Assembly (NCBI GenBank): GCA_947624485.1 | Contig: CANQKM010000001.1 | Location: 186,001 to 250,000 of the forward strand | Length of the DNA stretch: 64,000 bases | Source: an uncultured Clostridia bacterium | GTDB taxonomy: Bacteria > Bacillota > Clostridia > UBA1381 | Direction of reading: 5' to 3' | Shown here: in pieces, positions 1 to 64,000 of the stretch | Position numbering within the stretch: the stretch's first letter is position 1 | How the letters are laid out: every line of letters starts with the position of its first letter | Position numbers and translations under genes: made by a program | Notes under the pieces: generated by a model | Databases searched by the model: none | Seen by the model: only the letters and a program-made list of their open reading frames with translations | Told to the model about the DNA's origin: nothing

Positions 1-4
1 CAGG

Positions 5-1144
5 CTATCCGTTTATAAGCGCGGCGGCTATGGCGCGGGCAACGTCGCGTCCGCCCTCTTTGGCTTCGTCGAGAGTGTTGCCGTTGCTGCCTACCTCAAG
101 AATAAGGCTGCCGCGTGTTGTGTGACCGTTAAAGCGTTCGGTACGCAAATTTACGGGACGCATAAGTCCCGGGTACATTATTTCCGCGCTGTTCTGTATT
201 TTGGCGGCGAATGTCAGGTTGTCGCGCCAGTTGTCGTGCCACAAGCCCATGCTGTTCGTGCCGACAACGAGCATTACCTGCGCCGTCGGTACACCGTTCT
301 GCTCGCACGCTACACGCAGGCGCGAGCCGTCGCTGTACACGAACGCGTCGCGGTGAACGTCAAGCACGACCTGTATGGACGGATTTTCTTTAAGCACGCT
401 CTCTATTGTCGACAGAGCGCGGGTATACGAGCTTTGGTACGACGGATAATCGTGGTATGTTTTGTCATGTATAACGCCTATGCCGTAGCTTGTGAGTACG
501 TTTTCTATCTCGTTGCCGACGGCAATGACATTCACATTTTCATCGGTATTGCGCTCCGTTTCGCCGCTCATCTCGTCGCCGCAGTAGCATTCCGTTGTGT
601 GCGTGTGCATAATAAGCACAAGCGGCTTGCCGTCCTCCGGCGTTATTGCGAGTTTGTCGGCGCACATCGCGTCAAGATCAACGTCGTAATTTGTGGCGTT
701 GTTAATTTTAAGTCCCACCGATGCGCATACGGCGCTGTGGTCGGGCAGCGCGGCAGGCTGCGTATTTTCTTCGGGTACCGGCGTTTCTTCCGGCTTCTCG
801 GGTTCGGTCGGCTCGCCCTCGTAGTTGTTTTCCGGAGGCTGTTCACCCTGCGGGGTTGTCCCTTTTATCGCGGCGCTGTACTCGCCTATCACGGAACCGG
901 GATCCGACAAATCTATTCCCGTGATTTTTTTCAAAATATTTCCGTCGCCGGCAACGGGAATGCCCTCTTCAAGTATACTCTCGTAGTCGTCAGCCGGCGA
1001 AAACGCCTCTTCAACACGTACCGCAGCCGCGCCGCCGCTCTTTATGATTATCGGCGCGGCTATACCCGCAGCGGCGGTGCACAATATGACGGCTGCCGCT
1101 ATGCGCGTCTTATTTTTTGTTAAAACGATAGTCTTGAATTTCAT
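5..1144 (-). CDS. spoIIP: Stage II sporulation protein P (peptidoglycan hydrolase)
   Basis: SpoIIP is an amidase/endopeptidase that works with SpoIID and SpoIIM to thin septal peptidoglycan during engulfment of the forespore. The 379-residue protein has a basic N-terminus and one membrane segment at about residues 14-36, which would anchor it with the rest outside the membrane. A proline/glutamate-rich linker covers about 95-135. The catalytic domain follows, with the family signatures HTHTTE (metal-binding histidines), DVHRD, and EVGSNGNTLDEA near the C-terminus. Start chosen at the ATG preceded by GTGAGGT. It stands alone, facing away from rplS. The usual partner gpr is not in the window and may lie beyond the left edge. 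Identification is firm. Confidence 0.95.
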   Translation of the reverse strand: MKFKTIVLTKNKTRIAAAVILCTAAAGIAAPIIIKSGGAAAVRVEEAFSPADDYESILEEGIPVAGDGNILKKITGIDLSDPGSVIGEYSAAIKGTTPQGEQPPENNYEGEPTEPEKPEETPVPEENTQPAALPDHSAVCASVGLKINNATNYDVDLDAMCADKLAITPEDGKPLVLIMHTHTTECYCGDEMSGETERNTDENVNVIAVGNEIENVLTSYGIGVIHDKTYHDYPSYQSSYTRALSTIESVLKENPSIQVVLDVHRDAFVYSDGSRLRVACEQNGVPTAQVMLVVGTNSMGLWHDNWRDNLTFAAKIQNSAEIMYPGLMRPVNLRTERFNGHTTRGSLILEVGSNGNTLDEAKEGGRDVARAIAAALING

Positions 1145-1235
1145 TATGTAACCTCACGATTGCTTGTATAAACTCTTATTTCTATTCATACGCCGCGTTT
1201 ACATAAATATGTTGTTATTTTTTTGAAAAAAAGTC

Positions 1236-1264
1236 TTGCATTTTTTTATCGGTTGTGGTACAAT
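1236..1264 (+). promoter_or_regulatory. Promoter of rplS
   Basis: TTGCAT, 17 bases, TACAAT. The predicted start near 1271 gives a leader of about 60 nt before rplS. A ribosomal-protein leader is possible there, but I see only a weak GCC/GGC hairpin at 1291-1302. Confidence 0.75.
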
Positions 1265-1334
1265 ATTGAAGTTATTACGGACAGTCCTCTGCCTCGGTCG
1301 GCACGAAAGTCTTGAAATTTAAGGAGGAATAATG

Positions 1335-1685
1335 ATGAATACACAGGAAATCATCAATAACCTGACAAAAGACCAAATCAGAACAGACCTTCCGGAACTC
1401 GTTGTGGGCAACAACGTAAAGGTTTACCAGAGAATTGTCGAGGGTTCGAGAACGAGAACTCAGATGTTTGAGGGTACAATCATTAAGGTTCAGGGAGGCG
1501 GCATTGCCAAGACATTTACGGTAAGACGCGTTTCTTACGGCGTAGGCGTAGAAAAGACTTGGCCCGTTAACTCGCCCAACATCGAGAAGATCGAAGTATC
1601 GAGAAAGGGTAAGGTAAGACGCGCGAAGCTTTACTATCTGCGTGACAGAGTCGGCAAGGCGGCAAAGGTTAAGGAAAGAATATAA
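1335..1685 (+). CDS. rplS: 50S ribosomal protein L19
   Basis: L19 sits at the 30S-50S interface of the ribosome. The protein is 116 residues, normal for the family, with the typical segments [37 protein letters not shown] and a basic C-terminus. Two ATGs are adjacent at 1332 and 1335. The AGGAGG at 1322-1327 is 4 nt from the first and 7 nt from the second, so 1335 is preferred. It has its own promoter and is followed by a hairpin with a U tract. lepB and rbgA follow, as in many Firmicutes, so some read-through is likely. Confidence 0.97.
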
Positions 1686-1705
1686 TGCTATCCTTAGCGG
1701 ATATG

Positions 1706-1733
1706 AAAGGGACATTGTTATGTCCCTTTTTTT
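1706..1733 (+). terminator. Rho-independent terminator after rplS
   Basis: Stem AAAGGGACAT (1706-1715), loop TGTT, complementary arm 1720-1729, running into a T tract ending at 1733. Confidence 0.85.
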
Positions 1734-1767
1734 CACACTGACCATGCAATAACGGAGGGATATATAA

Positions 1768-2523
1768 ATGAACGAAAATAACGAAGAAATCAAAAATGAA
1801 AACACCGCAGCGGAAACGGCTGAAGGCAAAAAGGAAGAAGAAAAGAAAATATGGTTTCAAAAATCCGAAAAAAGTAACATGATGCTTCCCACCGCCGCGT
1901 TCTGGCACGAGGTTCTCGAATGGGTGGTAACGCTTGCGGTAGCGTTTGCCGTTGCGTTCGCGATCAAGCTGTTTGTGTTCGATATTGTCAAGGTGGACGG
2001 TTCGAGCATGGTGCCGACACTCCACGACGGCGACAGACTTATTGTCACAAAGCTCGGCTACAAACCGAAGCAGGGCGATATTATAATCCTCGACAGCACC
2101 TACAAAAAGCGTATGGAGTACTTCGACAATTTGGCGGAGGATAAGGGCAAGGATGAGCTTTCGTTTGCAGAGAAGTTTTTTGCCGAAAGAGTGGGTATGC
2201 CCGCGCAGCTTAAAAAGAAATACTATGTAAAGCGCGTTATCGCGCTGCCCGGTCAGACCGTTGACATATCGGACGGACACGTTTACGTGGACGGTGAGAT
2301 TCTCAATGAGCCGTATTATGACGGCACAACAAGTCCGCTGTCCTCGTCATCCATGACATATCCGCTTACGGTCGAGGAAAATACGGTGTTTGTAATGGGA
2401 GATAACCGCAACAACAGTAAGGACAGCCGCTCGTCGGATCTCGGTCTTGTGCCGTATGAAGCCGTACTCGGAAAGTCGCAGCTGCGTATATGGCCCCTGA
2501 ACGCCATTGGTACGACAAAATAG
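1768..2523 (+). CDS. lepB: Signal peptidase I
   Basis: Membrane serine protease that removes signal peptides from secreted proteins. The 251-residue chain has a charged N-terminal cytoplasmic tail and one transmembrane segment at about 52-73. The catalytic Ser80 lies in GSSMVPTL and the general-base Lys155 in YYVKRVIALPG; box E is VFVMGDNRNNSKDSR. The N-terminal tail is unusually rich in Glu, Lys and Asn. CGGAGGG stands upstream of the ATG. The gene lies between the rplS terminator and rbgA, whose start is 8 nt after the lepB stop. Confidence 0.95.
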   Translation: MNENNEEIKNENTAAETAEGKKEEEKKIWFQKSEKSNMMLPTAAFWHEVLEWVVTLAVAFAVAFAIKLFVFDIVKVDGSSMVPTLHDGDRLIVTKLGYKPKQGDIIILDSTYKKRMEYFDNLAEDKGKDELSFAEKFFAERVGMPAQLKKKYYVKRVIALPGQTVDISDGHVYVDGEILNEPYYDGTTSPLSSSSMTYPLTVEENTVFVMGDNRNNSKDSRSSDLGLVPYEAVLGKSQLRIWPLNAIGTTK

Positions 2524-2531
2524 GTGTAACA

Positions 2532-3392
2532 ATGCAGAATTTACAGTGGTACCCCGGTCACATGGCAAAAACGCGCCGCATGATCGAGGATAATCTGAAG
2601 ATGATAGATGTCGTTATCGAAATTCTCGACGCGCGTATCCCCTATTCGGGACGCAACCCGAATTTCGACGATATAATAAAAAACAAGCCTCGGCTGCTCG
2701 TACTCAACAAATCCGACCTTGCCGACAAGCGCAGAACGGATATGTGGATCAAGTGGTACGCCGACAGAGGCGTAAGGGTAATACCGATAAGCTGCGCCAC
2801 AGGCGCGGGGCTTAACAAGGTTCTTAACGAGGCTAATGCTCTTGTCGGCGACAAGATAGAGCGCGAGAAGGAAAAAGGCAGAAACAGGACGCTGCGCATT
2901 ATGACCGTCGGTATACCGAACGTCGGTAAATCCAGTCTTATAAACCGTCTGCTCGGCAAGGCGAGCGCGAAAACGGGCGACCGTCCAGGCGTTACGCGCG
3001 GTAAACAGTGGCTTAAAATTAAAGGCGGCGCGGAGCTTCTCGACACGCCGGGCATATTGCCGCCGAAGTTTGAGGATCAGGCTGTGGCTGTGCGGCTCGC
3101 GTACACGGGCGCGATCAAGGACGAGATTATGAATACGGAGCTTCTCGCCTACTCCCTGTGCGAATATCTGCGCGACAACTACCCCGACGAGCTGTGCGCA
3201 AGGTACAAGCTCGATACGGTTGCGGAGCTTAAGGGCTACGAGGTGCTTGAAAAGATAGGCAGAAAGCGCGGATTTGTAATATCCGGCGGCGAGGTTGACA
3301 TGGAGCGCGCCGCAAACACCGTTTTAGACGAGCTTCGCGGTGCGAAAATCGGCGCGGTAACGCTCGAAACGCCCGACGATATTGAAGAATAA
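2532..3392 (+). CDS. rbgA: Ribosome biogenesis GTPase RbgA/YlqF
   Basis: Circularly permuted GTPase needed for late 50S subunit assembly. The order of motifs shows the permutation: G4 (LNKSD) comes first, then G1 (GIPNVGKSS), then G3 (DTPG). The N-terminus NLQWYPGHMAKTRR and the C-terminal helical domain fit the family. I chose the ATG at 2532 because the conserved N-terminus begins there; the frame is open back to 2490, inside lepB. The ribosome binding site is weak (AGGTG at 2522-2526, touching the lepB stop), which suggests translational coupling. The protein is 286 residues, normal length. Confidence 0.95.
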   Translation: MQNLQWYPGHMAKTRRMIEDNLKMIDVVIEILDARIPYSGRNPNFDDIIKNKPRLLVLNKSDLADKRRTDMWIKWYADRGVRVIPISCATGAGLNKVLNEANALVGDKIEREKEKGRNRTLRIMTVGIPNVGKSSLINRLLGKASAKTGDRPGVTRGKQWLKIKGGAELLDTPGILPPKFEDQAVAVRLAYTGAIKDEIMNTELLAYSLCEYLRDNYPDELCARYKLDTVAELKGYEVLEKIGRKRGFVISGGEVDMERAANTVLDELRGAKIGAVTLETPDDIEE

Positions 3393-3402
3393 TACGTAAA
3401 AA

Positions 3403-3428
3403 CATATCGTATAATGCGATATGCTTTT
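3403..3428 (+). terminator. Likely terminator after rbgA
   Basis: Stem CATATCG (3403-3409) pairs with CGATATG (3417-3423), followed by CTTTTTATA. The stem is short and AT-rich. Confidence 0.55.
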
Positions 3429-3433
3429 TATAT

Positions 3434-3468
3434 AAAAAAATACGAAACGGCTGTATACCGTTTCGTAT
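3434..3468 (-). terminator. Terminator of the HPr-like gene
   Basis: An 11-bp stem, ATACGAAACGG (3440-3450) with 3458-3468. On the minus strand it runs into seven T residues (3434-3440). Together with the previous hairpin it insulates convergent genes. Confidence 0.8.
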
Positions 3469-3494
3469 CTAAAATCAATTTTATGTAGCTTAAA

Positions 3495-3725
3495 TTACTT
3501 AATGATGAACTTGTCGAGTTCAGCTACAAAAGCGTCGCAGTCGTCGCTGTGAACCTCTACCTTTATCGGCTTTGAGAGGTCAAGGCTGAATATACCCATG
3601 ATTGACTTAGCGTCTACAACATATCTGCCGGACGTTAAATCAACGTCGAAATCATACTTGCTTACGGTGTTCACGAAATCTTTTACGTCATTGATTGAAC
3701 CTAACAGAAGATTAAATGTTTTCAT
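3495..3725 (-). CDS. HPr-like protein lacking the phospho-accepting histidine (Crh-like)
   Basis: The 76 residues fit the HPr fold of the phosphotransferase system. The regulatory serine loop is conserved (AKSIMGIFSL, matching the Ser46 region). The active-site segment, normally GLHARPA with His15, reads LGSINDVKDF, so there is no histidine to carry phosphate from enzyme I. By analogy with Bacillus Crh it is more likely a regulator, phosphorylated on serine by HPr kinase, than a sugar-transport phosphocarrier; that role is inference. GAGGAGG precedes the ATG. The gene is monocistronic, with its own promoter and terminator, and divergent from mtaB. Confidence 0.8.
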   Translation of the reverse strand: MKTFNLLLGSINDVKDFVNTVSKYDFDVDLTSGRYVVDAKSIMGIFSLDLSKPIKVEVHSDDCDAFVAELDKFIIK

Positions 3726-3782
3726 AATTATTTCCTCCTCATTTTCATATCTTTCCTGTTTGTGTCTTTGTTACACATTCTA

Positions 3783-3811
3783 ATAATACATCTTTTTTCC
3801 CAAATAGTCAA
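3783..3811 (-). promoter_or_regulatory. Promoter of the HPr-like gene
   Basis: Minus strand: TTGACT (3806-3811), 17 bases, TATTAT (3783-3788). It is back to back with the mtaB promoter. Confidence 0.75.
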
Positions 3812-3817
3812 TAGGTA

Positions 3818-3846
3818 TTGCTTTTTTTTGTTAAATTTTATATAAT
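3818..3846 (+). promoter_or_regulatory. Promoter of mtaB
   Basis: TTGCTT (3818-3823), 17 bases, TATAAT (3841-3846). Its -35 lies 6 bp from the -35 of the opposing promoter. Confidence 0.75.
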
Positions 3847-3912
3847 AATGCTAATGCGGATATTGAAATGGTCAATATTTTGGTAAATCTGTTTACATAA
3901 AGAGGTAATGAA

Positions 3913-5208
3913 ATGAAAAAAACGGCATTTTACACGCTCGGTTGTAAGGTAAATCAGTATGAAACGGAGGCAATGGCGGAGCTTTTCGCGGATGCAGGGT
4001 ACGAAATATGCGATTTTTCCGAAAAAGCGGACGTGTACGTTATAAATACATGCTCTGTAACGAATATGGGCGACAGGAAATCGCGGCAGGTTATACGCAG
4101 GGCTAAAAAGACGAACCCCAACGCGATTGTGGCTGTAACCGGTTGCTATGCTCAAACCGCGCCCGATGAGATACTCGGTATAGACGGCGTGAATATCGTT
4201 ATAGGCACAAAAGGCAGAGGCGATATTGTGCGTCTTGTCGAGGATGCGGCAACGGGCGCACCGGTAAATTGCGTGTCGGATATAATGACGAACCACGAGT
4301 TTGAGGAGCTTAATATAAAACGCTACATGAACAGGACGAGGGCGTTTATAAAAATTCAGGAGGGGTGCAGTCAGTTCTGCTCGTACTGCATTATTCCCTA
4401 CGCGCGCGGTCCGGTGAGAAGCAGAAATGCCGACGAGGTTATATGCGAGGTTAAGCGGCTCGCGCAAAACGGCTACAAGGAGATTATTCTCGTCGGTATA
4501 CACGTCGCGTCATACGGTAAGGATTTGAATGACGCGAGCCTTGAAAAACTTATAACGGAGCTTGACGGCATAGACGGAATCGAGCGTATACGGCTTTCGT
4601 CGATCGAGCCGATGACGCTCGACCAAAAGTTTATTGACAGCATAAAGTCGTCGAAAAAGCTGTGCCATCACTTCCATATTTCATTGCAGTCGGGCTGCGA
4701 CGAAACGCTTAAACGCATGAACCGCAAGTATACGCCGGAGCAGTTTGCCGGAATTGTGGACGGCATAAGAGACGCGTTCCCCGACGCGGCGGTCACGACT
4801 GATATAATGGTCGGTTTCCCGGGTGAAACGGACGGGGAATTTGCGCAAACGGCGGAATTTGTGAGTAAAACGGCATTTGCTGATGCGCATATATTCCAGT
4901 ACTCGCGCCGCAGAGGTACTCCCGCGGCAAAGCGCGCCGACCAGGTTTCGCCCGAGGTAAAGGAAAAACGCGCAAAAGTTATCGCTGAAATTACCCAAAA
5001 AAGCCGTGACGCGTTTCTTGCGCGGTTTGTCGGCAAAACGATGCGCGTGCTGTTCGAGCAGCGCGCCGCCGACGGTATGTTTGAGGGAAAGACGGATAAT
5101 TATATCACCGTTCACGCGCCGTCGGACACGGATTTGAACGACGAGTTCCGCGATATTGCGCTTGAAAAGCATGAGAACGGCGTAATGTACGGTCATATCG
5201 TCGGATAA
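3913..5208 (+). CDS. mtaB: tRNA t6A37 methylthiotransferase MtaB
   Basis: Radical-SAM methylthiotransferase that converts t6A37 to ms2t6A37 in tRNAs reading ANN codons. The N-terminal UPF0004 domain starts with TLGCKVNQYETEAM and carries the three cysteines for the first cluster (CKVNQ, NTCSV, GCYAQ). The radical-SAM CxxxCxxC is CSQFCSYC at about residue 153. A C-terminal TRAM-like region completes the 431 residues. YTLGCKVNQYE separates MtaB from the MiaB and RimO subfamilies. Its substrate modification is made by TsaD, also in this window (48081-49082). AGAGGT precedes the ATG. Confidence 0.93.
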   Translation: MKKTAFYTLGCKVNQYETEAMAELFADAGYEICDFSEKADVYVINTCSVTNMGDRKSRQVIRRAKKTNPNAIVAVTGCYAQTAPDEILGIDGVNIVIGTKGRGDIVRLVEDAATGAPVNCVSDIMTNHEFEELNIKRYMNRTRAFIKIQEGCSQFCSYCIIPYARGPVRSRNADEVICEVKRLAQNGYKEIILVGIHVASYGKDLNDASLEKLITELDGIDGIERIRLSSIEPMTLDQKFIDSIKSSKKLCHHFHISLQSGCDETLKRMNRKYTPEQFAGIVDGIRDAFPDAAVTTDIMVGFPGETDGEFAQTAEFVSKTAFADAHIFQYSRRRGTPAAKRADQVSPEVKEKRAKVIAEITQKSRDAFLARFVGKTMRVLFEQRAADGMFEGKTDNYITVHAPSDTDLNDEFRDIALEKHENGVMYGHIVG

Positions 5209-5210
5209 GA

Positions 5211-5239
5211 AAAAAGCGTATCGCAATGATACGCTTTTT
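5211..5239. terminator. Bidirectional terminator between mtaB and the CD1247-like gene
   Basis: A 12-bp stem (5211-5222 with 5228-5239) has A-rich and T-rich outer ends, so it can serve both convergent genes. Confidence 0.85.
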
Positions 5240-5251
5240 ACGTTGCTTAAC

Positions 5252-5707
5252 TTATTCGTCCTCATCTTCGTCAGCGCCGATGTTAAACTCAAGCTCTATT
5301 TCCTCGTGGCAGTTCGGACATACGATCGCGCTGTCCTCGTCAATCATGTCAAAGTCAATCATAACGTCCTCACCGCAGTTTGGACACTCGATTTCAAAGT
5401 AATCTCCGCCGTCCTCGTCAAGCTCGTCGTCATAATCGCTGTCGTCGTAATCGTCATCAGCGTAGTCACCGTCGTCGTAATCGTCGCCGTAAAGGTCGTC
5501 AGCCATAGAGAAAAGTACTTCGTCAAGCTCGTCGGTTACGTCCTCAACGTCCATAACTCTGTCCTCAAGCTCGCTTATCTTATCAGCCATAGCTCCGATA
5601 ACGTCTATAAGCTTCATAATGAGCTTGCCCTCGTCGCTTTTGGGGCTTATGTCAAGTCCCTCGGCGTAACCCTTAAGGTATGCCGCCTGTTTGATTAAAT
5701 CTTCCAT
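5252..5707 (-). CDS. Acidic zinc-ribbon protein, CD1247 N-terminal-domain type
   Basis: A 151-residue, very acidic protein. The N-terminal ~65 residues are predicted helical (LIKQAAYLKGYAEGLDI...) and match what is annotated in Clostridia as the CD1247 N-terminal domain. A central stretch of about 30 residues is almost only Asp, Tyr and Glu. The C-terminus has a two-CxxC zinc ribbon (CPNCGED and CPNCHEE). Function is unknown. It lies immediately upstream of nothing but downstream of efp in the same direction (18-nt gap), an arrangement I recall from other Clostridia. AGGAGG precedes the start. Confidence 0.75.
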   Translation of the reverse strand: MEDLIKQAAYLKGYAEGLDISPKSDEGKLIMKLIDVIGAMADKISELEDRVMDVEDVTDELDEVLFSMADDLYGDDYDDGDYADDDYDDSDYDDELDEDGGDYFEIECPNCGEDVMIDFDMIDEDSAIVCPNCHEEIELEFNIGADEDEDE

Positions 5708-5725
5708 AGTATACCTCCTACAGAA

Positions 5726-6286
5726 TTACTTTACGCGTTCCATGTACTCGCCCGTCCTCGTGTCTACTCTTATCATCTCGTTCACGTCAATGAACAGAGG
5801 AACGTTGATAACCGCGCCCGTTTCAAGCGTAGCCGGCTTCATCGCGTTTGTTGAGGTGTTGCCCGCAAAGCCCGGCTCTGTTTCCGTTACCTGAAGCTCC
5901 ACGAATGTCGGAGGCTCCACGCCGAAGATATTGCCCTTGTAGGACATAATCTTGCACACGTCGTTTTCCTTGACGAACTTCATTTCATTCTCGATCTCAC
6001 TCTTCGCAATGTCGATCATGTCGTAAGTTTCGTTATCCATGAAGTGGTAGAAATCGTCGTCGCCGTAGGAATACGACATATCCTTTCTGTCAATGTGCGC
6101 TTCCTCGAATTTTTCGGTCGGTCTGAAGGTCTTTTCAACCACGCCGCCGTTTATTACGTTCTTGAGCTTCGTTCTTACGAACGCCGCGCCCTTGCCCGGC
6201 TTAACGTGCTGAAACTCGACTATCTGGTATACGTTACCCTCAGATTCAAACGTTCTGCCGTTTCTAAAATCACCTGCTGTAATCAT
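5726..6286 (-). CDS. efp: Elongation factor P
   Basis: EF-P relieves ribosome stalling at polyproline. The 186 residues have the three-barrel layout. The modification loop KPGKGAAF places a lysine at position 32, the site modified in Bacillus and E. coli. An arginine-type (EarP) site is not present. The ATG at 6286 is preceded by CAGGAGGA; the frame stays open further upstream, but that part lies inside the promoter. It is first in a two-gene unit with the CD1247-like gene. No modification enzyme is seen nearby. Confidence 0.95.
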
Positions 6287-6329
6287 AAAAAATCCTCCTG
6301 TGTCATTTGTTTCTATTCCTAATGTATAT

Positions 6330-6358
6330 ATTCTAATATATTTTGCCCGAAAAGTCAA
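6330..6358 (-). promoter_or_regulatory. Promoter of efp
   Basis: Minus strand: TTGACT (6353-6358), 17 bases, TAGAAT (6330-6335). Confidence 0.8.
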
Positions 6359-6362
6359 CATA

Positions 6363-6394
6363 AAAAGAGCCAAAACTTGGAATTTGGCTCTTTT
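6363..6394 (-). terminator. Terminator after the acyl-CoA ligase gene
   Basis: A 12-bp stem, AAAAGAGCCAAA (6363-6374) with 6383-6394, ending in T residues on the minus strand. It abuts the efp -35 element, so the efp promoter starts right where upstream transcription ends. Confidence 0.8.
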
Positions 6395-6402
6395 CGTGCG
6401 AT

Positions 6403-8037
6403 TTAATTTTCAATCTGTGATTTTACAAGGCTTTCGCCGCAGTAAATTTCGCGCAGCTTCGGCTTTTCTATCTTGCCCGTCGGGTTGCGCGGCACGTCGG
6501 CGAATATGATTTTGCGCGGACGCTTGTAGCGCGGCAATTCGAGACAAAACTCGTTTATGTCGTCCTCGGTGCATTTTACGTTCGGCTTAAGCTCGATTAT
6601 GGCAGCCGTAATTTCGCCCAAACGGTGGTCGGGCAGACCGATTACGGCTACATCCTTAATCGCGTCGTTCTTTCTTAAAAAGTCCTCGATCTGTACCGGA
6701 TAGATATTCTCGCCGCCGGAGATTATTACATCCTTCGCGCGGTCAACGAGGTATATAAATCCGTCCTCGTCCTCCTGCGCGACGTCGCCGGTAAGGAGCC
6801 AGCCGTCCTTTAACACCTCGTCGGTCGATTTTTTATCGTTGTAGTAGCAAAGCATTACGCCGGGACCTTTTACGCATAATTCGCCGACCTCGCCCCGTTT
6901 AACCTCGCTGCCGTCGGGATTTATGATTTTCGTTTCCCAGCCGTAGCCCGCCTTGCCTATCGCGCCGACCTTGTGTATATTCTCAATGCCGAGGTGTACG
7001 CAGCCCGGGCCTATCGACTCGGACAAGCCGTAGTTTGTATCGTAGTCGTGATTGGGGAAATGCTCCTTCCAGCGCTTGATAAGGCTCGGCGGCACCGGCT
7101 GCGCGCCTATGTGCATGAGCCGCCACTGTGAAAGGTTGTATTTCTCCGGCTTTATCTCACCGCTGTCTATCGCGTCAAGAATGTCCTGCGCCCACGGCAC
7201 GAGCAGCCACACTATCGTACATTCCTCCTCCGATACGGCGCGGAGTATCCACTCGGGTTTTATACCCTTCAGAAGCACCGCCTTGCCGCCTGAAATAAGC
7301 GAGCCGAACCAGTGCATTTTCGCGCCCGTATGGTAGAGCGGCGGTATGCAGAGGAACACATCGTCATGCGTCTGACCGTGGTGCTTCTGCTCCACATTCG
7401 CGCTGTGCATAAGACTTGTGTGGTCGTGCAGTATCGCCTTCGGGAAACCCGTCGTGCCGGACGAGAAATAAATTGCCGCATGGTCGTTGTCGGTAATCTC
7501 CACGTCCGGCTTTATCGAGCGCATAAACTTCACAAGATAATTGTAGCTCTCCGCGAACGTCGGGCATGACGCGCCAACAAAGAACGTCTGCTTCACGTTC
7601 GGTATTTTATCGCATATTTCCTCCACTCTGCCGATAAACTCCGGCCCGAAAATCAGCGCGTCCGCTTCGGCAAGCTCAATACAATACTTTATTTCGTCGG
7701 CTGTGTAGCGGTAATTCAAGGGTACGGCTATTGCGCCCGCCTTGAGCGTGCCGAAATAAACCGGCAGCCATTCAAGGCAGTTCATCAGAAGTATAGCCAC
7801 CTTGTCGCCCTTCTTTATGCCGCGGCTCAATAAAAGATTTGCAAAGCGGTTAGCGCGTTTGTCAAATTCCTTCCATGTGATTTCGGTGCGTCCCGCTTCC
7901 ATGGGGTTTGTTTCGATAAGCGCGTACTCTCTCCACGTGACCTTTGAGTGTTCCATCACCTTCGGATTTATTTCAACGAGCGCGACCTCATCCGCGTACT
8001 GCTCCGCGTTTCTTTCAAGCAGTTCTGTAATTGGCAT
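6403..8037 (-). CDS. Acyl-CoA ligase of the class I adenylate-forming family
   Basis: AMP-binding enzyme that would activate a carboxylic acid to an acyl-adenylate and then a CoA thioester. The 544 residues show the P-loop-like [12 protein letters not shown], the LTGD motif, [16 protein letters not shown], and the catalytic lysine motif [10 protein letters not shown] near the C-terminus. Substrate cannot be read from the sequence; medium/long-chain fatty or aromatic acids are possible. The N-terminus holds an imperfect ~21-residue tandem duplication (INP...VTWREY, then TNP...ITWKEF), which is unusual. It lies 27 nt after a sodium:solute symporter gene in the same direction, so the pair may import and activate an organic acid. 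GGGGAG precedes the ATG. Confidence 0.85.
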
Positions 8038-8064
8038 TGTTCTCTCCCCTTTTCGCGCGGCTTA

Positions 8065-9618
8065 TTATTTGTCCTCTTCCTTTATTGCGAATACGCCTTC
8101 AAGGAATTTGTCGTCAAATTTCTTTGTAAACGCCGACACAATCGGTACGACAACGAGCGACACTGCCATAGCGCATACGCCCATTTCCGGAGCTTTCGCC
8201 GCTGCGGCGTTGATCGAGCCGCCGGATATCGCGAGTACGATCGTCGGTATCGCAACGGTCAGGAAGCCGCATATCATACCTGCCCACGCACCCGCTTTCG
8301 TAATCTTCTTGGAATAAATACCCCATATGTACGGGCCTATGAAGCAGCCGGACACGATGCCCCAGCTGAACGACATGATGTTTACTATAATACTGATATT
8401 AGCCGTTGCAAACAAGTACGACAGTCCGACAAACACGAGGCAGAGTATTCTTGTAAGAAGCATCTGATTTTTCTCTGCGTAGTCCTTTTTAATCGCGGGT
8501 ATGAGGTCGACCGAAATCGACGACGACGATGAAAGCACTATCGACGACAGTGTTGACATTGAAGCCGACAGAAGCAGTACGAGTATTACCGCGAATATGA
8601 TTACGGGTACGATGCTTGCTCCGCCGCCGAGAGCCTTTACGAGTACGTTCGGGATAACCGAGTCAACGCCGCCCTCGGGAAGCGCCGGCAGTATAAGTCT
8701 CGAAAGCGAGCCGATAAAGTACGCGCCGCAGCCGATTATGAGCGAGAACGCCGTTGAAATGATCGTTGCGCGCGGAATCGACTTTACGTCCTTAATCGCG
8801 TAGTATTTGCTTACCATCTGCGGAAGTCCCCATGTACCGAAGCTTGTGAGGAGTATATTTACGCAGAGGAACTGCCAGCTTGCGCCGCCGAACCAGCTCG
8901 TAAGCTGCGCGCCCTTGCTGACGCCGTTTTCCGTAACCTGTGAAAGTCCCGATATAATATTTGAAAATCCTCCGACGTTCGGTGAATTAACAACGGCTAT
9001 AACCATTGCTATAACGCCGACAATCATTATAATACCCTGTACAAAGTCTGTGTACGCTGTCGCAACGTAGCCGCCGAGTACAAGATACGCCGCCGTAAGC
9101 ACCGCTATTATAAGCAGCCATACGTTTATAGGCACGCTCGGGAACACCGTCTGGAACATCGTTCCGAGACCTTTGTAAACAGCCGCGCTGTACGGTACGA
9201 GAAATACGAATATGATTATTGCCGAGAAAATTTTAAGAGCCTTGCAGTCGTAACGCGACTCGAAGAAGCCCGGCATGGTCTTAACGTTCAGCGTGTGCGT
9301 CATTGTACGCGAGCGTTTCGCGAGCAAAAGCCACGCCACAAGACAGCCGAGTACCGCGTTGCCTATGCCTATCCACAAGCTGCCCAGACCTATGTTCCAG
9401 CCGTGCTGACCGGCGTAGCCGACAAAAACGACAGCCGAAAAATACGCTGTGCCGTACGCGAACGCGCTTACCCATGCGCCTATTTTACGGTTTCCCAAAA
9501 GAAAGCCGTCAACTGTTTTTGCTTTTCTTGTGCTGATGATTCCGATTGCCACCATCGCGAGCGCAAAAATAACGAGCGCCACTATAGTGACGGTTTGAAT
9601 GAGTTGTAAATTTTCCAT
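8065..9618 (-). CDS. Sodium:solute symporter family (SSS) permease
   Basis: A 517-residue membrane protein with about 13 hydrophobic segments and SSS-family features: an early GFLLGNRKIG segment after TM1, GTAYFSAVVFVGYAG in TM2, and a long run of TM segments to a short charged cytoplasmic tail. The family couples Na+ to uptake of proline, pantothenate, sugars or organic acids. The partner acyl-CoA ligase suggests a carboxylate substrate, but that is inference. It is first gene of the pair. AGGAAGGACAGG precedes the start. Confidence 0.85.
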   Translation of the reverse strand: MENLQLIQTVTIVALVIFALAMVAIGIISTRKAKTVDGFLLGNRKIGAWVSAFAYGTAYFSAVVFVGYAGQHGWNIGLGSLWIGIGNAVLGCLVAWLLLAKRSRTMTHTLNVKTMPGFFESRYDCKALKIFSAIIIFVFLVPYSAAVYKGLGTMFQTVFPSVPINVWLLIIAVLTAAYLVLGGYVATAYTDFVQGIIMIVGVIAMVIAVVNSPNVGGFSNIISGLSQVTENGVSKGAQLTSWFGGASWQFLCVNILLTSFGTWGLPQMVSKYYAIKDVKSIPRATIISTAFSLIIGCGAYFIGSLSRLILPALPEGGVDSVIPNVLVKALGGGASIVPVIIFAVILVLLLSASMSTLSSIVLSSSSSISVDLIPAIKKDYAEKNQMLLTRILCLVFVGLSYLFATANISIIVNIMSFSWGIVSGCFIGPYIWGIYSKKITKAGAWAGMICGFLTVAIPTIVLAISGGSINAAAAKAPEMGVCAMAVSLVVVPIVSAFTKKFDDKFLEGVFAIKEEDK

Positions 9619-9703
9619 TTCCTACCTGTCCTTCCTTACTTCTTTGGATTTTTTGGATTTTAAAAATGATGTCTCCCCCGTACTGCAAAAAACTACGGCT
9701 AAT

Positions 9704-9725
9704 ATTATACCATATATAGTGGTAT
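9704..9725 (-). promoter_or_regulatory. -10 element with overlapping dyad, symporter operon
   Basis: Minus-strand TATAAT (9704-9709) is preceded by TGG (extended -10). ATACCA (9707-9712) and TGGTAT (9720-9725) form an inverted repeat over it, as an operator would. The -35 region is poor. Confidence 0.5.
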
Positions 9726-9796
9726 AAATAAAGCTGTTTGTCTGTTTTTTTCCGTTTTGCATAAAAAATTGACTTCGTTTTTGTATATTTGTGATA

Positions 9797-9826
9797 TTAA
9801 AAAAAGAACCCGAAGGCTCTTTTTTT
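9797..9826 (-). terminator. Terminator after the SGNH esterase gene
   Basis: A/T-rich stem with GG/CC core around the loop CGAA, with one mismatch and a run of seven T residues on the minus strand. Confidence 0.75.
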
Positions 9827-9833
9827 ATACATT

Positions 9834-12800
9834 TTATTTTACCGACGCGGTTATCTCGTTGCCGAGGGTATCGGTGAATTTGTACTCGTAGTCGGTATTG
9901 AACATATCATCATTGTTCCAGCCAAGCTCCATATCCTTGAGACTCTGCGCCACCATTGACGCCCACTTCTGCGCCGCGGCATACGATGAATGGAGCGTGT
10001 CGCCGCCGACCTCGGTGAGGTTGTAATTCTTCGTAATCACGCCGTCGGCATTGCCGCCGTAAAGCGAATAAAGGAAATCGTAGCTTATCTTTGAGAGGTC
10101 AATATAGAGACAGTCTTCGTCAACCGCCGCGTCTATAAGATAGCTGCTCCATGAAACGGACGGCTTATAGTCATGCTCGGACGCATTGGGCGTGACAAGT
10201 ATGGGGATTACATCGTTTTCGCGGCACTCCTTAATCATAGCCTTGACGCACGCGGTCATTTCCTCGCGCGTTGAGTAGCTGCGGTCATTGTAGCCGCACT
10301 CGATAAGGCAATATGTAGGACGGTTGTTCACAATCGACGGGAATGCTGTATCGTAAAGTCCCTTTGCGTACTGTCCGCTGTTCGCGAGATTTATGACGTC
10401 GGCGTTAATGTAGTTGTCCAAAACCTGTCCCCAGCCTGTTCTGCCGCCGCCGACCTCCTTTTCATAGCTGCCGTAGTAATTGCACGCGAGCGAGTCGCCG
10501 ATTATGTATATAAGCGGCTTTGTGTCAAGTCCCGAACGCGTCAGGCTTACGCTGTCCATAAGCGTCGAGCCGTCCGTCATAGAAACGGTCACTTTGCCGC
10601 TGTCGCCGATATAGAAATCCTTGACCGTGTACTGCGAACCTTCGGTGAGCTTTCTGTCCGCATCGCACTGATCTACGTTGTTGCCAGCCATAAAGCCGTT
10701 TACAAATATGTCTCCGCGCTTCGCCTCACCCTTTTTGAAGGTGATGTTGTAGCGGTCTGTGAGGAATGTGCCGTCAAGCGTTACTCCGTCGGCGCAGTTA
10801 CCGATGTTTTCATACGTGTAAACCGGTGAAATCTGGTACCATATTCCGCTCGGCACACACGTTACCTTAAAGCCCTCAATAGTCGTGTCGCTGTCCTTTA
10901 TTTCTTCTATCGAGCCGTCCTTGCAGAAATAGACCTTCTTTGTGCCGTTCGCGGCAGATGCCTTGTCACCCGCCTTTACCTTTTTGCTGCTCACGTTTCT
11001 CAGCTCGCCGCTCGCAAGATAATACGCCGTAACGACCGTACCGTCCTCTTTTACCGTGAACGCGGGTATGTCGCTGAGTTCAATGTCCTCCGAGCCGTTC
11101 CACCAGCTTACCCTGTAGCCGGTTATATGCTCGTCGGGAGTTATTTCGTTCTCAACGTATGAAACATCGGCTTCCGCAACTCTGTCCATGTAGCAGCCGT
11201 CAACCACGTAATCTACCGAAACCTCGTTGTCAACGCCCGTGTAAGCGTTCGCCGTAATTGTGGCTTTGCCCGTGCCGACTGGTGCAAGACGGCCTGTCGA
11301 GGTCACTTTCAGCACGCTTTCATCGGACGACTTAAAATCCTTGAGCATATACGATCCCATCTGCATATCCGCGCCGTCCGTCTTTACGCCATAAACGTCA
11401 AACGCAAGATCAGTGCCGTGCAGATTGAGATAAACTGTACTCTTGTCCCAATCGGTTATTTTCGCGTTGCCGGCAATCTCTATTTCCTTCTGCACCGTTG
11501 TGCCGTTGTACGACGCGGTCAATGTCATCTTGCCCGACGCACCCGCCGCTGGACTTACCGTGCATACGCCCTCAAAAGGCGGATAAGGCGTTCTGTTGTG
11601 CGGCGGCATTAAAACCTCCGCAATATCCGAATCGGTCGTAAATTCAACGTGCGTTCCGTAGGGCGTGTACTCGGGTACGGCTGTGTACGTATATGTGCAG
11701 TCGCTTTCGTTTGCAAACGATATGCCGGTTTTAACGGGCGGCACGATTTTATCGGGGCCTTCTATCGTGATTTTTGTCGGATCGGGGTACGATACGCCGA
11801 TATAGTCGAGAGCCGCGCCCTTGCCCGATACGGCGTTAATTTTGCTCACCGCGACGCTTTCACCGCCGCTTGCCGCGTCGTTTACGCAGTAGAGACAGTC
11901 GTTCTGCTTTAAGAATACCTGACCGTTTTTCGTGTCGTAAAACAGCTCAAAGTCCATGTTGTCCTTTTCGGCAATAACGGTATCGTTCACACTCATGGTT
12001 TCGCCGTCATAGCTTATGCGCACCGGTATATTGCAGTCGGATATAACGTCTACGTAACCGTCCTTGTCGAACGTGACGCGACCGAATACTCGCGTCACCT
12101 CGCGAGCGTCTATCCCTTCTCCTATTTTATACTCGCCGTCAAGCGCGAGAGTACCGTTAATGTCGCCGAAATCGGATTCGTAATACTCCGCGTCCGTTTC
12201 GCACGTGAGCGGTATATTCACATCCGCACCGTCAGATGTTATCTTCGCCGTTGTTTCGGATTCGCTGTAGCCGTCCTTATACGCCTTAATCGTCACCGTC
12301 TCGCCCTCGGGATATGACGGGAGCGTTATGTGTCCCGTTTCGTCGGCTTGGAATTTTATGCCGTTTACGACGAGATTAGCGTACTGCGTGGAGTTTATGT
12401 TAAGGTCGCGCAGCGGCTTGCCGTCGCCGACGCTTATCTCGATTTTACTGATGCACACCGCACCCCACTTGTCGGCGTGAAACTCGATCGCGTTTGTGCT
12501 TTCGCCCGTTACGACGCTTTCCGTCCGCCATGTGTCGAAGTTGTCGCCGTTTATCGAAATGTAGCGGTCGGCAATTTTAAGGTACGCGTAAGGATCGTCT
12601 GTGTTTCTGAGCGTTGAGCCGTTGTTTGTGACAACAGGCTTAGCGAATGTCAGCGTAACCTTGCTGCCCGCCGCAATTTCGGGCATATTGAGCGTTATAA
12701 TCGCGTTATCGTTCACGTTCGCGCAGCCGAGATATATGTACGAGCCCGAAGCGGTAAACGTGTTGTTTACGGGAAACGTTCCCGCGTCCTTGTTGTGAGT

Positions 12801-13019
12801 GAGATCCGTTATTGCAGCGTATTTGCGGTTCATGTCGCCGGAGGTTGTAACAGTTATGTCCTTTGTGAGCGCAACATCCGTTATGTCGTTCGGCGAGCCG
12901 TCGGTTATTACGTTGTTGCCGCTGAACGTGTACGTAACGCCGTTCGCCGCGGCCGCTCCGATGCCTGCCGCCGACACGCAGAGAAACGCCGAAAGTATAA
13001 TTGCCGCTGTCTTTTTCAT
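9834..13019 (-). CDS. Large secreted SGNH/GDSL esterase (rhamnogalacturonan-acetylesterase-like)
   Basis: 1061 residues with a Sec signal peptide (KKTAAIILSAFLCVSAAGIGAAAA). The N-terminal ~200 residues look like a beta-sandwich carbohydrate-binding region. Ig-like or carboxypeptidase-regulatory-like strands follow at about 205-275, then a Big-2-like repeat near 560-600 (SSDESVLKVTSTGRLAPVG). The catalytic SGNH domain is C-terminal, from about residue 830: block I IYIIGDSLACNYYG (Ser), block II glycine in NLANSGQYAKG, block III Asn in ECGYND, and the Asp/His pair in GDTLHSS. The likely role is deacetylation of pectin or another wall polysaccharide outside the cell. AAGGAGAT precedes the ATG. 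It starts only 33 nt after brnA, with no promoter visible between. Confidence 0.85.
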   Translation of the reverse strand: MKKTAAIILSAFLCVSAAGIGAAAANGVTYTFSGNNVITDGSPNDITDVALTKDITVTTSGDMNRKYAAITDLTHNKDAGTFPVNNTFTASGSYIYLGCANVNDNAIITLNMPEIAAGSKVTLTFAKPVVTNNGSTLRNTDDPYAYLKIADRYISINGDNFDTWRTESVVTGESTNAIEFHADKWGAVCISKIEISVGDGKPLRDLNINSTQYANLVVNGIKFQADETGHITLPSYPEGETVTIKAYKDGYSESETTAKITSDGADVNIPLTCETDAEYYESDFGDINGTLALDGEYKIGEGIDAREVTRVFGRVTFDKDGYVDVISDCNIPVRISYDGETMSVNDTVIAEKDNMDFELFYDTKNGQVFLKQNDCLYCVNDAASGGESVAVSKINAVSGKGAALDYIGVSYPDPTKITIEGPDKIVPPVKTGISFANESDCTYTYTAVPEYTPYGTHVEFTTDSDIAEVLMPPHNRTPYPPFEGVCTVSPAAGASGKMTLTASYNGTTVQKEIEIAGNAKITDWDKSTVYLNLHGTDLAFDVYGVKTDGADMQMGSYMLKDFKSSDESVLKVTSTGRLAPVGTGKATITANAYTGVDNEVSVDYVVDGCYMDRVAEADVSYVENEITPDEHITGYRVSWWNGSEDIELSDIPAFTVKEDGTVVTAYYLASGELRNVSSKKVKAGDKASAANGTKKVYFCKDGSIEEIKDSDTTIEGFKVTCVPSGIWYQISPVYTYENIGNCADGVTLDGTFLTDRYNITFKKGEAKRGDIFVNGFMAGNNVDQCDADRKLTEGSQYTVKDFYIGDSGKVTVSMTDGSTLMDSVSLTRSGLDTKPLIYIIGDSLACNYYGSYEKEVGGGRTGWGQVLDNYINADVINLANSGQYAKGLYDTAFPSIVNNRPTYCLIECGYNDRSYSTREEMTACVKAMIKECRENDVIPILVTPNASEHDYKPSVSWSSYLIDAAVDEDCLYIDLSKISYDFLYSLYGGNADGVITKNYNLTEVGGDTLHSSYAAAQKWASMVAQSLKDMELGWNNDDMFNTDYEYKFTDTLGNEITASVK

Positions 13020-13052
13020 GCTTTTATCTCCTTTTTTATAAAATCATTGGTT

Positions 13053-13262
13053 TTATGCCCATGACATTTTGAGTTGCTTTTTATTCTCGCAGCAATCGGC
13101 AAGATACAGATTGATAAGCGTTTGATAAGGTATGCCCGATGTGTCGGACTGTTTCTTAAAATATTCAATCGTATCCTCGTCAATGTTTATGGTTATCTGC
13201 TTCTTCAGTTTCTTCGCATACGGATTTTTCCGTGCGTTTGTAAAATCATACTCTTTTTCCAT
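13053..13262 (-). CDS. brnA: BrnA-type antitoxin
   Basis: Ribbon-helix-helix antitoxin of the BrnT/BrnA type II system. 69 residues: a basic linker (NPYAKKLKKQ), then the RHH core ITINIDEDTIEYFKKQSDTSGIPYQTLINLYL, with the typical IPYQ turn. It would neutralise BrnT and repress the operon. The ATG at 13262 has GAGGTG 6 nt upstream; a GTG at 13271 would be in frame but is part of that ribosome binding site, so it is rejected. It follows brnT in the same transcript with a 10-nt gap. Confidence 0.85.
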   Translation of the reverse strand: MEKEYDFTNARKNPYAKKLKKQITINIDEDTIEYFKKQSDTSGIPYQTLINLYLADCCENKKQLKMSWA

Positions 13263-13272
13263 TTTTATCACC

Positions 13273-13557
13273 TCAATTATAATATTGTCTTTCTTCGGAT
13301 TTTGTCGCCTTTCGAGCCGATATAATCCGTATTACCGATTCCGATTCACGATAGCAATGACATACCACAAGCAGATTGGCTCTCTTGCTGAACCCAAGAA
13401 TTATAAATCTCTCCTCCTCGCTTGAGTGCTTAGGATCATCAATTACCAGCGCTTCATCATCATAAAACACCGTTTTGGCTTCCTCAAACGATATTTTATG
13501 CTTTGATTTATTGATTCTGTTTTTATTTTCATCCCATTCAAATTTTATTCTGTCCAT
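13273..13557 (-). CDS. brnT: BrnT-type ribonuclease toxin
   Basis: 94 residues of the BrnT family (RelE-like fold mRNA interferase). Recognisable: FEWDENKNRINKSKHKISFEEA at the start (longer than needed, but family-typical), the F(Y)DDEAL turn, the ERFIILGFSKRANLLVVCH strand pair, and the C-terminal RIISARKATKSEERQYY that holds catalytic Arg residues. No ribosome binding site is visible upstream of the ATG, and the promoter -10 ends 7 nt from it, so the message may be leaderless. Confidence 0.85.
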   Translation of the reverse strand: MDRIKFEWDENKNRINKSKHKISFEEAKTVFYDDEALVIDDPKHSSEEERFIILGFSKRANLLVVCHCYRESESVIRIISARKATKSEERQYYN

Positions 13558-13563
13558 AATTAT

Positions 13564-13592
13564 ATTATAATTATACTATGTTCATTTGTCAA
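13564..13592 (-). promoter_or_regulatory. Promoter of brnT-brnA
   Basis: Minus strand: TTGACA (13587-13592), 17 bases, TATAAT (13564-13569). The predicted start falls at or within a few bases of the brnT ATG (13557). Confidence 0.75.
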
Positions 13593-13609
13593 TCTATTTT
13601 TTTCATACA

Positions 13610-13640
13610 CAAAAACAGACCGCATATCTATGCAGTCTGT
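13610..13640 (-). terminator. Terminator after tRNA-Arg
   Basis: A 12-bp stem with one wobble pair (13615-13626 with 13629-13640), followed on the minus strand by five T residues. Confidence 0.8.
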
Positions 13641-13648
13641 TCGTGTTC

Positions 13649-13725
13649 TGGCGCACCCGACGGGATTTGAACCTGCGGCCTCAAGAGTCGGAGTCTTGCG
13701 CTCTATCCAACTGAGCTACGGGTGC
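13649..13725 (-). tRNA. tRNA-Arg (anticodon CCG)
   Basis: Full cloverleaf on the minus strand. Acceptor GCACCCG pairs with CGGGTGC, discriminator G and encoded CCA at 13649-13651. The anticodon stem CAAGA/TCTTG closes the loop CTCCGAC, giving anticodon CCG for codon CGG. Confidence 0.96.
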
Positions 13726-13735
13726 GTACCCGATT

Positions 13736-13764
13736 ATTTTACCATATCATTTTAATATTGTCAA
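13736..13764 (-). promoter_or_regulatory. Promoter of tRNA-Arg
   Basis: Minus strand: TTGACA (13759-13764), 17 bases, TAAAAT (13736-13741), preceded by TGG. Its -35 overlaps the metA -35 by five bases. Confidence 0.75.
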
Positions 13765-13786
13765 ATGCGGATTTTTGTGTTATACT
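13758..13786 (+). promoter_or_regulatory. Promoter of metA
   Basis: TTGTCA (13758-13763), 17 bases, TATACT (13781-13786). The leader to the metA ATG is only about 32 nt, leaving no room for a SAM riboswitch. Confidence 0.75.
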
Positions 13787-13824
13787 CATATAGACGGATC
13801 AAATCACGAAGGGAGAGTGTGTAT

Positions 13825-14742
13825 ATGCCTATCAAAATTCCGGATAAGCTGCCGGCGACAAGCCAGCTTCGCAGGGAGAATATATTTGTAATGAGTGAAA
13901 AAAAGGCTATGCACCAGGATATACGTCCTCTTAAAATAGTAATAGTAAATCTGATGCCTACCAAAATAACGACCGAAACGCAGCTGTTACGGCTTTTGTC
14001 CAACTCACCGCTTCAGGTCGAGATAGATTTTCTGCAAATGGACTCGCACGAGTCGAAAAACACGTCAGCCGAGCATCTGGCGGCGTTCTACAAGACATTC
14101 GATGAAATAAAAAAGTCGAAATACGACGGCATGATTATAACCGGCGCGCCGGTCGAGAATTTGGAGTTTGAAGAAGTCGATTACTGGGACGAGCTTGTTG
14201 AGATAATGGAGTGGTCAAAGACGAACGTCACCTCCACGCTCCATATATGCTGGGCGGCGTTCGCGGGCATGTACTACCATTACGGCGTACCGAAGCACCC
14301 GCTCAAGGAAAAATGCTCCGGCGTGTTCCGTCACCGCGTAACGCGCAGAACGGCTAAGCTCGTGCGCGGGTTTGACAGTGAGTTTTACGCGCCTCATTCG
14401 CGCCACTCATGCGTTTTACGCGAGGATATTGACAAGGTTAAGGAGCTTGAAGTGCTTGCCGAGTCGAAAGAAGCGGGCGTGTATATCGTGTTCACAAAGG
14501 GCGGCAGACGCATTTTTGTGACCGGTCACAGCGAGTACGACGCAAACACATTGCGCGACGAGTATTTCCGCGATCTCGAAAAAGGTCTGAACCCGCAGAT
14601 ACCGAAGCACTACTTCCCCGCCGACGATCCGACAAGACGTCCGGTCGCAAGGTGGCGCTCGCACGCGTATCTCCTGTTTTCAAACTGGCTCAACTACTTC
14701 GTATACCAGATCACGCCGTATGACATTGACAGTATCAACTAA
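13825..14742 (+). CDS. metA: Homoserine O-acetyltransferase (MetA family)
   Basis: First committed step of methionine synthesis: acylation of homoserine. 305 residues from the ATG at 13825, which has GGGAGAG upstream; the frame is open 60 nt further but has no site there. Catalytic residues fall at the family positions: Cys142 (HICWAAFAG), His235 and Glu237 (GHSEYD). Residue 111 is Glu (GAPVENLEF); in Bacillus cereus MetA, Glu111 favours acetyl-CoA over succinyl-CoA, so the product is probably O-acetylhomoserine. No riboswitch is seen upstream. Confidence 0.93.
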
Positions 14743-14747
14743 AACGT

Positions 14748-14782
14748 AACGGGGACACTAAAATTACTTTAGTGTCCCCGTT
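14748..14782. repeat. REP-like palindrome with GGGGACACTAAA arms
   Basis: A perfect 15-bp stem (14748-14762 with 14768-14782) around the loop ATTAC. Each arm contains GGGGACACTAAA. No T tract follows on either strand, so it is not a standard terminator, though it lies between convergent genes. The same 12-mer occurs four times at 40963-41040. Confidence 0.8.
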
Positions 14783-14817
14783 CTCGTATATATACCCTTT
14801 ATCCTACGTATGCAATT

Positions 14818-16146
14818 TTATTTTTCAGCGTTAAGTATAAGCATAACATTCTTCCGCTCTATGTCGTTGAGGTTTCCGTCGTCGTCGCTGTAATTGTAAT
14901 TCGGGTTTATGTGGTACCACGACTTAGCCGAAAAATACTTGCTGTACTCCGCTGTCTGGAACTTACGTCCGTGACGCGCGTAAATCTCGTTACGCGCAAG
15001 CGCAAGGTCGTACTTTGAAAGTCCGCTTATGTCGCTCTGCGTCAAGAGCCTTGTGCCGGAATCCGGCAGAATGTAGTCGCCCTCGTATTTCGTCATACTC
15101 GAAATTTCATAAATGGTGCTACCGTTGTAGCTTTCGCCCGTAGCGTCCGCGTCTATCGTGAAGGTTTTGCCCTTAATCTGATCGGTCGTGCTGCCCTCCG
15201 ACACGTTCGCGTAATACCGTACGCCGCCCATTACGAATGTCATCAACGGCTTGCCTGTCGCGCTGTTGCGTACAACCTCGCCGCCCGTTACGAGCTTTGC
15301 CGAAATTTTATCCGACACAATACCGCTGTCGGAGGCGTTCTCGTATGCTGCTGATGACGAGCTTTGCGACGATGAACCGGAACCGCCGCCCGATGAAGCG
15401 GACGATGAAGTTGAGCTTCCTCCTGAGCTGCCTGATGATGTTGTTCCGCTTGATGAAGATGACGAACGGCTGCCTGACGAGCCGCTTCCCGTTGAACCGC
15501 CGCTTGATGTGCCGCCTGACGAAGATGAACCCGATCTCGGCGACGACGCACCCGACGATGTGCTTGTCCATGACTGCGCTCCCGAGCTGTTACCGTTCTG
15601 TGTGCCGGTCGCCGGCGCGCCTGAAGGCGCGACGCTTGCGGTCGGTGCAGCCGACGGATTTACCGAAGGCAAAGCCGACGGACTAACCGACGGTGAAGCG
15701 CTCGCTGACGGAGTCGGAGAAGCCAACGGCAGCGTTTGCTCCGTCGTTACCGTATCGCCGTTTATATTTTTGATTAAATAATGTGCGCCTATGCCCGACG
15801 CACCCGCGGCAGCCGCGCAGATAAGCGCAATTATCGCTATCTTTTTTCTCTTCTGTTTTTTACGTTTTTCGTTACGTCTTTTTTCGATTTCGGACAGCTG
15901 CTTTTTCTTGTCCTCCATCATTTTTTCCATTTGCTCGCGGCGTTTCTTTTCGTTATCGTCAAAAATATCCCCGCCGTTTTCGCCGACGGTCTCCGCACCT
16001 GCCGAAACCGCGGCAGCGGCAGCAAGCTCATCCGTATTCAATACCTTTGTATCGCCGTTATCCACGGAAGCGTCCACCTTTGCTCCGCAAAATTCACACT
16101 CTTTAGCGTCATCGGGTATCTGTGAGCCGCATTTATTACATAACAT
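14818..16146 (-). CDS. Zinc-ribbon, single-pass membrane protein with Ser-rich linker and YARHG domain
   Basis: 442 residues. The N-terminus is a zinc ribbon with two CxxC pairs (CNKCGSQIPDDAKECEFCG). A charged Lys/Glu helix at about 70-105 leads to one transmembrane segment (IAIIALICAAAAGASGIG). Outside follows a low-complexity stretch of Ser, Pro, Thr and Gly (about 140-275), probably a wall-spanning linker. A domain of about 90 residues and a C-terminal YARHG domain (ALARNEIYARHGRKF ... SWYHINPNYNY) end the chain. YARHG domains are common on Firmicute surfaces, with unproven function. CGGAGGT precedes the ATG. Confidence 0.8.
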   Translation of the reverse strand: MLCNKCGSQIPDDAKECEFCGAKVDASVDNGDTKVLNTDELAAAAAVSAGAETVGENGGDIFDDNEKKRREQMEKMMEDKKKQLSEIEKRRNEKRKKQKRKKIAIIALICAAAAGASGIGAHYLIKNINGDTVTTEQTLPLASPTPSASASPSVSPSALPSVNPSAAPTASVAPSGAPATGTQNGNSSGAQSWTSTSSGASSPRSGSSSSGGTSSGGSTGSGSSGSRSSSSSSGTTSSGSSGGSSTSSSASSGGGSGSSSQSSSSAAYENASDSGIVSDKISAKLVTGGEVVRNSATGKPLMTFVMGGVRYYANVSEGSTTDQIKGKTFTIDADATGESYNGSTIYEISSMTKYEGDYILPDSGTRLLTQSDISGLSKYDLALARNEIYARHGRKFQTAEYSKYFSAKSWYHINPNYNYSDDDGNLNDIERKNVMLILNAEK

Positions 16147-16181
16147 ATATCCGACCTCCGTTTCCTCCTATACACGCTTTA

Positions 16182-16210
16182 ATTATATAGGTTTATCCGT
16201 TTCAAATCAA
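16182..16210 (-). promoter_or_regulatory. Promoter of the YARHG gene
   Basis: Minus strand: TTGATT (16205-16210), 17 bases, TATAAT (16182-16187). Confidence 0.7.
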
Positions 16211-16368
16211 TATCAGCGTCTTTATATGTGTGTTACAATAAAAAGACAAAATATGACTTGCCATATAATTTTTCCCAATATTTTAAAATATAAACAAAAT
16301 AAGGACAGAAACGGTGTGAAAACAGAGTTTGTACAGCGCATATTATGTTTTTAAGGGGGTGCGGGCAA

Positions 16369-17058
16369 ATGCTTGGGATATTTTTTGAATGGATACAGAC
16401 TGTACTTATACTCGCGGGATATGTAAGCGGGAGCGCCGCGTTCCCGAAGCCGCTGACTGCGGAGGAAGAAAAAAAATATCTCGCCGAGTACGCCGAGGGC
16501 AGCGAAAGTGCGAAAAATATTCTGATAGAGCGCAATCTGCGTCTTGTGGCGCACATCGCGAAAAAGTATGCCGACGATAAAAATACCGAGGATTTGATTT
16601 CAATCGGCACGATCGGACTTATCAAGGGTATCAACACGTTTAATCCCCGCAAGAACAGCCGTCTTTCCACATACATATCGCGGTGCATCGAAAACGAGGT
16701 TCTCATGTATATGCGCAAGGCTAAGAAGCTGCAGAACGAGGTTTCAATCGAGGAAAGTGTCGGTTCGGACAAGGAGGGCAACAATATGACGCTTTCCGAT
16801 ATACTCACCGCAGACGACACCGATGTTTCGGAGATTATTTCGGATAAAATCGAGGCGCAGAAGCTGCGTGCCGCGATAAAAAAAACGCTCACCGTAAACG
16901 AAACGAATATAATCTGCTGGCGTTACGGTCTCGGCGGAGGCAAACGCAAGACACAGCGCGAGGTCGCGGATATTCTCGGCATAAGCCGCAGCTACGTTAG
17001 CCGTATCGAAAAACGCTGCCTTGAAAAGCTCGCGGCGGAGCTTAAAGGGACGCTGTAA
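16369..17058 (+). CDS. sigK: RNA polymerase sigma-K factor, pro-form, uninterrupted
   Basis: Late mother-cell sporulation sigma factor. 229 residues from the ATG at 16369, which has AAGGGGGT 8 nt upstream; an in-frame ATG at 16345 lacks a site. A hydrophobic segment (residues 2-18, FFEWIQTVLILAGYV) precedes FPKPLTAEEEKKYL and corresponds to the inhibitory pro-sequence that SpoIVFB removes in Bacillus. Region 2 is NLRLVAHIAKKYADD ... DLISIGTIGLIKGINTF. Region 4 ends with the helix-turn-helix TQREVADILGISRSYVSRIEKR. There is no skin-type insertion. Its own promoter is unclear; CATATTAT at 16339-16346 vaguely resembles a sigma-E -10. Confidence 0.93.
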   Translation: MLGIFFEWIQTVLILAGYVSGSAAFPKPLTAEEEKKYLAEYAEGSESAKNILIERNLRLVAHIAKKYADDKNTEDLISIGTIGLIKGINTFNPRKNSRLSTYISRCIENEVLMYMRKAKKLQNEVSIEESVGSDKEGNNMTLSDILTADDTDVSEIISDKIEAQKLRAAIKKTLTVNETNIICWRYGLGGGKRKTQREVADILGISRSYVSRIEKRCLEKLAAELKGTL

Positions 17059-17075
17059 CACTTAATACCGTCCGC

Positions 17076-17104
17076 TTGACATTGTCCTTGGGATTTGTTA
17101 TAAT
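17076..17104 (+). promoter_or_regulatory. Consensus promoter of a small transcript
   Basis: TTGACA (17076-17081), 17 bases, TATAAT (17099-17104): both hexamers match consensus exactly. It fires into a region without a conventional gene. Confidence 0.85.
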
Positions 17105-17110
17105 AGGATC

Positions 17111-17222
17111 GGCAGAGGTGATGGACGGGCGCTCGCCTTCGGAAACGGAGGTCATCTCGTATGTTGTAGCCTCTGTTTTTTGTGTCCGAAAAAAAGCCGA
17201 TATACAAATACCACCCTCATAA
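17111..17222 (+). other. Small transcript: structured RNA or 33-residue peptide
   Basis: Transcription should start near 17111. An ATG at 17121 opens a 33-codon frame ending at TAA 17220-17222: it includes TEVISYVVASVFCVRKK, a short hydrophobic run followed by lysines, similar in style to small hydrophobic peptides of gut Firmicutes. AGAGGTG directly abuts the ATG, which is too close for normal initiation. As RNA, CAGAGG (17113-17118) could pair with CCTCTG (17170-17175), which is followed by TTTTTT, as in a short terminated RNA. I cannot decide between peptide, remnant and RNA. Confidence 0.45.
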
Positions 17223-17239
17223 AGAGAGTGGTATCTTTT
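17208..17239. terminator. Terminator-like hairpin between convergent units
   Basis: ATACCACCCTC (17208-17218) pairs with 17224-17234 with one mismatch, then CTTTTG on the plus strand. It could end both the small transcript and the minus-strand blaI operon. Confidence 0.6.
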
Positions 17240-17253
17240 GTTTGCATAATGTA

Positions 17254-18435
17254 TCAGTACGGCTGTACAAAAAGGTACGAGGGAATGTACATATAATTTG
17301 CCAGATGATAGCTGACGGTGTGCGCTTCGATCGGATTGCCGTTTTCGTCATGGACATAATACGTCACTCCGCTGTCCGCCGCGTCACCGGTTAAAACAGT
17401 ACTCTCGCCTATAATAAGCGCGGTGTAATATCTTTTACCGTCAACCTCAAAGTATGAGGAATTGCCGTCATGCGATATTTCGGGGAATTTTCCGTCACTC
17501 GCCATTACAGTCGGTTCTTCGTTAAACCTAAGCTGCTCGAACTTCTGATTTTCCACAAGCACGATATACGTAACATTACCCTCGTCGTCAAGCACTATTC
17601 GCTTTATCGGATCATTTGGGAAATACCGGTCATTGACCTTTGTTTCCGACAGGTCGAGCGACGCGTTCTGCTCCGCGACAGTGCCTATAATTACGCGCTC
17701 GCCTTCCTCATAATACGACTTTGCGTCAAGCTTATTTTCACCGTCAACGTCAATCGGGCGGCTCAAAAGCACGTCAAACGTTCCGTCCTCATAATAACGC
17801 TTTACCTCGAGTCCGTCCGCGAGATGATAGCGAATTACAGAGGTGATCCTGAAATCGTCTCTGAACCACTCGTCTGTCACCGGTCCCGTACCGAGTCCGG
17901 CAAAAGCATTCTTCTGCAAATTCTTTATGTGCGAGAATACGCCCATCGGCGCGTATGTAACGCCGTCCTTCATTATAACGGGGTGCGACGTATCGCGATA
18001 TTGACTGTCGTCAATATCGAATCTTATGCCGTACTCGCCGACGGTTATCTCCGCGTTTACATCGGTGTTCTGCTCGTCGGAATGGAGCGCAATATTGATT
18101 TTGCCGTTGTCGTAGACTATGCTGTCGTTACCCACACCGCAGGCGTTAAGCGTTTCTCTTAATGGCAGGTATACCTCGTGATTGTCTGTAAACGGCTTGT
18201 TCCAAAGCTGCACAGCCTCGCCGTTATAACTTACCTCAATACCGTTGTTGTCATTCACTATGCCGTTTGCCGCGCCGCTCGCGAATACTGCCGCGCTGAG
18301 CATAACCAACGCAGCAAGCACTCCCGAAAACGCCGCTGCACCCTTTACAGGCTTTGCGGAAGCGATACCCTTAAACCGCTTCTCAACAGCCTTTTTACCT
18401 GTATACATTTTTGTCGTGTAAAAATTCCTATACAT
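17254..18435 (-). CDS. Membrane-anchored protein with copper-amine-oxidase-N-like domain, third gene of a blaI-blaR1 operon
   Basis: 393 residues. A basic cytoplasmic start of about 35 residues, one membrane segment (AAAFSGVLAALVMLSAAVFASG), then an extracellular part beginning with ISV-type strands typical of copper amine oxidase N-terminal-like domains (VSYNGEAVQL ... VYLPLRETLNACGV). The remainder is beta-rich and not recognised. It overlaps blaR1 by 8 nt, so the two are translationally coupled. In other Firmicutes, genes after blaI/blaR1-type pairs are often the regulated output. Function unknown; a cell-envelope sensor or effector is a guess. Confidence 0.65.
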   Translation of the reverse strand: MYRNFYTTKMYTGKKAVEKRFKGIASAKPVKGAAAFSGVLAALVMLSAAVFASGAANGIVNDNNGIEVSYNGEAVQLWNKPFTDNHEVYLPLRETLNACGVGNDSIVYDNGKINIALHSDEQNTDVNAEITVGEYGIRFDIDDSQYRDTSHPVIMKDGVTYAPMGVFSHIKNLQKNAFAGLGTGPVTDEWFRDDFRITSVIRYHLADGLEVKRYYEDGTFDVLLSRPIDVDGENKLDAKSYYEEGERVIIGTVAEQNASLDLSETKVNDRYFPNDPIKRIVLDDEGNVTYIVLVENQKFEQLRFNEEPTVMASDGKFPEISHDGNSSYFEVDGKRYYTALIIGESTVLTGDAADSGVTYYVHDENGNPIEAHTVSYHLANYMYIPSYLFVQPY

Positions 18436-19294
18436 AACTTTTTCCTCCTTTTTCGGTCATCAAATTCACTATTGTCCGCATATACGCTTTCTTTTCGCTC
18501 TCGCTCATACGTTTTGTGACAGCCGTGTCGCAGGATATTTCGCAGTCCTCGTTTATGCGCCTCACGAGCTGATACGCGAGCGGGTTGAACCAGTGCAGCG
18601 CGTTCACAATAAGCGCGAACAGCTTATAACACAGGTCGAGCCGTTTACAATGCGTCAGCTCGTGCATAAACACATGACGAAGCTCCGGTTCCGTAAGCTC
18701 CGATTCGGGCAGAATGAGCGTCGGTCGGATTATCCCGACCATAAGCGGCGCGTCCGTCAGAGGTGAACGCTTTAACGTTATTTTACGCTTTATGCCGATT
18801 TGTGATTTTACCTCGTCAAGCAGAACGCATTCCGCCGAGGTTGAATTTTTGCCTATTAAACGCTTGAACCGCGCGTAGCTTATTGCCGCGCCGATTAGGA
18901 ATACAGCCGCACCCGCAAGCCATATGTATTTAAGCACGCCGATTGCATTTACGGCATACGTTCCGGCTCTGTTTTCCGTTTCCGGCGCAACAGCCTGCTG
19001 TATATTATCGGCAACGCCGACATCCGCGTTTTGCTCCGCCTGCGGCATTACAGCCACGTCCGACTGCGCCTCGGCTTTTTCTGCCTCTATCGGTTCGGGA
19101 TATGGGCTGTACGATGTGCCGAAGCTTATCGGAATAAGCATAATAACAAGCGCCGCGAGGTATATGTAATACTGCCACGTATATCCGAACAGCCTGCTCG
19201 TAAGCGGTCTTAACGTTATAAGCAGCAGAGTGAACAGTCCGCCTACGCACGACGTTATGACCGCTCCCGTGAAAATTTCGCTTAATCCTCCCAT
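18428..19294 (-). CDS. M56 family (BlaR1/MecR1-type) membrane metallopeptidase
   Basis: 288 residues. Transmembrane segments at about 10-30, 38-55 and 120-140 precede a cytoplasmic gluzincin domain with zinc motif HELTH and the partner region NEDCEISCD (Glu ligand). BlaR1-type proteins cleave the BlaI repressor after an extracellular signal. The C-terminal penicillin-binding sensor domain of true BlaR1 is absent, so the signal must be sensed by another part or partner, possibly the next gene. It overlaps blaI by 13 nt. Confidence 0.85.
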   Translation of the reverse strand: MGGLSEIFTGAVITSCVGGLFTLLLITLRPLTSRLFGYTWQYYIYLAALVIMLIPISFGTSYSPYPEPIEAEKAEAQSDVAVMPQAEQNADVGVADNIQQAVAPETENRAGTYAVNAIGVLKYIWLAGAAVFLIGAAISYARFKRLIGKNSTSAECVLLDEVKSQIGIKRKITLKRSPLTDAPLMVGIIRPTLILPESELTEPELRHVFMHELTHCKRLDLCYKLFALIVNALHWFNPLAYQLVRRINEDCEISCDTAVTKRMSESEKKAYMRTIVNLMTEKGGKSYV

Positions 19295-19662
19295 AAGTCA
19301 AACATATCCTTTATATCCTTAACATCGTCGCCGCTTAACTGCTTGTTCTCAAACAGCGCCGCAACAAGATTTTTTACCGAGCCGTTGTACAGGCGGCTCA
19401 CAAGCGATTTCGTCTGCTCCGTCTTGTACTCCCGCTCGTCGATAAGCGGAGAATAGTAAAAATATCTGCCGCGTTTTTTATATGTCACCGCACCTTTTTC
19501 ATACATTCGTTTCAAGAGCGTGGCGATTGTGGAGTATTTCCACTTTTTCATTTCCTCCCTTTCGGAAATGTCCTGCGCCGTCATAGGCTCGTCAGCCGAC
19601 CACAGCACGCTGATAATCTCATATTCCGCATCGCTGATGCCTTTATCCTTACCGCCGGTCAT
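19282..19662 (-). CDS. BlaI/MecI-family transcriptional repressor
   Basis: 126 residues. The winged helix covers about 8-75 (ISDAEYEIISVLWSADEPMTAQDI ... YSTIATLLKRMYEKGAVTYKKRGRYFYYSPL), and a C-terminal dimerisation helix region follows. The family represses its own operon and is cut by the M56 protease. ATG chosen at 19662, with AAAGGAGG upstream; the frame is open 33 nt further into the operator region. Operators are visible just upstream. Confidence 0.9.
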   Translation of the reverse strand: MTGGKDKGISDAEYEIISVLWSADEPMTAQDISEREEMKKWKYSTIATLLKRMYEKGAVTYKKRGRYFYYSPLIDEREYKTEQTKSLVSRLYNGSVKNLVAALFENKQLSGDDVKDIKDMFDLWED

Positions 19663-19680
19663 AATTATTACCTCCTTTAT

Positions 19681-19738
19681 ATTCAATCTACACATGTAAA
19701 TCTATTCTTATTTTACAACTGTAGATTGAATTTGTCAA
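19681..19738 (-). promoter_or_regulatory. Promoter and twin BlaI-type operators
   Basis: Minus-strand TTGACA (19733-19738), 17 bases, TAAAAT (19710-19715). TACAACTGTA (19714-19723) overlaps the -10 and TACACATGTA (19689-19698) lies downstream; both have the TACA/TGTA core of BlaI/MecI sites. The outer arms ATTCAATCTACA (19681-19692) and TGTAGATTGAAT (19720-19731) are a perfect 12-bp inverted repeat. Confidence 0.85.
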
Positions 19739-19744
19739 TACCTT

Positions 19745-19779
19745 TTTACAAAAAAACTCACGGATTTTTCCGTGAGTTT
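19745..19779 (-). terminator. Terminator after recR
   Basis: Stem AAACTCACGG (19754-19763) with 19770-19779. The minus strand continues into seven T residues. Confidence 0.85.
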
Positions 19780-19784
19780 ACTTT

Positions 19785-20381
19785 TTACATTATCTGTCTG
19801 CCTTCAAGAGCCTTGACAAGCGTTATTTTATCTGCGTATTCGATGTCGCTGCCGACGGGTATGCCGTGAGCGATACGCGTTACCTTAACGTCGAACGGCG
19901 CGAGCAGCTTCGATATATACACTGCCGTTGCCGTACCGTTGACGGTCGGATTTGTAGCCATAATGACCTCTTTGACCTTGCCGTCCGCGAGCCTTAGAAG
20001 CAGCTCGTTTATTTTTATGTCGTCGGGCGTTATGCCGTCCATCGGCGACAACGCGCCGTGAAGCACATGGTAAAGACCGTTGTACTCGTTCGTTGACTCA
20101 ATCGCCGAAACGTCCTCGGGACTTTCGACGACGCATATAACCGACGCGTCGCGCTTCGGTGACGCGCAGATTTTACAGGGGGACGTGTCGGTGAGGTTCT
20201 GGCATGTCGGGCAAAACTGTATCTTTTCCTTCGCCTCGGTTATGCACGAAGCCATGCTTTTAGCCTCGTCCGCGCTCATTCGCTCCAGAATATGGAACGC
20301 TATCCTCTCCGCGCTCCTTCTGCCTATACCCGGAAGCCCCTCAAATTTTTCTATCAGATTTTCTATAGCTGTTGCGTGCAT
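19785..20381 (-). CDS. recR: Recombination mediator RecR
   Basis: Toroidal DNA-binding protein acting with RecO/RecF to load RecA at gaps. 198 residues, full length. Helix-hairpin-helix in FEGLPGIGRRSAERIAFHIL, Cys4 zinc finger CPTCQNLTDTSPCKIC, then a Toprim domain (VVESPEDVSAIE ... ATNPTVNGTATAVYI). It starts 4 nt after the ybaB stop in the order dnaX-ybaB-recR, standard in Firmicutes. Confidence 0.96.
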   Translation of the reverse strand: MHATAIENLIEKFEGLPGIGRRSAERIAFHILERMSADEAKSMASCITEAKEKIQFCPTCQNLTDTSPCKICASPKRDASVICVVESPEDVSAIESTNEYNGLYHVLHGALSPMDGITPDDIKINELLLRLADGKVKEVIMATNPTVNGTATAVYISKLLAPFDVKVTRIAHGIPVGSDIEYADKITLVKALEGRQIM

Positions 20382-20385
20382 TGTA

Positions 20386-20739
20386 TCAGAAAAGTCCGGG
20401 GATATTTATTCCGCCTGTTATGGCGCTCATACCCTCCGCCATCATGTCCTCAGCCTTCTTTATAGCGTCGTTTACCGCTACCATTACAAGATCCTCCAGC
20501 GTTTCAACATCGTCGGGATCAACCGCTTCGGGGTTGATTTTAAGCGAGAGGATTTCCTTTTTACCGTTGGCTGTTACCGTTACCATGCCGCCGCCCGCGG
20601 TGGCTTCAACGGTCTTTTCCTCTATCTCCGCCTGAACCTTCTCCATTTCCTCCTGCATCTTCTGCGCCTGCTTTACCACATTCGACACATTTCTGTTCTG
20701 GTTCATGCCTGAACCTGCAAATCCTTTGTACTTACCCAT
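20386..20739 (-). CDS. ybaB: YbaB/EbfC nucleoid-associated protein
   Basis: 117 residues with the family core: a long helix ([25 protein letters not shown]), beta strands with [20 protein letters not shown], and a C-terminal helix. Binds DNA as a dimer. An N-terminal Gly/Ser/Asn-rich extension of about 20 residues is common in Clostridia. AGAAAGAGGT stands upstream. Confidence 0.93.
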
Positions 20740-20773
20740 AAATTTATACCTCTTTCTGAATTTATTGTTTTAT

Positions 20774-22609
20774 TTATCCTTCCTCGTCGGACGGCAATTC
20801 GTCCTCTTCGAGGAACTCTTCCCTGTCGTTGTCGTCGTCGCTGAACGAGGACTGCGAAAAATCGTCGTCCTTCGCCGAATATCCGACAAACTCGCTTTCA
20901 TCCGCGTCCTCTATAATTTCGCCGAAGTTTTGGACGAGATTATCTATCGGATCTTTTGAAACCGGCTTATCCTCCGATGTGCCGCCTTCCGACGGCTTCA
21001 GGCTCCATACGTCGGGCAAATCATCGGGAAGGTCGTTTTCATACGCGATTTTCACAATATAATCCGTACCGCTCGCGCGCTTGAAAAGCTGCGTCAGCTT
21101 GTCCTTATAGTTTGCGGCTATATTCGCCCCAAACTCACCGTTTTTAAATATCAGTATGATTCCGTCCGCGTCAATCGTGATATTCCTGTTTCGGAGCGCG
21201 GCAGTCAAATAGCCTGCCGAACGTATCATTATCCTCGATATGTTTTCCCAGTTACGCGCCGCCTTTACAAGCGGATGGTCGGCTGTAAGCTCGTATTCGG
21301 GAATTGGATTGTAAAGTCTTGCAGAAACCTTTTTCTTTTCCTCCGGCTTCGGCTTATCGTCGGGCGCGTTTTGCTCGATTTTAACCGTAACGCCGTCCTT
21401 TACCTTATCCTCAAGCTTCTTTATACGCCGTTCGAGCGGCGCTGTATCCGTTACCGCTCCGCCGGCGACCTTCGCTTCAAGCGACGTGAGTCTGTCCATC
21501 AGCGCTTCGGGCGACGAGTCGAATTCGGGACGCGATATTTTTATGAGCGCAACCTCGTAGATTACCCTCGGCATCCTCACCCACTTTGCGTCTGAAGCCG
21601 CGTCCGACAGCACCGTTACGGCTCGCGAAATTTTCTCAAACGACATCCTGTCCGCAAGCGCTTTCAATTTTACCACATCTTCGGCGTTTAAGTCAAGTAC
21701 ATCTTCGCTTTTATCGCTGATCTTGCACAGCATCATATCACGCAAATTCTGTACAAGGCTGTCCATGAACACCTTTAAGTCCTTGCCCTCCGCAAGCACG
21801 CCGTCGATTACGGATATAATTGTTTCCGTGTCGCCGTCCGCTACGGCTTTTATTATTTTGTATATGCTGTCGGCTGCGGAAATACCGAGTACGGACGTTA
21901 TGCTTTCGGCTGTCACGGAAGAGCCTTCAGCCGACACGACTCTTTCGAGAATACTCAATCCGTCGCGCATCGAGCCGTCGGCAAGACGGGCGAGCATTTT
22001 GTACGCGTCCTCGGTTATATCAAATCCTTCGCCGTGCGCTATTTCCTTCATTCTTAGGATTATGTCCGACGGCTTTATACGCCTGAAATCGAACCGCTGG
22101 CAACGTGACAGAATAGTCTGCGGCACCTTGTGCGCCTCGGTCGTCGCGAGAATGAATATAACGTGTTCGGGCGGTTCTTCGAGCGTTTTCAAAAGAGCGT
22201 TGAACGCGCCGGGGCTTAGCATATGCACCTCGTCGATAATATACACGGTGTACTTCGCCGCGGTTGAAACGTAATTCACATCGTCGCGTATCTCGCGTAT
22301 GTTGTCAACGCCGGTGTTAGAGGCGGCGTCTATTTCCTTTACGTCAAGAATACTGCCGTCAAGAATACCGCGGCATATCTCACATTCGTTGCACGGACTG
22401 CCGTCCACAGGGTGCAGGCAGTTTACGGCGCGCGAGAATACCTTTGCGCACGTAGTCTTACCCGTGCCGCGCGTGCCGCAGAAAAGGTATGCGTGACCGA
22501 TTTTGCCGCCGGTTATCTGGTTTTTAAGCGTCCTTGTGATATGCGTCTGACCCACAATATCCTCAAAAACCATGGGCCGCCACTTACGGTAAATCGCCTG
22601 ATGCGCCAT
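20774..22609 (-). CDS. dnaX: DNA polymerase III subunit gamma/tau
   Basis: Clamp-loader ATPase. 611 residues. Walker A GTRGTGKTTCAK at about 45, four-cysteine zinc module (CLHPVDGSPCNECEIC), Walker B DEVHML, and sensor region LATTEAHKVPQTILSRCQRF. The C-terminal third is charged and ends in an acidic, Ser/Asp-rich tail, as expected of tau. No A-rich frameshift site like that of E. coli is obvious. AAGGAGAGAGAGG precedes the ATG. The SRP RNA lies just upstream. Confidence 0.95.
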   Translation of the reverse strand: MAHQAIYRKWRPMVFEDIVGQTHITRTLKNQITGGKIGHAYLFCGTRGTGKTTCAKVFSRAVNCLHPVDGSPCNECEICRGILDGSILDVKEIDAASNTGVDNIREIRDDVNYVSTAAKYTVYIIDEVHMLSPGAFNALLKTLEEPPEHVIFILATTEAHKVPQTILSRCQRFDFRRIKPSDIILRMKEIAHGEGFDITEDAYKMLARLADGSMRDGLSILERVVSAEGSSVTAESITSVLGISAADSIYKIIKAVADGDTETIISVIDGVLAEGKDLKVFMDSLVQNLRDMMLCKISDKSEDVLDLNAEDVVKLKALADRMSFEKISRAVTVLSDAASDAKWVRMPRVIYEVALIKISRPEFDSSPEALMDRLTSLEAKVAGGAVTDTAPLERRIKKLEDKVKDGVTVKIEQNAPDDKPKPEEKKKVSARLYNPIPEYELTADHPLVKAARNWENISRIMIRSAGYLTAALRNRNITIDADGIILIFKNGEFGANIAANYKDKLTQLFKRASGTDYIVKIAYENDLPDDLPDVWSLKPSEGGTSEDKPVSKDPIDNLVQNFGEIIEDADESEFVGYSAKDDDFSQSSFSDDDNDREEFLEEDELPSDEEG

Positions 22610-22641
22610 ATCCTCTCTCTCCTTTCCGCGTCCGTTACAAT

Positions 22642-22664
22642 AAAAAACGCCGTCATGGCGCGTT
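22642..22664 (-). terminator. Terminator of the SRP RNA
   Basis: GC-rich hairpin (CGCC/GGCG) with loop near GTCAT, then six T residues on the minus strand. Confidence 0.75.
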
Positions 22665-22677
22665 ATTATTCACAAAA

Positions 22678-22787
22678 AGGCTCCGACCGAGGTTACCGCA
22701 ACACATCGAACGCACTGCTTATTGCTGCTTGGTTCCCCATCTGACAAGGTTCGCAGGTTTCAATCGCGCGGGCTCGGTCATCATCGC
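22678..22787 (-). ncRNA. ffs: Signal recognition particle RNA (small bacterial type)
   Basis: Minus strand: the apical domain has GTCAGATGGGGAACC and AAGCAGCAATAAGCA, the conserved asymmetric and symmetric loops bound by Ffh. The ends close with GACCGAG (22773-22779 on the complementary strand) and CTCGGTC (22685-22691). Position next to dnaX is typical. Ends are approximate. Confidence 0.85.
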
Positions 22788-22827
22788 CTACCGTTCAAAC
22801 TATTAAGCTGTTATTCAGTACTCGTAT

Positions 22828-22856
22828 ATTTTACCACGTTTTTTGCAAAACTGCAA
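22828..22856 (-). promoter_or_regulatory. Promoter of the SRP RNA
   Basis: Minus strand: TTGCAG (22851-22856), 17 bases, TAAAAT (22828-22833) preceded by TGG. The start near 22821 implies a ~35-nt 5' extension that would be trimmed. Confidence 0.65.
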
Positions 22857-22927
22857 TAGGTAATTTGAAATTTTTTCGCGTAAACAAAATTGAATGTACG
22901 CTGTCAAATTTGCTTGATATTATATTT

Positions 22928-24112
22928 TTAATATCCATATTTTGCATTTAATATTTCAATTTCTGCTTCACGTTGTTGCTCATACATTTGAATTTGCTGT
23001 GCAAGGGCTGTTACTGCAGCGCTTGAACCATAACCACCGGAAAATGTATTGGACGATGATTGTACAGCGCTAATCATTGCATCGTATTTTGCATTTATTT
23101 GGGCAAGCTCATTCTCATATGCTGCTTTATTATAAGATTCATTGTCATAATCCATGCCATGATTTGGTAAATAATCGTTTTCAACGTACAAATCGGGTGC
23201 AGATTGTGTATTGCCTAGATGATTTTGTGGTTGGTTAAACGAATTTATATAAGGCTCTGAATCTTTATTATTGTAATAAGTATCAGATTTTCCTTTCTGG
23301 TCTGACACAATAATTCTTGTCATTGTATCGTCACCAGAAAAAGTAATAATACTTTGATCGTTATTATATGAGAACAATATTGCACCAGTTTCGTTTGCAT
23401 AGTTTTGATCAAAGTAAAAGTCATATTCTTCTAATAACTTCATATATGCTGCCAATTTATCACTTGTTAGTTCTTGATTATTATAATCATATATATATGC
23501 ATTATATCCGCTTATCTCGGGTTGCATTGGTTGTTTTTTTTCAATTCTAGCATTAGGGGCAGGAATACATGTAAATTCATCAAAAAATAGTATCCCATTC
23601 TGCTGATTTGTATTGGATGTTATGTGTACACTCTTTGTATTTTCATCCCACAATACGTTGCACCCGCTTGATTCAGATATCAATCTAACGGGAACAAGTG
23701 TCCTTCCATTAATAATAGGTATTTTTTGCTCTATTTGCTTTGTATGTTTTTTGTAAAATTCAGAAACATCTCCATTGTTTAACATAACTTTGTTAAAAGC
23801 ACCGGAACGAAACACACATATAGCATTAATACCACAATCAATTATAATTGAAGTATCATTTTTTATATCAACGGCAGTGATGACTTGATATATATTATCC
23901 CAGTCAACGTAATATCCTAATGCCTCAAATATAGCTCTCATCGGAACCATGGTATAATCATCAATAATCTGAGGTGGAACATCAAACGCAATTTCACTGT
24001 TATCCAAGAATACTTTTATTTCATTTTCAGCATATGACGGCATAGTTGAAAGTGAAAATAGGATTGAAATTGCCAAACAACAACTAGTAATTTTAACGAC
24101 TAATTTTTTCAT
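22928..24112 (-). CDS. Secreted protein with copper-amine-oxidase-N-like domain, AT-rich gene
   Basis: 394 residues with a signal peptide (LVVKITSCCLAISILFSLSTMPSYA). Residues about 35-150 form a copper amine oxidase N-terminal-like domain with its repeats (VPMRAIFEALGYYVDW and LVPVRLISESSGCNVLWDE). These domains occur in many secreted Clostridial proteins and do not imply oxidase activity. The middle (170-300) is unrecognised, Asn/Tyr-rich; the C-terminal ~60 residues are helical, with Glu/Gln/Ala repeats. Base and codon use are clearly more AT-rich than all neighbours, suggesting transfer or weak selection. A regulatory-looking hairpin precedes it. Confidence 0.7.
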   Translation of the reverse strand: MKKLVVKITSCCLAISILFSLSTMPSYAENEIKVFLDNSEIAFDVPPQIIDDYTMVPMRAIFEALGYYVDWDNIYQVITAVDIKNDTSIIIDCGINAICVFRSGAFNKVMLNNGDVSEFYKKHTKQIEQKIPIINGRTLVPVRLISESSGCNVLWDENTKSVHITSNTNQQNGILFFDEFTCIPAPNARIEKKQPMQPEISGYNAYIYDYNNQELTSDKLAAYMKLLEEYDFYFDQNYANETGAILFSYNNDQSIITFSGDDTMTRIIVSDQKGKSDTYYNNKDSEPYINSFNQPQNHLGNTQSAPDLYVENDYLPNHGMDYDNESYNKAAYENELAQINAKYDAMISAVQSSSNTFSGGYGSSAAVTALAQQIQMYEQQREAEIEILNAKYGY

Positions 24113-24163
24113 AACAATCTTTCCTTTCCTTATGTTTATTTTTTTAGAATTTTACGCAAATAA

Positions 24164-24199
24164 AATGCGCAGCCTCATTAGTTCATCAAGCCGCGCATT
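24164..24199 (-). promoter_or_regulatory. Leader hairpin upstream of the AT-rich gene
   Basis: On the minus strand a 10-bp stem with one G-U pair (24164-24173 with 24190-24199) is followed by TTTATTT. The wobble pairs only in minus-strand RNA. It could be a terminator for RNA coming from the adjacent inverted repeat, or an attenuator. Confidence 0.5.
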
Positions 24200-24224
24200 A
24201 AAAAAACGCAGCTTAGAACTCAAT

Positions 24225-24341
24225 GTTACCACACATTTCCCATACAATAATTAAATAAACAACGGGATAAGAGCTAAAGCTTACGCCTTTTCCATAGCGT
24301 AAGCCGTTGTTTATTAAATTATAGGAGAAATATGTGGTAAC
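24225..24341. repeat. 117-bp imperfect inverted repeat (long hairpin)
   Basis: Arms 24225-24265 and 24304-24341 are near-complementary, beginning GTTACCACA and ending TGTGGTAAC. An inner 8-bp stem GCTTACGC/GCGTAAGC (24279-24286, 24297-24304) lies at the centre. No coding frame inside and no clear target-site duplication. It may be a MITE-like element or a structured RNA. Confidence 0.75.
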
Positions 24342-24393
24342 CATATTATAACATTATTTTCTAAAATTGTAAAGATGTAAAAGAAAATCCGCA

Positions 24394-24425
24394 CGTAAAA
24401 AAAGTCTTTGCAAAGCAAAGACTTT
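24394..24425 (-). terminator. Terminator after tRNA-Leu
   Basis: Stem AAAGTCTTTGC (24401-24411) with 24415-24425, then seven T residues on the minus strand. Confidence 0.85.
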
Positions 24426-24449
24426 ATAAACAAGCCGCACAGAGCGGCA

Positions 24450-24536
24450 TGGTGCGGATAACAGGACTTGAACCTGCATGAAGGAACCCTCACTAGAACC
24501 TGAATCTAGCGCGTCTGCCAATTCCGCCATATCCGC
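24450..24536 (-). tRNA. tRNA-Leu (anticodon CAG)
   Basis: Minus strand, 87 nt with encoded CCA at 24450-24452. Acceptor GCGGATA/TATCCGC, long variable arm typical of leucine, anticodon stem CTAGA/TCTAG around TTCAGGT, giving CAG. Confidence 0.96.
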
Positions 24537-24549
24537 ATATTGCTCATCT

Positions 24550-24578
24550 ATTATACCAGAAGAAATATCAAATTGCAA
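24550..24578 (-). promoter_or_regulatory. Promoter of tRNA-Leu
   Basis: Minus strand: TTGCAA (24573-24578), 17 bases, TATAAT (24550-24555), preceded by TGG. Confidence 0.8.
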
Positions 24579-24630
24579 GTCTTTATTTGAATTTTTTTGA
24601 AATAAAAATACAGCGCCCGATAAAGTGTAT

Positions 24631-24659
24631 TGACAGCGCGGCGTAAAGATGTTATACTT
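24631..24659 (+). promoter_or_regulatory. Promoter of tmRNA
   Basis: TTGACA (24631-24636), 17 bases, TATACT (24654-24659). It predicts a ~40-nt 5' leader, removed by RNase P. Confidence 0.8.
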
Positions 24660-24705
24660 TATTCCGTAAGCGGATATAATATATAAGAGTTATCCGTGCC
24701 AATAT

Positions 24706-25053
24706 GGGGCTGCAATGGCTTCGACGGGGACGATGAACGCCGAACAGCGAGCGGTGGTGAGCGCCACCTTAAAAGCTCAAACCTAAATATAAACGCTAAC
24801 GATACAGAATTAGCTTACGCTGCCTAATTGCGGCGTTGTCGCCTGCGTGAGTACCGCGGCGCGCAGCCGGCATCATTTAAGCGGTGAACGTGAGTTAAGG
24901 CCCGCTCCGACCTTTTCCATGATTTAGGAGCTACCGACCGTATAGCTTGGACTGCGAAGCGGTGCGGAAGGGAATTTTAACCGCAGTCTGCGCTCGGAGA
25001 GGTTCGACCGGACTTGTTTTCGGACAGGAGTTCGATTCTCCTCAGCTCCACCA
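24706..25053 (+). ncRNA. ssrA: Transfer-messenger RNA
   Basis: Rescues stalled ribosomes. The 5' end is GGGGCTGCAATGGCTTCGAC, the 3' end closes with CAGCTCC, A and encoded CCA, and the T arm is GGAGTTCGATTCTCC. The tag frame reads ANDTELAYAA and stops at TAA 24825-24827; the resume codon is probably GCT at 24795. 348 nt, normal for a one-piece tmRNA. SmpB is not in the window. Confidence 0.97.
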
Positions 25054-25089
25054 CAACGCGAAGCGTCGAACACAGGTTCACGCCAGCAC

Positions 25090-25120
25090 AAAAAGAACAG
25101 CCGTCAGGCTGTTCTTTTTT
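25090..25120 (+). terminator. Terminator of tmRNA
   Basis: A 13-bp stem (25090-25102 with 25107-25119) around GTCA, ending in T residues. It also lies just past the stop of the minus-strand subtilase gene, so it may serve both. Confidence 0.88.
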
Positions 25121-25148
25121 ATCGTATATTCCCTGCCCTTTGAGATAA

Positions 25149-28100
25149 TTATACGGCTTTATTTACAGCCTTGCAAAGCGGCGTCATTTCATCGTGCTTC
25201 CATACAAACAGCTTTATATCGGCAGCGTCCGCCGCATTGTCAAAGCCGAATGTGAACATCTTTTTCCCGCCGCTTATAAGAAGCGCGTTCTGCTTGCTGA
25301 CTCCCGTAAGTCTGCCGTCGCCGTCATATACTGCAATTATAACATCAACGTCGGCGTCGCCGGCTGTGTTCGTAACATTCGCGAAAACCGCGGCGCTGCT
25401 GCCGGTTATAACGCTGTCCGTAATTTCCGCGCTGACTGTGCCGATCGTGAATGCGTTTTCGTTATATGCGTAATCGGCGACGGAAAATTCAAGGGTTTCT
25501 CTATCCAAGTCGGTCACGTCTATTTTTATTTCCTCTTTCTGTTTAGCCTTTATCGGCACCGTAACCGTTTTATCCGATGCGTCCCACGCCGTCGCAACCA
25601 TTAGGTATCGGTTGTCGCTCGCCGTAAATGACGCGTACGTCTTGCCATTCTCCTCGTAAATTCTCGGATTTTGTATTTCGGGGAAAGTGTTGTCAATATA
25701 CAATTTATACGTTTTTTCCTCACGGCTGCTGTTTCCGTAGCCGAGATTGCCCGACAAGGTCAAGGTGTAATCGCCCTCGCCGTAATTGGCGACGATCTTG
25801 CTAATCGCCAGTTCAGCGGCGGCCCCTTCCAAACGCGCAAGTCCTCCTCCGACCGGATCTTCGCTGAGAACAGCGCCGCTTGAGTCTTTAAGTGTGAGCT
25901 TAACGTCCTTCAAGGAACGGAGCATACGAACGGACAAGTAATAAGATTTAGCATCCGATAGATTTTCCGAAAATCCCACATAAGCTTCGTTTTCATATTC
26001 ACTCTTGTCGCCGTCTTCGGCAAATATGTTTGTACCAAGCGGCGTCGGGTTACCCGCCACGTACAGTATCAAGCCCCCGTTTTTGACGCTGCCGCCCTCC
26101 TCGAAGTACGACGGAGGCATAGCGTTAAACGCTGTCCAGTCGCCGTAGAAACCGGTGTAGGGGATACTCGCCGCCGTTACCGAGTCGTCACTTGAGGAAA
26201 GTACAACAAAGCCGTCAACCCAAAATCCGTTTGTAAAGATTTCTTTATTTGCCGCCGTCTGAGTGCTGTCGAGATTTATTTTAAGCGTTATTTCTTTTTC
26301 CTCATTTGCGGACAGCGTCACGCTTGCGGGATTGTCGCCGGCAGGCTCAAATTCAAGCGGCACGGAGTCGGTAATCATGTTTTTGCCGTCTTTTTCCTCG
26401 TAATTATCCGTGAACGCGTAAATTTTAATCTTGTCGTAAGTTACCGGCTCGCTCGTCAGATTTTTTGCCGTAAATTTAAGCGTTATTTCATCCGTCAAGT
26501 TATCTTTAAGACTGAGCTTTGACTTACCGTTGTCACCCTTTAATATTACCGGCAGCGTCAGCGCGTCCGAAAGATTGGCAAGTCCCGCGCCCTGCCGTCT
26601 TGGCGATTCGGGGAGCGTCTTTGCCTCGTCTTGGAACACAATATCAGCCGAACTCATCAAAATATTTTCCATAAGCGCGACCTTGTCCGCACCCTTCACA
26701 TCGGGGTACTTTGCATCCGTGAACGCGCTCATAAGCGCCATCGCGCCCGTTATTTGCGGAGCCGCCATGGATGTACCGCTGTCGTTTGCGTACTCATCGT
26801 CATTTCCCGCTGAAAGTATATCACTGCCAGGAGCCGTAATTTCAGGCTTAAGCTCAAGGTCGGACTGCGTGCCCCAGCTTGAATAGTACGCCATGCCCGT
26901 TTCGCTGTCCTTACTTTCTATACTTTCTCCGGGGATAGTCTTAATTGCTTTGTTTTCCGCGCTTTTAAGCTTTTCGCCGATGGATTTGCCGACCAATATA
27001 CCCGGCATTTTTTCATCGCTTGCCGTGGTTACGGAGTCAAATTCTTCATCCTCCGATACGAATATAACACCAATGACGCCCATTTCAAGCAGTTTATCGC
27101 TTTTCACATCCGACTCGTACGGAGTTACCGCTATTTTACCCGAAATATCGCCCATTGCCTCAAAATCGTCGAGCGTATCGCCGTAAACGTAATCATAGTA
27201 CTTATCCGCGAATTTTCCAAAAAACGGTTCGCTGTGCTGAGGTATGCTTATTTCCTCGTCATCGCCGACAGTAATTTTGCCGAATAGCTCCAATTTCTTA
27301 CTCGGATCAATCGATGCGACGGCTGTGAAAGGTGAAAAAGAAGCGGGTATCTCATTGTAGGTATAGTCGGGGTGGTCGGTCGTTTCATCGTATCTGTCAA
27401 AGTTACCCGCCGCGCATACTAACGCTATACCCGCGCCGCGCAAATTATCCGAGGCTTCGGCATACGGCGTATGCTCGGCAAAGACGCTGCCGAGACTGAT
27501 GTTTACCGTGCCCACTCTCATCTTTGACGCATCATCCATTGCGGCTATGATTGTACTGAGATACATCGAGCCCTCACTGTCCGCCACCTTCATAAGCACC
27601 AGCTGCGCCTCAGGCGCGACGCCCGAAAATGTAATACCCCCACACACACCGTTTTTACCCGCCGTTATACCCGCGACAGAAGTACCATGTTCAATAGCCG
27701 CGTCGTACGTGTCCGCGTCACTGTCGGCGTAATCGTACGCGAACGGGATTTTTTCGCTTTTGTAAACCTGATTTGCCGATATATTGGCGTTAAACTCGTT
27801 GTTTTCGATATATTCCTGTATTGAGCTTTTCGTAAGCTTCGGCTCTTCAACGCCGGACGCGAAAAAATTGTGCGACGTGTCAAACGCGGCGTCTATAATT
27901 GCCACAGTCTGTCCGCGTCCGTCATAGCCCGCGTCGTACATCGCCTGTGCGTTCATCATCTGCGCGCCGAAGCCGGGGCTGATGCTGTCGTTTGAATCGG
28001 GCTCGGTCGGTATTTCAAACTTTTCCGATATATAAACGTTTTTAACGCCGTCAACCGCCTTGATCCTTTCAATATCGCTTTTGTGAGCCTCCATCGAAAA

Positions 28101-28397
28101 GCCGTTTATTACGCTTGTATACGTAAATCCCGAATTAACGTCGGCGTTTGTGCGTCTTTCTATTGTGGACTTTACAGCCGACTGCGCGCTTAAAATACGC
28201 GCTTCCGTTTCCTTCGCCTCGTCCGTACCTATATATTCCGCTGCGCCCATGCGAACCGCGTTTTTAGCCGCGAGAAGCGGCGCGCCCTCGGTTTCGACTA
28301 TAAGAGTAACCTTTTCATCCTTCGCCGCCGCGGGTATATATGCCGCGCAAAGAAGCAGCGACGCCGACAATACGGCTGAAACAATCCTTTTATACAT
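25149..28397 (-). CDS. Secreted S8 subtilisin-like serine peptidase
   Basis: 1082 residues. Signal peptide RIVSAVLSASLLLCAAYIPAAA. Propeptide (inhibitor I9-like) at about 30-130. The catalytic domain holds Asp in AIIDAAFD, His in EHGTSVAGI, the oxyanion Asn in CAAGNF, and Ser in SGTSMAAPQ. A PA-type insert lies around 385-490. After the protease come C5a-peptidase/Fn3-like beta domains (about 620-1080). No SLH or LPXTG anchor is present, so it is probably released or held by these domains. The frame begins 18 nt earlier with TTG; I prefer the ATG at 28397, with AAAGGA upstream. Monocistronic. Confidence 0.9.
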   Translation of the reverse strand: MYKRIVSAVLSASLLLCAAYIPAAAKDEKVTLIVETEGAPLLAAKNAVRMGAAEYIGTDEAKETEARILSAQSAVKSTIERRTNADVNSGFTYTSVINGFSMEAHKSDIERIKAVDGVKNVYISEKFEIPTEPDSNDSISPGFGAQMMNAQAMYDAGYDGRGQTVAIIDAAFDTSHNFFASGVEEPKLTKSSIQEYIENNEFNANISANQVYKSEKIPFAYDYADSDADTYDAAIEHGTSVAGITAGKNGVCGGITFSGVAPEAQLVLMKVADSEGSMYLSTIIAAMDDASKMRVGTVNISLGSVFAEHTPYAEASDNLRGAGIALVCAAGNFDRYDETTDHPDYTYNEIPASFSPFTAVASIDPSKKLELFGKITVGDDEEISIPQHSEPFFGKFADKYYDYVYGDTLDDFEAMGDISGKIAVTPYESDVKSDKLLEMGVIGVIFVSEDEEFDSVTTASDEKMPGILVGKSIGEKLKSAENKAIKTIPGESIESKDSETGMAYYSSWGTQSDLELKPEITAPGSDILSAGNDDEYANDSGTSMAAPQITGAMALMSAFTDAKYPDVKGADKVALMENILMSSADIVFQDEAKTLPESPRRQGAGLANLSDALTLPVILKGDNGKSKLSLKDNLTDEITLKFTAKNLTSEPVTYDKIKIYAFTDNYEEKDGKNMITDSVPLEFEPAGDNPASVTLSANEEKEITLKINLDSTQTAANKEIFTNGFWVDGFVVLSSSDDSVTAASIPYTGFYGDWTAFNAMPPSYFEEGGSVKNGGLILYVAGNPTPLGTNIFAEDGDKSEYENEAYVGFSENLSDAKSYYLSVRMLRSLKDVKLTLKDSSGAVLSEDPVGGGLARLEGAAAELAISKIVANYGEGDYTLTLSGNLGYGNSSREEKTYKLYIDNTFPEIQNPRIYEENGKTYASFTASDNRYLMVATAWDASDKTVTVPIKAKQKEEIKIDVTDLDRETLEFSVADYAYNENAFTIGTVSAEITDSVITGSSAAVFANVTNTAGDADVDVIIAVYDGDGRLTGVSKQNALLISGGKKMFTFGFDNAADAADIKLFVWKHDEMTPLCKAVNKAV

Positions 28398-28440
28398 ATA
28401 CAAGAGTCCTTTCAATAAAGTTGCTTATAGTTCCATAATT

Positions 28441-28469
28441 ATTTTATCATAAAAATAACTGTTTGTCTA
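28441..28469 (-). promoter_or_regulatory. Promoter of the subtilase gene
   Basis: Minus strand: TAGACA (28464-28469), 17 bases, TAAAAT (28441-28446). Confidence 0.6.
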
Positions 28470-28530
28470 TTGACGTTCACGACGCAAACGGCGATTTTTA
28501 GGCTGCTTAGCGGCCATATAATCCCAATAC

Positions 28531-29238
28531 TTATATTTTTAAGCCACCGAGTACTTCGCCGATAGGCGCGTTTATAACAAGCTCCGCTCCGCTGTCGGCG
28601 GGAGTGGGAGCTTTATTTATAATTACCAGATGCTTGCCGCCGAAATAGTTTACAAACCCCGCCGCGGGATAGACGTTAAGCGATGTTCCGCCTACTATAA
28701 GCGTGTCGGCCTTTGAAATATACGACACGGCGGAGCGTATCGCGTTGTCGTCGAGCATTTCCTCGTACAGCACAACGTCCGGCTTTACGATGCCGCCGCA
28801 CTCACACCTCGGTACGCCCTCCGACGCGGCAACATAGTCTATGCCGTAAAATCTGCCGCAGTCCGTACAGTAGTTGCGGAGCGTTGAGCCGTGAAGCTCT
28901 ATGACGTTTTTGCTGCCCGCAGCTTGGTGTAATCCGTCAATGTTCTGCGTTATAACGGCTTTCAGCTTGCCCTTTTCTTCAAGACGCGCAAGCGTGAGGT
29001 GCGCCTTATTCGGCTTTGCGCCTTTTATGAGCATTTTATCGCGGTAGAATTTGTAAAATTCCTCGGTTTTATTCATAAAGAATGTATGGCTCAATATTGT
29101 TTCGGGCGGATAATCGTACTTTTGATTATACAGTCCGTCCACACTGCGGAAATCGGGTATACCGCTTTCGGTCGATACTCCCGCACCGCCGAAGAATACA
29201 ATGCTTTTGCTGTCGTCAATTATTTCCTGAAGCGTCAT
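28531..29238 (-). CDS. cobB: NAD-dependent protein deacylase (sirtuin)
   Basis: Sir2-family enzyme that removes acyl groups from lysine using NAD. 235 residues. NAD motif GAGVSTESGIPDFRS, catalytic QNIDGLHQ ... ELHG, zinc cysteines CTDCG and CECGG, C-terminal GTSLNVYPAAG and the INKAPT base-binding segment. ATG at 29238 with AAGGAGG upstream; it overlaps the preceding gene by 23 nt. The presence of a GNAT acetyltransferase (57983) elsewhere is not evidence of a link. Confidence 0.93.
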   Translation of the reverse strand: MTLQEIIDDSKSIVFFGGAGVSTESGIPDFRSVDGLYNQKYDYPPETILSHTFFMNKTEEFYKFYRDKMLIKGAKPNKAHLTLARLEEKGKLKAVITQNIDGLHQAAGSKNVIELHGSTLRNYCTDCGRFYGIDYVAASEGVPRCECGGIVKPDVVLYEEMLDDNAIRSAVSYISKADTLIVGGTSLNVYPAAGFVNYFGGKHLVIINKAPTPADSGAELVINAPIGEVLGGLKI

Positions 29239-29836
29239 TGTTACCGTCCTCCTTATCGTCCTTTTCATATATCAGCTTATCGAGATTCTCTGCAAGCTCA
29301 AATTTCCTGCAGCCGGCTATATATCCAAACGTCGTTGCCGCTATCGGAACGATAATCATAAGCGCAATCGTCAAAATTCCTATATATCCATGCTGCGGAT
29401 CGGTCATAAAGCCGTTGTAGGCGAATGATATTATATTAAATATAAAGTTGTACGCAACGGCTCCCGCGCCGCTGAGCGCTCTGCCGCCCTCCTCAAGCGG
29501 CACAGAACACGCCGCCCACACTATTTCGTGAACGGCAATAAGCAAAATGTTAAGCGCCGCTACAGACACGCCGAACAACGCGCCCTTTACCTTACTTTCC
29601 TTAAGCGGCGTATAATCCTTTATGTCTCGGTTCGCGAACTTTTTGGAAGTGATGTAAAGCATTGCCGCCTCAACGCCCATAAGTCCTATAGACAATATCT
29701 GCTTCGCGATGTTCATATCGGTGAACTGGTAAAATATAAACATTCCGAAAAGAGCGGCAACGGCAGCCGCCGCGAAATAGGTCAGTATAACGTACATAAA
29801 TTGGTAACCCACCGTTGTTTTCATTGAATCTCTCAT
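29216..29836 (-). CDS. Integral membrane protein of unknown function
   Basis: 206 residues with five hydrophobic segments (about 13-38, 47-64, 86-110, 127-144, 152-177) and a very charged C-terminal tail (KLIYEKDDKEDGNND). I do not recognise the family. Its ATG overlaps the stop of the flavoprotein gene (ATGA) and its end overlaps the sirtuin start, so it is coupled to both. AAAGGAG stands upstream. Confidence 0.7.
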   Translation of the reverse strand: MRDSMKTTVGYQFMYVILTYFAAAAVAALFGMFIFYQFTDMNIAKQILSIGLMGVEAAMLYITSKKFANRDIKDYTPLKESKVKGALFGVSVAALNILLIAVHEIVWAACSVPLEEGGRALSGAGAVAYNFIFNIISFAYNGFMTDPQHGYIGILTIALMIIVPIAATTFGYIAGCRKFELAENLDKLIYEKDDKEDGNNDASGNN

Positions 29837-31044
29837 TGTTTATTCTCCTTTCGCAGCGCGGCATTCATACCCGCAATATACCCCGACGACCATGCCCACT
29901 GCAGATTGTAACCGCCGCAGTCGCCGTCGATGTCGAGTACCTCGCCCGACGCGTACAGACCGCTTACGATTTTTGACTCCATTGTGTTTTTGTCAAACTC
30001 GGACGTCACAGCTCCGCCCTTAGTTGTTTGAGCGTTGTTCCATGACATTGTGCCCTCAATCTTAAATTCCCACTTCTTCATTACAGCCGCAAGGCGCTCC
30101 GTTTCCGCTTTTGTAAGAGTGCGGCTCGGACGTGATAGAGGGGTAATTCCCGCAGTTTTCAGCAGTGCCTGTCCGACGCGCTTGTCGAGCATACCCGTAA
30201 AATAGCTTTCGAGCGGCACGTCAGCCATAAGATGCGCGCGCTCTGTAAGCATAGCCGTAAGCTCTTCCCTGCCCGTTCCGCTCATAACGTCGAGCGAAAC
30301 GGTTTTCTGTTTGTCAAGATATGCCGTGAGCGAAAAAATCGCTATGCCCGACAGTCCGTAGTCGGTAAAAAGTATTTCGCCGTACTCACTCGCGCCGTCA
30401 ATGCTTGCCTCCGCCGTGATTTTTATGCCCTTTAGCTTCCGCACCGTGTCCGGCTCGGTTTTCATCTGCACGAGCGACGGACGAGTGTCGGTCACAGTAT
30501 GACCTAACCCCTTCAGTATATCGTAGCCGCCGCCCTTTGAGCCGAGGTCGGGCGCGGCTCTGCCGCCTGTAGCGACTATTACCGCATCAGCCGTTTCGCT
30601 TTCGCCGCGGTACGGTATGATTATGAAGCGGTTATTTTTATGTTTCACGCTTTTGACCTCGTAATTTGTCACCACTCGTACGCCGAGAGCGTCCAGCTTG
30701 AGCCGCAGCGCGTCAAGCACGGATGAGGCGCGGTCGCTGTACGGGTACACCCTGCCGTCCGGCTCTGTTTTTGTCAGCACGCCGAGAGACAAAAAAAATC
30801 CGAGCGTATCCTCCACCCAGAATTTTTCCTGCGCGCCGCGCACGAACCCGACGTCCGCGCCGTGATAATGCTCGGCGGACGCATTCATATTCGTCATATT
30901 GCAGCGTCCGTTGCCGGTGGAGAGTATCTTCTTCCCCACACGCGCGCCGCTCTCGTATATCGTGACGCGCGCGCCTTTGCTTGCTGCGGATATTGCCGCT
31001 GCCAGTCCCGACGCGCCGCCGCCTATAACGGCTACGTTATTCAT
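29833..31044 (-). CDS. HI0933-family NAD(P)/FAD-dependent oxidoreductase
   Basis: 403 residues from the ATG at 31044. FAD-binding Rossmann start VAVIGGGASGLAAAISAASKG with a following acidic residue, then GKKILSTGNGRCNMTN, family-typical, and the second dinucleotide motif VIVATGGRA. C-terminal GEVLDIDGDCGGYNLQWAWSSG is the family signature. YhiN/HI0933 proteins are widespread with no proven substrate. An upstream Lys/Arg-rich frame lies inside the permease gene and is not part of the protein. Overlaps the permease gene by 8 nt. Confidence 0.88.
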   Translation of the reverse strand: MNNVAVIGGGASGLAAAISAASKGARVTIYESGARVGKKILSTGNGRCNMTNMNASAEHYHGADVGFVRGAQEKFWVEDTLGFFLSLGVLTKTEPDGRVYPYSDRASSVLDALRLKLDALGVRVVTNYEVKSVKHKNNRFIIIPYRGESETADAVIVATGGRAAPDLGSKGGGYDILKGLGHTVTDTRPSLVQMKTEPDTVRKLKGIKITAEASIDGASEYGEILFTDYGLSGIAIFSLTAYLDKQKTVSLDVMSGTGREELTAMLTERAHLMADVPLESYFTGMLDKRVGQALLKTAGITPLSRPSRTLTKAETERLAAVMKKWEFKIEGTMSWNNAQTTKGGAVTSEFDKNTMESKIVSGLYASGEVLDIDGDCGGYNLQWAWSSGYIAGMNAALRKENKQ

Positions 31045-32185
31045 CAGCCGTTTCACCCTCTTCCGCCGCTTTTTCGGCTTTTGCCTTTTCGCGCGTTTCA
31101 ATATAGTCGGAAAGGACTATTCTTATAATGGCGAATATCGGCACGGAAATAAGCATGCCTATAAACCCGAACAATGAGCCGCCGACCGAAATCGCGAATA
31201 TTATCCACAGCGGGCGCATTTCGAGCGAGTCGCCCATTATTTTCGGTCCCAATATGTTACCGTCGAACTGCTGCAGTATAAGCAGCACAACAGCCGACCA
31301 AAAGCCCTGCCAGAAGCCGCCGGTAAGAAATGTTATGAGTATGGCGATAACGCTTGAAATAATCGAACCAAAATACGGTATCATGTCCATCAAGCCGATA
31401 AATATACCGAGAATAAGCGCGTACTTTACGCCCATGAGCGACAGTATGACGCTGCACAGCACAGCCATAATTATGCTGCATGACAGTCTCGAATATATAT
31501 AATTCGTGAATACCTCGTTTGTCTTTTTTGTGTGAACCGTGATATATGTTACTGTTTTATCCTTAAACAGCAAATTCATAAGTCTCACAAACAGACGGCG
31601 CAGGCGATCCTTGTCGAGCAGCATATATATCGACGCGACAAACGCGACAAACACATTCAGGAAGCCGCTCGTAAAATTCACAACACCGCGCGCGTAGGTC
31701 TGAAGAGTTGACAGGTCTATGGTGCTTATGAACGCGTCCACCGCCTTGGAGAAATCCACAGTGCGAAGGTTCAGCCTCTGCGCAAGGCTCGACTCGTTTA
31801 TGAAGCGCGAAAGCGATTCGGCGTACGAGCCGATGTTTTGAACAAAGTCAAGTAAATTCTCGACAAGCGCAGGTATAAGCAGGTAAAGCAAAAACGCCAC
31901 AACAAGCAGCGCGGCGAGGTACACCGCCAGTATACTGAGACCGTGCGAGTGCTTGCTTATAAATGACCGTTTAGACCGCGCGAACAGCTTTTCGAGCCGC
32001 TTTGCCGGCATGTTAAGAATGTACGCTATTACGAACGCGCCGATAAACGGCTTCAATGCGCCCAAAACCGCGCCGAACCAGCCCGCGATGCTTCCGAAAT
32101 TGTCAAATGTCTTGTATACCGCGATCACCGCAACGCTGAATATAAACGCTGCGATATATCCCGAATATTTCTTAAAGCGGTTCAT
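31037..32185 (-). CDS. AI-2E family transporter (YtvI/PerM type)
   Basis: 382 residues with about eight transmembrane segments and the family pattern of two N-terminal pairs, a long central soluble loop (about 150-210) and a C-terminal helix block (GLMDMIPYFGSIISSVIAIL, ILGPKIMGDSLEMRPLWII). Some relatives export AI-2 or act as Na+/H+ antiporters; the actual substrate here is unknown. A charged C-terminal tail (EKAKAEKAAEEGE) is cytoplasmic. First gene of a four-gene coupled operon. AAGGGGTGAG precedes the ATG. Confidence 0.85.
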   Translation of the reverse strand: MNRFKKYSGYIAAFIFSVAVIAVYKTFDNFGSIAGWFGAVLGALKPFIGAFVIAYILNMPAKRLEKLFARSKRSFISKHSHGLSILAVYLAALLVVAFLLYLLIPALVENLLDFVQNIGSYAESLSRFINESSLAQRLNLRTVDFSKAVDAFISTIDLSTLQTYARGVVNFTSGFLNVFVAFVASIYMLLDKDRLRRLFVRLMNLLFKDKTVTYITVHTKKTNEVFTNYIYSRLSCSIIMAVLCSVILSLMGVKYALILGIFIGLMDMIPYFGSIISSVIAILITFLTGGFWQGFWSAVVLLILQQFDGNILGPKIMGDSLEMRPLWIIFAISVGGSLFGFIGMLISVPIFAIIRIVLSDYIETREKAKAEKAAEEGETADE

Positions 32186-32230
32186 TCTCTCACCCCTTGT
32201 TTTGTGCCTTATATAACTATGACAGCAAGC

Positions 32231-32256
32231 AAGGCGATACGCATGCGTATCACCTT
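32231..32256. repeat. Palindrome around GATACGCATGCGTATC
   Basis: A perfect 16-bp palindrome (32236-32251), extended with mismatches to AAGG/CCTT at 32231-32256. No T tract follows, so it could be a weak terminator of the SLH gene's neighbourhood or a protein site; I cannot tell. Confidence 0.5.
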
Positions 32257-32294
32257 ACCGCCGTTCCTTTTATTCATGTAACACGCTAACCTTT

Positions 32295-34178
32295 TTATTT
32301 TGCTTCCGCTACGATTACAAACAGCTTACCCACGAAAACGCCGTTTGAAACCGTACCCTTAACCTCTACCGTCTGACCGATCTGAACGTCCTTCATCTTC
32401 TTGGACTTGCCGTCAGCCGCCACAAAGGTCGTTGAGTCGTCCTTGCAGAATACGTTTATGGGGATTTCCGAGCCGTCCACCTTTACGCTTACAACGCCGA
32501 ACGAGGTGTTGATACCCGTTACAACGCCGGTAACGTCGCCGGACGATTCCTGTGTTGAGGTGGCTGTAATCTTTGTGATCGCATCGCTTTCTGTGGTAAC
32601 CTTTACAAGGTCTCCCACTCTGAAATCGTAAAGCGAGCCTTCCTCGCCGTTAACTGTTATAACAACATCCTTCGGTATTGTATATGTCTTTTCCTCACCC
32701 TTTACGTTGAGCGTCATGGTGGAATCGGGAGAAGCTATCGTAAGGCTCTTTATCGTACCCTCAACATTCTTTGTCGTGGACGTCGCCTGGATTTTCGTTA
32801 TAACGTTGTATTCAAGCTCAAGTTTTACCTTGTCGCCGGGATATATGCTGTCAAGACCTACGGTTATGTCGTTTTTCTTTACCGTTACATCGCTGCTTAC
32901 CGCATACGTCTTGCCGTTATATTCGTCGTCGCCGTGCGAAATCGTGATATGAACGCCGTCCGTTATGTCAACGTTTTCAACAACCGCTCCCGAAATGGTT
33001 ACGGTCTTGTTGTCGCCGCTTATCTTTGCAACCTTTCCGTTTTTAAGCTCAAGCGTAAGCACGTCGCCCTTTGTGAAGCTTCTTACGGTCGCGGGGCTGC
33101 CCTGATATGTCACCGAAAGGTCGGGCAGACATTCGTAGCTCTTTGTCTCGCCGGTTTCGTCAAGCGTTATTCTGACAGATGTTTTGCCGGAGGTTGACGC
33201 GTAGTTTACGTACTTGCCGACCACCGTTTCGTTCGGAAGTTCGGAAACAACTTCTACGGACGCTGCGTTCTTGCCCGAAAGCGTGACTACCGCTTCGACA
33301 TTCCCGGGCATATCCGCCGGCTGCGTTTCGTCCCCAAGATTCTTGAAGCTCGTCTCATCGCCGTAGGAATACGTTTCCTCCTCATCGTCGTCGGTTTTAA
33401 TCGTAATTTCTGTTTTATCGGTGTCAATACCCGTAAGAACTCCGCTTATAAATTTATAATCCGTCTTGTCAACGGTGCGTGACAGCATTACGGCGATCTG
33501 ACTTCTCTTTACCGGTGTATTCGGAGAAAACAGTCCGTCGCCCATTCCCTCCATTATACCGGCGTCGCTCGCGTATGCCACGTACTGGATCGCGTTGGAC
33601 GGCACCTCGCGCGCGTCGTTGTAGTCAAGCACAACGCCGAGATCCGCAAGAGCCTTTTCCTCGCCACCCATTGCCTTTGTGATTATGACAGCCGCCTCGT
33701 AACGCTTCATCGGCGTTGACTTTTCATTGTCGAGAAGGTATGTGTCGAGGTCAGCCTTTTTGAGCGCACCCTTATACATGAGATAAGCTATTTCATCGGT
33801 TCCCCATGTAAGCTTGTAATTCTTTATAAGCGCGTCGTATTTGTCGTGCGCGATTTTGAGAACCTCGGCGTTCGCCGCGTCGTTTGAACCCATAGCTCTT
33901 GCAAACAGCGAAAGAGCCTCTTGACGCGTAACGTCGTTGTCGGGCCTGTACGTTCCGTCCTCGTAACCCGATATAAGTCCTTTTGAGTGCATATCAAGTA
34001 TGTACGGCTTTGCCCATGCAAAATTTTCCGTGTTAATATCATTGAACACGCTTGAACTCGTTGACGGTGCGGGCGCTGCCGTTTCGTCTTCAGACGTGTC
34101 GGTCGGTTCCGCGAATACAGGCAGCGCCATTGAAAGCGCCACAGCTGCCGCGAGAGCTGTTTTTATAAACTTGTTCAT
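32295..34178 (-). CDS. S-layer homology (SLH) domain surface protein
   Basis: 627 residues. Signal peptide NKFIKTALAAAVALSMALPVFA. SLH domains at about 45-95 (FNDINTENFAWAKPYILDM ... GTYRPDNDVTRQEAL), a diverged one near 120-175, and a third near 195-235 (NAIQYVAYASDAGIMEG). SLH repeats bind pyruvylated wall polymer. The remaining ~380 residues consist of repeated short beta modules with the pattern GxVxxIxxxxxxxTIK...xGDxV. It may be an S-layer or scaffold component. Own promoter; the gene is the last before a divergent gene pair. Confidence 0.85.
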   Translation of the reverse strand: MNKFIKTALAAAVALSMALPVFAEPTDTSEDETAAPAPSTSSSVFNDINTENFAWAKPYILDMHSKGLISGYEDGTYRPDNDVTRQEALSLFARAMGSNDAANAEVLKIAHDKYDALIKNYKLTWGTDEIAYLMYKGALKKADLDTYLLDNEKSTPMKRYEAAVIITKAMGGEEKALADLGVVLDYNDAREVPSNAIQYVAYASDAGIMEGMGDGLFSPNTPVKRSQIAVMLSRTVDKTDYKFISGVLTGIDTDKTEITIKTDDDEEETYSYGDETSFKNLGDETQPADMPGNVEAVVTLSGKNAASVEVVSELPNETVVGKYVNYASTSGKTSVRITLDETGETKSYECLPDLSVTYQGSPATVRSFTKGDVLTLELKNGKVAKISGDNKTVTISGAVVENVDITDGVHITISHGDDEYNGKTYAVSSDVTVKKNDITVGLDSIYPGDKVKLELEYNVITKIQATSTTKNVEGTIKSLTIASPDSTMTLNVKGEEKTYTIPKDVVITVNGEEGSLYDFRVGDLVKVTTESDAITKITATSTQESSGDVTGVVTGINTSFGVVSVKVDGSEIPINVFCKDDSTTFVAADGKSKKMKDVQIGQTVEVKGTVSNGVFVGKLFVIVAEAK

Positions 34179-34215
34179 AGTATTTCTCCTTTTCTATACA
34201 TAGTATGTTAACATA

Positions 34216-34244
34216 ATTCTATCATATTTAATGAGTTTTCGCAA
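34216..34244 (-). promoter_or_regulatory. Promoter of the SLH gene
   Basis: Minus strand: TTGCGA (34239-34244), 17 bases, TAGAAT (34216-34221). Confidence 0.65.
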
Positions 34245-34338
34245 CATTTTTCGCGCCGTTTATGTGACAATATCATTACGTATGCTTATCTTTTGTGTTT
34301 CTCCCGCAAAAAATCGGAAAAACAAGCAAATTACAGTA

Positions 34339-34367
34339 TTGATATTGACCGAAAAACAATGTATAAT
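34339..34367 (+). promoter_or_regulatory. Promoter of the DUF5107-GH2 operon
   Basis: TTGATA (34339-34344), 17 bases, TATAAT (34362-34367). The perfect hairpin GCGGCG/CGCCGC with loop ATAC (34374-34389) starts exactly at the predicted transcription start, which would protect the 5' end of the mRNA. Confidence 0.75.
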
Positions 34368-34437
34368 AGTCCTGCGGCGATACCGCCGCCTTTGCATATA
34401 TAATATAACATGCATAAATTCCGAAAGGAGAATGAAA

Positions 34438-37400
34438 ATGGAAAAGGTTAAGATGTGGACGGAGGACGTTGTTATACCGACGTATGAAGCCGGCAGGGCG
34501 AGCAAGCTTCCCATGTTCCTTGAAAAGCGCGTTTATCAGGGAAGCTCCGGCAGAGTTTATCCCCACCCCGTACGCGAAAGCATATCCGATGAAAAGATCG
34601 ATAAAAGCTACACGGCGGTATATCTCGAAAACGAGTACCTCCTTGTTATGGTGCTGCCCGAGATAGGCGGCAAGATACACAGAATATATGATAAGACAAA
34701 CGGCTACGACGCTGTGTACCACAACGAGGTGATAAAGCCTGCGCTTGTAGGGCTTGCCGGCCCGTGGGTGTCGGGCGGTATCGAGTTTAACTGGCCGCAG
34801 CATCACCGTCCCTCGACGTTCGATCCCGTTGACTTCACGACGATTGAAAATGAGGACGGCAGCGCGACCGTTATAGTCGGCGAGATAGAGAAGATGCACC
34901 GTATGAAGGGTATGGCGCGCTTTACGCTCTACCCCGGCAAGGCGTACCTCGAAATCAAAGGTCAGATATATAATCAGACCGACAGACCGCAGACATTTCT
35001 GTGGTGGGCAAATCCCGCCGTGCCGGTGAACGAAAATACAAAATCAATATTTCCGCCCGATGTTCACGCGGTAATGGATCACGGCAAGCGTGATGTGTCG
35101 CGCTTCCCCATATCCACAAGCACATATTACAAAATGGATTACAGCGAGGGCGTGGACATTTCGATGTATAAGAATATCCCCGTTCCCACCTCGTATATGG
35201 CGTATCACTCGGACTATGATTTTATAGGCAATTACGACTACGGACGTGAAGCCGGTCTTTTGCACATAGCCGACCACCACATATCCCCCGGCAAAAAGCA
35301 GTGGACTTGGGGCTGCGGCGATTTCGGCAAGGCGTGGGACAGAAACCTCACCGACGAAAACGGCCCGTACATAGAGCTTATGACCGGCGTGTTCACCAAC
35401 AACCAGCCCGATTTTACGTTTATCGCTCCGTACGAGGAAAAGACGTTTACGCAGTATTTCCTGCCGTACAAGACGGTCGGAGCGGTAAAGAATGCGTGCC
35501 TTAAAGCCTCCGTAAATCTTGAGGTTAAGGACGGTAAGGCATGCATAAGCGCCTACTCGCCCGAAAAAATAACGGTGAACGTTACTCTGTCGGGCAGAAT
35601 TGAGAAAAAAACGATAAAGGATGCGGAGCTTGCGCCCGATAAACCGTTTTACGAGGAAATAGAGCTTATAGGCGACAGCGAGGAGGACTTAACGCTGACG
35701 CTTACGGGCAGCGACGACAATGTAATAGTCTCATACACGCCGGAGCCGAAAACATACGAAAAAACACCGGCGCCCGCCGAGGCGTGCAAAAAGCCGTCAG
35801 AGATAGCAACAACAGAGGAATTGTATCTGACAGCGCTCCATTTGGAGCAGTACCGACACGCCACGTTCTCGCCGGAGGATTACTACCTCGAAGGTCTGCG
35901 CCGCGATAAGACGGATATACGCCTTAACAACGCTTACGGCAGATATCTTTACGAGCGCGGACTGTTTGAAAAAGCGGAAAAGCATTTCCGAGAGGCGATA
36001 AAAAAATCGACGTGGAAAAACCCCAACCCCTACGACTGCGAGCCGTATTTCAATCTCGGTCTCGCGTTAAGGAAGCAGGGTAAAACCGACGAGGCGTACG
36101 ACGCGTTTTATAAGTCGATCTGGTCTGCCGCGATGCAGGACAAGGGATTTTATCAGCTTGCGTGTATCGACGCGTCGCGCGGCGACTACGACAAGGCTCT
36201 CGCGTTTTTGGAGCAGTCTCTCGCAAGAAGTATGCACAACCTAAAGGCGCGCAACCTTAAAACCTCGCTGCTGCGTCTTACGGGCAGGCTCGACGAAGCG
36301 AAAGAGTTTGCGCTCGCGACGATGAAGCTCGATCCGTTAAACTACGGCTGCCGTTACGAGCTTTACCGTATCACGGACGATTTCGCGGTGCTTAACGAGC
36401 TTACGACAATAATGCGCGGCGACGTGGACAGCTACATCGATTTGTCGCTTAATTACGCCGAGTTCGGGCTGTGGGACGAGGCGGCGAAGGTTCTCGCGCT
36501 CGTGTCGCAGGCTGACAAGCCGATGCTGCATTACTATATGGCTTACTATTCAAAGAGCGAGATAGAGCTTGAAGTCGCGGCGAAATGTAACTGCGATTAC
36601 TGCTTCCCCGTCCGCCACAACGACATGCTCGTGCTGCGCTACGCGACGGAGCATAACAAAAGCGACGCGAACGCGCCGTACCTGCTCGGTAATTTGCTGT
36701 ACGACAAGGGACGCTGGGGCGCGGCGTTCCAGTGCTGGACAAAATCGAACGAAATCGACTCGTCAAATCCGATTGTTCACAGGAATTTGTCGCTCGTGTA
36801 CTTCAACAAGCTGCGCGACGAGCGCAAAGCCGTTACGGAAATGGAGCGCGCGTTCAGACTCGACCATGACAATTCGCGGCTTTTGTACGAGCTTGACCTC
36901 ATATACAAACAGACAAACGTGTCGGTAAAGAAGCGGTTAAAGCTGCTTTCCGACAATATCGAGCTTGTGAAGGAGCGCGACGACCTTTACACGGAGTACG
37001 TGACACTCTTAAACAGCGACGGTCAGTACGATAAGGCGCACAAGGCTATCGCGGCGCGTCATTTCCACCCGTGGGAGGGCGGTGAAGGCAAAATTACCGC
37101 TCAATATAAGCTCTCGCTCGTCGGACTTGCGCGCGAATGTGCGGGGAATGACGACTATGAGGCGGCAAACGAGTATCTCGAAAGCGCGCTCACGTACCCC
37201 GAAAATCTCGGTGAGGGCAAGCTCATAAACGCAGCCGACAACGATATTTATTACACACTCGGCAGGGCTAACGAAAAAATCGACTACATAACGGCTAAGG
37301 ATTATTACGAAAAAGCGGCGGAGGGTGACGGCACGATAGGCGATGCGCGTTACTACAATGACCGTCCGCCCGAGGTTCTGTTCTATATGGCGCTCGCAAA

Positions 37401-37704
37401 GCGCGCCTTGGGCGACGAGCGAAGCGCAAAGGGTATGTTTAACCGTCTTATTTCCTACGGCATGGAACACATGGACGACAAGGCTGAGTTTGACTATTTC
37501 GCGGTGTCTCTCCCCGACTTCCTTGTGTTCGATACCGATATGAGCAGGAAAAACCGCGTAACGTGCAGCTATCTCGCGGCGCTCGGATTTTACGGTCTCG
37601 GCGACAGCGAAAACGCGCTTGAGTACGCGGATAAAGGTCTCGGCGAGGACGTTTCGCATCAGGGACTTATCGAACTAAAGAAAATTATGAAAAGAGGTAT
37701 ATAA
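34438..37704 (+). CDS. DUF5107 domain protein with TPR repeats
   Basis: 1088 residues, no signal peptide. Residues about 20-330 form the DUF5107 region, a beta-rich fold resembling galactose-mutarotase-like sugar-binding domains (for example LPEIGGKIHRIYDK, GPWVSGGIEFNWPQHHRPS). From about 430 to 1070 there are tetratricopeptide-type helical pairs (YLEGLRRDKTDIRLNNAYGR, YFNLGLALRKQGKTDEAYD, and more). Start at ATG 34438, 7 nt after AAAGGAG; an ATG at 34432 is too close. It is one base ahead of a GH2 gene. Such pairs suggest intracellular processing of imported oligosaccharides, but no activity can be assigned from what I see. Confidence 0.8.
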   Translation: MEKVKMWTEDVVIPTYEAGRASKLPMFLEKRVYQGSSGRVYPHPVRESISDEKIDKSYTAVYLENEYLLVMVLPEIGGKIHRIYDKTNGYDAVYHNEVIKPALVGLAGPWVSGGIEFNWPQHHRPSTFDPVDFTTIENEDGSATVIVGEIEKMHRMKGMARFTLYPGKAYLEIKGQIYNQTDRPQTFLWWANPAVPVNENTKSIFPPDVHAVMDHGKRDVSRFPISTSTYYKMDYSEGVDISMYKNIPVPTSYMAYHSDYDFIGNYDYGREAGLLHIADHHISPGKKQWTWGCGDFGKAWDRNLTDENGPYIELMTGVFTNNQPDFTFIAPYEEKTFTQYFLPYKTVGAVKNACLKASVNLEVKDGKACISAYSPEKITVNVTLSGRIEKKTIKDAELAPDKPFYEEIELIGDSEEDLTLTLTGSDDNVIVSYTPEPKTYEKTPAPAEACKKPSEIATTEELYLTALHLEQYRHATFSPEDYYLEGLRRDKTDIRLNNAYGRYLYERGLFEKAEKHFREAIKKSTWKNPNPYDCEPYFNLGLALRKQGKTDEAYDAFYKSIWSAAMQDKGFYQLACIDASRGDYDKALAFLEQSLARSMHNLKARNLKTSLLRLTGRLDEAKEFALATMKLDPLNYGCRYELYRITDDFAVLNELTTIMRGDVDSYIDLSLNYAEFGLWDEAAKVLALVSQADKPMLHYYMAYYSKSEIELEVAAKCNCDYCFPVRHNDMLVLRYATEHNKSDANAPYLLGNLLYDKGRWGAAFQCWTKSNEIDSSNPIVHRNLSLVYFNKLRDERKAVTEMERAFRLDHDNSRLLYELDLIYKQTNVSVKKRLKLLSDNIELVKERDDLYTEYVTLLNSDGQYDKAHKAIAARHFHPWEGGEGKITAQYKLSLVGLARECAGNDDYEAANEYLESALTYPENLGEGKLINAADNDIYYTLGRANEKIDYITAKDYYEKAAEGDGTIGDARYYNDRPPEVLFYMALAKRALGDERSAKGMFNRLISYGMEHMDDKAEFDYFAVSLPDFLVFDTDMSRKNRVTCSYLAALGFYGLGDSENALEYADKGLGEDVSHQGLIELKKIMKRGI

Positions 37705-37705
37705 T

Positions 37706-40339
37706 ATGCGTGCTTTGGATTTGTCGGGCGAATGGCGTTACGAAACGGATATTGAGGATAACGGCATTAACGAGCGGTTCTTTGAGCGCGAACTGTCACG
37801 CACGGGCTTTAAGCTTCCCGGCGACGCGTGCTCTAACGGCGCGGGCAAAACGTACACGCCGCCCGCGGAGCTTTGCTATGAGGCTGTGAGGACGCTGCGT
37901 CCCGAATATGAGTACATAGGTCCGCTGTGGCTGCAGCGTGAGTTTGAGCTGCCTGAGGATTTTGAGGATAAATGTCTGACGCTCTTTTTCGAGCGCATAA
38001 ACGGCGCGTCGGATCTGTGGATCGACGGCGTGAAAATATCGAGGCGCGTTATAAGCCTGTGCGCTCCGCACACGTATGACCTTACCGGCAAAGTTAAGGC
38101 GGGAAAACACACGCTGACGCTGCGGTGCGACAATTCAAACATAATGTCGCTTGAAGGCATGTCGAGCGGTTACAGCGTTGACACGCAGTCGATATGGAAC
38201 GGCGTTATCGGCAGCATATATCTCAAAAGCGAGGAAATATTCCACCTGTCAAATATACAGATTAAAACAGAGAAATTTGGCGTAAGCGTGAAAGCGTCGG
38301 CGCACAGCGACTGTCTCTACCCCGACGACCGCCGCGATGTCCGTATAGAGGTTTCGGCTGAAACGCCGTCGGGCAGAGTGCTTAAAGCCCGCAGTTATGA
38401 TTTTACACTGTACAACAAGGTGCAGCCGCTGCGTTTTACGTATCCGATACGCCACAGAAAGCTCTGGGACGAGTTTAATCCGTCGCTGTACAAGCTGCGC
38501 GTGAAAATGATAAAGGACGGCGTGACGGTCGATGAAAAGACCGTTCCGTTCGGTATGCGTACCGTCGGCACGGAGGGTACGGAATTTACGGTAAACGGCA
38601 GAAAAACCGCTCTGCGCGGCACTCTCGACTGCGCGATATATCCGCTTACCGGCTATCCTCCGACCGAGCTAAACGAGTGGCTCAGGGTGTTTAACACGGT
38701 GAAGGAGTACGGTCTTAACCACGTGCGTTTTCATTCGTGGTGTCCGCCCGACGCGGCGTTCAGAGCCGCTGATATGACGGGCGTGTACGTTCTCGCGGAA
38801 ATGCCGCTGTGGCTCAACAAGGACGTATCGTCAATATCCGCGGGCGACGACACCGCGCACGAGGTATTTTTCCACGCCGAAGCAAAGCGCATATCGGAGA
38901 CGTACGGCAATCACCCGTCGTTTATAATGTTCTCGAACGGCAACGAGAATCTCGGCGATTTTGAAATGCTTGAGGATATAACGACGCAGATCAAGGCGCT
39001 CGACAGCCGCAGACTGTACACGCTCACGTCGAATTTTGACCGTCCCGTGTCACCTGCCGACGACTATTTCTCGGCATTCGAGGCGGGCGGCAACAGAGTG
39101 AGAGTGCAGGTGTTCCATGACGTCATATCGGAGCATACGCGCCTTAATTATGACAAAGCGATAAAGAATATGCCGCTGCCGGTCGTGTCGTTTGAGGTCG
39201 GTCAGTACTGCGTTTACCCCGATGTTGACAGCACGTGCGATTACACGGGCAGCTTAAAACCTGTGAATTTCGAGTTTATAAAACAGGAAATGGTAAAACA
39301 CAACGTATATAACATGCTCAGCAAATTTAAGGACGCGTCGGGAGCGTTCGCGGCGATGATGTATAAGGAGGAAATCGAAGCCGCGATGCGCACTCACCGA
39401 ATGGGCGGTTTTGAGCTTCTGGGACTGTGCGACTATACGGGACAGGGTACGGCGACGATAGGTATGCTCGACGTGTTCTGGAAAAATAAAGGAATTATAT
39501 CAGCCGAAAAGTTCCGCGAGTTCTGTAACCACACCGTGCCGCTGATGAAGGCGGACAGGGTATTTATGAACACCGACACGTTCAAGGCGGAGCTTGACCT
39601 CTACAACTACGGCGAAAAGCGTATAAATATGCCGCTGTTTAAGGTTGAGGTGATTGACGGCGGCGAGGTTGTATTGGAAAAGGAAACGCGCTCAAAAACG
39701 GTGTCCTTCCCTCTATACTTCGTAACCGAGCCTAAAGCGCTGACTATACGGGTAAGCGTCGGCGAATATGCGAACGAATGGGAAATTTACGTGTACACCG
39801 ATGAAAAATACATAAACGAGGTATCGCTCACCGACGGCGCGGACGAGGAATTTTATGAAATCGTCAAAAACGGCGGTAAGGCGATTGTGAGCATGAGCAA
39901 GGACAATCTCGCAAATCCGATCGAGGGACTGTTCAAGCCTACGTTCTGGTCGCCGGCTCACTTCCCGTCAGAGCGCACGAACGGTCTTATGATTGACAGC
40001 GGAAGCGGCGCGTTTGAGAAATTCCCGACCGGCGAATACGGAGGCTTTCAGTGGAAGCACCCGATCGACAACTGCGTGTGCGCCGATGTTTCGGGCATAA
40101 ATCCGGGCTTTAAATATCTTGTCGAACCTGTGCCGAACTATTACAGCAACATACGCCGCTCGCCTTTGTTTGAGGCAAAAGTCGGCAACGGCTCGTTCCT
40201 GTTCTGCGGCTTTGATTTGTCGGTTCAAAAGCCGACGGTACAGGCTTTGAGGAACAGTTTACTGTATTATGCCGCGTCCGACAGCTTCAATCCGAGCGGT
40301 ACGCTTACCGAAGAAGAAATAAAAAAATTATTCGCATAA
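37706..40339 (+). CDS. Glycoside hydrolase family 2 enzyme, cytoplasmic
   Basis: 877 residues. Sugar-binding jelly roll first (residues about 5-170, including GPLWLQREFELPEDF and FFERINGASDLWIDG), an Ig-like domain (about 175-290), then a TIM barrel (RFHSWCPPDAAFRAADMTGVYVLAEMP). The acid/base is Glu414 (SNGNEN) and the nucleophile Glu497 (VSFEVGQ). Beta domains end the chain. No signal peptide. GH2 members cleave beta-galactosides, beta-mannosides or beta-glucuronides; the specificity is not readable here. AGAGGT precedes the ATG. It follows the DUF5107 gene by one base, so they share a transcript. Confidence 0.87.
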   Translation: MRALDLSGEWRYETDIEDNGINERFFERELSRTGFKLPGDACSNGAGKTYTPPAELCYEAVRTLRPEYEYIGPLWLQREFELPEDFEDKCLTLFFERINGASDLWIDGVKISRRVISLCAPHTYDLTGKVKAGKHTLTLRCDNSNIMSLEGMSSGYSVDTQSIWNGVIGSIYLKSEEIFHLSNIQIKTEKFGVSVKASAHSDCLYPDDRRDVRIEVSAETPSGRVLKARSYDFTLYNKVQPLRFTYPIRHRKLWDEFNPSLYKLRVKMIKDGVTVDEKTVPFGMRTVGTEGTEFTVNGRKTALRGTLDCAIYPLTGYPPTELNEWLRVFNTVKEYGLNHVRFHSWCPPDAAFRAADMTGVYVLAEMPLWLNKDVSSISAGDDTAHEVFFHAEAKRISETYGNHPSFIMFSNGNENLGDFEMLEDITTQIKALDSRRLYTLTSNFDRPVSPADDYFSAFEAGGNRVRVQVFHDVISEHTRLNYDKAIKNMPLPVVSFEVGQYCVYPDVDSTCDYTGSLKPVNFEFIKQEMVKHNVYNMLSKFKDASGAFAAMMYKEEIEAAMRTHRMGGFELLGLCDYTGQGTATIGMLDVFWKNKGIISAEKFREFCNHTVPLMKADRVFMNTDTFKAELDLYNYGEKRINMPLFKVEVIDGGEVVLEKETRSKTVSFPLYFVTEPKALTIRVSVGEYANEWEIYVYTDEKYINEVSLTDGADEEFYEIVKNGGKAIVSMSKDNLANPIEGLFKPTFWSPAHFPSERTNGLMIDSGSGAFEKFPTGEYGGFQWKHPIDNCVCADVSGINPGFKYLVEPVPNYYSNIRRSPLFEAKVGNGSFLFCGFDLSVQKPTVQALRNSLLYYAASDSFNPSGTLTEEEIKKLFA

Positions 40340-40346
40340 AACACAT

Positions 40347-40377
40347 AAAAACAGAGCGCCTGTGACGCTCTGTTTTT
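40347..40377. terminator. Bidirectional terminator, GH2 operon and superoxide reductase gene
   Basis: A 12-bp stem, 40347-40358 with 40366-40377, with A/T-rich outer ends. It overlaps the stop codon of the minus-strand gene. Confidence 0.85.
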
Positions 40378-40762
40378 ATGCAGTCGCTTTCCATAACCCG
40401 TGCTTGTTGCAGTAAGAATAGACCTTTACGGGTATATTTATCGGGATTTTGAATGTGACTACGGGATCGTCGCCCTTTTTCAGCATAACGCGGCGCGTCC
40501 GGTACTTGCTCTTTACCTCTATCCACAATATGCTATGCTCGCCGCTCATCGGGTGCAGCGTGCCGCCCACGCTTACGGTCAGGCTCTTATCGCCGCGCGT
40601 AACTATCGGCATGTGCTTTTCTTTAAGCTCGCTAAGCTCGTTGGCGCGCATAAGCTGCGTTTCGTGTCCGCAGCAGTAAAGCTCGTCGCAGCACTGCGGC
40701 GTTATCGCTTCCAGAATCGCTCCGCATTCCGCGCATCTGTAGAATTTAGGCTCGTATACCAT
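40376..40762 (-). CDS. dfx: Desulfoferrodoxin (superoxide reductase)
   Basis: Reduces superoxide to peroxide without making oxygen, typical of anaerobes. 128 residues. Centre I cysteines are Cys10, Cys13, Cys30 and Cys31 (rubredoxin-like iron). Centre II ligands are His50 (EKH), His70 (LHPM), His76 (EHS), Cys118 and His121 (CNKHGLW), with Glu48 at the usual catalytic position. An extra Cys24-Cys25 pair sits in the centre I loop. CGGAGG precedes the ATG. Single gene. Confidence 0.93.
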   Translation of the reverse strand: MVYEPKFYRCAECGAILEAITPQCCDELYCCGHETQLMRANELSELKEKHMPIVTRGDKSLTVSVGGTLHPMSGEHSILWIEVKSKYRTRRVMLKKGDDPVVTFKIPINIPVKVYSYCNKHGLWKATA

Positions 40763-40824
40763 ATCCGTCCTCCGTGGCGTTTTGTTATCATAGTGTTATT
40801 ATTTACATTTCGCGGAAAATTATA

Positions 40825-41100
40825 CTACAGTCTCTCGGAGATAAACAGAAACGCGAGCGCGGCTATAAGAAGCTTGTCGTCGCAGCCGTCTGCGAGAAGT
40901 ATGAACGCAACGGCAAGAATGATTATTTCATCGCTCGAAAGATCGCCTAAAATCGACTTGATTTTAGTGTCCCCATTTTTGATTTTAGTGTCCCCGTTTC
41001 GTGGTTTAGTGTCCCCCGAATGCTCATTTTTAGTGTCCCCCGTACGCTGCTCCTGCCGCCTGACGACCGGCATATCCTTATAGCTGTAAGTTCTGTACAT
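40825..41100 (-). CDS. Small hydrophobic protein with GDTK repeats
   Basis: 91 residues. The N-terminal half is polar and carries GDTK four times (about residues 21-24, 30-33, 36-39 and 43-46), each encoded by exactly GGGGACACTAAA. The C-terminal half has two hydrophobic segments (EIIILAVAFILLADG and LLIAALAFLFI). The C-terminal part resembles small hydrophobic proteins seen in Clostridia; the repeat region looks inserted. GGGGAGGAG precedes the ATG. Last of a three-gene unit. Function unknown. Confidence 0.6.
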   Translation of the reverse strand: MYRTYSYKDMPVVRRQEQRTGDTKNEHSGDTKPRNGDTKIKNGDTKIKSILGDLSSDEIIILAVAFILLADGCDDKLLIAALAFLFISERL

Positions 41101-41121
41101 TCCGCTCCTCCCCTTCCGCGC

Positions 41122-41424
41122 TTATTTGTATCCCATCGCCCTTATGATATTTACCGCGCCTATCATTTTTACCATGCCGTCTATCGTCTGCCGTCTGCCT
41201 CCGTGCATGTACGGTTTAAGAGACAGCAGCAGGTTTGTTCTCGGATCGGAATGATTATTCGCAAGATTTTCCGCGATGTTTTTAAGCTGTCCGAGTGACG
41301 CAAGGCTGTCCGCGTCGGGCGTTTTGCCGCCTCCGCCGGATGAAAGAGAGTTTACCATGCTCTTTATAGAGTCGCCCGCGTCGCTGTCAAGCAGGCTTTT
41401 AATTGTTTCGGATATGTCAGCCAT
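41122..41424 (-). CDS. Small conserved-looking protein, unknown function
   Basis: 100 residues, start at the ATG with GAGGTG 6 nt upstream (a GTG at 41433 is part of that site). N-terminal amphipathic helices (ADISETIKSLLDSDAGDSIKS), a Gly/Ser linker, then LLLSLKPYMHGGRRQTIDGMVKMIGAVNIIRAM. The LxPYM..xRR...D..xKx pattern recurs in small Clostridial proteins of unknown role. Between two other small genes in the same direction. Confidence 0.65.
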   Translation of the reverse strand: MADISETIKSLLDSDAGDSIKSMVNSLSSGGGGKTPDADSLASLGQLKNIAENLANNHSDPRTNLLLSLKPYMHGGRRQTIDGMVKMIGAVNIIRAMGYK

Positions 41425-41434
41425 CTTAAACACC

Positions 41435-41659
41435 TCACATATTTTTCATTATTTTTTTGATGTCCGAAGCCTTTAGTCCCGCGATACGCTTTTGTATCTC
41501 CGCCTCGTCGAGCTTTGAAAACTCGCGGATGAGACGGTCTTTGTCGGCGTTTGAAATTTGATTTTTCAGTCTTTTTCCGTCGGCGCTCTGGAGAAATCTG
41601 TTTATCTCCCGAAGCTGGTTTTGGTCAAAGTCCTGAAAAAGCTGCTCAAATCTGTTCAT
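41435..41659 (-). CDS. Small helical protein, unknown function
   Basis: 74 residues, all predicted helix with charged pattern (FEQLFQDFDQNQLREINRFL ... KLDEAEIQKRIAGL). I do not recognise it. GGAAAGG precedes the ATG. First of three small genes (41659 to 40825) that appear co-transcribed; the spacing is 10 and 21 nt. Confidence 0.6.
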   Translation of the reverse strand: MNRFEQLFQDFDQNQLREINRFLQSADGKRLKNQISNADKDRLIREFSKLDEAEIQKRIAGLKASDIKKIMKNM

Positions 41660-41754
41660 ATTAACCTTTCCTTTCCATGTCTATATTTATGTCTCGCTCT
41701 GTTATTATATGCCCGCGCGGGCGCAGATGAGCATGTACTTTTACCGCAAAACGC

Positions 41755-41783
41755 AAAAATACCCCCGAACAATCGTTCGGGGG
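41755..41783 (-). terminator. Terminator of the ddl-murI-ywiB-ctpA operon
   Basis: Stem CCCCCGAAC (41762-41770) with GTTCGGGGG (41775-41783); the minus strand continues as TATTTTT. Confidence 0.85.
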
Positions 41784-41798
41784 GCGTTATGTGCCGTA

Positions 41799-43250
41799 TT
41801 ATTTATCCAATACTCCGCCGAGCATTTCATACGCGGTCTCGAATTGCAAATCCCTAATCATATCATAGTCAGAAACGAGACTTTCAATCATCTTCATGGT
41901 CGGCGCGTCAAGCACTCCGTATGAGAAAATATCGTTCATACTCTGGAACACTTTGATCGTGTCGTAAAATTCCTCGTCAAACACCTCGTTTATCTCACCG
42001 TCGTAATTGCCCATAAGATTCAGTCTCTCCTTCGCCGCCTTCACGTTCGGGTGCGACTGTCCGAGCGATATGTTTGTATTGTAGTCAAACTGCGTATACT
42101 CCGACGTGTCAAACTTTGAAACCTCGTTTTCAACATATTTGTCGGGCGTAAGACCGATTTTGTTTATCTCCTTGCCGTTGCGCGTAATATATTCTCCCGC
42201 AGTGAGCTTTATTATCGAGCCGTTTTGCAGAGGATATATGTTCTGTACGACAGCCTTACCGAAAGTGGTCGTACCGATAAGCGTGCCGGCTTTCGAGTCC
42301 TGAAGCGCGCTGGCAAGTATCTCCGACGCCGACGCGGTATGTTCGTTCACAAGCACCGCAAAGTCAAATTCCTTTTTCGCAAGTGTTGAGGTGTATGTCG
42401 CGTTATCGGACGGGAGTCTGAACTTCATGTCGATTATTTTTCCCTTAGGCACTATCTGCTGCGCTATGGCAATAACCGTGGCGGTCACGCCGCCGCCGTT
42501 GTCACGCAAATCAAGCATAATCTTTTTTACGTCATTCTCGCGCATGAAATTAAGCGCGTCCGTAAATTCCTCGTCGGTGTCCACGCCGAATGAGTAAATT
42601 CTTATGTATCCGATATTGCCGTCATATATCTGCGCGTCAACCGTACCCATACTTATCGAAACGCCGCGCGTAACCGTTATATCCTTTTCATCGTCTCCGC
42701 GCCGAACCGTGATTATGACGCCGGTGCCTTCATCGCCGACTACCATGCCGCGCACCGCATCCATACCTATGCCGCGCACCGACACGCCGTCCACCTTTGT
42801 GATTATGTCGCCTATTTCTATGCCCGCGTTTTTCGCGTTATCGTTATCCTCGGCAAAGCCCGTTACCTCAAACAGTCCGTCCTCGTTTTCAGTCATGGCT
42901 ATTCCGATTCCGTACGACAGGTGGGAAAGATTATCCTCGAACTGCTTGTACTCCTCTGCGGTGTAAAACTCGCTGTACTCGTCAAGACTTCCGAGCGTGT
43001 CCTTTAGAAGTTGCACGAGCCTGTCGTCATCGCCGCGCAGATACTCCGACAATCCCTGCTCAATTATATAATCCTTGCTGTACTCGTTTATGTAAAGCTT
43101 CGATATATAATCGGCTATCTGGTCATACGCCATGTATTCGCCGCTGTAGTCTATTTCGGGATCGACCGTTTTCTCCGGCGCCGCGAACGCGGACGCGGAA
43201 GAAAGCATCGAAACAGCCAGTATAATCGCCGCAATCTTTTTCATCTTCAT
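41799..43250 (-). CDS. ctpA: S41-family C-terminal processing peptidase
   Basis: 483 residues. Signal peptide (KKIAAIILAVSMLSSASAFA). N-terminal helical domain, PDZ at about 115-195 (GIEIGDIITKVDGVSVRG), then the S41 core: Ser in TASASEILA, Lys in TTFGKAVVQ. The last ~75 residues look like a peptidoglycan-binding domain (SLGQSHPNVKAAKERLNLMGNYDG). A secreted protease that trims envelope proteins. Two in-frame ATGs at the start; GGGGTAGG precedes them. Fourth gene of the ddl operon. Confidence 0.9.
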   Translation of the reverse strand: MKMKKIAAIILAVSMLSSASAFAAPEKTVDPEIDYSGEYMAYDQIADYISKLYINEYSKDYIIEQGLSEYLRGDDDRLVQLLKDTLGSLDEYSEFYTAEEYKQFEDNLSHLSYGIGIAMTENEDGLFEVTGFAEDNDNAKNAGIEIGDIITKVDGVSVRGIGMDAVRGMVVGDEGTGVIITVRRGDDEKDITVTRGVSISMGTVDAQIYDGNIGYIRIYSFGVDTDEEFTDALNFMRENDVKKIMLDLRDNGGGVTATVIAIAQQIVPKGKIIDMKFRLPSDNATYTSTLAKKEFDFAVLVNEHTASASEILASALQDSKAGTLIGTTTFGKAVVQNIYPLQNGSIIKLTAGEYITRNGKEINKIGLTPDKYVENEVSKFDTSEYTQFDYNTNISLGQSHPNVKAAKERLNLMGNYDGEINEVFDEEFYDTIKVFQSMNDIFSYGVLDAPTMKMIESLVSDYDMIRDLQFETAYEMLGGVLDK

Positions 43251-43255
43251 AGTTC

Positions 43256-43687
43256 CTACCCCTTTGTAACCGTGATTTTCATATTGTTAAAGTATTTTTC
43301 GTCTTGTATCGTGAGCGTATACGCAAGCTCTATCTCGCCTCCGTACTCGGACAGATATGATATAAGCCTGTCCGTTTCAAGCTCCATATCTATCGTTCCG
43401 TACGGCGTTGCGTACGGAAATGAGTGTCTGTGTCCGGCTCTGTATATCATTGATGAGCTTGTGCTTCCGCGCCGCCTGATTGTGAGACTGTCACCGTCGA
43501 GTATGAGCATTGACGAGACGCTCCCGCTTTCATCGGTTTCTTCGGTTTGGTACGTTATGTACTGCTTGCCGTTTTTTTCACGAAAGCTGCCGAGCGCCGT
43601 TTCTTCGATAACATTTTGCTCGCCGTCTATCGTCTGTATGTTCCTGACTACTATTTTATACGAATCATCAGTATTTTTCAATGTCAA
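43256..43687 (-). CDS. ywiB: DUF1934 family protein (YwiB-like)
   Basis: 143 residues of a lipocalin-like beta barrel family: YKIVVRNIQTIDGEQNVIEE, REKNGKQYITYQTEE, then SPYGT-like TPYGTIDMELETDRLI and an ending strand NNMKITV. Function is not established. It overlaps murI by 20 nt and is 5 nt upstream of ctpA. Confidence 0.8.
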   Translation of the reverse strand: MTLKNTDDSYKIVVRNIQTIDGEQNVIEETALGSFREKNGKQYITYQTEETDESGSVSSMLILDGDSLTIRRRGSTSSSMIYRAGHRHSFPYATPYGTIDMELETDRLISYLSEYGGEIELAYTLTIQDEKYFNNMKITVTKG

Positions 43688-44477
43688 TTTTACTCACCTG
43701 TCCGTTTATTTCCCGTTCAAGGAAAATACCGCCGAGTTCCTCAAAGCTTGAAATATCGTCGCTCACATAGTAGCGGTACTGCTCCTCGTCTGTAGCGGCG
43801 GAGTGCATCATCTCTCTGTCAAATTTCTTTTTGAGGTACTTTGCGACCTCCGCGCCCGAGTTTATAAGCGTAACGCCGCCGCCCATGTACTCGCCTATCG
43901 TTTTTGCAAGCAGCGGGTAATGTGTGCAGCCGAGGATAAGCGTGTCAACGCCCTTCGAGCGTATTTCCTCAAGATATTCCTCGACTATAAGCTTCGTCAC
44001 CGGCGAGTCGAAATATCCGTTTTCAACGAGCGGCACAAACATCGGACACGCCTTGGAATATACCTCCATATTGCCGTCGTAAGCCTTTATCTGCTTTTCG
44101 TACTCGCCGCTCTTGATCGTTCCCGATGTGCCTATTACGCCGATTTTACCGTTCCTTGTCGCTCTTACCGCCGCGTAAACGGCTGCGTCTATAACGCCGA
44201 CTATGGGAACGTCAAACTCGTTTTTTATCATCGGCAATGCGGCGCTTGAAGCCGTGCCGCAGGCTATGACGATTATTTTAACGTCGAATGTTCTTAAAAA
44301 CCGTATGTCGCCGCGCGTGTATTTTAAAATCGTGTCGCGCGAGCGTGTACCGTAAGGCACTCTGCCGGTGTCGCCGAAATATATGATGTTTTCGTTCGGA
44401 AGCTCCTGCATTATCTGCTTTACGGCGGTGAGTCCGCCCAGTCCCGAATCAAAAACGCCTATGCTTTTATTATTCAT
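43668..44477 (-). CDS. murI: Glutamate racemase
   Basis: Makes D-glutamate for peptidoglycan. 269 residues. DSGLGGLTAVKQI at the start, catalytic Cys in VIACGTASSAAL and in LGCTHYPLL, Asp/Glu positions in GVIDAAV. Start overlaps the ddl stop by one base (TAATG type). With ddl it forms a D-amino-acid supply unit. Confidence 0.95.
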   Translation of the reverse strand: MNNKSIGVFDSGLGGLTAVKQIMQELPNENIIYFGDTGRVPYGTRSRDTILKYTRGDIRFLRTFDVKIIVIACGTASSAALPMIKNEFDVPIVGVIDAAVYAAVRATRNGKIGVIGTSGTIKSGEYEKQIKAYDGNMEVYSKACPMFVPLVENGYFDSPVTKLIVEEYLEEIRSKGVDTLILGCTHYPLLAKTIGEYMGGGVTLINSGAEVAKYLKKKFDREMMHSAATDEEQYRYYVSDDISSFEELGGIFLEREINGQVSKIDIEKY

Positions 44478-45535
44478 TATTTAACCCTTTCGAGCGCAAG
44501 CTCTATCAGTCTGTCCAGAAGCTCGCCGTATTCTATGCCAACGGCGCCCCACAGCTTCGGATACATGCTTATATTCGTAAAGCCCGGCAGCGTGTTTATC
44601 TCGTTTAACAGCACCTTTCCGTCGGAGCTTCTCACAAAGAAGTCAACTCTCGACAGTCCGTCGCCGTCAAGCGCCTTAAACGCGCGCACCGCGTACTCTC
44701 TTATCTGCTCTATCGTTTCTTCGGGAAGGTCTGCCGGTATTTGGAGCTTTGTGGAATTGTCGTTGTACTTCGCGTCGAAATCGTAAAACTCGACCGTCGG
44801 CATTATCTCACCGACTGTCGCAGCCTTCACGTCGTCGTTGCCGAGTACGGCGCACTCCACCTCGCGTCCGTCTATGTTTTCCTCAACAAGAATTTTTCTG
44901 TCATATTTTGCCGCGTTTTCAAGCGCCTCTTTAAGCTCCGCTCTGTCATGCGCCTTGCCTACGCCGACCGAAGAGCCTGTTCTCGCGGGCTTTACGAAGC
45001 ACGGATAGCCGAGATGTTTTTCTATCTCGTTCATCTTTTCCTCGAAGTCGTCGTTTTTGTTTACAACAACCCAGTCTGCCTGCGGTATGCCGGCGCTTTC
45101 AAACACGATCTTAGACGAGGTTTTGTCCATGCCGTTCGCCGACGCCATTACGCCCGTGCCGACATACGGTATGCCCGACAATTCAAAAAGTCCCTGCACC
45201 GTTCCGTCCTCGCCGTACTCGCCGTGAAGCACCGGAAAAATTACGTCTATCTGTATTTTTTCAACGCCGTTTTCGTCAATGACGAGTATGGCTTTATCCT
45301 CGCTGTCGGGAGATATTATCGCTTTTTTCTCGTTCGCCGTGTCCTGCTCCCACTCGCCGCCTTCTATATTTTTAATATCTCCTGTATAGAGATACCATGC
45401 GCCCTTTTTCGTTATGCCTATCACATATATATCGTATTTGGATTTGTCGAGATTGTTAAGTACGGAAGTTACAGACTTCCTTGAAATGTCATGCTCCGGC
45501 GACCTGCCGCCGAATATGACGCACAGCTTTTTCAT
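44477..45535 (-). CDS. ddl: D-alanine--D-alanine ligase
   Basis: ATP-grasp enzyme forming the D-Ala-D-Ala dipeptide. 352 residues. VIFGGRSPEHDIS at the N-terminus, LHGEYGEDGTVQGL, PCFVKPARTGSSVGVGK (ATP loop), and RVDFFV ... NEINTLPGFTNISMYPKLW (metal site). The LPGFT signature with Tyr near the C-terminus fits D-Ala rather than D-Lac specificity, though this is not certain. First gene of the operon; CGGGAGG precedes the ATG. Confidence 0.95.
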   Translation of the reverse strand: MKKLCVIFGGRSPEHDISRKSVTSVLNNLDKSKYDIYVIGITKKGAWYLYTGDIKNIEGGEWEQDTANEKKAIISPDSEDKAILVIDENGVEKIQIDVIFPVLHGEYGEDGTVQGLFELSGIPYVGTGVMASANGMDKTSSKIVFESAGIPQADWVVVNKNDDFEEKMNEIEKHLGYPCFVKPARTGSSVGVGKAHDRAELKEALENAAKYDRKILVEENIDGREVECAVLGNDDVKAATVGEIMPTVEFYDFDAKYNDNSTKLQIPADLPEETIEQIREYAVRAFKALDGDGLSRVDFFVRSSDGKVLLNEINTLPGFTNISMYPKLWGAVGIEYGELLDRLIELALERVK

Positions 45536-45570
45536 TTTATGTATTTCCTCCCGTTAACATACTTATATAC

Positions 45571-45599
45571 AGTATAGCTTTTTTCGCGCGAAAATTCAA
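45571..45599 (-). promoter_or_regulatory. Promoter of the ddl operon
   Basis: Minus strand: TTGAAT (45594-45599), 17 bases, TATACT (45571-45576). The spacer contains the perfect 14-bp palindrome TTTTCGCGCGAAAA (45581-45594). Confidence 0.7.
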
Positions 45600-45602
45600 G
45601 TA

Positions 45603-46520
45603 TTATGTCGCATTTTTTCTGAGCTTTTCCAAAATACGGCAAAAATGCTCCGGCAATTCGCTCGTAAATTCCATGGTTTCACCCGTTGAAGGGTGGGTAA
45701 AACCTATTGTCCGCGCGTGCAGGAGCTGACCGTTAAGTGAAAATTTTTCCTTTTTTATCCCGTAAAGCGGATCTCCGACTATGCTGTGACCGATCGAAGC
45801 CATGTGAACGCGTATCTGGTGTGTGCGTCCCGTTTCGAGCGTACATTCGACGAGCGTGTAGCCGCCGAACCGCTCCAGCACCTTAAAATGTGTCACCGCC
45901 TCGCGTCCGCCCTGCACGACTGCCATTTTCTTGCGGTCGGAGGGGTGACGCGCTATCGGCTTGTTTATTGTACCCTCGTCCTCTTTTATGTTGCCGTTTA
46001 CGAGCGCGGTGTATTTGCGCATCGGCTTGCGTTCTTTAAGCTGCCCGGACAGCGCAAGGTGCGCCTTGTCGTTTTTCGCCGCAATAAGAAGTCCCGACGT
46101 GTCCTTGTCTATGCGGTGTACTATTCCCGGGCGTATCACGCCGTTAATCGCGCTTAATGAGTCTTTGCAGTGGTACATAAGCCCGTTTACAAGCGTGCCG
46201 CTCTCGTTTCCGACGGCTGGGTGTACGCACATTCCCTGCGGCTTATTCACGACTATTACGTCGTCGTCCTCGTACACTATATCGAGCGGTATGTCCTCAG
46301 GCTGCGCAGTCATTTCCTCCGGTTCGGGCATTGTCACCGTTATTTCCTCGCCGCCCGTTATTTTGTATTTTTTCGTAAGCGGCTTATCGTAAAATGTGAC
46401 AAGACCGTCCTCGCACAGCTTTGCGGCGTAGCTTCTGGAAAGGTCGGAAGCTTCGGATATGAATTTGTCGAGACGTTCGCCGATATGCTCATCCGTCGGC
46501 TTCAGTATTATCGTGTTCAT
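45603..46520 (-). CDS. rluD: RluD-family 23S rRNA pseudouridine synthase
   Basis: 305 residues from the ATG at 46520 with AGAGGA upstream. S4 RNA-binding domain first (ERLDKFISEASDLSRSYAAKLCEDG), then the catalytic domain with HRIDKDTSGLLIAAKN (catalytic Asp) and RTHQIRVHM. It overlaps lspA by 32 nt, an order (lspA-rluD) conserved across Firmicutes. Confidence 0.92.
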   Translation of the reverse strand: MNTIILKPTDEHIGERLDKFISEASDLSRSYAAKLCEDGLVTFYDKPLTKKYKITGGEEITVTMPEPEEMTAQPEDIPLDIVYEDDDVIVVNKPQGMCVHPAVGNESGTLVNGLMYHCKDSLSAINGVIRPGIVHRIDKDTSGLLIAAKNDKAHLALSGQLKERKPMRKYTALVNGNIKEDEGTINKPIARHPSDRKKMAVVQGGREAVTHFKVLERFGGYTLVECTLETGRTHQIRVHMASIGHSIVGDPLYGIKKEKFSLNGQLLHARTIGFTHPSTGETMEFTSELPEHFCRILEKLRKNAT

Positions 46521-46965
46521 ATTTATCCTCTTTGTTAAAAAATATCTCGTACACAATGAGCAGCAGCGCGCCGACGGTAATGGCAATGTCAGCCACGTTG
46601 AAAATCGGGAAATGTACGAACGTTGCGCGGATAAAGTCCACGACGTATCCGCGCGCTATGCGGTCTATAGCGTTGCCGAGCGCGCCCGAAAACAAGAGCG
46701 TCACAGCGGTGCAGAGCATCGGGTGCGTCGGCTTCTTTTTTATCCACCATATGACGACCGCCGCGCAGAACGCGACCGATATTACGCTTAAAAGCGACAT
46801 TCTGCCCGACATAAGCGAGAATGCCGCGCCTTCGTTCCTGACGTACGTTATATCGAAAAGTCCCAAGGAAAACGCGGTTTCGCCGACCGTCATATTCGAC
46901 GCGGCGAGGTATTTCGTTATTTGGTCGGCTGCTGCCGTAAGTATACTTATAACAAGCCAAATCAT
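46489..46965 (-). CDS. lspA: Lipoprotein signal peptidase (signal peptidase II)
   Basis: 158 residues, four transmembrane segments. Catalytic aspartates in GNAIDRIARGYVVDFI and FNVADIAI; N-terminal AADQITKYLAA and YVRNEGAAFSL are family blocks. Cleaves lipidated prolipoproteins. It starts 2 nt after the aroB stop. Confidence 0.95.
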   Translation of the reverse strand: MIWLVISILTAAADQITKYLAASNMTVGETAFSLGLFDITYVRNEGAAFSLMSGRMSLLSVISVAFCAAVVIWWIKKKPTHPMLCTAVTLLFSGALGNAIDRIARGYVVDFIRATFVHFPIFNVADIAITVGALLLIVYEIFFNKEDKYEHDNTEADG

Positions 46966-46967
46966 AT

Positions 46968-48047
46968 TTATTCACCTATATATTCGAGCGCGGAAAGTAT
47001 TTCGCCGCGCGTGACGTCCGTTGTCTGCATTACCAAGCCTATCTCCGTCGGCAGCACAAATTTCAGCTTTCCGGCGATTTTTTTCTTGTCCTTCTGCATA
47101 TATTCAATGACCGTCTCCGCCGGCGGCAGCTTTACACGCGTTTTGAAGCCGTACAGATTCAATATTCGTTCTATGCGAGAAAGAGTTTCCATATCTATCA
47201 TATTGCGCTCTTTTGCTATATATGACGCGCCTATCATGCCCAAGCCCACACATTCGCCGTGCGTCATTTTGAAGTCGAACGCCGACTCGACCGCGTGACC
47301 TATCGTGTGTCCGAAATTCAGTATCGCGCGTAGTCCGTTTTCCTTCTCGTCCGTCTCGACCACAGCCGCTTTTATCGAGCAGTTTATTTTGTCCATTTTT
47401 ATAAGCGTATCGGCGTTTAATGCCTTAACGCTGTCGGCGTTTTGTTCGAGGTAGCGGAAAAAGTCGCCGTCGCGGATTATTCCGTGCTTTATTACCTCGC
47501 CCATGCCCGACACGAATTGCTCCTGCGGCAGTGTTTTGAGCGTTGACACGTTGATGTACACAAGCCGCGGCTGACGGAACGCGCCCAGTATGTTTTTGCT
47601 CTCCATAAAGTCGATGCCGGTCTTGCCGCCGACGGAGCTGTCGGACTGTGAAAGGAGCGTCGTCGGTATCTGAATAAAATCTATGCCGCGCATGTATATC
47701 GCCGCGGCAAAACCCGCCATATCGCCGACCACGCCGCCGCCGAGCGCGGCAATCATGCTCTTGCGGTCAAGTCCGTGATTTATGCACGCGGCGCATATAC
47801 CGAGTATTGCGTCCATGCTCTTGTGTTCCTCGCCGGCCGGGAACGCGTATACCTGCGCGTCGTAGCCGTTTTCGCAGAGCAGCGTTTTGACCTCGTCGGC
47901 GTACAGCTTTTCGACGTTCGTGTCAGTCACAATCAGCAGCTTTTTCGGCGCGTTTATTTCACGCATTGCGTCCGGCAATGCGGTGAAGCTGTCGGTGAAT
48001 TTTATGTCGTATGAATTTTCGCCTAAGTTTACGTGTAGTTTTTCCAT
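46968..48047 (-). CDS. aroB: 3-dehydroquinate synthase
   Basis: Second step of the shikimate pathway. 359 residues. NAD-binding GGGVVGDMAGFAAA, FIQIPTTLLSQSDSSVGGKT, and metal ligands in SGMGEVIKHG, NFGHTIGHA and MTHGECVG. No other aromatic genes are nearby, so the position inside the tsaD-lspA operon is unusual for the pathway. Confidence 0.95.
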   Translation of the reverse strand: MEKLHVNLGENSYDIKFTDSFTALPDAMREINAPKKLLIVTDTNVEKLYADEVKTLLCENGYDAQVYAFPAGEEHKSMDAILGICAACINHGLDRKSMIAALGGGVVGDMAGFAAAIYMRGIDFIQIPTTLLSQSDSSVGGKTGIDFMESKNILGAFRQPRLVYINVSTLKTLPQEQFVSGMGEVIKHGIIRDGDFFRYLEQNADSVKALNADTLIKMDKINCSIKAAVVETDEKENGLRAILNFGHTIGHAVESAFDFKMTHGECVGLGMIGASYIAKERNMIDMETLSRIERILNLYGFKTRVKLPPAETVIEYMQKDKKKIAGKLKFVLPTEIGLVMQTTDVTRGEILSALEYIGE

Positions 48048-48080
48048 GGTTATGTGTCCTCCGTGGTTTTTTGTTATCCT

Positions 48081-49082
48081 CTACAGCCTCAATGACGGTA
48101 CGGCGTTCAATGTCAGGTCGGCGCGGGTACCGTTGAGGTATTCATAGTAGCCGGCGCAGGCTATCATCACCGCGTTATCGGTACAAAGCACCGGTTCGGG
48201 GTACAGCACGCGTATCCCCTTCTTCCCTGCTTCTTCCGTCATTTTCTTACGCAGCGCGCTGTTTGCCGCAACGCCGCCAGCTATTGCTATTGTTTTACTG
48301 TTCTTTATCATCGCCGCTTCGATCGTATGTTCGCACAGCACGTCCGTGACCGCGTCCTGGAAGCTCGCGGCAATATCGGCTTTGTTGTACGTTTCGCCGT
48401 TTTGGTCGAGCCTGTGAAGATAGTTAAGCACGGCGGTCTTAACGCCGCTGAACGAAAAGTCGAGCGACGCACCGTCCATTCTGACGCGCGGGAACGCGAC
48501 AGCCTTCGGATCGCCCTCCCTCGCGAGCTTGTCTATTAAAGGGCCTCCGGGGTAGCCAAGCCCCAGCACGCGCGCGATTTTGTCGAACGCCTCGCCGGCA
48601 GCGTCGTCGCGCGTTCTGCCCATTATTTCGTAATGCGTGTAGTCCTCGGCGTACACGATATGGCTGTGACCGCCCGACGCGACAAGGCACACAAACGGCG
48701 GCTCCAAATCCTTATGCGCGACGTAATTCGCGGTTATATGCCCCTTAATGTGATGTACGGGTATCAGCGGCTTATTCAAGGCGTAAGCAAGCGCCTTTGC
48801 CGTCGATACGCCGACGAGCAGCGCGCCGACAAGCCCGGGACCGTACGTTACGGCGATCGCGTCAATGTCGTCGAACGTCACGTTCGCTTCGCCGAGCGCC
48901 TCGTCTATCACGCCGTCGATTACCTCTATATGCCGCCGCGACGCGACCTCCGGCACTACGCCGCCGAATTTTTTATGAATGGCTATCTGCGTGTTTATCA
49001 CGTTCGACAGCACCTCTCTGCCGTCGCGCGTAACCGCCGCGGCTGTCTCGTCGCACGAGCTTTCTATTCCGAGTATTAGCAT
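48081..49082 (-). CDS. tsaD: tRNA t6A37 threonylcarbamoyl transferase TsaD
   Basis: Transfers threonylcarbamoyl to A37 of ANN-decoding tRNAs. 333 residues. [15 protein letters not shown] at the start, metal ligands HHIKGH, and [13 protein letters not shown] late in the chain. The rimI neighbour is typical, but TsaB and TsaE genes usually found beside them are not in this window. MtaB (3913) acts on the product. Confidence 0.95.
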
Positions 49083-49086
49083 TTTA

Positions 49087-49536
49087 TCACCCTTTCGGCG
49101 TGAACGTCCTTGTCATTATGTAGGCGTCCTCGCCGTTATCGCTGTAATAGCGTTTCCTCTCTCCGAGTATTTCAAAGCCGAATTTTTCGTAAAGCTTCTG
49201 CGCCGCAGCGTTGCTTTTGCGCACCTCGAGCGTCAGAATTTCAAGCTTTAATTTTTCGGCTGTTTTTATCATTTCCGCGACAAGCGAGCTGCCCACTCCC
49301 CTGCGGCGGTATTCGGGCAGCACCGCAACGTTTGTTACATCGCCCTCGCCCGACACGTTCCAAAATCCCGCGTACCCGACGCATTTTCCGTTATCCTTCG
49401 CGGTAAAGTATATCGCGAGATTGTTTGCCATTTCGTCATGGAAGGATTTCTCCGACCACGGCAGCATGAAGCATATTTTTTCAAGCTCCGCGATTTCCGG
49501 TACGTCGTCGCGCGTCATTCTCGTTATCTCAATCAT
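49087..49536 (-). CDS. rimI: Ribosomal protein S18-alanine N-acetyltransferase
   Basis: 149-residue GNAT enzyme. Acetyl-CoA loop in [20 protein letters not shown], then [18 protein letters not shown], the RimI signature. Acetylates the N-terminus of S18. Overlaps the upstream phosphatase gene by 8 nt and sits 4 nt before tsaD. Confidence 0.9.
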
Positions 49537-49978
49537 TTTCTTCCGCTAATCTCTCCGCAACGTCAGTTAGCAGGCTGTAAATCTCTCGCGCGCACTCGTT
49601 GTACTCGTCAAGTCCGCCGCCGTACGGATCGGACACGTCGCCGCCGTCGCGCGCGTACTCCGACAGCGTGTAGACCTTACCCTTCGCAATCGGTTCAAGC
49701 ACCGCCTTGTGCGCCGCCGTCATGGTGAGAATAAGGTCGCACTGCTTTATTAAATCCTCCGTCACAGGCTGCGTCAGGTGGTTCGTGAGGTCTATGCCGT
49801 ACGGTATCATCGCTTTTATAGCGTTGTCGCTCGCTTTTTCGCCTTCTGCGGCGAAAAGTCCGGCTGACTCTATACGCACGTCCAAGTCCTGCTCGGTTGC
49901 GATTTTGTCCATAAGCGCGGCAGCCATCGCGCTGCGGCACGTGTTGCCGGTGCAGACAAAGAGTATATTCTTGCTCAC
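49529..49978 (-). CDS. ywlE: Low-molecular-weight phosphatase, probable protein-arginine phosphatase (YwlE-type)
   Basis: 149 residues. P-loop CTGNTCRS (Cys and Arg catalytic) and the acid DPYGG. The Thr after the P-loop Cys, as in Bacillus YwlE, favours phospho-arginine over phospho-tyrosine. The start codon is GTG with CGGAGGA upstream. First gene of a six-gene operon ending with rluD. A -10 element (TATACT, 50019-50024, preceded by TGG) is visible; the -35 is weak. Confidence 0.87.
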   Translation of the reverse strand: MSKNILFVCTGNTCRSAMAAALMDKIATEQDLDVRIESAGLFAAEGEKASDNAIKAMIPYGIDLTNHLTQPVTEDLIKQCDLILTMTAAHKAVLEPIAKGKVYTLSEYARDGGDVSDPYGGGLDEYNECAREIYSLLTDVAERLAEEND

Positions 49979-50077
49979 TTTTGTATTCCTCCGATATGTT
50001 TATACCTTTTCAGTATACCACATATAAGAGAAAATTTCCAGTATTATTTATATGTTTTTGCTTTTTATTTCAGCGTA

Positions 50078-50240
50078 AAAAAATAAAGCGGTACAGCAGG
50101 TGCGCGATGCACAAAGCCCCGTCGCTCACGTCCGAAACGAGCCTGCTGATACCGCTTCAGCTGTAGAGCAGCAATCACTGATAATGCGAGATAATTCGCC
50201 CCAGTTGCACGCCCAAGACGTAGTTACTGATACAGCTTAT
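50078..50240 (-). ncRNA. Small RNA B (unclassified), promoter-proximal to ywlE
   Basis: A stretch of about 163 nt without a coding frame, between a promoter (50246-50274) and a long hairpin with a T tract (50078-50087). Features on the minus strand: AGCTGTA near the start can pair with TACAGCT (about 50161-50167), enclosing CGTC/GGCG and GCGA/TCGC small stems. The 3' part is a strong stem, AAGCGGTA..CAGCAGG with CCTGCTGTACCGCTT, carrying an inner loop region. I considered 6S RNA, but the 5' and 3' ends do not pair with each other. Ends are approximate. Confidence 0.6.
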
Positions 50241-50245
50241 ACTGT

Positions 50246-50274
50246 AATATACCACCAAATAAAAGGATTGTCAA
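50246..50274 (-). promoter_or_regulatory. Promoter of small RNA B
   Basis: Minus strand: TTGACA (50269-50274), 17 bases, TATATT (50246-50251), preceded by TGG. It lies in one copy of a duplicated ~49-bp segment. Confidence 0.8.
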
Positions 50275-50293
50275 GCGTCCTGTTATATAATAC

Positions 50294-50375
50294 AAAAAGG
50301 CGTCGGAAGTGTCAGATATTCAAAAGATGAACCCCTGACAGACGCCTGATAACGCTCTCCCGAACAATGCCTTCA
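50294..50375 (-). ncRNA. Small RNA A (unclassified)
   Basis: About 80 nt from the second promoter copy. The 3' part is one long hairpin: GGCGTC (50341-50346 complement) and TGTCAG pair with CTGACA and GACGCC, with a 5-nt CTTCC bulge, and end in TTTTT (50294-50298). The 5' part contains an AATG/CATT stem and the purine-rich GGGAGAG. An ATG at the 5' end opens an 18-codon frame without a ribosome binding site. Ends are approximate. Confidence 0.6.
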
Positions 50376-50380
50376 TTGAT

Positions 50381-50409
50381 AATATACCACCGAATAAAGG
50401 GAATGTCAA
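50381..50409 (-). promoter_or_regulatory. Promoter of small RNA A
   Basis: Minus strand: TTGACA (50404-50409), 17 bases, TATATT (50381-50386), preceded by TGG. Confidence 0.8.
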
Positions 50410-50431
50410 GCGTCCTGTTAATATAATACAC

Positions 50432-50459
50432 AAAAAGAGAACCGTGCGGTTCTCTTTTT
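50432..50459 (-). terminator. Terminator after araA
   Basis: A 12-bp stem (50432-50443 with 50448-50459) around GTGC, ending in T residues. It separates araA from small RNA A. Confidence 0.88.
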
Positions 50460-50473
50460 ATGTTGATTTATGT

Positions 50474-51955
50474 TTATCTGCCTATTTTATACGCGATGTC
50501 GTTCCAAAGAAGTTCCTTCTCGAACGATTCAACGGTTGTGTCCGCGCCGATATGCACGAATTCTATATCCATCATAGCCGCCCAGTCCTTCATCATTTCC
50601 GCCGTCACGTCATACGATAGCACGCTGTGATGCGCGCCGCCGGCGAGGATCCAGCAGGTCGCGCTCGTTTCGAGCGACGGGAGCGGTTTCCACATAACTC
50701 CCGCAACCGGTAATTTCGGCATTGGCTTTAACGGATTGCACGCCTTGATGTCGTTTACGATAAGACGCATTCTGCCGCCCATATCAACGAGTGATGCGAC
50801 AATCGCGTCGCCGTTTTTCGAGCCGAACACAAGTCTCGCGGGATCGTTTCTGTCGCCGATACTTAAGGGATGAACCTGAATTTTCGGCTTGTCCGCCGCG
50901 ACGAGCGGGCATACCTCGAGCATATGCGCGCCTAAGATATGTTCATTGCCCTTTTCGAGGTGGTATGTATAGTCCTCCATAAACGCCGTGCCGCCGTCCA
51001 TACCCTCAGCCATAGCCTTCATTATAGCGTCCATCGCCGCGACCTTCCAGTCGCCCTCCGCGCCGAAGCCGTAGCCGTCAGCCATCATGTTCTGCGCCGC
51101 GAGTCCTGGAAGCTGTTCAAGGCCGTGGAGCGTATCAAAATGCGTTACAAACGCGCTGTAGCCGTACTTTTCGCAAATCTTGCGGATTGCGATCTCCTCC
51201 TTCGCCTGATAGCGAACGGCGTCGATGTTGTCCGTGTCCATGGTATAGCGCTCGTTGTACTCATCCATCTTCGCGTCAACCTCAGCCTCGGTCACTTCGT
51301 TAAGCACGTCAACAAGATCGCCGACCGCTCTGTACTCTATATCCCAGCCGAATTTAATCTCGGCTTCGACCTTGTCGCCCTCGGTAACCGCAACCTGGCG
51401 CATATTGTCGCTGAAACGAACCATTTTAAGCTCCTGACTCAAAGCGTAGCCGCACGCGCTTCTCATCCAATTTGAGAGCTTTTTTTGCGGCTCTTCGTCC
51501 TGCCAGTAGCCTACGATGATCTTTCTCGGCATACGCAGTCTCGAGCCGATAAAGCCGTGTTCGCGGTCGCCGTGCGCCGACTGATTGAGGTTCATAAAGT
51601 CCATGTCGATCTCGTCCCACGGGATCTCGCGGTTAAATTGCGTATGGAAATGGCAGTACGGCTTTTTGAAATGCTTCAGACCGTTGATCCACATCTTCGA
51701 CGGGCTGAACGTGTGCATCCACGCGATAACGCCCGCGCACTTGTCGTCATGCGACGCGTCCTTGAACACAGCCGTGACCTCATCCGGAGTTTTGACCGTC
51801 GGTTTCAACACGATTTTACACGGCAGTTTGCCCGAAGCGTTCAGTCCCTCAACCATTGCCGCACTGTCAAGAGCGACCTGATCGAGCGTTTCCTGTCCGT
51901 AAAGGTGCTGGCTGCCGGTGACAAACCAAAACTCAAATTCCTTTATTGATTTCAT
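50474..51955 (-). CDS. araA: L-arabinose isomerase
   Basis: Converts L-arabinose to L-ribulose. 493 residues, normal length. FWFVTGSQHLYGQETL at the start, HTFSPSKMWI, HFHTQFNREIPW, and metal residues in GFGAEGDWKVAAM, HILGAHMLEVCP and GGAHHSVLSYDV. araB and araD are not adjacent, so it stands alone here behind its own promoter. AAAGGAGCGG precedes the ATG. Confidence 0.95.
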   Translation of the reverse strand: MKSIKEFEFWFVTGSQHLYGQETLDQVALDSAAMVEGLNASGKLPCKIVLKPTVKTPDEVTAVFKDASHDDKCAGVIAWMHTFSPSKMWINGLKHFKKPYCHFHTQFNREIPWDEIDMDFMNLNQSAHGDREHGFIGSRLRMPRKIIVGYWQDEEPQKKLSNWMRSACGYALSQELKMVRFSDNMRQVAVTEGDKVEAEIKFGWDIEYRAVGDLVDVLNEVTEAEVDAKMDEYNERYTMDTDNIDAVRYQAKEEIAIRKICEKYGYSAFVTHFDTLHGLEQLPGLAAQNMMADGYGFGAEGDWKVAAMDAIMKAMAEGMDGGTAFMEDYTYHLEKGNEHILGAHMLEVCPLVAADKPKIQVHPLSIGDRNDPARLVFGSKNGDAIVASLVDMGGRMRLIVNDIKACNPLKPMPKLPVAGVMWKPLPSLETSATCWILAGGAHHSVLSYDVTAEMMKDWAAMMDIEFVHIGADTTVESFEKELLWNDIAYKIGR

Positions 51956-52014
51956 TTTTATCCGCTCCTTTTAAACTCGTCCGCTTGTATGAAGCGAACG
52001 GTGATACTGTTTTG

Positions 52015-52043
52015 ATTATAACACGCGCCGCGCGGTTTTTCAA
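52015..52043 (-). promoter_or_regulatory. Promoter of araA
   Basis: Minus strand: TTGAAA (52038-52043), 17 bases, TATAAT (52015-52020). The spacer is a GC-rich, nearly symmetric run (CGCGCGGCGCG). No clear AraR operator. Confidence 0.7.
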
Positions 52044-52076
52044 CCGTTTATTGGAAATTTTACTTTATTCCAAATC

Positions 52077-52117
52077 AAAAACCCCGAATCCGGCAATATA
52101 CCGTTTTCGAGGTTTTT
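52077..52117 (-). terminator. Terminator after tsf
   Basis: Outer stem AAAACCCCGAA (52077-52087 region) with 52106-52116, inner CGG/CCG. Minus strand ends in TTTTT. Confidence 0.7.
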
Positions 52118-52139
52118 GAGGTATTTTTAATGAAAAAAC

Positions 52140-53036
52140 TTACTTAATCATTGAAGCGACTTCGTCAGCGAAGTTTTCTTCCTTCTTTTCAAGACCTTCG
52201 CCGGTCTCGAAGCGTACGAACTGCTTTAATGTAATACCGCCCACGCTCTGAACGTACTTTGCGACGGTTTCCTTATTTTCAGCCTTAACGTACTCCTGTT
52301 CGAGAAGGCAGATTTCCTTAAGCTCCTTCGCAAGACGTCCCGTAATCATCTTCTCGATGATATTCTCGGGCTTTGACGCGTTCTTAGGATCGTTCTTAAG
52401 CTGCTCGATAAGAATTTTCTTCTCGTGTTCCTTGTAGTCCTCGGGAACGTCGTCGGACGAGAGGTACTTCGGATTTAATGCCGCTACCTGCATTGCAACG
52501 TTCTTGAGACATTCCTTTGTCGCGTCGTTGTTTTCCGCGTCAGCCTCAACAAGTACGCCTATCTTACCCGCCGCGTGAATATACTCAACAACAGCGCCTG
52601 TCGTTTCTATTCTCGCGAAACGTCTGATGTTCATATTCTCGCCTATCTTCGCGATTTTTGCTGTGAGCATTTCGCCGATTGTCGTGTCGCCGCACTTTGT
52701 TGCCTTTAATTCCTCAACGTCAGCCGGATTTGCTTCCGCTACCGTCTTTGCAACGTCCGAAACAAACTGCTGGAACTCGTCGTTCTTCGCAACAAAGTCG
52801 GTCTCCGAGTTTACCTCAACGAGAACGCCTATGCTGCCGTTTACGTACGCCTTAACTATACCCTCTGCAGCGATTCTGCCGGCCTTCTTTGCAGCGGTCG
52901 CAAGTCCCTTCTCTCTCAAATATTCAACAGCCTTTTCCTTGTCGCCGTCGGTCTCCGTGAGAGCCTTCTTGCAGTCCATCATGCCGCAGCCTGTCATTTC
53001 TCTTAATTCTTTAACGTCCTTAGCTGTAAATGCCAT
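52140..53036 (-). CDS. tsf: Elongation factor Ts
   Basis: Nucleotide exchange factor for EF-Tu. 298 residues: UBA-like start VKELREMTGCGMMDCKKALTET, then two EF-Ts core repeats (EVNSETDFVAKN, VYIHAAGKIGVLVE-type). Directly follows rpsB (19-nt gap), the universal order. AGGAGG upstream. Confidence 0.96.
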   Translation of the reverse strand: MAFTAKDVKELREMTGCGMMDCKKALTETDGDKEKAVEYLREKGLATAAKKAGRIAAEGIVKAYVNGSIGVLVEVNSETDFVAKNDEFQQFVSDVAKTVAEANPADVEELKATKCGDTTIGEMLTAKIAKIGENMNIRRFARIETTGAVVEYIHAAGKIGVLVEADAENNDATKECLKNVAMQVAALNPKYLSSDDVPEDYKEHEKKILIEQLKNDPKNASKPENIIEKMITGRLAKELKEICLLEQEYVKAENKETVAKYVQSVGGITLKQFVRFETGEGLEKKEENFADEVASMIK

Positions 53037-53055
53037 TACGGTTTCCTCCTATATA

Positions 53056-53799
53056 TTATTCCTCAACGGGCGCTTCTGTTTCTTCTTCAGCCGCTTCGTC
53101 AGCCGCGCTGTCCTCGCCCTGCTTGCCTTCGATTATAGCGTTCGCCATTGTTGAAGCGATAAGCTTTACCGCTCTTATAGCGTCGTCGTTACCGGGGATC
53201 ACGTAGTCAACCTCGTCCGGATCGCAGTTGGTGTCAACGATTGCGACTACGGGGATGTTGAGCTTGTGCGCCTCGGATATTGCTATCTTTTCCTTTCTCG
53301 GATCCACAACGAACATTGCGCCCGGAAGCTTCTTCATTTCCTTAATGCCGCCGAGATATTTTTCGAGCTTGTCTCTCTGCGCCTTGAGCTTTATAACTTC
53401 CTTCTTGGGGAGCGCGTCGAATGTGCCGTCCTCCTCCATAGCGTTGATCTGCGCGAGTCTTTCGATTCTCTGCTTGATCGTCTTGAAGTTTGTGAGCATG
53501 CCGCCGAGCCATCTCGCGTTTACGTAGTACATACCCACTCTCTCGGCTTCCTCCTTGATGGAGTCCTGAGCCTGCTTCTTTGTTCCGACGAAAAGAATGT
53601 CCTCGCCCGAAGCCGCTACATCTCTTACGAAGTAGTACGCCTCCTCAACCTTCTTGACCGTTTTCTGAAGGTCGATGATGTAGATGCCGTTTCTCTCCGT
53701 GAAGATGTATTCAGCCATTTTGGGGTTCCATCTTCTCGTCTGGTGTCCGAAGTGAACTCCCGCTTCGAGAAGCTGCTTCATTGAAATTACGTTTGCCAT
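53056..53799 (-). CDS. rpsB: 30S ribosomal protein S2
   Basis: 247 residues from the ATG at 53799, with AAGGAGG upstream; the frame extends upstream into the leader without a site. [22 protein letters not shown] and [20 protein letters not shown] are family signatures. The C-terminus ends in an acidic, Glu/Ala-rich tail. A leader of about 107 nt precedes it, which could hold autoregulation, but I cannot identify a known fold. Confidence 0.97.
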
Positions 53800-53913
53800 T
53801 TTTTGTTTCCTCCTTGTTTTTTGTTCCTCCGTCCGCTTCGCCTTGCGCGAAAACCCCGGCAAAAGGGCAACCTTCGCACAATCCGCGGATGTGTGTATTT
53901 TGCATACCGCAGT

Positions 53914-53942
53914 ATTTTACCACATATAATCAGAAAAATCAA
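53914..53942 (-). promoter_or_regulatory. Promoter of rpsB-tsf
   Basis: Minus strand: TTGATT (53937-53942), 17 bases, TAAAAT (53914-53919), preceded by TGTGG. Confidence 0.75.
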
Positions 53943-53993
53943 GTATTTTTTTCTGTTTTGATGAAATATTTAATAACAAAAACAATTTTTGTT

Positions 53994-54039
53994 GTTTGTA
54001 AAGCAAAATGTTGACAAACGCTTTACAAACGTGTATAAT
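53994..54039 (+). promoter_or_regulatory. Promoter and operator of the relB-yoeB pair
   Basis: TTGACA (54011-54016), 17 bases, TATAAT (54034-54039), both consensus. The perfect inverted repeat GTTTGTAAAGC (53994-54004) / GCTTTACAAAC (54020-54030) brackets the -35, as expected for an autorepressing antitoxin. Confidence 0.85.
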
Positions 54040-54063
54040 ATTATTGTGAAGGGAGTGATATAT

Positions 54064-54333
54064 ATGGCGCAGACAATGGTGAATTTCCGCATGGACGAAA
54101 ACCTGAAAAAGTCAATGGAACAGGTGTGTACGGAAATGGGTATGAGTATGACAACCGCGTTTACAATATTCGCGAAAAAGGTAAGCAGAGAAAAAAGAAT
54201 ACCTTTTGAAATTACCGCCGATCCGTTTTATTCGGAGAGTAATATGGCTCAAATACACAAAGCGGACGAACAAGCTCGCGCAGGCAGAGTTGTTGTGAAA
54301 ACAATGGAAGAATTGGAGGCAATGGAAAATTGA
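54064..54333 (+). CDS. RelB/DinJ-family antitoxin
   Basis: 89 residues. Ribbon-helix-helix start (MAQTMVNFRMDENLKKSMEQ), then VCTEMGMSMTTAFTIFAKKV, family-typical, and a flexible acidic C-terminus that would wrap the toxin. ATG at 54064 with AGGGAG upstream. Overlaps the toxin gene by 4 nt. Confidence 0.88.
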   Translation: MAQTMVNFRMDENLKKSMEQVCTEMGMSMTTAFTIFAKKVSREKRIPFEITADPFYSESNMAQIHKADEQARAGRVVVKTMEELEAMEN

Positions 54334-54590
54334 GTAAGATTACATTTGCCGAGGACGCGTGGAACGAGTACCTGTATTGGCAGCTCCACGATAAAAAGAC
54401 GCTGAAAAAGATAAATTCATTGCTTAAAAGTATTCAACGCGAACCCTTTACGGGTGAAGGCAAGCCTGAACATTTGCGCAATACGGTTAATTGGAGCAGA
54501 CGGATAAACGAAAAAGACCGGCTTGTTTACGAAGTATCTGACGGAATGATAATTGTCAAGCAATGCAAAGGGCATTATGACGACAAGTAG
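54330..54590 (+). CDS. yoeB: YoeB/Txe-family mRNA interferase toxin
   Basis: 86 residues, RelE-like fold. Late motifs FTGEGKPEHLRN, WSRRINEKDRLVYEV and CKGHYDD contain the catalytic Glu/Arg/His set of YoeB. The start is TTG at 54330, overlapping the antitoxin stop (TTGA), so translation is coupled. Family pairing with a RelB-type rather than YefM-type antitoxin is seen in Firmicutes. Confidence 0.9.
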   Translation: MSKITFAEDAWNEYLYWQLHDKKTLKKINSLLKSIQREPFTGEGKPEHLRNTVNWSRRINEKDRLVYEVSDGMIIVKQCKGHYDDK

Positions 54591-54609
54591 AAATGTGCCA
54601 AAACCCGCA

Positions 54610-54639
54610 AAAAAAGAAGGTCGTCTGACCTTCTTTTTT
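54610..54639. terminator. Bidirectional terminator, toxin pair and Fic gene
   Basis: A 13-bp stem (54610-54622 with 54627-54639) around GTCT, with A and T tracts at both ends; it overlaps the Fic stop codon. Confidence 0.85.
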
Positions 54640-55303
54640 AATGCGTGAACGTCATGCCGTCAATGCAGTTGTCATACATGAACCGCTTGATTTTATCTGC
54701 GTTTCCCGTTTCATAATAAGCTATAAGCAATCTGTAAAATTCGCTGTTGTCACTCTGCTTGACGCTGATTACTCCATGACCGTTCTCTATCATAATTTTA
54801 TTTCCTATAAGCATCGCAAGCCTTTTATTGCCGTCATAGAACATTTGCAGACGCATAAGCAGCAGTGTCATATCCAGCGCACATTCAGTGTGCGATATAT
54901 CCGAACGGTGCATTACGGCATTTATTTCTTCCTTAATTTTGTTTTCCTCCGGCAGGTCGGGAGTCCAGTTCGTGCCTCCGATATGCACCTCGTCACGGCG
55001 AAGCGAGCCGGCATTGATAACGGTAAACTTTCCGAGCAGCATATGCGTATGCTTTATATATTCGAGGTCAAGCTCCGCGTTTATGTTTTCAAGAATATAC
55101 TGCCACGCGTGTTTTAAGTCGTTTATCGCGTTGATTTCGTCGATTGTGTACCCCGATACGGATAATCCGTCGTAAATGGTCTGCGTGTCGGGATATGTTA
55201 CTCCGATGCCTTCAAGATTCGCGCTTTTCCATATATAATCGACAATGTTCCGCTTGACGAAGAAAATATTTTCTTCCTGTGACATGGAAAATTTTGCCTG
55301 CAT
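54638..55303 (-). CDS. Fic-domain protein with a degenerate catalytic motif
   Basis: 221 residues. N-terminal inhibitory helix motif S(27)xxxE(31)G, as in class II Fic proteins; flap and core LRRDEVHIGGTNWTPD. The Fic motif H-P-F-x-D-G-N-x-R reads Gln153-Met-Phe-Tyr-Asp-Gly-Asn-Lys-Arg161: Asp, Gly, Asn and Arg of the phosphate-binding part are kept, but the catalytic His is Gln. AMP transfer by the usual mechanism should be impaired; another activity or a regulatory role is possible. Own promoter with two operator-like sites. Confidence 0.8.
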   Translation of the reverse strand: MQAKFSMSQEENIFFVKRNIVDYIWKSANLEGIGVTYPDTQTIYDGLSVSGYTIDEINAINDLKHAWQYILENINAELDLEYIKHTHMLLGKFTVINAGSLRRDEVHIGGTNWTPDLPEENKIKEEINAVMHRSDISHTECALDMTLLLMRLQMFYDGNKRLAMLIGNKIMIENGHGVISVKQSDNSEFYRLLIAYYETGNADKIKRFMYDNCIDGMTFTH

Positions 55304-55326
55304 AATGACACCTCATTTCGCATCTG

Positions 55327-55391
55327 TTACGATACGGTAATATCCGCGAAAACCGCAACATTATTTTACCATACGGTAAGAAAATATTCAA
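55327..55391 (-). promoter_or_regulatory. Fic promoter with two 14-bp operator-like repeats
   Basis: Minus-strand TTGAAT (55386-55391), 17 bases, TAAAAT (55363-55368). TTACGATACGGTAA (55327-55340) and TTACCATACGGTAA (55366-55379) differ by one base, are near-palindromic, and lie 39 bp apart; the second overlaps the spacer and -10. Confidence 0.7.
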
Positions 55392-55396
55392 GTATT

Positions 55397-57229
55397 TTAC
55401 TGCTGCTTTTTCCTGCTTTCCGCTTTTGCGCGGAGTGATGTGTTGAGGATGCGTTTTCTCATTCGGAGGTGGTTCGGCGTTACCTCGACAAGCTCGTCGT
55501 CCGCGATAAACTCAAGACACTCCTCAAGGCTCATATCCTTCGGGGGCGTGAGCTTGAGCGCGTCGTCGCTGCCTGAGGCGCGCGTGTTTGTGGCGTGCTT
55601 TTTCTTGCACACGTTTACCGTAATATCCTCGAGGCGCGAGCTTTCGCCGACTATCATGCCCTCGTACACCTCTACACCCGGTCCTATAAAGAGCGTGCCG
55701 CGCTCCTGCGCGTTAAAAAGTCCGTATGTTATCGTTGTGCCGTTTTCCCACGCGATAAGCACTCCCCTGCTGCGCGCCGACATGTCACCCTTGTACGGCT
55801 CGTAGCCTTCAAGAATACTGTTTACCACGCCCGTACCCTTTGTGGCGGTGAGAAGCTCATTGCGGTAGCCGATAAGACCGCGCGACGGTATAAGGAATTC
55901 AAGCCTCGTGTAACCCGCCGACGCGGGCGTCATATTCGTCATTTCACCCTTGCGCTGTATAATGCCGTCCATAACGGCTCCCGTATACTCGTCCGGCACA
56001 TCGACCGTCAGACGCTCTATCGGCTCGCACTTCACGCCGTCTATCGTTTTGTATATTACGACGGGATTCGATACCTGAAATTCGTACCCCTCGCGGCGCA
56101 TATTCTCAATAAGCACCGAAAGGTGCAGCTCGCCTCGTCCCGACACGACAAAGCTCTCGGTCGTGTCCGTCTCGTCGACGCGCAGGCTCACGTTTGAGTC
56201 AAGCTCGCGGAAAAGTCTGTCGCGAAGGTGGCGCGACGTGACAAATTTACCGTCCCGGCCTGCGAACGGGCTGTCATTGACGCTGAACGTCATTGAAAGA
56301 ACGGGATCGTCTATTTTTACGAACGGCAGCGGTTCGGGATTGTTTGTATCGCACACCGTTTCGCCTATGTTTATGTCCGTTATGCCGGAGATTGCCACGA
56401 TGTCGCCCGCTCCCGCCTCGTCAACAGCCGATTTTTTAAGTCCGTCAAAGGTGTAGAGCTTCGTAGCCTTGGCGTGCGCGACCGTTCCGTCGTGACGGCA
56501 TATCGACAGCGGCATATTCGTTGTAACGCTGCCGCGCTGTATTTTGCCGACGGCTATTCGTCCGGTGTAATCGTCGTAATCTATGTTTGAAACGAGCATT
56601 TGGAACGGCGCATTATCCTCGCAGTCGGGGCAAGGTATATAGCTCACAATAAGTTCAAAAAGCGCGGTAAGGTCGCCGTTGGGCTGTTCGGGGTTATATT
56701 CCGCGCTCGCCCAGCCGTCGCGTCCCGACGCGTATATTACGGGCGTGTCGATCTGCTCTTCGCTCGCGCCTAGGTCGAGGAACAGTTCAAGCACCTCGTC
56801 CACGACCTCATACGGGCGCGCGTTGGGGCGGTCGACCTTGTTTACGACTATGATAGGCTTTAAGCCGAGCGCGAGCGCCTTTGACAGCACAAATCTCGTC
56901 TGCGGCATACAGCCCTCGAACGCGTCAACCAAAAGCAGCACGCCGTCAGCCATTTCAAGCCCGCGCTCCACCTCGCCGCCGAAATCGGCGTGTCCCGGAG
57001 TGTCTATAATGTTGATCTTCGTACCTTTATAATTGAGCGACGTGTTTTTCGCGAGAATCGTAATTCCTCTTTCGCGTTCGAGGTCGTTCGAGTCCATTAC
57101 GCGCTCGTCGACCTGCTCGTTCTCGCGGAACGTGCCGCTCTGCGCGAGCATCGCGTCCACAAGCGTCGTTTTGCCGTGGTCTACGTGCGCGATTATCGCT
57201 ATATTTCTTATGTTTTCTCTTTCTGTCAT
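55397..57229 (-). CDS. typA: Translational GTPase TypA/BipA
   Basis: Ribosome-associated GTPase affecting 50S assembly and stress response. 610 residues. G1 AHVDHGKTTLVDAML, switch II DTPGHADFGGEVERGL, NKVDRPNARP, and the BipA-specific C-terminal domain with RSRGVLIAWENGTT and ANTRASGSDDALKL. Follows the HAD gene by 12 nt in the same transcript. Confidence 0.95.
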   Translation of the reverse strand: MTERENIRNIAIIAHVDHGKTTLVDAMLAQSGTFRENEQVDERVMDSNDLERERGITILAKNTSLNYKGTKINIIDTPGHADFGGEVERGLEMADGVLLLVDAFEGCMPQTRFVLSKALALGLKPIIVVNKVDRPNARPYEVVDEVLELFLDLGASEEQIDTPVIYASGRDGWASAEYNPEQPNGDLTALFELIVSYIPCPDCEDNAPFQMLVSNIDYDDYTGRIAVGKIQRGSVTTNMPLSICRHDGTVAHAKATKLYTFDGLKKSAVDEAGAGDIVAISGITDINIGETVCDTNNPEPLPFVKIDDPVLSMTFSVNDSPFAGRDGKFVTSRHLRDRLFRELDSNVSLRVDETDTTESFVVSGRGELHLSVLIENMRREGYEFQVSNPVVIYKTIDGVKCEPIERLTVDVPDEYTGAVMDGIIQRKGEMTNMTPASAGYTRLEFLIPSRGLIGYRNELLTATKGTGVVNSILEGYEPYKGDMSARSRGVLIAWENGTTITYGLFNAQERGTLFIGPGVEVYEGMIVGESSRLEDITVNVCKKKHATNTRASGSDDALKLTPPKDMSLEECLEFIADDELVEVTPNHLRMRKRILNTSLRAKAESRKKQQ

Positions 57230-57241
57230 ACTAACCTTCCT

Positions 57242-57877
57242 TTATTGTATAAGCTCACGCCAGCCTGTGATGTAACGGTCGGCTGTTTCTTTCAAAAGCT
57301 CGGTGTCGTCCTTGTTTGAGTCGTCGTATACGGCGCACGTTTTAAAGCCGCCCTTTTTTGCGCCCCCGATACCTACGGCTATATCCTCATAAACTGTGCA
57401 GTCGGCGGGCTCAACTCCGAGCCTTTCCGCCGCCAATAGGTATATGTCGGGGTTTGACTTGTTCACGCCAACCTCAGCCGAGTACGCGCGCGCGTCTATC
57501 AAGTCCCACACGCCGAGACGCGTAAACGCCGCCTTGCAAAGTTCCTCGTAGCCCGACGTCGCGATCGCTATCTTAACGCCCTCATTGTGAAGCTTCCTCA
57601 TATATTCAGCCGCGCCGTCCTTTAACTGTACGCTGTCTCTGTAATATTCGGCTGCCATGCTTTTGAGACACTCTAATATCTCGTCGAACGTCATGTCGAG
57701 GCCCAGTTCCTTTGATATAATCGGTATGGATTCCTCAAGCGTCATATCCATATACTTAAACGCCTCGTCCGCGTCAGCCTGTACGCCGTGTTCATCGTAA
57801 AACCGCACAACAAGCTCGTACCACATTTTCATCGAGTCGAGCAGCGTGCCGTCTACGTCAAATATTGCTCCCTTCAA
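57242..57877 (-). CDS. HAD-superfamily hydrolase, beta-phosphoglucomutase-like
   Basis: 211 residues. Motif I FDVDGTLLDSM, cap domain, motif II ATSGYEE, motif III Lys in NKSNPDIYL, motif IV VYEDIAVGI. The class fits small phosphatases or sugar-phosphate mutases; substrate unknown. I chose TTG at 57877, 6 nt after GAGGTG, because the HAD motif begins right after it; an ATG at 57907 is in frame but lacks a site. Confidence 0.8.
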   Translation of the reverse strand: MKGAIFDVDGTLLDSMKMWYELVVRFYDEHGVQADADEAFKYMDMTLEESIPIISKELGLDMTFDEILECLKSMAAEYYRDSVQLKDGAAEYMRKLHNEGVKIAIATSGYEELCKAAFTRLGVWDLIDARAYSAEVGVNKSNPDIYLLAAERLGVEPADCTVYEDIAVGIGGAKKGGFKTCAVYDDSNKDDTELLKETADRYITGWRELIQ

Positions 57878-57897
57878 TTTTTTCACCTCAATGCAGT

Positions 57898-57926
57898 ATT
57901 GTAGCACATATCATTATGTTTTGCAA
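57898..57926 (-). promoter_or_regulatory. Promoter of HAD-typA
   Basis: Minus strand: TTGCAA (57921-57926), 17 bases, TACAAT (57898-57903). Confidence 0.7.
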
Positions 57927-57938
57927 CATAAAATTTAA

Positions 57939-57962
57939 GCCGCGCGGCACTATGCGCGCGGC
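57939..57962 (-). terminator. Terminator after the GNAT gene
   Basis: Stem GCCGCGCG (57939-57946) with CGCGCGGC (57955-57962); the minus strand continues TTAAATTTTATG. Poor T tract. Confidence 0.55.
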
Positions 57963-57982
57963 GCGGCGGCTGTACTCCCCTA

Positions 57983-58447
57983 TTATCTTTTCCAAATTTT
58001 CACGTCGTCCTCGATTTCGTCCTCGCCCCATACCATGGTGTACATAAGCTCGTTGTTGTTCGCCTGACGCGACGCGCTGTCCACAACAAAGCCCGTTTGA
58101 AGCGAAAACGCGAACGCCTTCCTGTTTCTTGCGTAAATATCAATATGAAGGCGCGTGTACTCAGATTTAAGAAACGTTATAAGCTCCCTGCCTATTCCCT
58201 CGTTCTGGTATTCGGGATCTACAAACAGTCCGCATATCTCGTTACTCTCGTCCACGACGGTAAATCCGACTATTTTATTGTCCTTAATATAAACAAAGGT
58301 GTCCTTCTTGTCTATGTACTTTTGCTTTACATACTCATAATGCGTTGTCCAAAATTCAGACTCGACAAATGAGTTTGAATAGTTTGATGTGCGGAGCCAC
58401 AAATCCATAACGTCGCGCGTCTCGCCCTTTTCCATTCTTCTTATCAT
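57983..58447 (-). CDS. GNAT-family N-acetyltransferase
   Basis: 154 residues. Acetyl-CoA motif FVDPEYQNEGIGRELITFL and DIYARNRKAFAFSLQTGF. The C-terminus ends with W(G)EDE and charged residues. Related to YjaB/PhnO-like small-molecule acetyltransferases; substrate unknown. Upstream promoter not clear. Confidence 0.8.
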   Translation of the reverse strand: MIRRMEKGETRDVMDLWLRTSNYSNSFVESEFWTTHYEYVKQKYIDKKDTFVYIKDNKIVGFTVVDESNEICGLFVDPEYQNEGIGRELITFLKSEYTRLHIDIYARNRKAFAFSLQTGFVVDSASRQANNNELMYTMVWGEDEIEDDVKIWKR

Positions 58448-58562
58448 AATATATCATTCCCGATTTCGTTATTTACCACTATAATATTACCACATTATGC
58501 GCCGACTTACCATTACAAATTATAAAAGTTTTGTTGACAAAACGATTTTTTTGCCGATACAC

Positions 58563-58591
58563 TTGTTAAAGCAGGAAAAATGTAGTATAAT
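58563..58591 (+). promoter_or_regulatory. Promoter of the glycosyltransferase-trxB-amidohydrolase operon
   Basis: TTGTTA (58563-58568), 17 bases, TATAAT (58586-58591). A second TTGACA lies further upstream at 58534-58539 without a good -10. Confidence 0.65.
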
Positions 58592-58624
58592 TATTGTATA
58601 TGATTTATTTGCAGAGGTAGAGAT

Positions 58625-59596
58625 ATGGACAAAAGCGTAAAATTATATGTGGTTGTTCCCTGCTACAACGAGGAGGCTGTGCTGCCAGAAACGTCGAAGC
58701 GTATGCTTGATCTGTTTCACAATATGACCGCGGAAGGTCTTATAAGCGTCAAGAGCCGTATCGTGTTTGTTGACGACGGCTCGCGCGACGGCACTTGGGA
58801 TATTATAAGCTCCCTTGCGCATGAACACAGGGAAATTTCGGGAATAAAGCTTGCGCATAACGCCGGTCATCAGAACGCGCTTTACGGCGGTCTTATGACG
58901 GTTAAGGACGAGTGCGACTGCGCCATTTCGATTGACGCTGACTTGCAGGACGATATAAACGTAATTCCCGAAATGGTGAAGAATTTCAAAAACGGTTACG
59001 ATGTTGTTTACGGCGTGAGAAACAAGCGCAATACCGACACATTCTTCAAGCGCACGACGGCGGTCGCGTTTTACAAGCTTATGAATCTAATGGGCGTTAA
59101 AATTGTGTTTAACCACGCGGATTTCCGTCTTATGAGCAAGCGCGCTCTCGACGCTCTCGCCGATTTCCCCGAAAGAAACCTGTTTCTGCGCGGCATGGTG
59201 CCGCTTGTGGGCTTCAAGTCAACAAGCGTATACTACGACAGAGCGGAGCGGTTCGCGGGAGAGTCGAAATATCCGCTCAAAAAAATGCTGTCGTTCGCGT
59301 TTGACGGCATAACGTCGTTCTCGATAAGTCCGATACGTATGATAAGCACGCTCGGCGCAGTCGTGTGCGTGTTCGCGTTCGCCATGGCTGTGTACGCGCT
59401 TGTGGAGAAACTTCTCGGCAATACAGGCGCGGGCTGGGCTTCGCTTATGATGTCGATATGGTTCATAGGCGGCGTGCAGCTTTTGGCGGTTGGGCTTATA
59501 GGCGAATATATAGGCAAGCTCTACAAGGAGGTCAAGCGCAGACCTAGGTATATTATTGAGGCGTATGTTAGCGAGGAGGACGATAGCGATGTATGA
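58625..59596 (+). CDS. Glycosyltransferase family 2, GtrB/dolichol-phosphate-sugar synthase type
   Basis: 323 residues. GT-A fold with VVPCYNEEAVLPET, VDDGSRDGTWDI, SIDADLQDD (DxD-like) and HADFRLMSKRAL. Two C-terminal transmembrane segments (ISTLGAVVCVFAFAMAVYAL and MSIWFIGGVQLLAVGLIGEY). It would load a sugar onto undecaprenyl phosphate for envelope decoration. First of three overlapping genes. AGAGGT precedes the ATG. Confidence 0.88.
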   Translation: MDKSVKLYVVVPCYNEEAVLPETSKRMLDLFHNMTAEGLISVKSRIVFVDDGSRDGTWDIISSLAHEHREISGIKLAHNAGHQNALYGGLMTVKDECDCAISIDADLQDDINVIPEMVKNFKNGYDVVYGVRNKRNTDTFFKRTTAVAFYKLMNLMGVKIVFNHADFRLMSKRALDALADFPERNLFLRGMVPLVGFKSTSVYYDRAERFAGESKYPLKKMLSFAFDGITSFSISPIRMISTLGAVVCVFAFAMAVYALVEKLLGNTGAGWASLMMSIWFIGGVQLLAVGLIGEYIGKLYKEVKRRPRYIIEAYVSEEDDSDV

Positions 59597-60521
59597 TGTG
59601 GCGATAATAGGCGGCGGCGCTGCCGGAATGACTGCGGCGATTTATGCGGCAAGAGGCGGCATGAAAACGCTTGTGCTTGAAAAGCTCGCGTGCGGCGGTC
59701 AGGTATTAAAGACGCATGAGATAGACAACTACCCCGGTTTCGCGGACAACCCCACCGGAGAGGAACTTGCGGCGGCGATTGAAAAGCACGCGAAAAAGTA
59801 TGACGTCACATTCGTGAGAGATAACGTGAAGTCAATCGAAAACGCCGAATATGACGTTAAGGTTATCCACACGCGCAGAAACAAGTACATGACAAAAGCC
59901 GTAATCTTCGCGACGGGCGCAGAGCCGAAAACACTCGGCGCTATCGGTGAAGCGGAGCTTACCGGTGCAGGCGTGTCGTACTGCGCGACGTGCGACGGCG
60001 CGTTCTTTAAGGATAAGGCGGTATGCGTCGTGGGTGGCGGAAACACGGCTATGGAGGACGCGATTTATCTTGCGACGCTCTGCTCGAAGGTGTATGTATT
60101 GAACCGTTCAAAGCGTTTTAAGGCGAGCGCGTCACTGCTTGAAAGAGCGAGATCGAACGGTAAGATAACAATTCTTACCGATACTGTCGTCGAGCGGTTT
60201 AACGGCACGGCTGCGCTTGAAAGCGTATCGGTAAAGAATGTGGTAACGGGTGAAAAAAGCGTGCTGAACGTGTCGGGCGCGATTGTGGCGATAGGTATTG
60301 TGCCGTCGTCCGCGCTTGCGGGTGAAACGGGTATAGCGCTGTGCGAGAGAGGATTTATAAAGACCGATATGTACCTCGCTACAAATATACGCGGTATTTA
60401 CGCCGCCGGTGACGTAAGAGTGTCGCCTCTGCGTCAGGTAATAACCGCGGCAGCTGACGGCGCGGTCGCGGCGAACAGCGCGATAAATTATGTGAATGAA
60501 CTGGGAATTAAAAGCGTATGA
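59589..60521 (+). CDS. trxB: Thioredoxin-disulfide reductase
   Basis: 310 residues. FAD motif IIGGGAAGMTAAIYAARGG, redox CATC at about residue 135, NADPH motif VCVVGGGNTAMEDA, and C-terminal GIYAAGDVR. ATG at 59589, overlapping the glycosyltransferase gene by 8 nt. A thioredoxin gene is not in the window. The pairing with a glycosyltransferase and an amidohydrolase has no obvious metabolic reason. Confidence 0.93.
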   Translation: MYDVAIIGGGAAGMTAAIYAARGGMKTLVLEKLACGGQVLKTHEIDNYPGFADNPTGEELAAAIEKHAKKYDVTFVRDNVKSIENAEYDVKVIHTRRNKYMTKAVIFATGAEPKTLGAIGEAELTGAGVSYCATCDGAFFKDKAVCVVGGGNTAMEDAIYLATLCSKVYVLNRSKRFKASASLLERARSNGKITILTDTVVERFNGTAALESVSVKNVVTGEKSVLNVSGAIVAIGIVPSSALAGETGIALCERGFIKTDMYLATNIRGIYAAGDVRVSPLRQVITAAADGAVAANSAINYVNELGIKSV

Positions 60522-61669
60522 AAACACTTATCAAAAACGGAAAAATCGTCACTATGGCGGGTGACGTTATTGAAAACGGCTGTGTGCTGTTTGACGAAAA
60601 AATTTTGTATGTCGGCACTGATGAGCGCGACGCCGACAGCGTTATTGACGCGGAGGGCATGGTCGTCATGCCCGGCCTTATCGACGCGCACTGCCACGTC
60701 GGAATGTTTGAGGACTCGATAGGCTTCGAGGGCGACGACGGCAACGAGGACAGCGATCCCGTTATGCCCCATCTTCGCGCAATCGACGGCATAAATCCGT
60801 TCGACCGCGGTTTTGAGGAGGCGCGCAACGCGGGTATTACGACCGTTGTGACGGGCCCCGGCAGCGCAAACCCCGTGGGCGGTCAGTTTGCGGCGGTAAA
60901 AACATACGGCATATGCATTGACGATATGATCGTAAAAGCTCCCGCCGCGATGAAAATGGCTCTCGGTGAAAATCCTAAGGCGGTGTACAGTGAAAAGGAG
61001 GAAGCGCCCGTTACGCGCATGGGTACGGTCGCGCTGATACGCGAGCTGTTTATTAAGTCGAGGGATTACATGGAAAAGCTCGAAGCGTATACCGTCGACA
61101 GCGAGAATAACGAAAAGCCGGAATTTGATATTAAGCTCGAAGCGATGATACCGGTGCTTAAGCGTGAAATTCCCGTTAAAATCCACGCTCACCGCGCGGA
61201 CGATATTTGCACCGCGATAAGGATAGGTAAAGAGTTTGACGTGGACGTTACGATCGAGCATTGTTCTGACGGCGATGCGGTCGCGCCGATACTCGAACGC
61301 GAAAAAATCCCCGTCATGCTCGGTCCGACGCTGTCCGACAGGAGCAAGCCGGAGCTTAAAAACCTCACGTTCGACACGTACAGGAATTTGTCGGAGCGCG
61401 GTATTGACGCTGCGATTATCACGGATCACCCCGAAATAACGATAGAGCATCTGCCGCTTTGTGCCGCTATGGCGGTAAAGCACGGCATGGACGAGGACAA
61501 GGCGTTAAGCGCGGTAACGAGCATTGCGGCGAAAAACTGCCGAATCGGCGACAGAGTAGGCTCTTTGGAGGTCGGCAAGGACGCGGATATAGCGGTGTTT
61601 ACCGATTTGCCGACGCGTTTTGACGCGAAATGCGTCATGGTATTCATAGACGGCGTTAAGATCAAATAA
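60518..61669 (+). CDS. Amidohydrolase-superfamily enzyme (imidazolonepropionase-like)
   Basis: 383 residues. N-terminal and C-terminal beta-sandwich (IKNGKIVTMAGDVIENG, GKDADIAVF) around a metal TIM barrel: HxH in LIDAHCH, then HAHRADD, IEHCSDG and ITDHPE. These give His, His, His and Asp metal positions. The exact substrate is unknown; family members cleave cyclic amides or related bonds. Starts with an ATGA overlap after trxB. Confidence 0.85.
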   Translation: MKTLIKNGKIVTMAGDVIENGCVLFDEKILYVGTDERDADSVIDAEGMVVMPGLIDAHCHVGMFEDSIGFEGDDGNEDSDPVMPHLRAIDGINPFDRGFEEARNAGITTVVTGPGSANPVGGQFAAVKTYGICIDDMIVKAPAAMKMALGENPKAVYSEKEEAPVTRMGTVALIRELFIKSRDYMEKLEAYTVDSENNEKPEFDIKLEAMIPVLKREIPVKIHAHRADDICTAIRIGKEFDVDVTIEHCSDGDAVAPILEREKIPVMLGPTLSDRSKPELKNLTFDTYRNLSERGIDAAIITDHPEITIEHLPLCAAMAVKHGMDEDKALSAVTSIAAKNCRIGDRVGSLEVGKDADIAVFTDLPTRFDAKCVMVFIDGVKIK

Positions 61670-61672
61670 GTA

Positions 61673-61714
61673 AAAAAGGTTATTAAAAATGAAACCATTT
61701 TTAATAACCTTTTT
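61673..61714 (+). terminator. Terminator of the glycosyltransferase operon
   Basis: A 19-bp perfect stem, 61673-61691 with 61696-61714, running into T residues. The opposite side (A-rich) also allows minus-strand use after the SASP gene. Confidence 0.9.
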
Positions 61715-61758
61715 CATTGCGGTTCAAATTAAAGATAAAGAATTATCACAGGACTCGA

Positions 61759-61950
61759 TTACTTAAGTCTGCTCTCATAATCCTCGATCATCTTCTTAAC
61801 CATCTGACCGCCTACCGAACCTGCCTGCTTCGATGTGATGTCGCCGTTGTAACCCTGTGAAAGGTTAACGCCTACCTCACGTGCAGCCTCCATCTTGAAC
61901 TGATCCATAGCCTGCTTTGCCTGCGGAATGTTGATTTTGCTCTTTGCCAT
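61759..61950 (-). CDS. Alpha/beta-type small acid-soluble spore protein
   Basis: DNA-binding protein that saturates the spore chromosome. 63 residues. Family core: MEAAREVGVNL (GPR cleavage region), YNGDITSKQAGSVGGQMVKKMIEDYE. ATG at 61950 with AAGGAGGG upstream. Preceded by a sigma-G-like promoter and a leader hairpin (GTGTCGA/TCGACAC, 61996-62015). Confidence 0.93.
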   Translation of the reverse strand: MAKSKINIPQAKQAMDQFKMEAAREVGVNLSQGYNGDITSKQAGSVGGQMVKKMIEDYESRLK

Positions 61951-62020
61951 TTCTGTTCCCTCCTTCACATTCAAAGTCCCAAATCTATTTAATCGTGTCG
62001 AATTTCATCGACACTGATAC

Positions 62021-62049
62021 TATTTTGCACGCAAGCTAAAATAATATGC
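62021..62049 (-). promoter_or_regulatory. Sigma-G-like promoter of the SASP gene
   Basis: Minus strand: GCATA (62045-62049), 17 bases, CAAAATA (62021-62027), close to the sigma-G pattern GMATR and CATnHTA (one mismatch). Confidence 0.55.
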
Positions 62050-62132
62050 AAAATAGTTTTCGGTAAAATTTGCAAGGCGGATGTCGCGAAAATACATGCG
62101 GCGGCTCATTTCAAACTTTTAGAAAAAAACTA

Positions 62133-62161
62133 TTGACATTAAACCGCGTTTTTGTTATAAT
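62133..62161 (+). promoter_or_regulatory. Promoter of the tRNA-Ser genes
   Basis: TTGACA (62133-62138), 17 bases, TATAAT (62156-62161): consensus. Confidence 0.85.
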
Positions 62162-62191
62162 AATCTGCGTCAGTGAATTTGACGCGAAAGC

Positions 62192-62279
62192 GGAGAGATG
62201 GCTGAGTGGTTGAAAGCACCGGTCTTGAAAACCGGCAGCGTGCGAGCGCTCGCGGGTTCGAATCCCGCTCTCTCCTCCA
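62192..62279 (+). tRNA. tRNA-Ser (anticodon TGA)
   Basis: 88 nt. Acceptor GGAGAGA/TCTCTCC, anticodon stem CCGGT/ACCGG around CTTGAAA, long variable arm, T arm GCGGG/CCCGC, encoded CCA. The base before CCA is T, where serine tRNAs normally have G. Confidence 0.94.
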
Positions 62280-62371
62280 TTCATTACATTTTATCAATAT
62301 CGGTACTGCGTACGGCGCGGGCTGCTTTTTAAAGCGGCGGCTGCCCGAAAATCACCGTATGCCGTCTTTAC

Positions 62372-62462
62372 GGAGAAGTACTCAAGAGGCCGAAGAGGCG
62401 CCCCTGCTAAGGGTGTAGGTCGGGAAACCGGCGCGAGGGTTCAAATCCCTCCTTCTCCGCCA
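62372..62462 (+). tRNA. tRNA-Ser (anticodon GCT)
   Basis: 91 nt. Acceptor GGAGAAG/CTTCTCC, discriminator G, encoded CCA. Anticodon loop CTGCTAA gives GCT. Long variable arm. It lies 92 nt after the first tRNA-Ser with no separate promoter, so they are probably one transcript. Confidence 0.95.
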
Positions 62463-62489
62463 GTAATTCCCACTGTGGGAAAACGGCGA

Positions 62490-62524
62490 AACACCATGAA
62501 TCACCTACGATTCATGGTGTTTTT
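62490..62524 (+). terminator. Terminator of the tRNA-Ser transcript
   Basis: A 13-bp stem, 62490-62502 with 62509-62521, then TTTT. Just before it lies the 15-base palindrome TTCCCACTGTGGGAA (62467-62481). Confidence 0.85.
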
Positions 62525-62650
62525 ATGTCCGAAAATTTAACTACAAGACAACTACAGTTTACATTAGCTCCGTATCAATCATTCTTTCAAGCGGATATTA
62601 TTATTTCGATATGAATATATCATAATCCGTATATAGAAAGGATGAGGTCT

Positions 62651-62995
62651 ATGAAAAAATTTTTTTCACAAAAAGAACTAACCGCAAGTAAAATGTCCGA
62701 GGAACTTAAAGCGGCTGTAAGCGATACGCTGTGTATATTGGATAACTGCTACGGTACTGACAGGACGGACGCCAATCTCGGCGGATATGTGCTGATAATC
62801 GAAAATGAGGGTCAATTAGCCGACCTCGAAAACATATTCCACGAGCCGATAGAGCGCGTAATACCTGAATTTACCGATATAGTGTCCGATAATTACCTGA
62901 AAACTCTGTACATATTAAGCTCCGATTTTACCGTCACAATTCTATTCCCCGTAAAATATGCTCCGCCAATCGTAAAGGAAGGAGTCAGTCAATGA
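62651..62995 (+). CDS. Unknown protein, first gene after the tRNA-Ser pair
   Basis: 114 residues from the ATG at 62651 (GAAAGGA 8 nt upstream; an in-frame ATG at 62642 is inside that site). Hydrophobic and charged stretches alternate (VLIIENEGQLADLENIF, TLYILSSDFTVTILFPV); not recognised. It overlaps the Mor-type gene by 4 nt (ATGA), so the pair is coupled. Confidence 0.6.
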   Translation: MKKFFSQKELTASKMSEELKAAVSDTLCILDNCYGTDRTDANLGGYVLIIENEGQLADLENIFHEPIERVIPEFTDIVSDNYLKTLYILSSDFTVTILFPVKYAPPIVKEGVSQ

Positions 62996-63357
62996 ATACT
63001 ACGGACAAATTTATGGAAAATTCCAAGGACAATGGGATTTGTATCGCTCCAAAAGGTATGCTACAATACCAAAGAGAGGTGATTTCGATGAGCGAGGACA
63101 GCAAAAATCTGCTTAACAAGGTATACAGAGATATAAGCGAGGAGCTTGGACTCGACGCGGCTATGACGATTCACCACATGTTCAAGGGGACGCAGGTATG
63201 CTTTCCCGTCAAATTTTTCGACCCGAAATATGTAAAGGAGATGATAGTGCAGGAGTACGACGGAAAAAATACCGCCATGCTGGCGAAAAAGTATGATTAT
63301 TCGGAAAAAACTGTAAGGCGGATAATCAGAGACAGTGCAAAAAGAAAGGTGAGGTAA
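62992..63357 (+). CDS. Mor-family transcription activator-like protein
   Basis: 121 residues from the ATG at 62992 (AGGAG 7 nt upstream). The last ~85 residues fit the Mor/C-protein family of Mu-like phages: YRDISEELGLDAAMTIHHMF, FPVKFF, IVQEYDGKNTAMLAKKYDYSEKTVRRII (helix-turn-helix). A second start at 63088 with AGAGGTG upstream would give just this domain. In Clostridia this family is also found outside phages. Points to an integrated element or its remnant. Confidence 0.75.
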   Translation: MNTTDKFMENSKDNGICIAPKGMLQYQREVISMSEDSKNLLNKVYRDISEELGLDAAMTIHHMFKGTQVCFPVKFFDPKYVKEMIVQEYDGKNTAMLAKKYDYSEKTVRRIIRDSAKRKVR

Positions 63358-63360
63358 AAA

Positions 63361-63627
63361 ATGGGATTCTTAGATGGTTTGAAAAGAGAACTTCAAAGTC
63401 AGCAGGAGAATCTGAGGCGTCGACAGTATGAAAATGAGAGAAATGCATATAGAGAATATGCAAATAAGGGCAGGGAAATGTCTAAATCTGATGATGCTAA
63501 TTTAGCTCGCAAAGGGCGTGAGCTTCAAGAAAAGGCAACAGAACGGGAACGTCAGTTGAGATACGAAAGGCAGGAGTATCTTAGGAACAAAAGAGAACAG
63601 GAAATATATAACAAAATAAATAAGTAG
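63361..63627 (+). CDS. Small coiled-coil protein, unknown
   Basis: 88 residues, almost entirely charged helix (LKRELQSQQENLRRRQYENE ... ERERQLRYERQEYL). AT-rich codons. 3 nt after the Mor-type gene; AAGGTGAGG overlaps the junction. No family recognised. Confidence 0.55.
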   Translation: MGFLDGLKRELQSQQENLRRRQYENERNAYREYANKGREMSKSDDANLARKGRELQEKATERERQLRYERQEYLRNKREQEIYNKINK

Positions 63628-63639
63628 GAGGACATTCAA

Positions 63640-63813
63640 ATGGCTAAATCAAAAGAAACATATTTAAAAGTAGCTGAGACAAGAAAAAAAATAGCAGACA
63701 GGGCATGGGCAAGAGCAAAAAACAATCCCGATGAGGGATATCAATACCAAATTGCAAGATACGGATATCAAATGGCTGAAAATGCAAGGAAGGCAGCTAA
63801 AAAGGCAAAATAA
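63640..63813 (+). CDS. Small basic protein, unknown
   Basis: 57 residues, Lys/Ala-rich helical (ETRKKIADRAWARAKNN, GYQMAENARKAAKKAK). GGAGGACA upstream of the ATG. Shares direction and AT-rich composition with the preceding genes. Possibly nucleic-acid binding by its charge; no family recognised. Confidence 0.55.
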   Translation: MAKSKETYLKVAETRKKIADRAWARAKNNPDEGYQYQIARYGYQMAENARKAAKKAK

Positions 63814-63824
63814 TCAGCAAATCT

Positions 63825-63860
63825 GGCATATGGACAATTAACTGTCCATATGCCTTTTTT
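63825..63860 (+). terminator. Terminator of the small-gene unit
   Basis: A 12-bp perfect stem, 63825-63836 with 63843-63854, then six T residues. Confidence 0.9.
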
Positions 63861-63885
63861 AATTTCAAGAAAAGGAGTAACCACA

Positions 63886-64000
63886 ATGAGTACAAAACAA
63901 AATACAAATACAAATACAAATGAAGCACTGAATTTCATTGCGGAAAATATCGACAAGCTGAAAATGCTGCTGTGTGCCTCTACGGGTGATAAACCCTTAA
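63886..64000 (+). CDS. Partial gene running off the right edge, unknown
   Basis: ATG at 63886 with AAGGAG upstream; 38 codons to the window end, no stop. The start contains an Asn-Thr tandem run (NTNTNTN) from ACAAAT repeats, then an ordinary helical stretch (LNFIAENIDKLKMLL). Function cannot be judged. Confidence 0.5.
   Translation, partial: MSTKQNTNTNTNEALNFIAENIDKLKMLLCASTGDKPL

Follow-up and report, generated by a model that had tools for sequence, protein, structure and literature searches.

Toxin-antitoxin systems of two kinds are the closest described counterparts of the locus reported here. In type III systems (ToxIN and its relatives; PMC8860590, PMC5086642) a structured noncoding RNA is encoded together with an endoribonuclease, in a host-phage setting, and in the type I systems of Gram-positive bacteria, such as TxpA/RatA and yonT/SR6 (PMC3531473, PMC5848175), which are common in prophages, an antisense RNA with a promoter of its own overlaps the 3' side of the toxin gene. 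Palindromes that occur both inside protein genes and in intergenic gaps are known from the Rickettsia palindromic elements and similar repeats (PMC2229807). On the protein side, the paper that defines the PBECR domains of polyvalent proteins predicts that they are RNases and may be engaged in a conflict with RNA-based systems of the host (PMC5512222); its main text contains none of the words antisense, promoter, small RNA and linker. A literature search, thin on subscription journals, likewise returned no report of RNAs such as those described below.

We analysed a window of 64,000 nucleotides from an uncultured Clostridia bacterium of the gut, in which two predicted small RNA genes lie in the gap between araA and ywlE. 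Our central proposal, to which we give about an even chance, is that these RNAs are an antitoxin-like partner of PBECR3 RNases, kept in the window as solitary copies after loss of the nuclease.

Two RNA genes in the araA-ywlE gap

A first-pass annotation had described two promoter-RNA units here. Both units are real, with the correction that every RNA-gene feature of 50077-50430 lies on the minus strand. The promoters of RNA1 (50381..50409, minus strand; extended -10 with TGG) and RNA2 (50246..50274, minus strand; extended -10) are, as had been claimed, near-identical TTGACA-17-TATATT sites, each matching the consensus at 11 of 12 positions and each with a TGn extension; equally strict sites (at least 11/12, TG, spacer 17) number only 8 across the whole 64 kb. 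A 12/12 site (TTGACA-17-TATAAT, with TG) is found elsewhere in the window, at 17076-17105, and is followed by a short hairpin and a T tract. The duplicated segments around the two promoters, put at about 49 bp, align over 50 bp with three substitutions and one internal gap (copy 1, 50381..50430; copy 2, 50246..50295, with upstream TATTATATAACAGGACGC; both minus strand).

The two RNAs share a fold of about 60-100 nt with a wider family described below, consisting of a closing stem P1, a stem-loop P2 with the motif CGUYUYGGRCG and a stem-loop P3 with GG...CAU. The body of RNA1 (50297..50373, minus strand) folds into one closed hairpin with a P2-like loop, CGUUAUCAGGCG, and a P3 of UGUCAG...CUGACA, and runs into a U tract at 50298-50294 (minus strand). 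RNA2 is itself composed of two homologous hairpins in tandem, hairpin 1 at 50159..50238 (P2 CGUCUUGGGCG at 50220-50210) and hairpin 2 at 50086..50157 (P2 CGUUUCGGACG at 50139-50129), and is terminated by a U tract (TTTATTTTTTT, 50077..50087), all on the minus strand. Compared with dinucleotide shuffles, RNA1 (~80 nt) folds with z=-3.2 and RNA2 (~165 nt) with z=-2.6, and the folds and U tracts confirm that each RNA carries a hairpin and T tract of its own at its 3' end. Both thus have the full anatomy of the family, namely a sigma-A promoter of their own, a closed hairpin and a U tract; the P2 motif is present in both RNA2 hairpins, and RNA1 has only the variant loop. The annotation had held that the RNA bodies are not duplicated, and indeed they are not copies of each other, yet they are related: RNA1 appears to belong, as a divergent member, to the same family as the RNA2 hairpins.

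A known RNA family as the identity of the units was ruled out. The Rfam covariance check that had been proposed, run with Rfam 15 on the window and 13 member loci, gave no family at gathering score on the RNAs, and relaxing the scan of the window RNAs to E<=10 gave nothing convincing.

Comparison of the araA-ywlE gap among relatives placed RNA2 there in five species (G000, the window genome, and four of the same genus, G010, G005, G008 and G011) and RNA1 there only in G000 and G010. The RNA1 promoter is kept in G010. The tandem layout seen as a pair is local, being found in 2 of the 5 species with the locus. Identity to four relatives is 96-97% over RNA2 hairpin 1, as opposed to 74-79% at the four-fold sites of araA (P 1e-4 to 1e-6); interspecies exchange could explain part of this conservation, which counts against the partner reading. 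Hairpin 2 occurs as two alleles among the relatives, with compensatory and some broken pairs, and is deleted in G011.

The plus strand of the window retains traces of a protein gene. At 50073..50090 the codons GCG TAA AAA AAT AAA GCG (A*KNKA) are a relic of the C-terminal end of PBECR3, which reads AYKNKA in G011 and SAYKNKA in the intact G109; beyond this relic the window holds no recognisable domain, and a search for PBECR3 in the 91%-complete window genome found none. Opposite RNA1 (50294..50411, plus strand) the DNA reads as a broken linker protein, KASEVSDIQKMNP*QTPDNALPNNAFIDNIPPNKGNVK, and this coding relic, KKASEVSDIQKMNP*QTPDNALPNNAFIDNIPPNKGNVK, has one stop and 65% identity to a polyvalent ORF of G005. 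The RNA1 promoter is the reverse complement of a linker motif, DNI(S/P)Q...VK. In G005 the RNA1 homologue lies elsewhere (L024), with an 11/12 promoter of its own, antisense within a 2,204-aa ORF and directly after a Pfam PBECR3 domain. In G109, which belongs to another family, a unit that follows PBECR3 (...SAYKNK followed directly by AAEQQALIMRDNSPQLHARDV...) is a close homologue of RNA2 hairpin 1. The solitary window copies thus have no PBECR3 neighbour, which their homologues in G005 and G109 do have.

The window locus could be viewed as what a lost prophage gene left behind, a scar without function in which the promoters survive by chance, in keeping with the domain-end relic, the broken linker frames and the units that sit among decayed PBECR3-like fragments on other chromosomes (L324, L330). 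This is rather unlikely in our view, as the promoter and hairpin 1 of RNA2 are intact in five species despite 21-26% divergence at four-fold sites, and the terminators are present as well. Of such units, it seems, the nuclease portion is prone to decay and the RNA portion is retained.

A dispersed family of antisense units in polyvalent genes

The first-pass reading of a co-regulated sRNA pair stands as far as the two sRNA genes go, on their promoter and terminator anatomy and on the retention of RNA2 in five species, but it tells only part of the story: they are members of a dispersed family whose usual position is antisense in phage polyvalent genes, beside PBECR3. The units, found in Clostridia and in viral contigs, follow one plan: antisense in a giant polyvalent ORF, a consensus sigma-A promoter is followed by a single closed hairpin and then by a U tract. 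Many of the units have P2 in common. A DNA pattern combining the promoter and P2 gave 18 matches, spread over 15 of the 311 Clostridia genomes, compared with 2 for a reversed control, and in viral DNA it picked out 70 stretches; these yield 31 closed hairpins that differ from one another, and 27 of the 31 lie opposite long ORFs. A strict-pattern scan of genome contigs returned only one Oscillospiraceae contig, MSHM01000003.1, the pattern being too strict, and a search of the phage and plasmid collections for RNA2-like DNA returned none. A promoter-only pattern in viral contigs was set aside since it recovered mostly ordinary gene promoters, as did a class-wide promoter pattern. Further units with unrelated hairpin sequences and the same plan were found in G005 (two), G021, G019, G109 and a viral ART-PolyVal ORF.

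Six units stand in a row in G109, three of them within one ORF, and G003 holds decayed arrays. Chromosomal gaps of these two genomes (G003, L025:5900-7770; G109, L204:7000-10200) each contain an array of four to six antisense units, all different and interspersed with polyvalent fragments that are intact or decayed, as though polyvalent genes had landed and decayed there time and again. Some contigs also hold known RNAs: a Gut-1 RNA (RF01706, 77 bits) follows a tRNA cluster at L315:1137-1211, a few hundred bases from an antisense unit, and Skipping-rope RNAs (RF02924) with strong TTTACA-17-TATAAT promoters are found at L172:5121-5217, L173:6295-6373 and L169:213-293, on contigs that carry PBECR3-like genes as well.

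The antisense bias was counted over whole genes. Fifteen complete polyvalent ORFs (80 kb), a less biased set since most were chosen by protein search, contained 12 antisense and 0 sense units, compared with 0.70 and 0.13 in synonymous shuffles. Six more long ORFs (38 kb) contained 3 antisense and 0 sense units against a null of 0.0, with one unit in each of the three found via LPD38 or by other means. In a control set of other long viral ORFs, 95 kb in all, a single antisense unit was found (0.4 expected per replicate); it lies in L130 (a 1,890-aa ORF), which is also counted among the six. The 27 ORFs that had been selected for one unit held 5 extra antisense and 0 sense units (0.3 and 0.1 expected). 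The promoter exceeded a synonymous-codon null at 11 of 11 loci (P 0.001-0.023), a test that would be biased if taken alone because some loci were picked via promoter patterns or scans, and the hairpin did so at 6 of 11. In the 27 ORFs opposite a P2, the motif is read in frame 0 (TSET/TSKT/TPET) in 16 and in frame 1 (VQN/VRN/AQD) in 11, and since the same bases are read in two frames it is the nucleotides that are conserved, not the peptide. The codon shuffles and this two-frame reading together rule out the unit as a by-product of a protein motif.

Pairing was assessed by exchanging stem arms between units. The P1 arms of 31 units pair at -10.6 kcal/mol with their own partners and at -5.6 when swapped (P<=0.0002), a test that is independent of any fold, as the arms were set by promoter and U-tract position only; for P3, anchored on P2, the values were -8.2 and -6.0 (P<=0.0002). 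The compensatory changes that the annotation had asked for in relatives were found across the family. Among close homologues, we counted 8 compensatory pairs and 14 broken pairs, the latter counting against the partner reading, so that pairing is largely but not universally maintained. MAFFT alignment of divergent members resolved P2 only. As far as sequence can tell, the units are an undescribed family of structured small RNAs, of which the window holds solitary members.

PBECR3 on the N-terminal side of the units

When Pfam was given only the 186-225 residues N-terminal of each of 20 units found by DNA pattern alone, 17 had PBECR3 (PF18812, an RNase domain) directly on that side, two of these below the Pfam cut-off. 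In most of the 17 cases only a few residues separate the end of the domain from the RNA terminator, the U tract of the unit deriving from the Lys/Asn codons at the domain end (AYKNK). In the reverse direction, 8 viral loci found by PBECR3 protein alone yielded 3 strong units directly 3' of the domain and a fourth, weaker one. Three observations count against the partner reading here: roughly half of the viral PBECR3 loci in this unbiased set have no unit or only a weak one, some units follow other or unrecognised domains (L253, with LPD23; L257; L284), and the stand-alone PBECR3 proteins of close relatives, which make up most PBECR3 matches there and stop after the domain, showed no unit. A tblastn search with PBECR3 in the phage and plasmid collections gave no match. 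The alignment used for the protein search, A3, consisted of fetched sequences only. Many such stand-alone PBECR3-like proteins (FVGKIDREIYKCV...KILYKRE-stop) occur at L138-L161 in close relatives, and their sequence is strikingly conserved past the stop codon.

This placement bears on two further explanations. The units could be mobile palindromic elements (RPE-, REP- or MITE-like) that insert in frame into tolerant linkers and intergenic gaps, given that they are palindromic and dispersed over genes and gaps, form arrays in G003 and G109, and have hairpin alleles that are swapped and lost. A mobile element does not account for a fixed strand, for one domain neighbour in 17 of 20 cases or for boundaries that coincide with the domain end, and we downgraded it to improbable because the promoter and terminator are under selection and the position is domain-specific. 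Equally improbable, we think, is that the linker hairpins are recombination tags, that is homology or single-strand sites for the shuffling of phage toxin domains, with the RNA incidental. Polyvalent proteins are highly mosaic (PMC5512222), the hairpins lie exactly at domain boundaries and they recombine at the window locus, but such tags would not require consensus promoters spaced at 17 bp or a one-strand terminator.

A putative RNA partner and its place among known systems

In the arrangement that we propose, a strong sigma-A-type promoter within linker codons would drive an antisense folded RNA that ends at the edge of PBECR3, and this RNA would act as the dedicated partner of the domain, like an antitoxin. 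Two modes of action may be considered. The folded RNA may bind and restrain the RNase of the same gene, as in type III systems, or it may pair with the sense mRNA, as in type I systems; by either route the nuclease would be silenced up to the point at which the polyvalent protein is produced or injected. We favour the first because the fold is conserved independently of the reading frame, which points to a protein that recognises it, the neighbouring RNase being the simplest candidate.

That the RNAs are purely antisense silencers, which act only on the polyvalent mRNA by pairing to its sense linker (RNase III), with host copies silencing incoming phage mRNAs in trans, we consider unlikely, if less so than a scar at the window locus. 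Such silencing would suit the way in which the RNA overlaps the 3' edge of the nuclease coding sequence, in antisense and with perfect complementarity, as in TxpA/RatA and yonT/SR6 (PMC3531473, PMC5848175), and the near identity of host hairpin 1 to the antisense unit of the G109 ORF. However, an RNA that acts by pairing would have no need of a conserved P2/P3 motif, and this one persists across frames and lineages.

For an RNA that acts as a partner of PBECR3, the araA-ywlE copies would be remnants of units whose nuclease was lost, kept by the host, most simply, to blunt PBECR3 nucleases or mRNAs from incoming phages; solitary host copies would fit a defensive or anti-addiction role. More tentatively, and with the balance of probability against it, the PBECR3 coding sequences of phages may carry on their other strand, precisely at the boundary of the domain, the gene of an autonomous neutralising RNA that hosts capture alone as anti-phage immunity. 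If true, toxin-RNA pairs of a new and widespread kind would exist, the solitary antitoxin-like RNAs of gut Clostridia could represent a form of RNA-based defence that has been overlooked, and the RNases of polyvalent proteins, whose target and control are obscure, would gain a testable RNA partner. A case of dual coding is documented as well, in which the codons for the linker of a giant protein also contain, in antisense, a promoter-RNA-terminator gene.

Set beside the known systems, the unit agrees with each in part. ToxI lies in sense and upstream of its toxin, co-transcribed with it as a repeat array, whereas the present RNA is antisense, has its own promoter, is usually a single hairpin and sits at the 3' domain edge inside a giant ORF; the toxin candidate here has a predicted BECR fold, and its binding and inhibition by the RNA are putative. 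The antisense overlap with a toxin mRNA that marks type I systems is present in polyvalent ORFs and absent for the solitary window copies. The toxin also differs, being an RNase domain, PBECR3, of a huge multi-domain protein in place of a small hydrophobic peptide, as does the RNA, a conserved folded family with solitary copies. Unlike the Rickettsia elements, the units have a promoter and a terminator of their own, both under selection, keep to one strand and occupy a set position next to a single family of domains. On the protein side, the unit belongs to the PBECR/LPD polyvalent proteins already described (PMC5512222).
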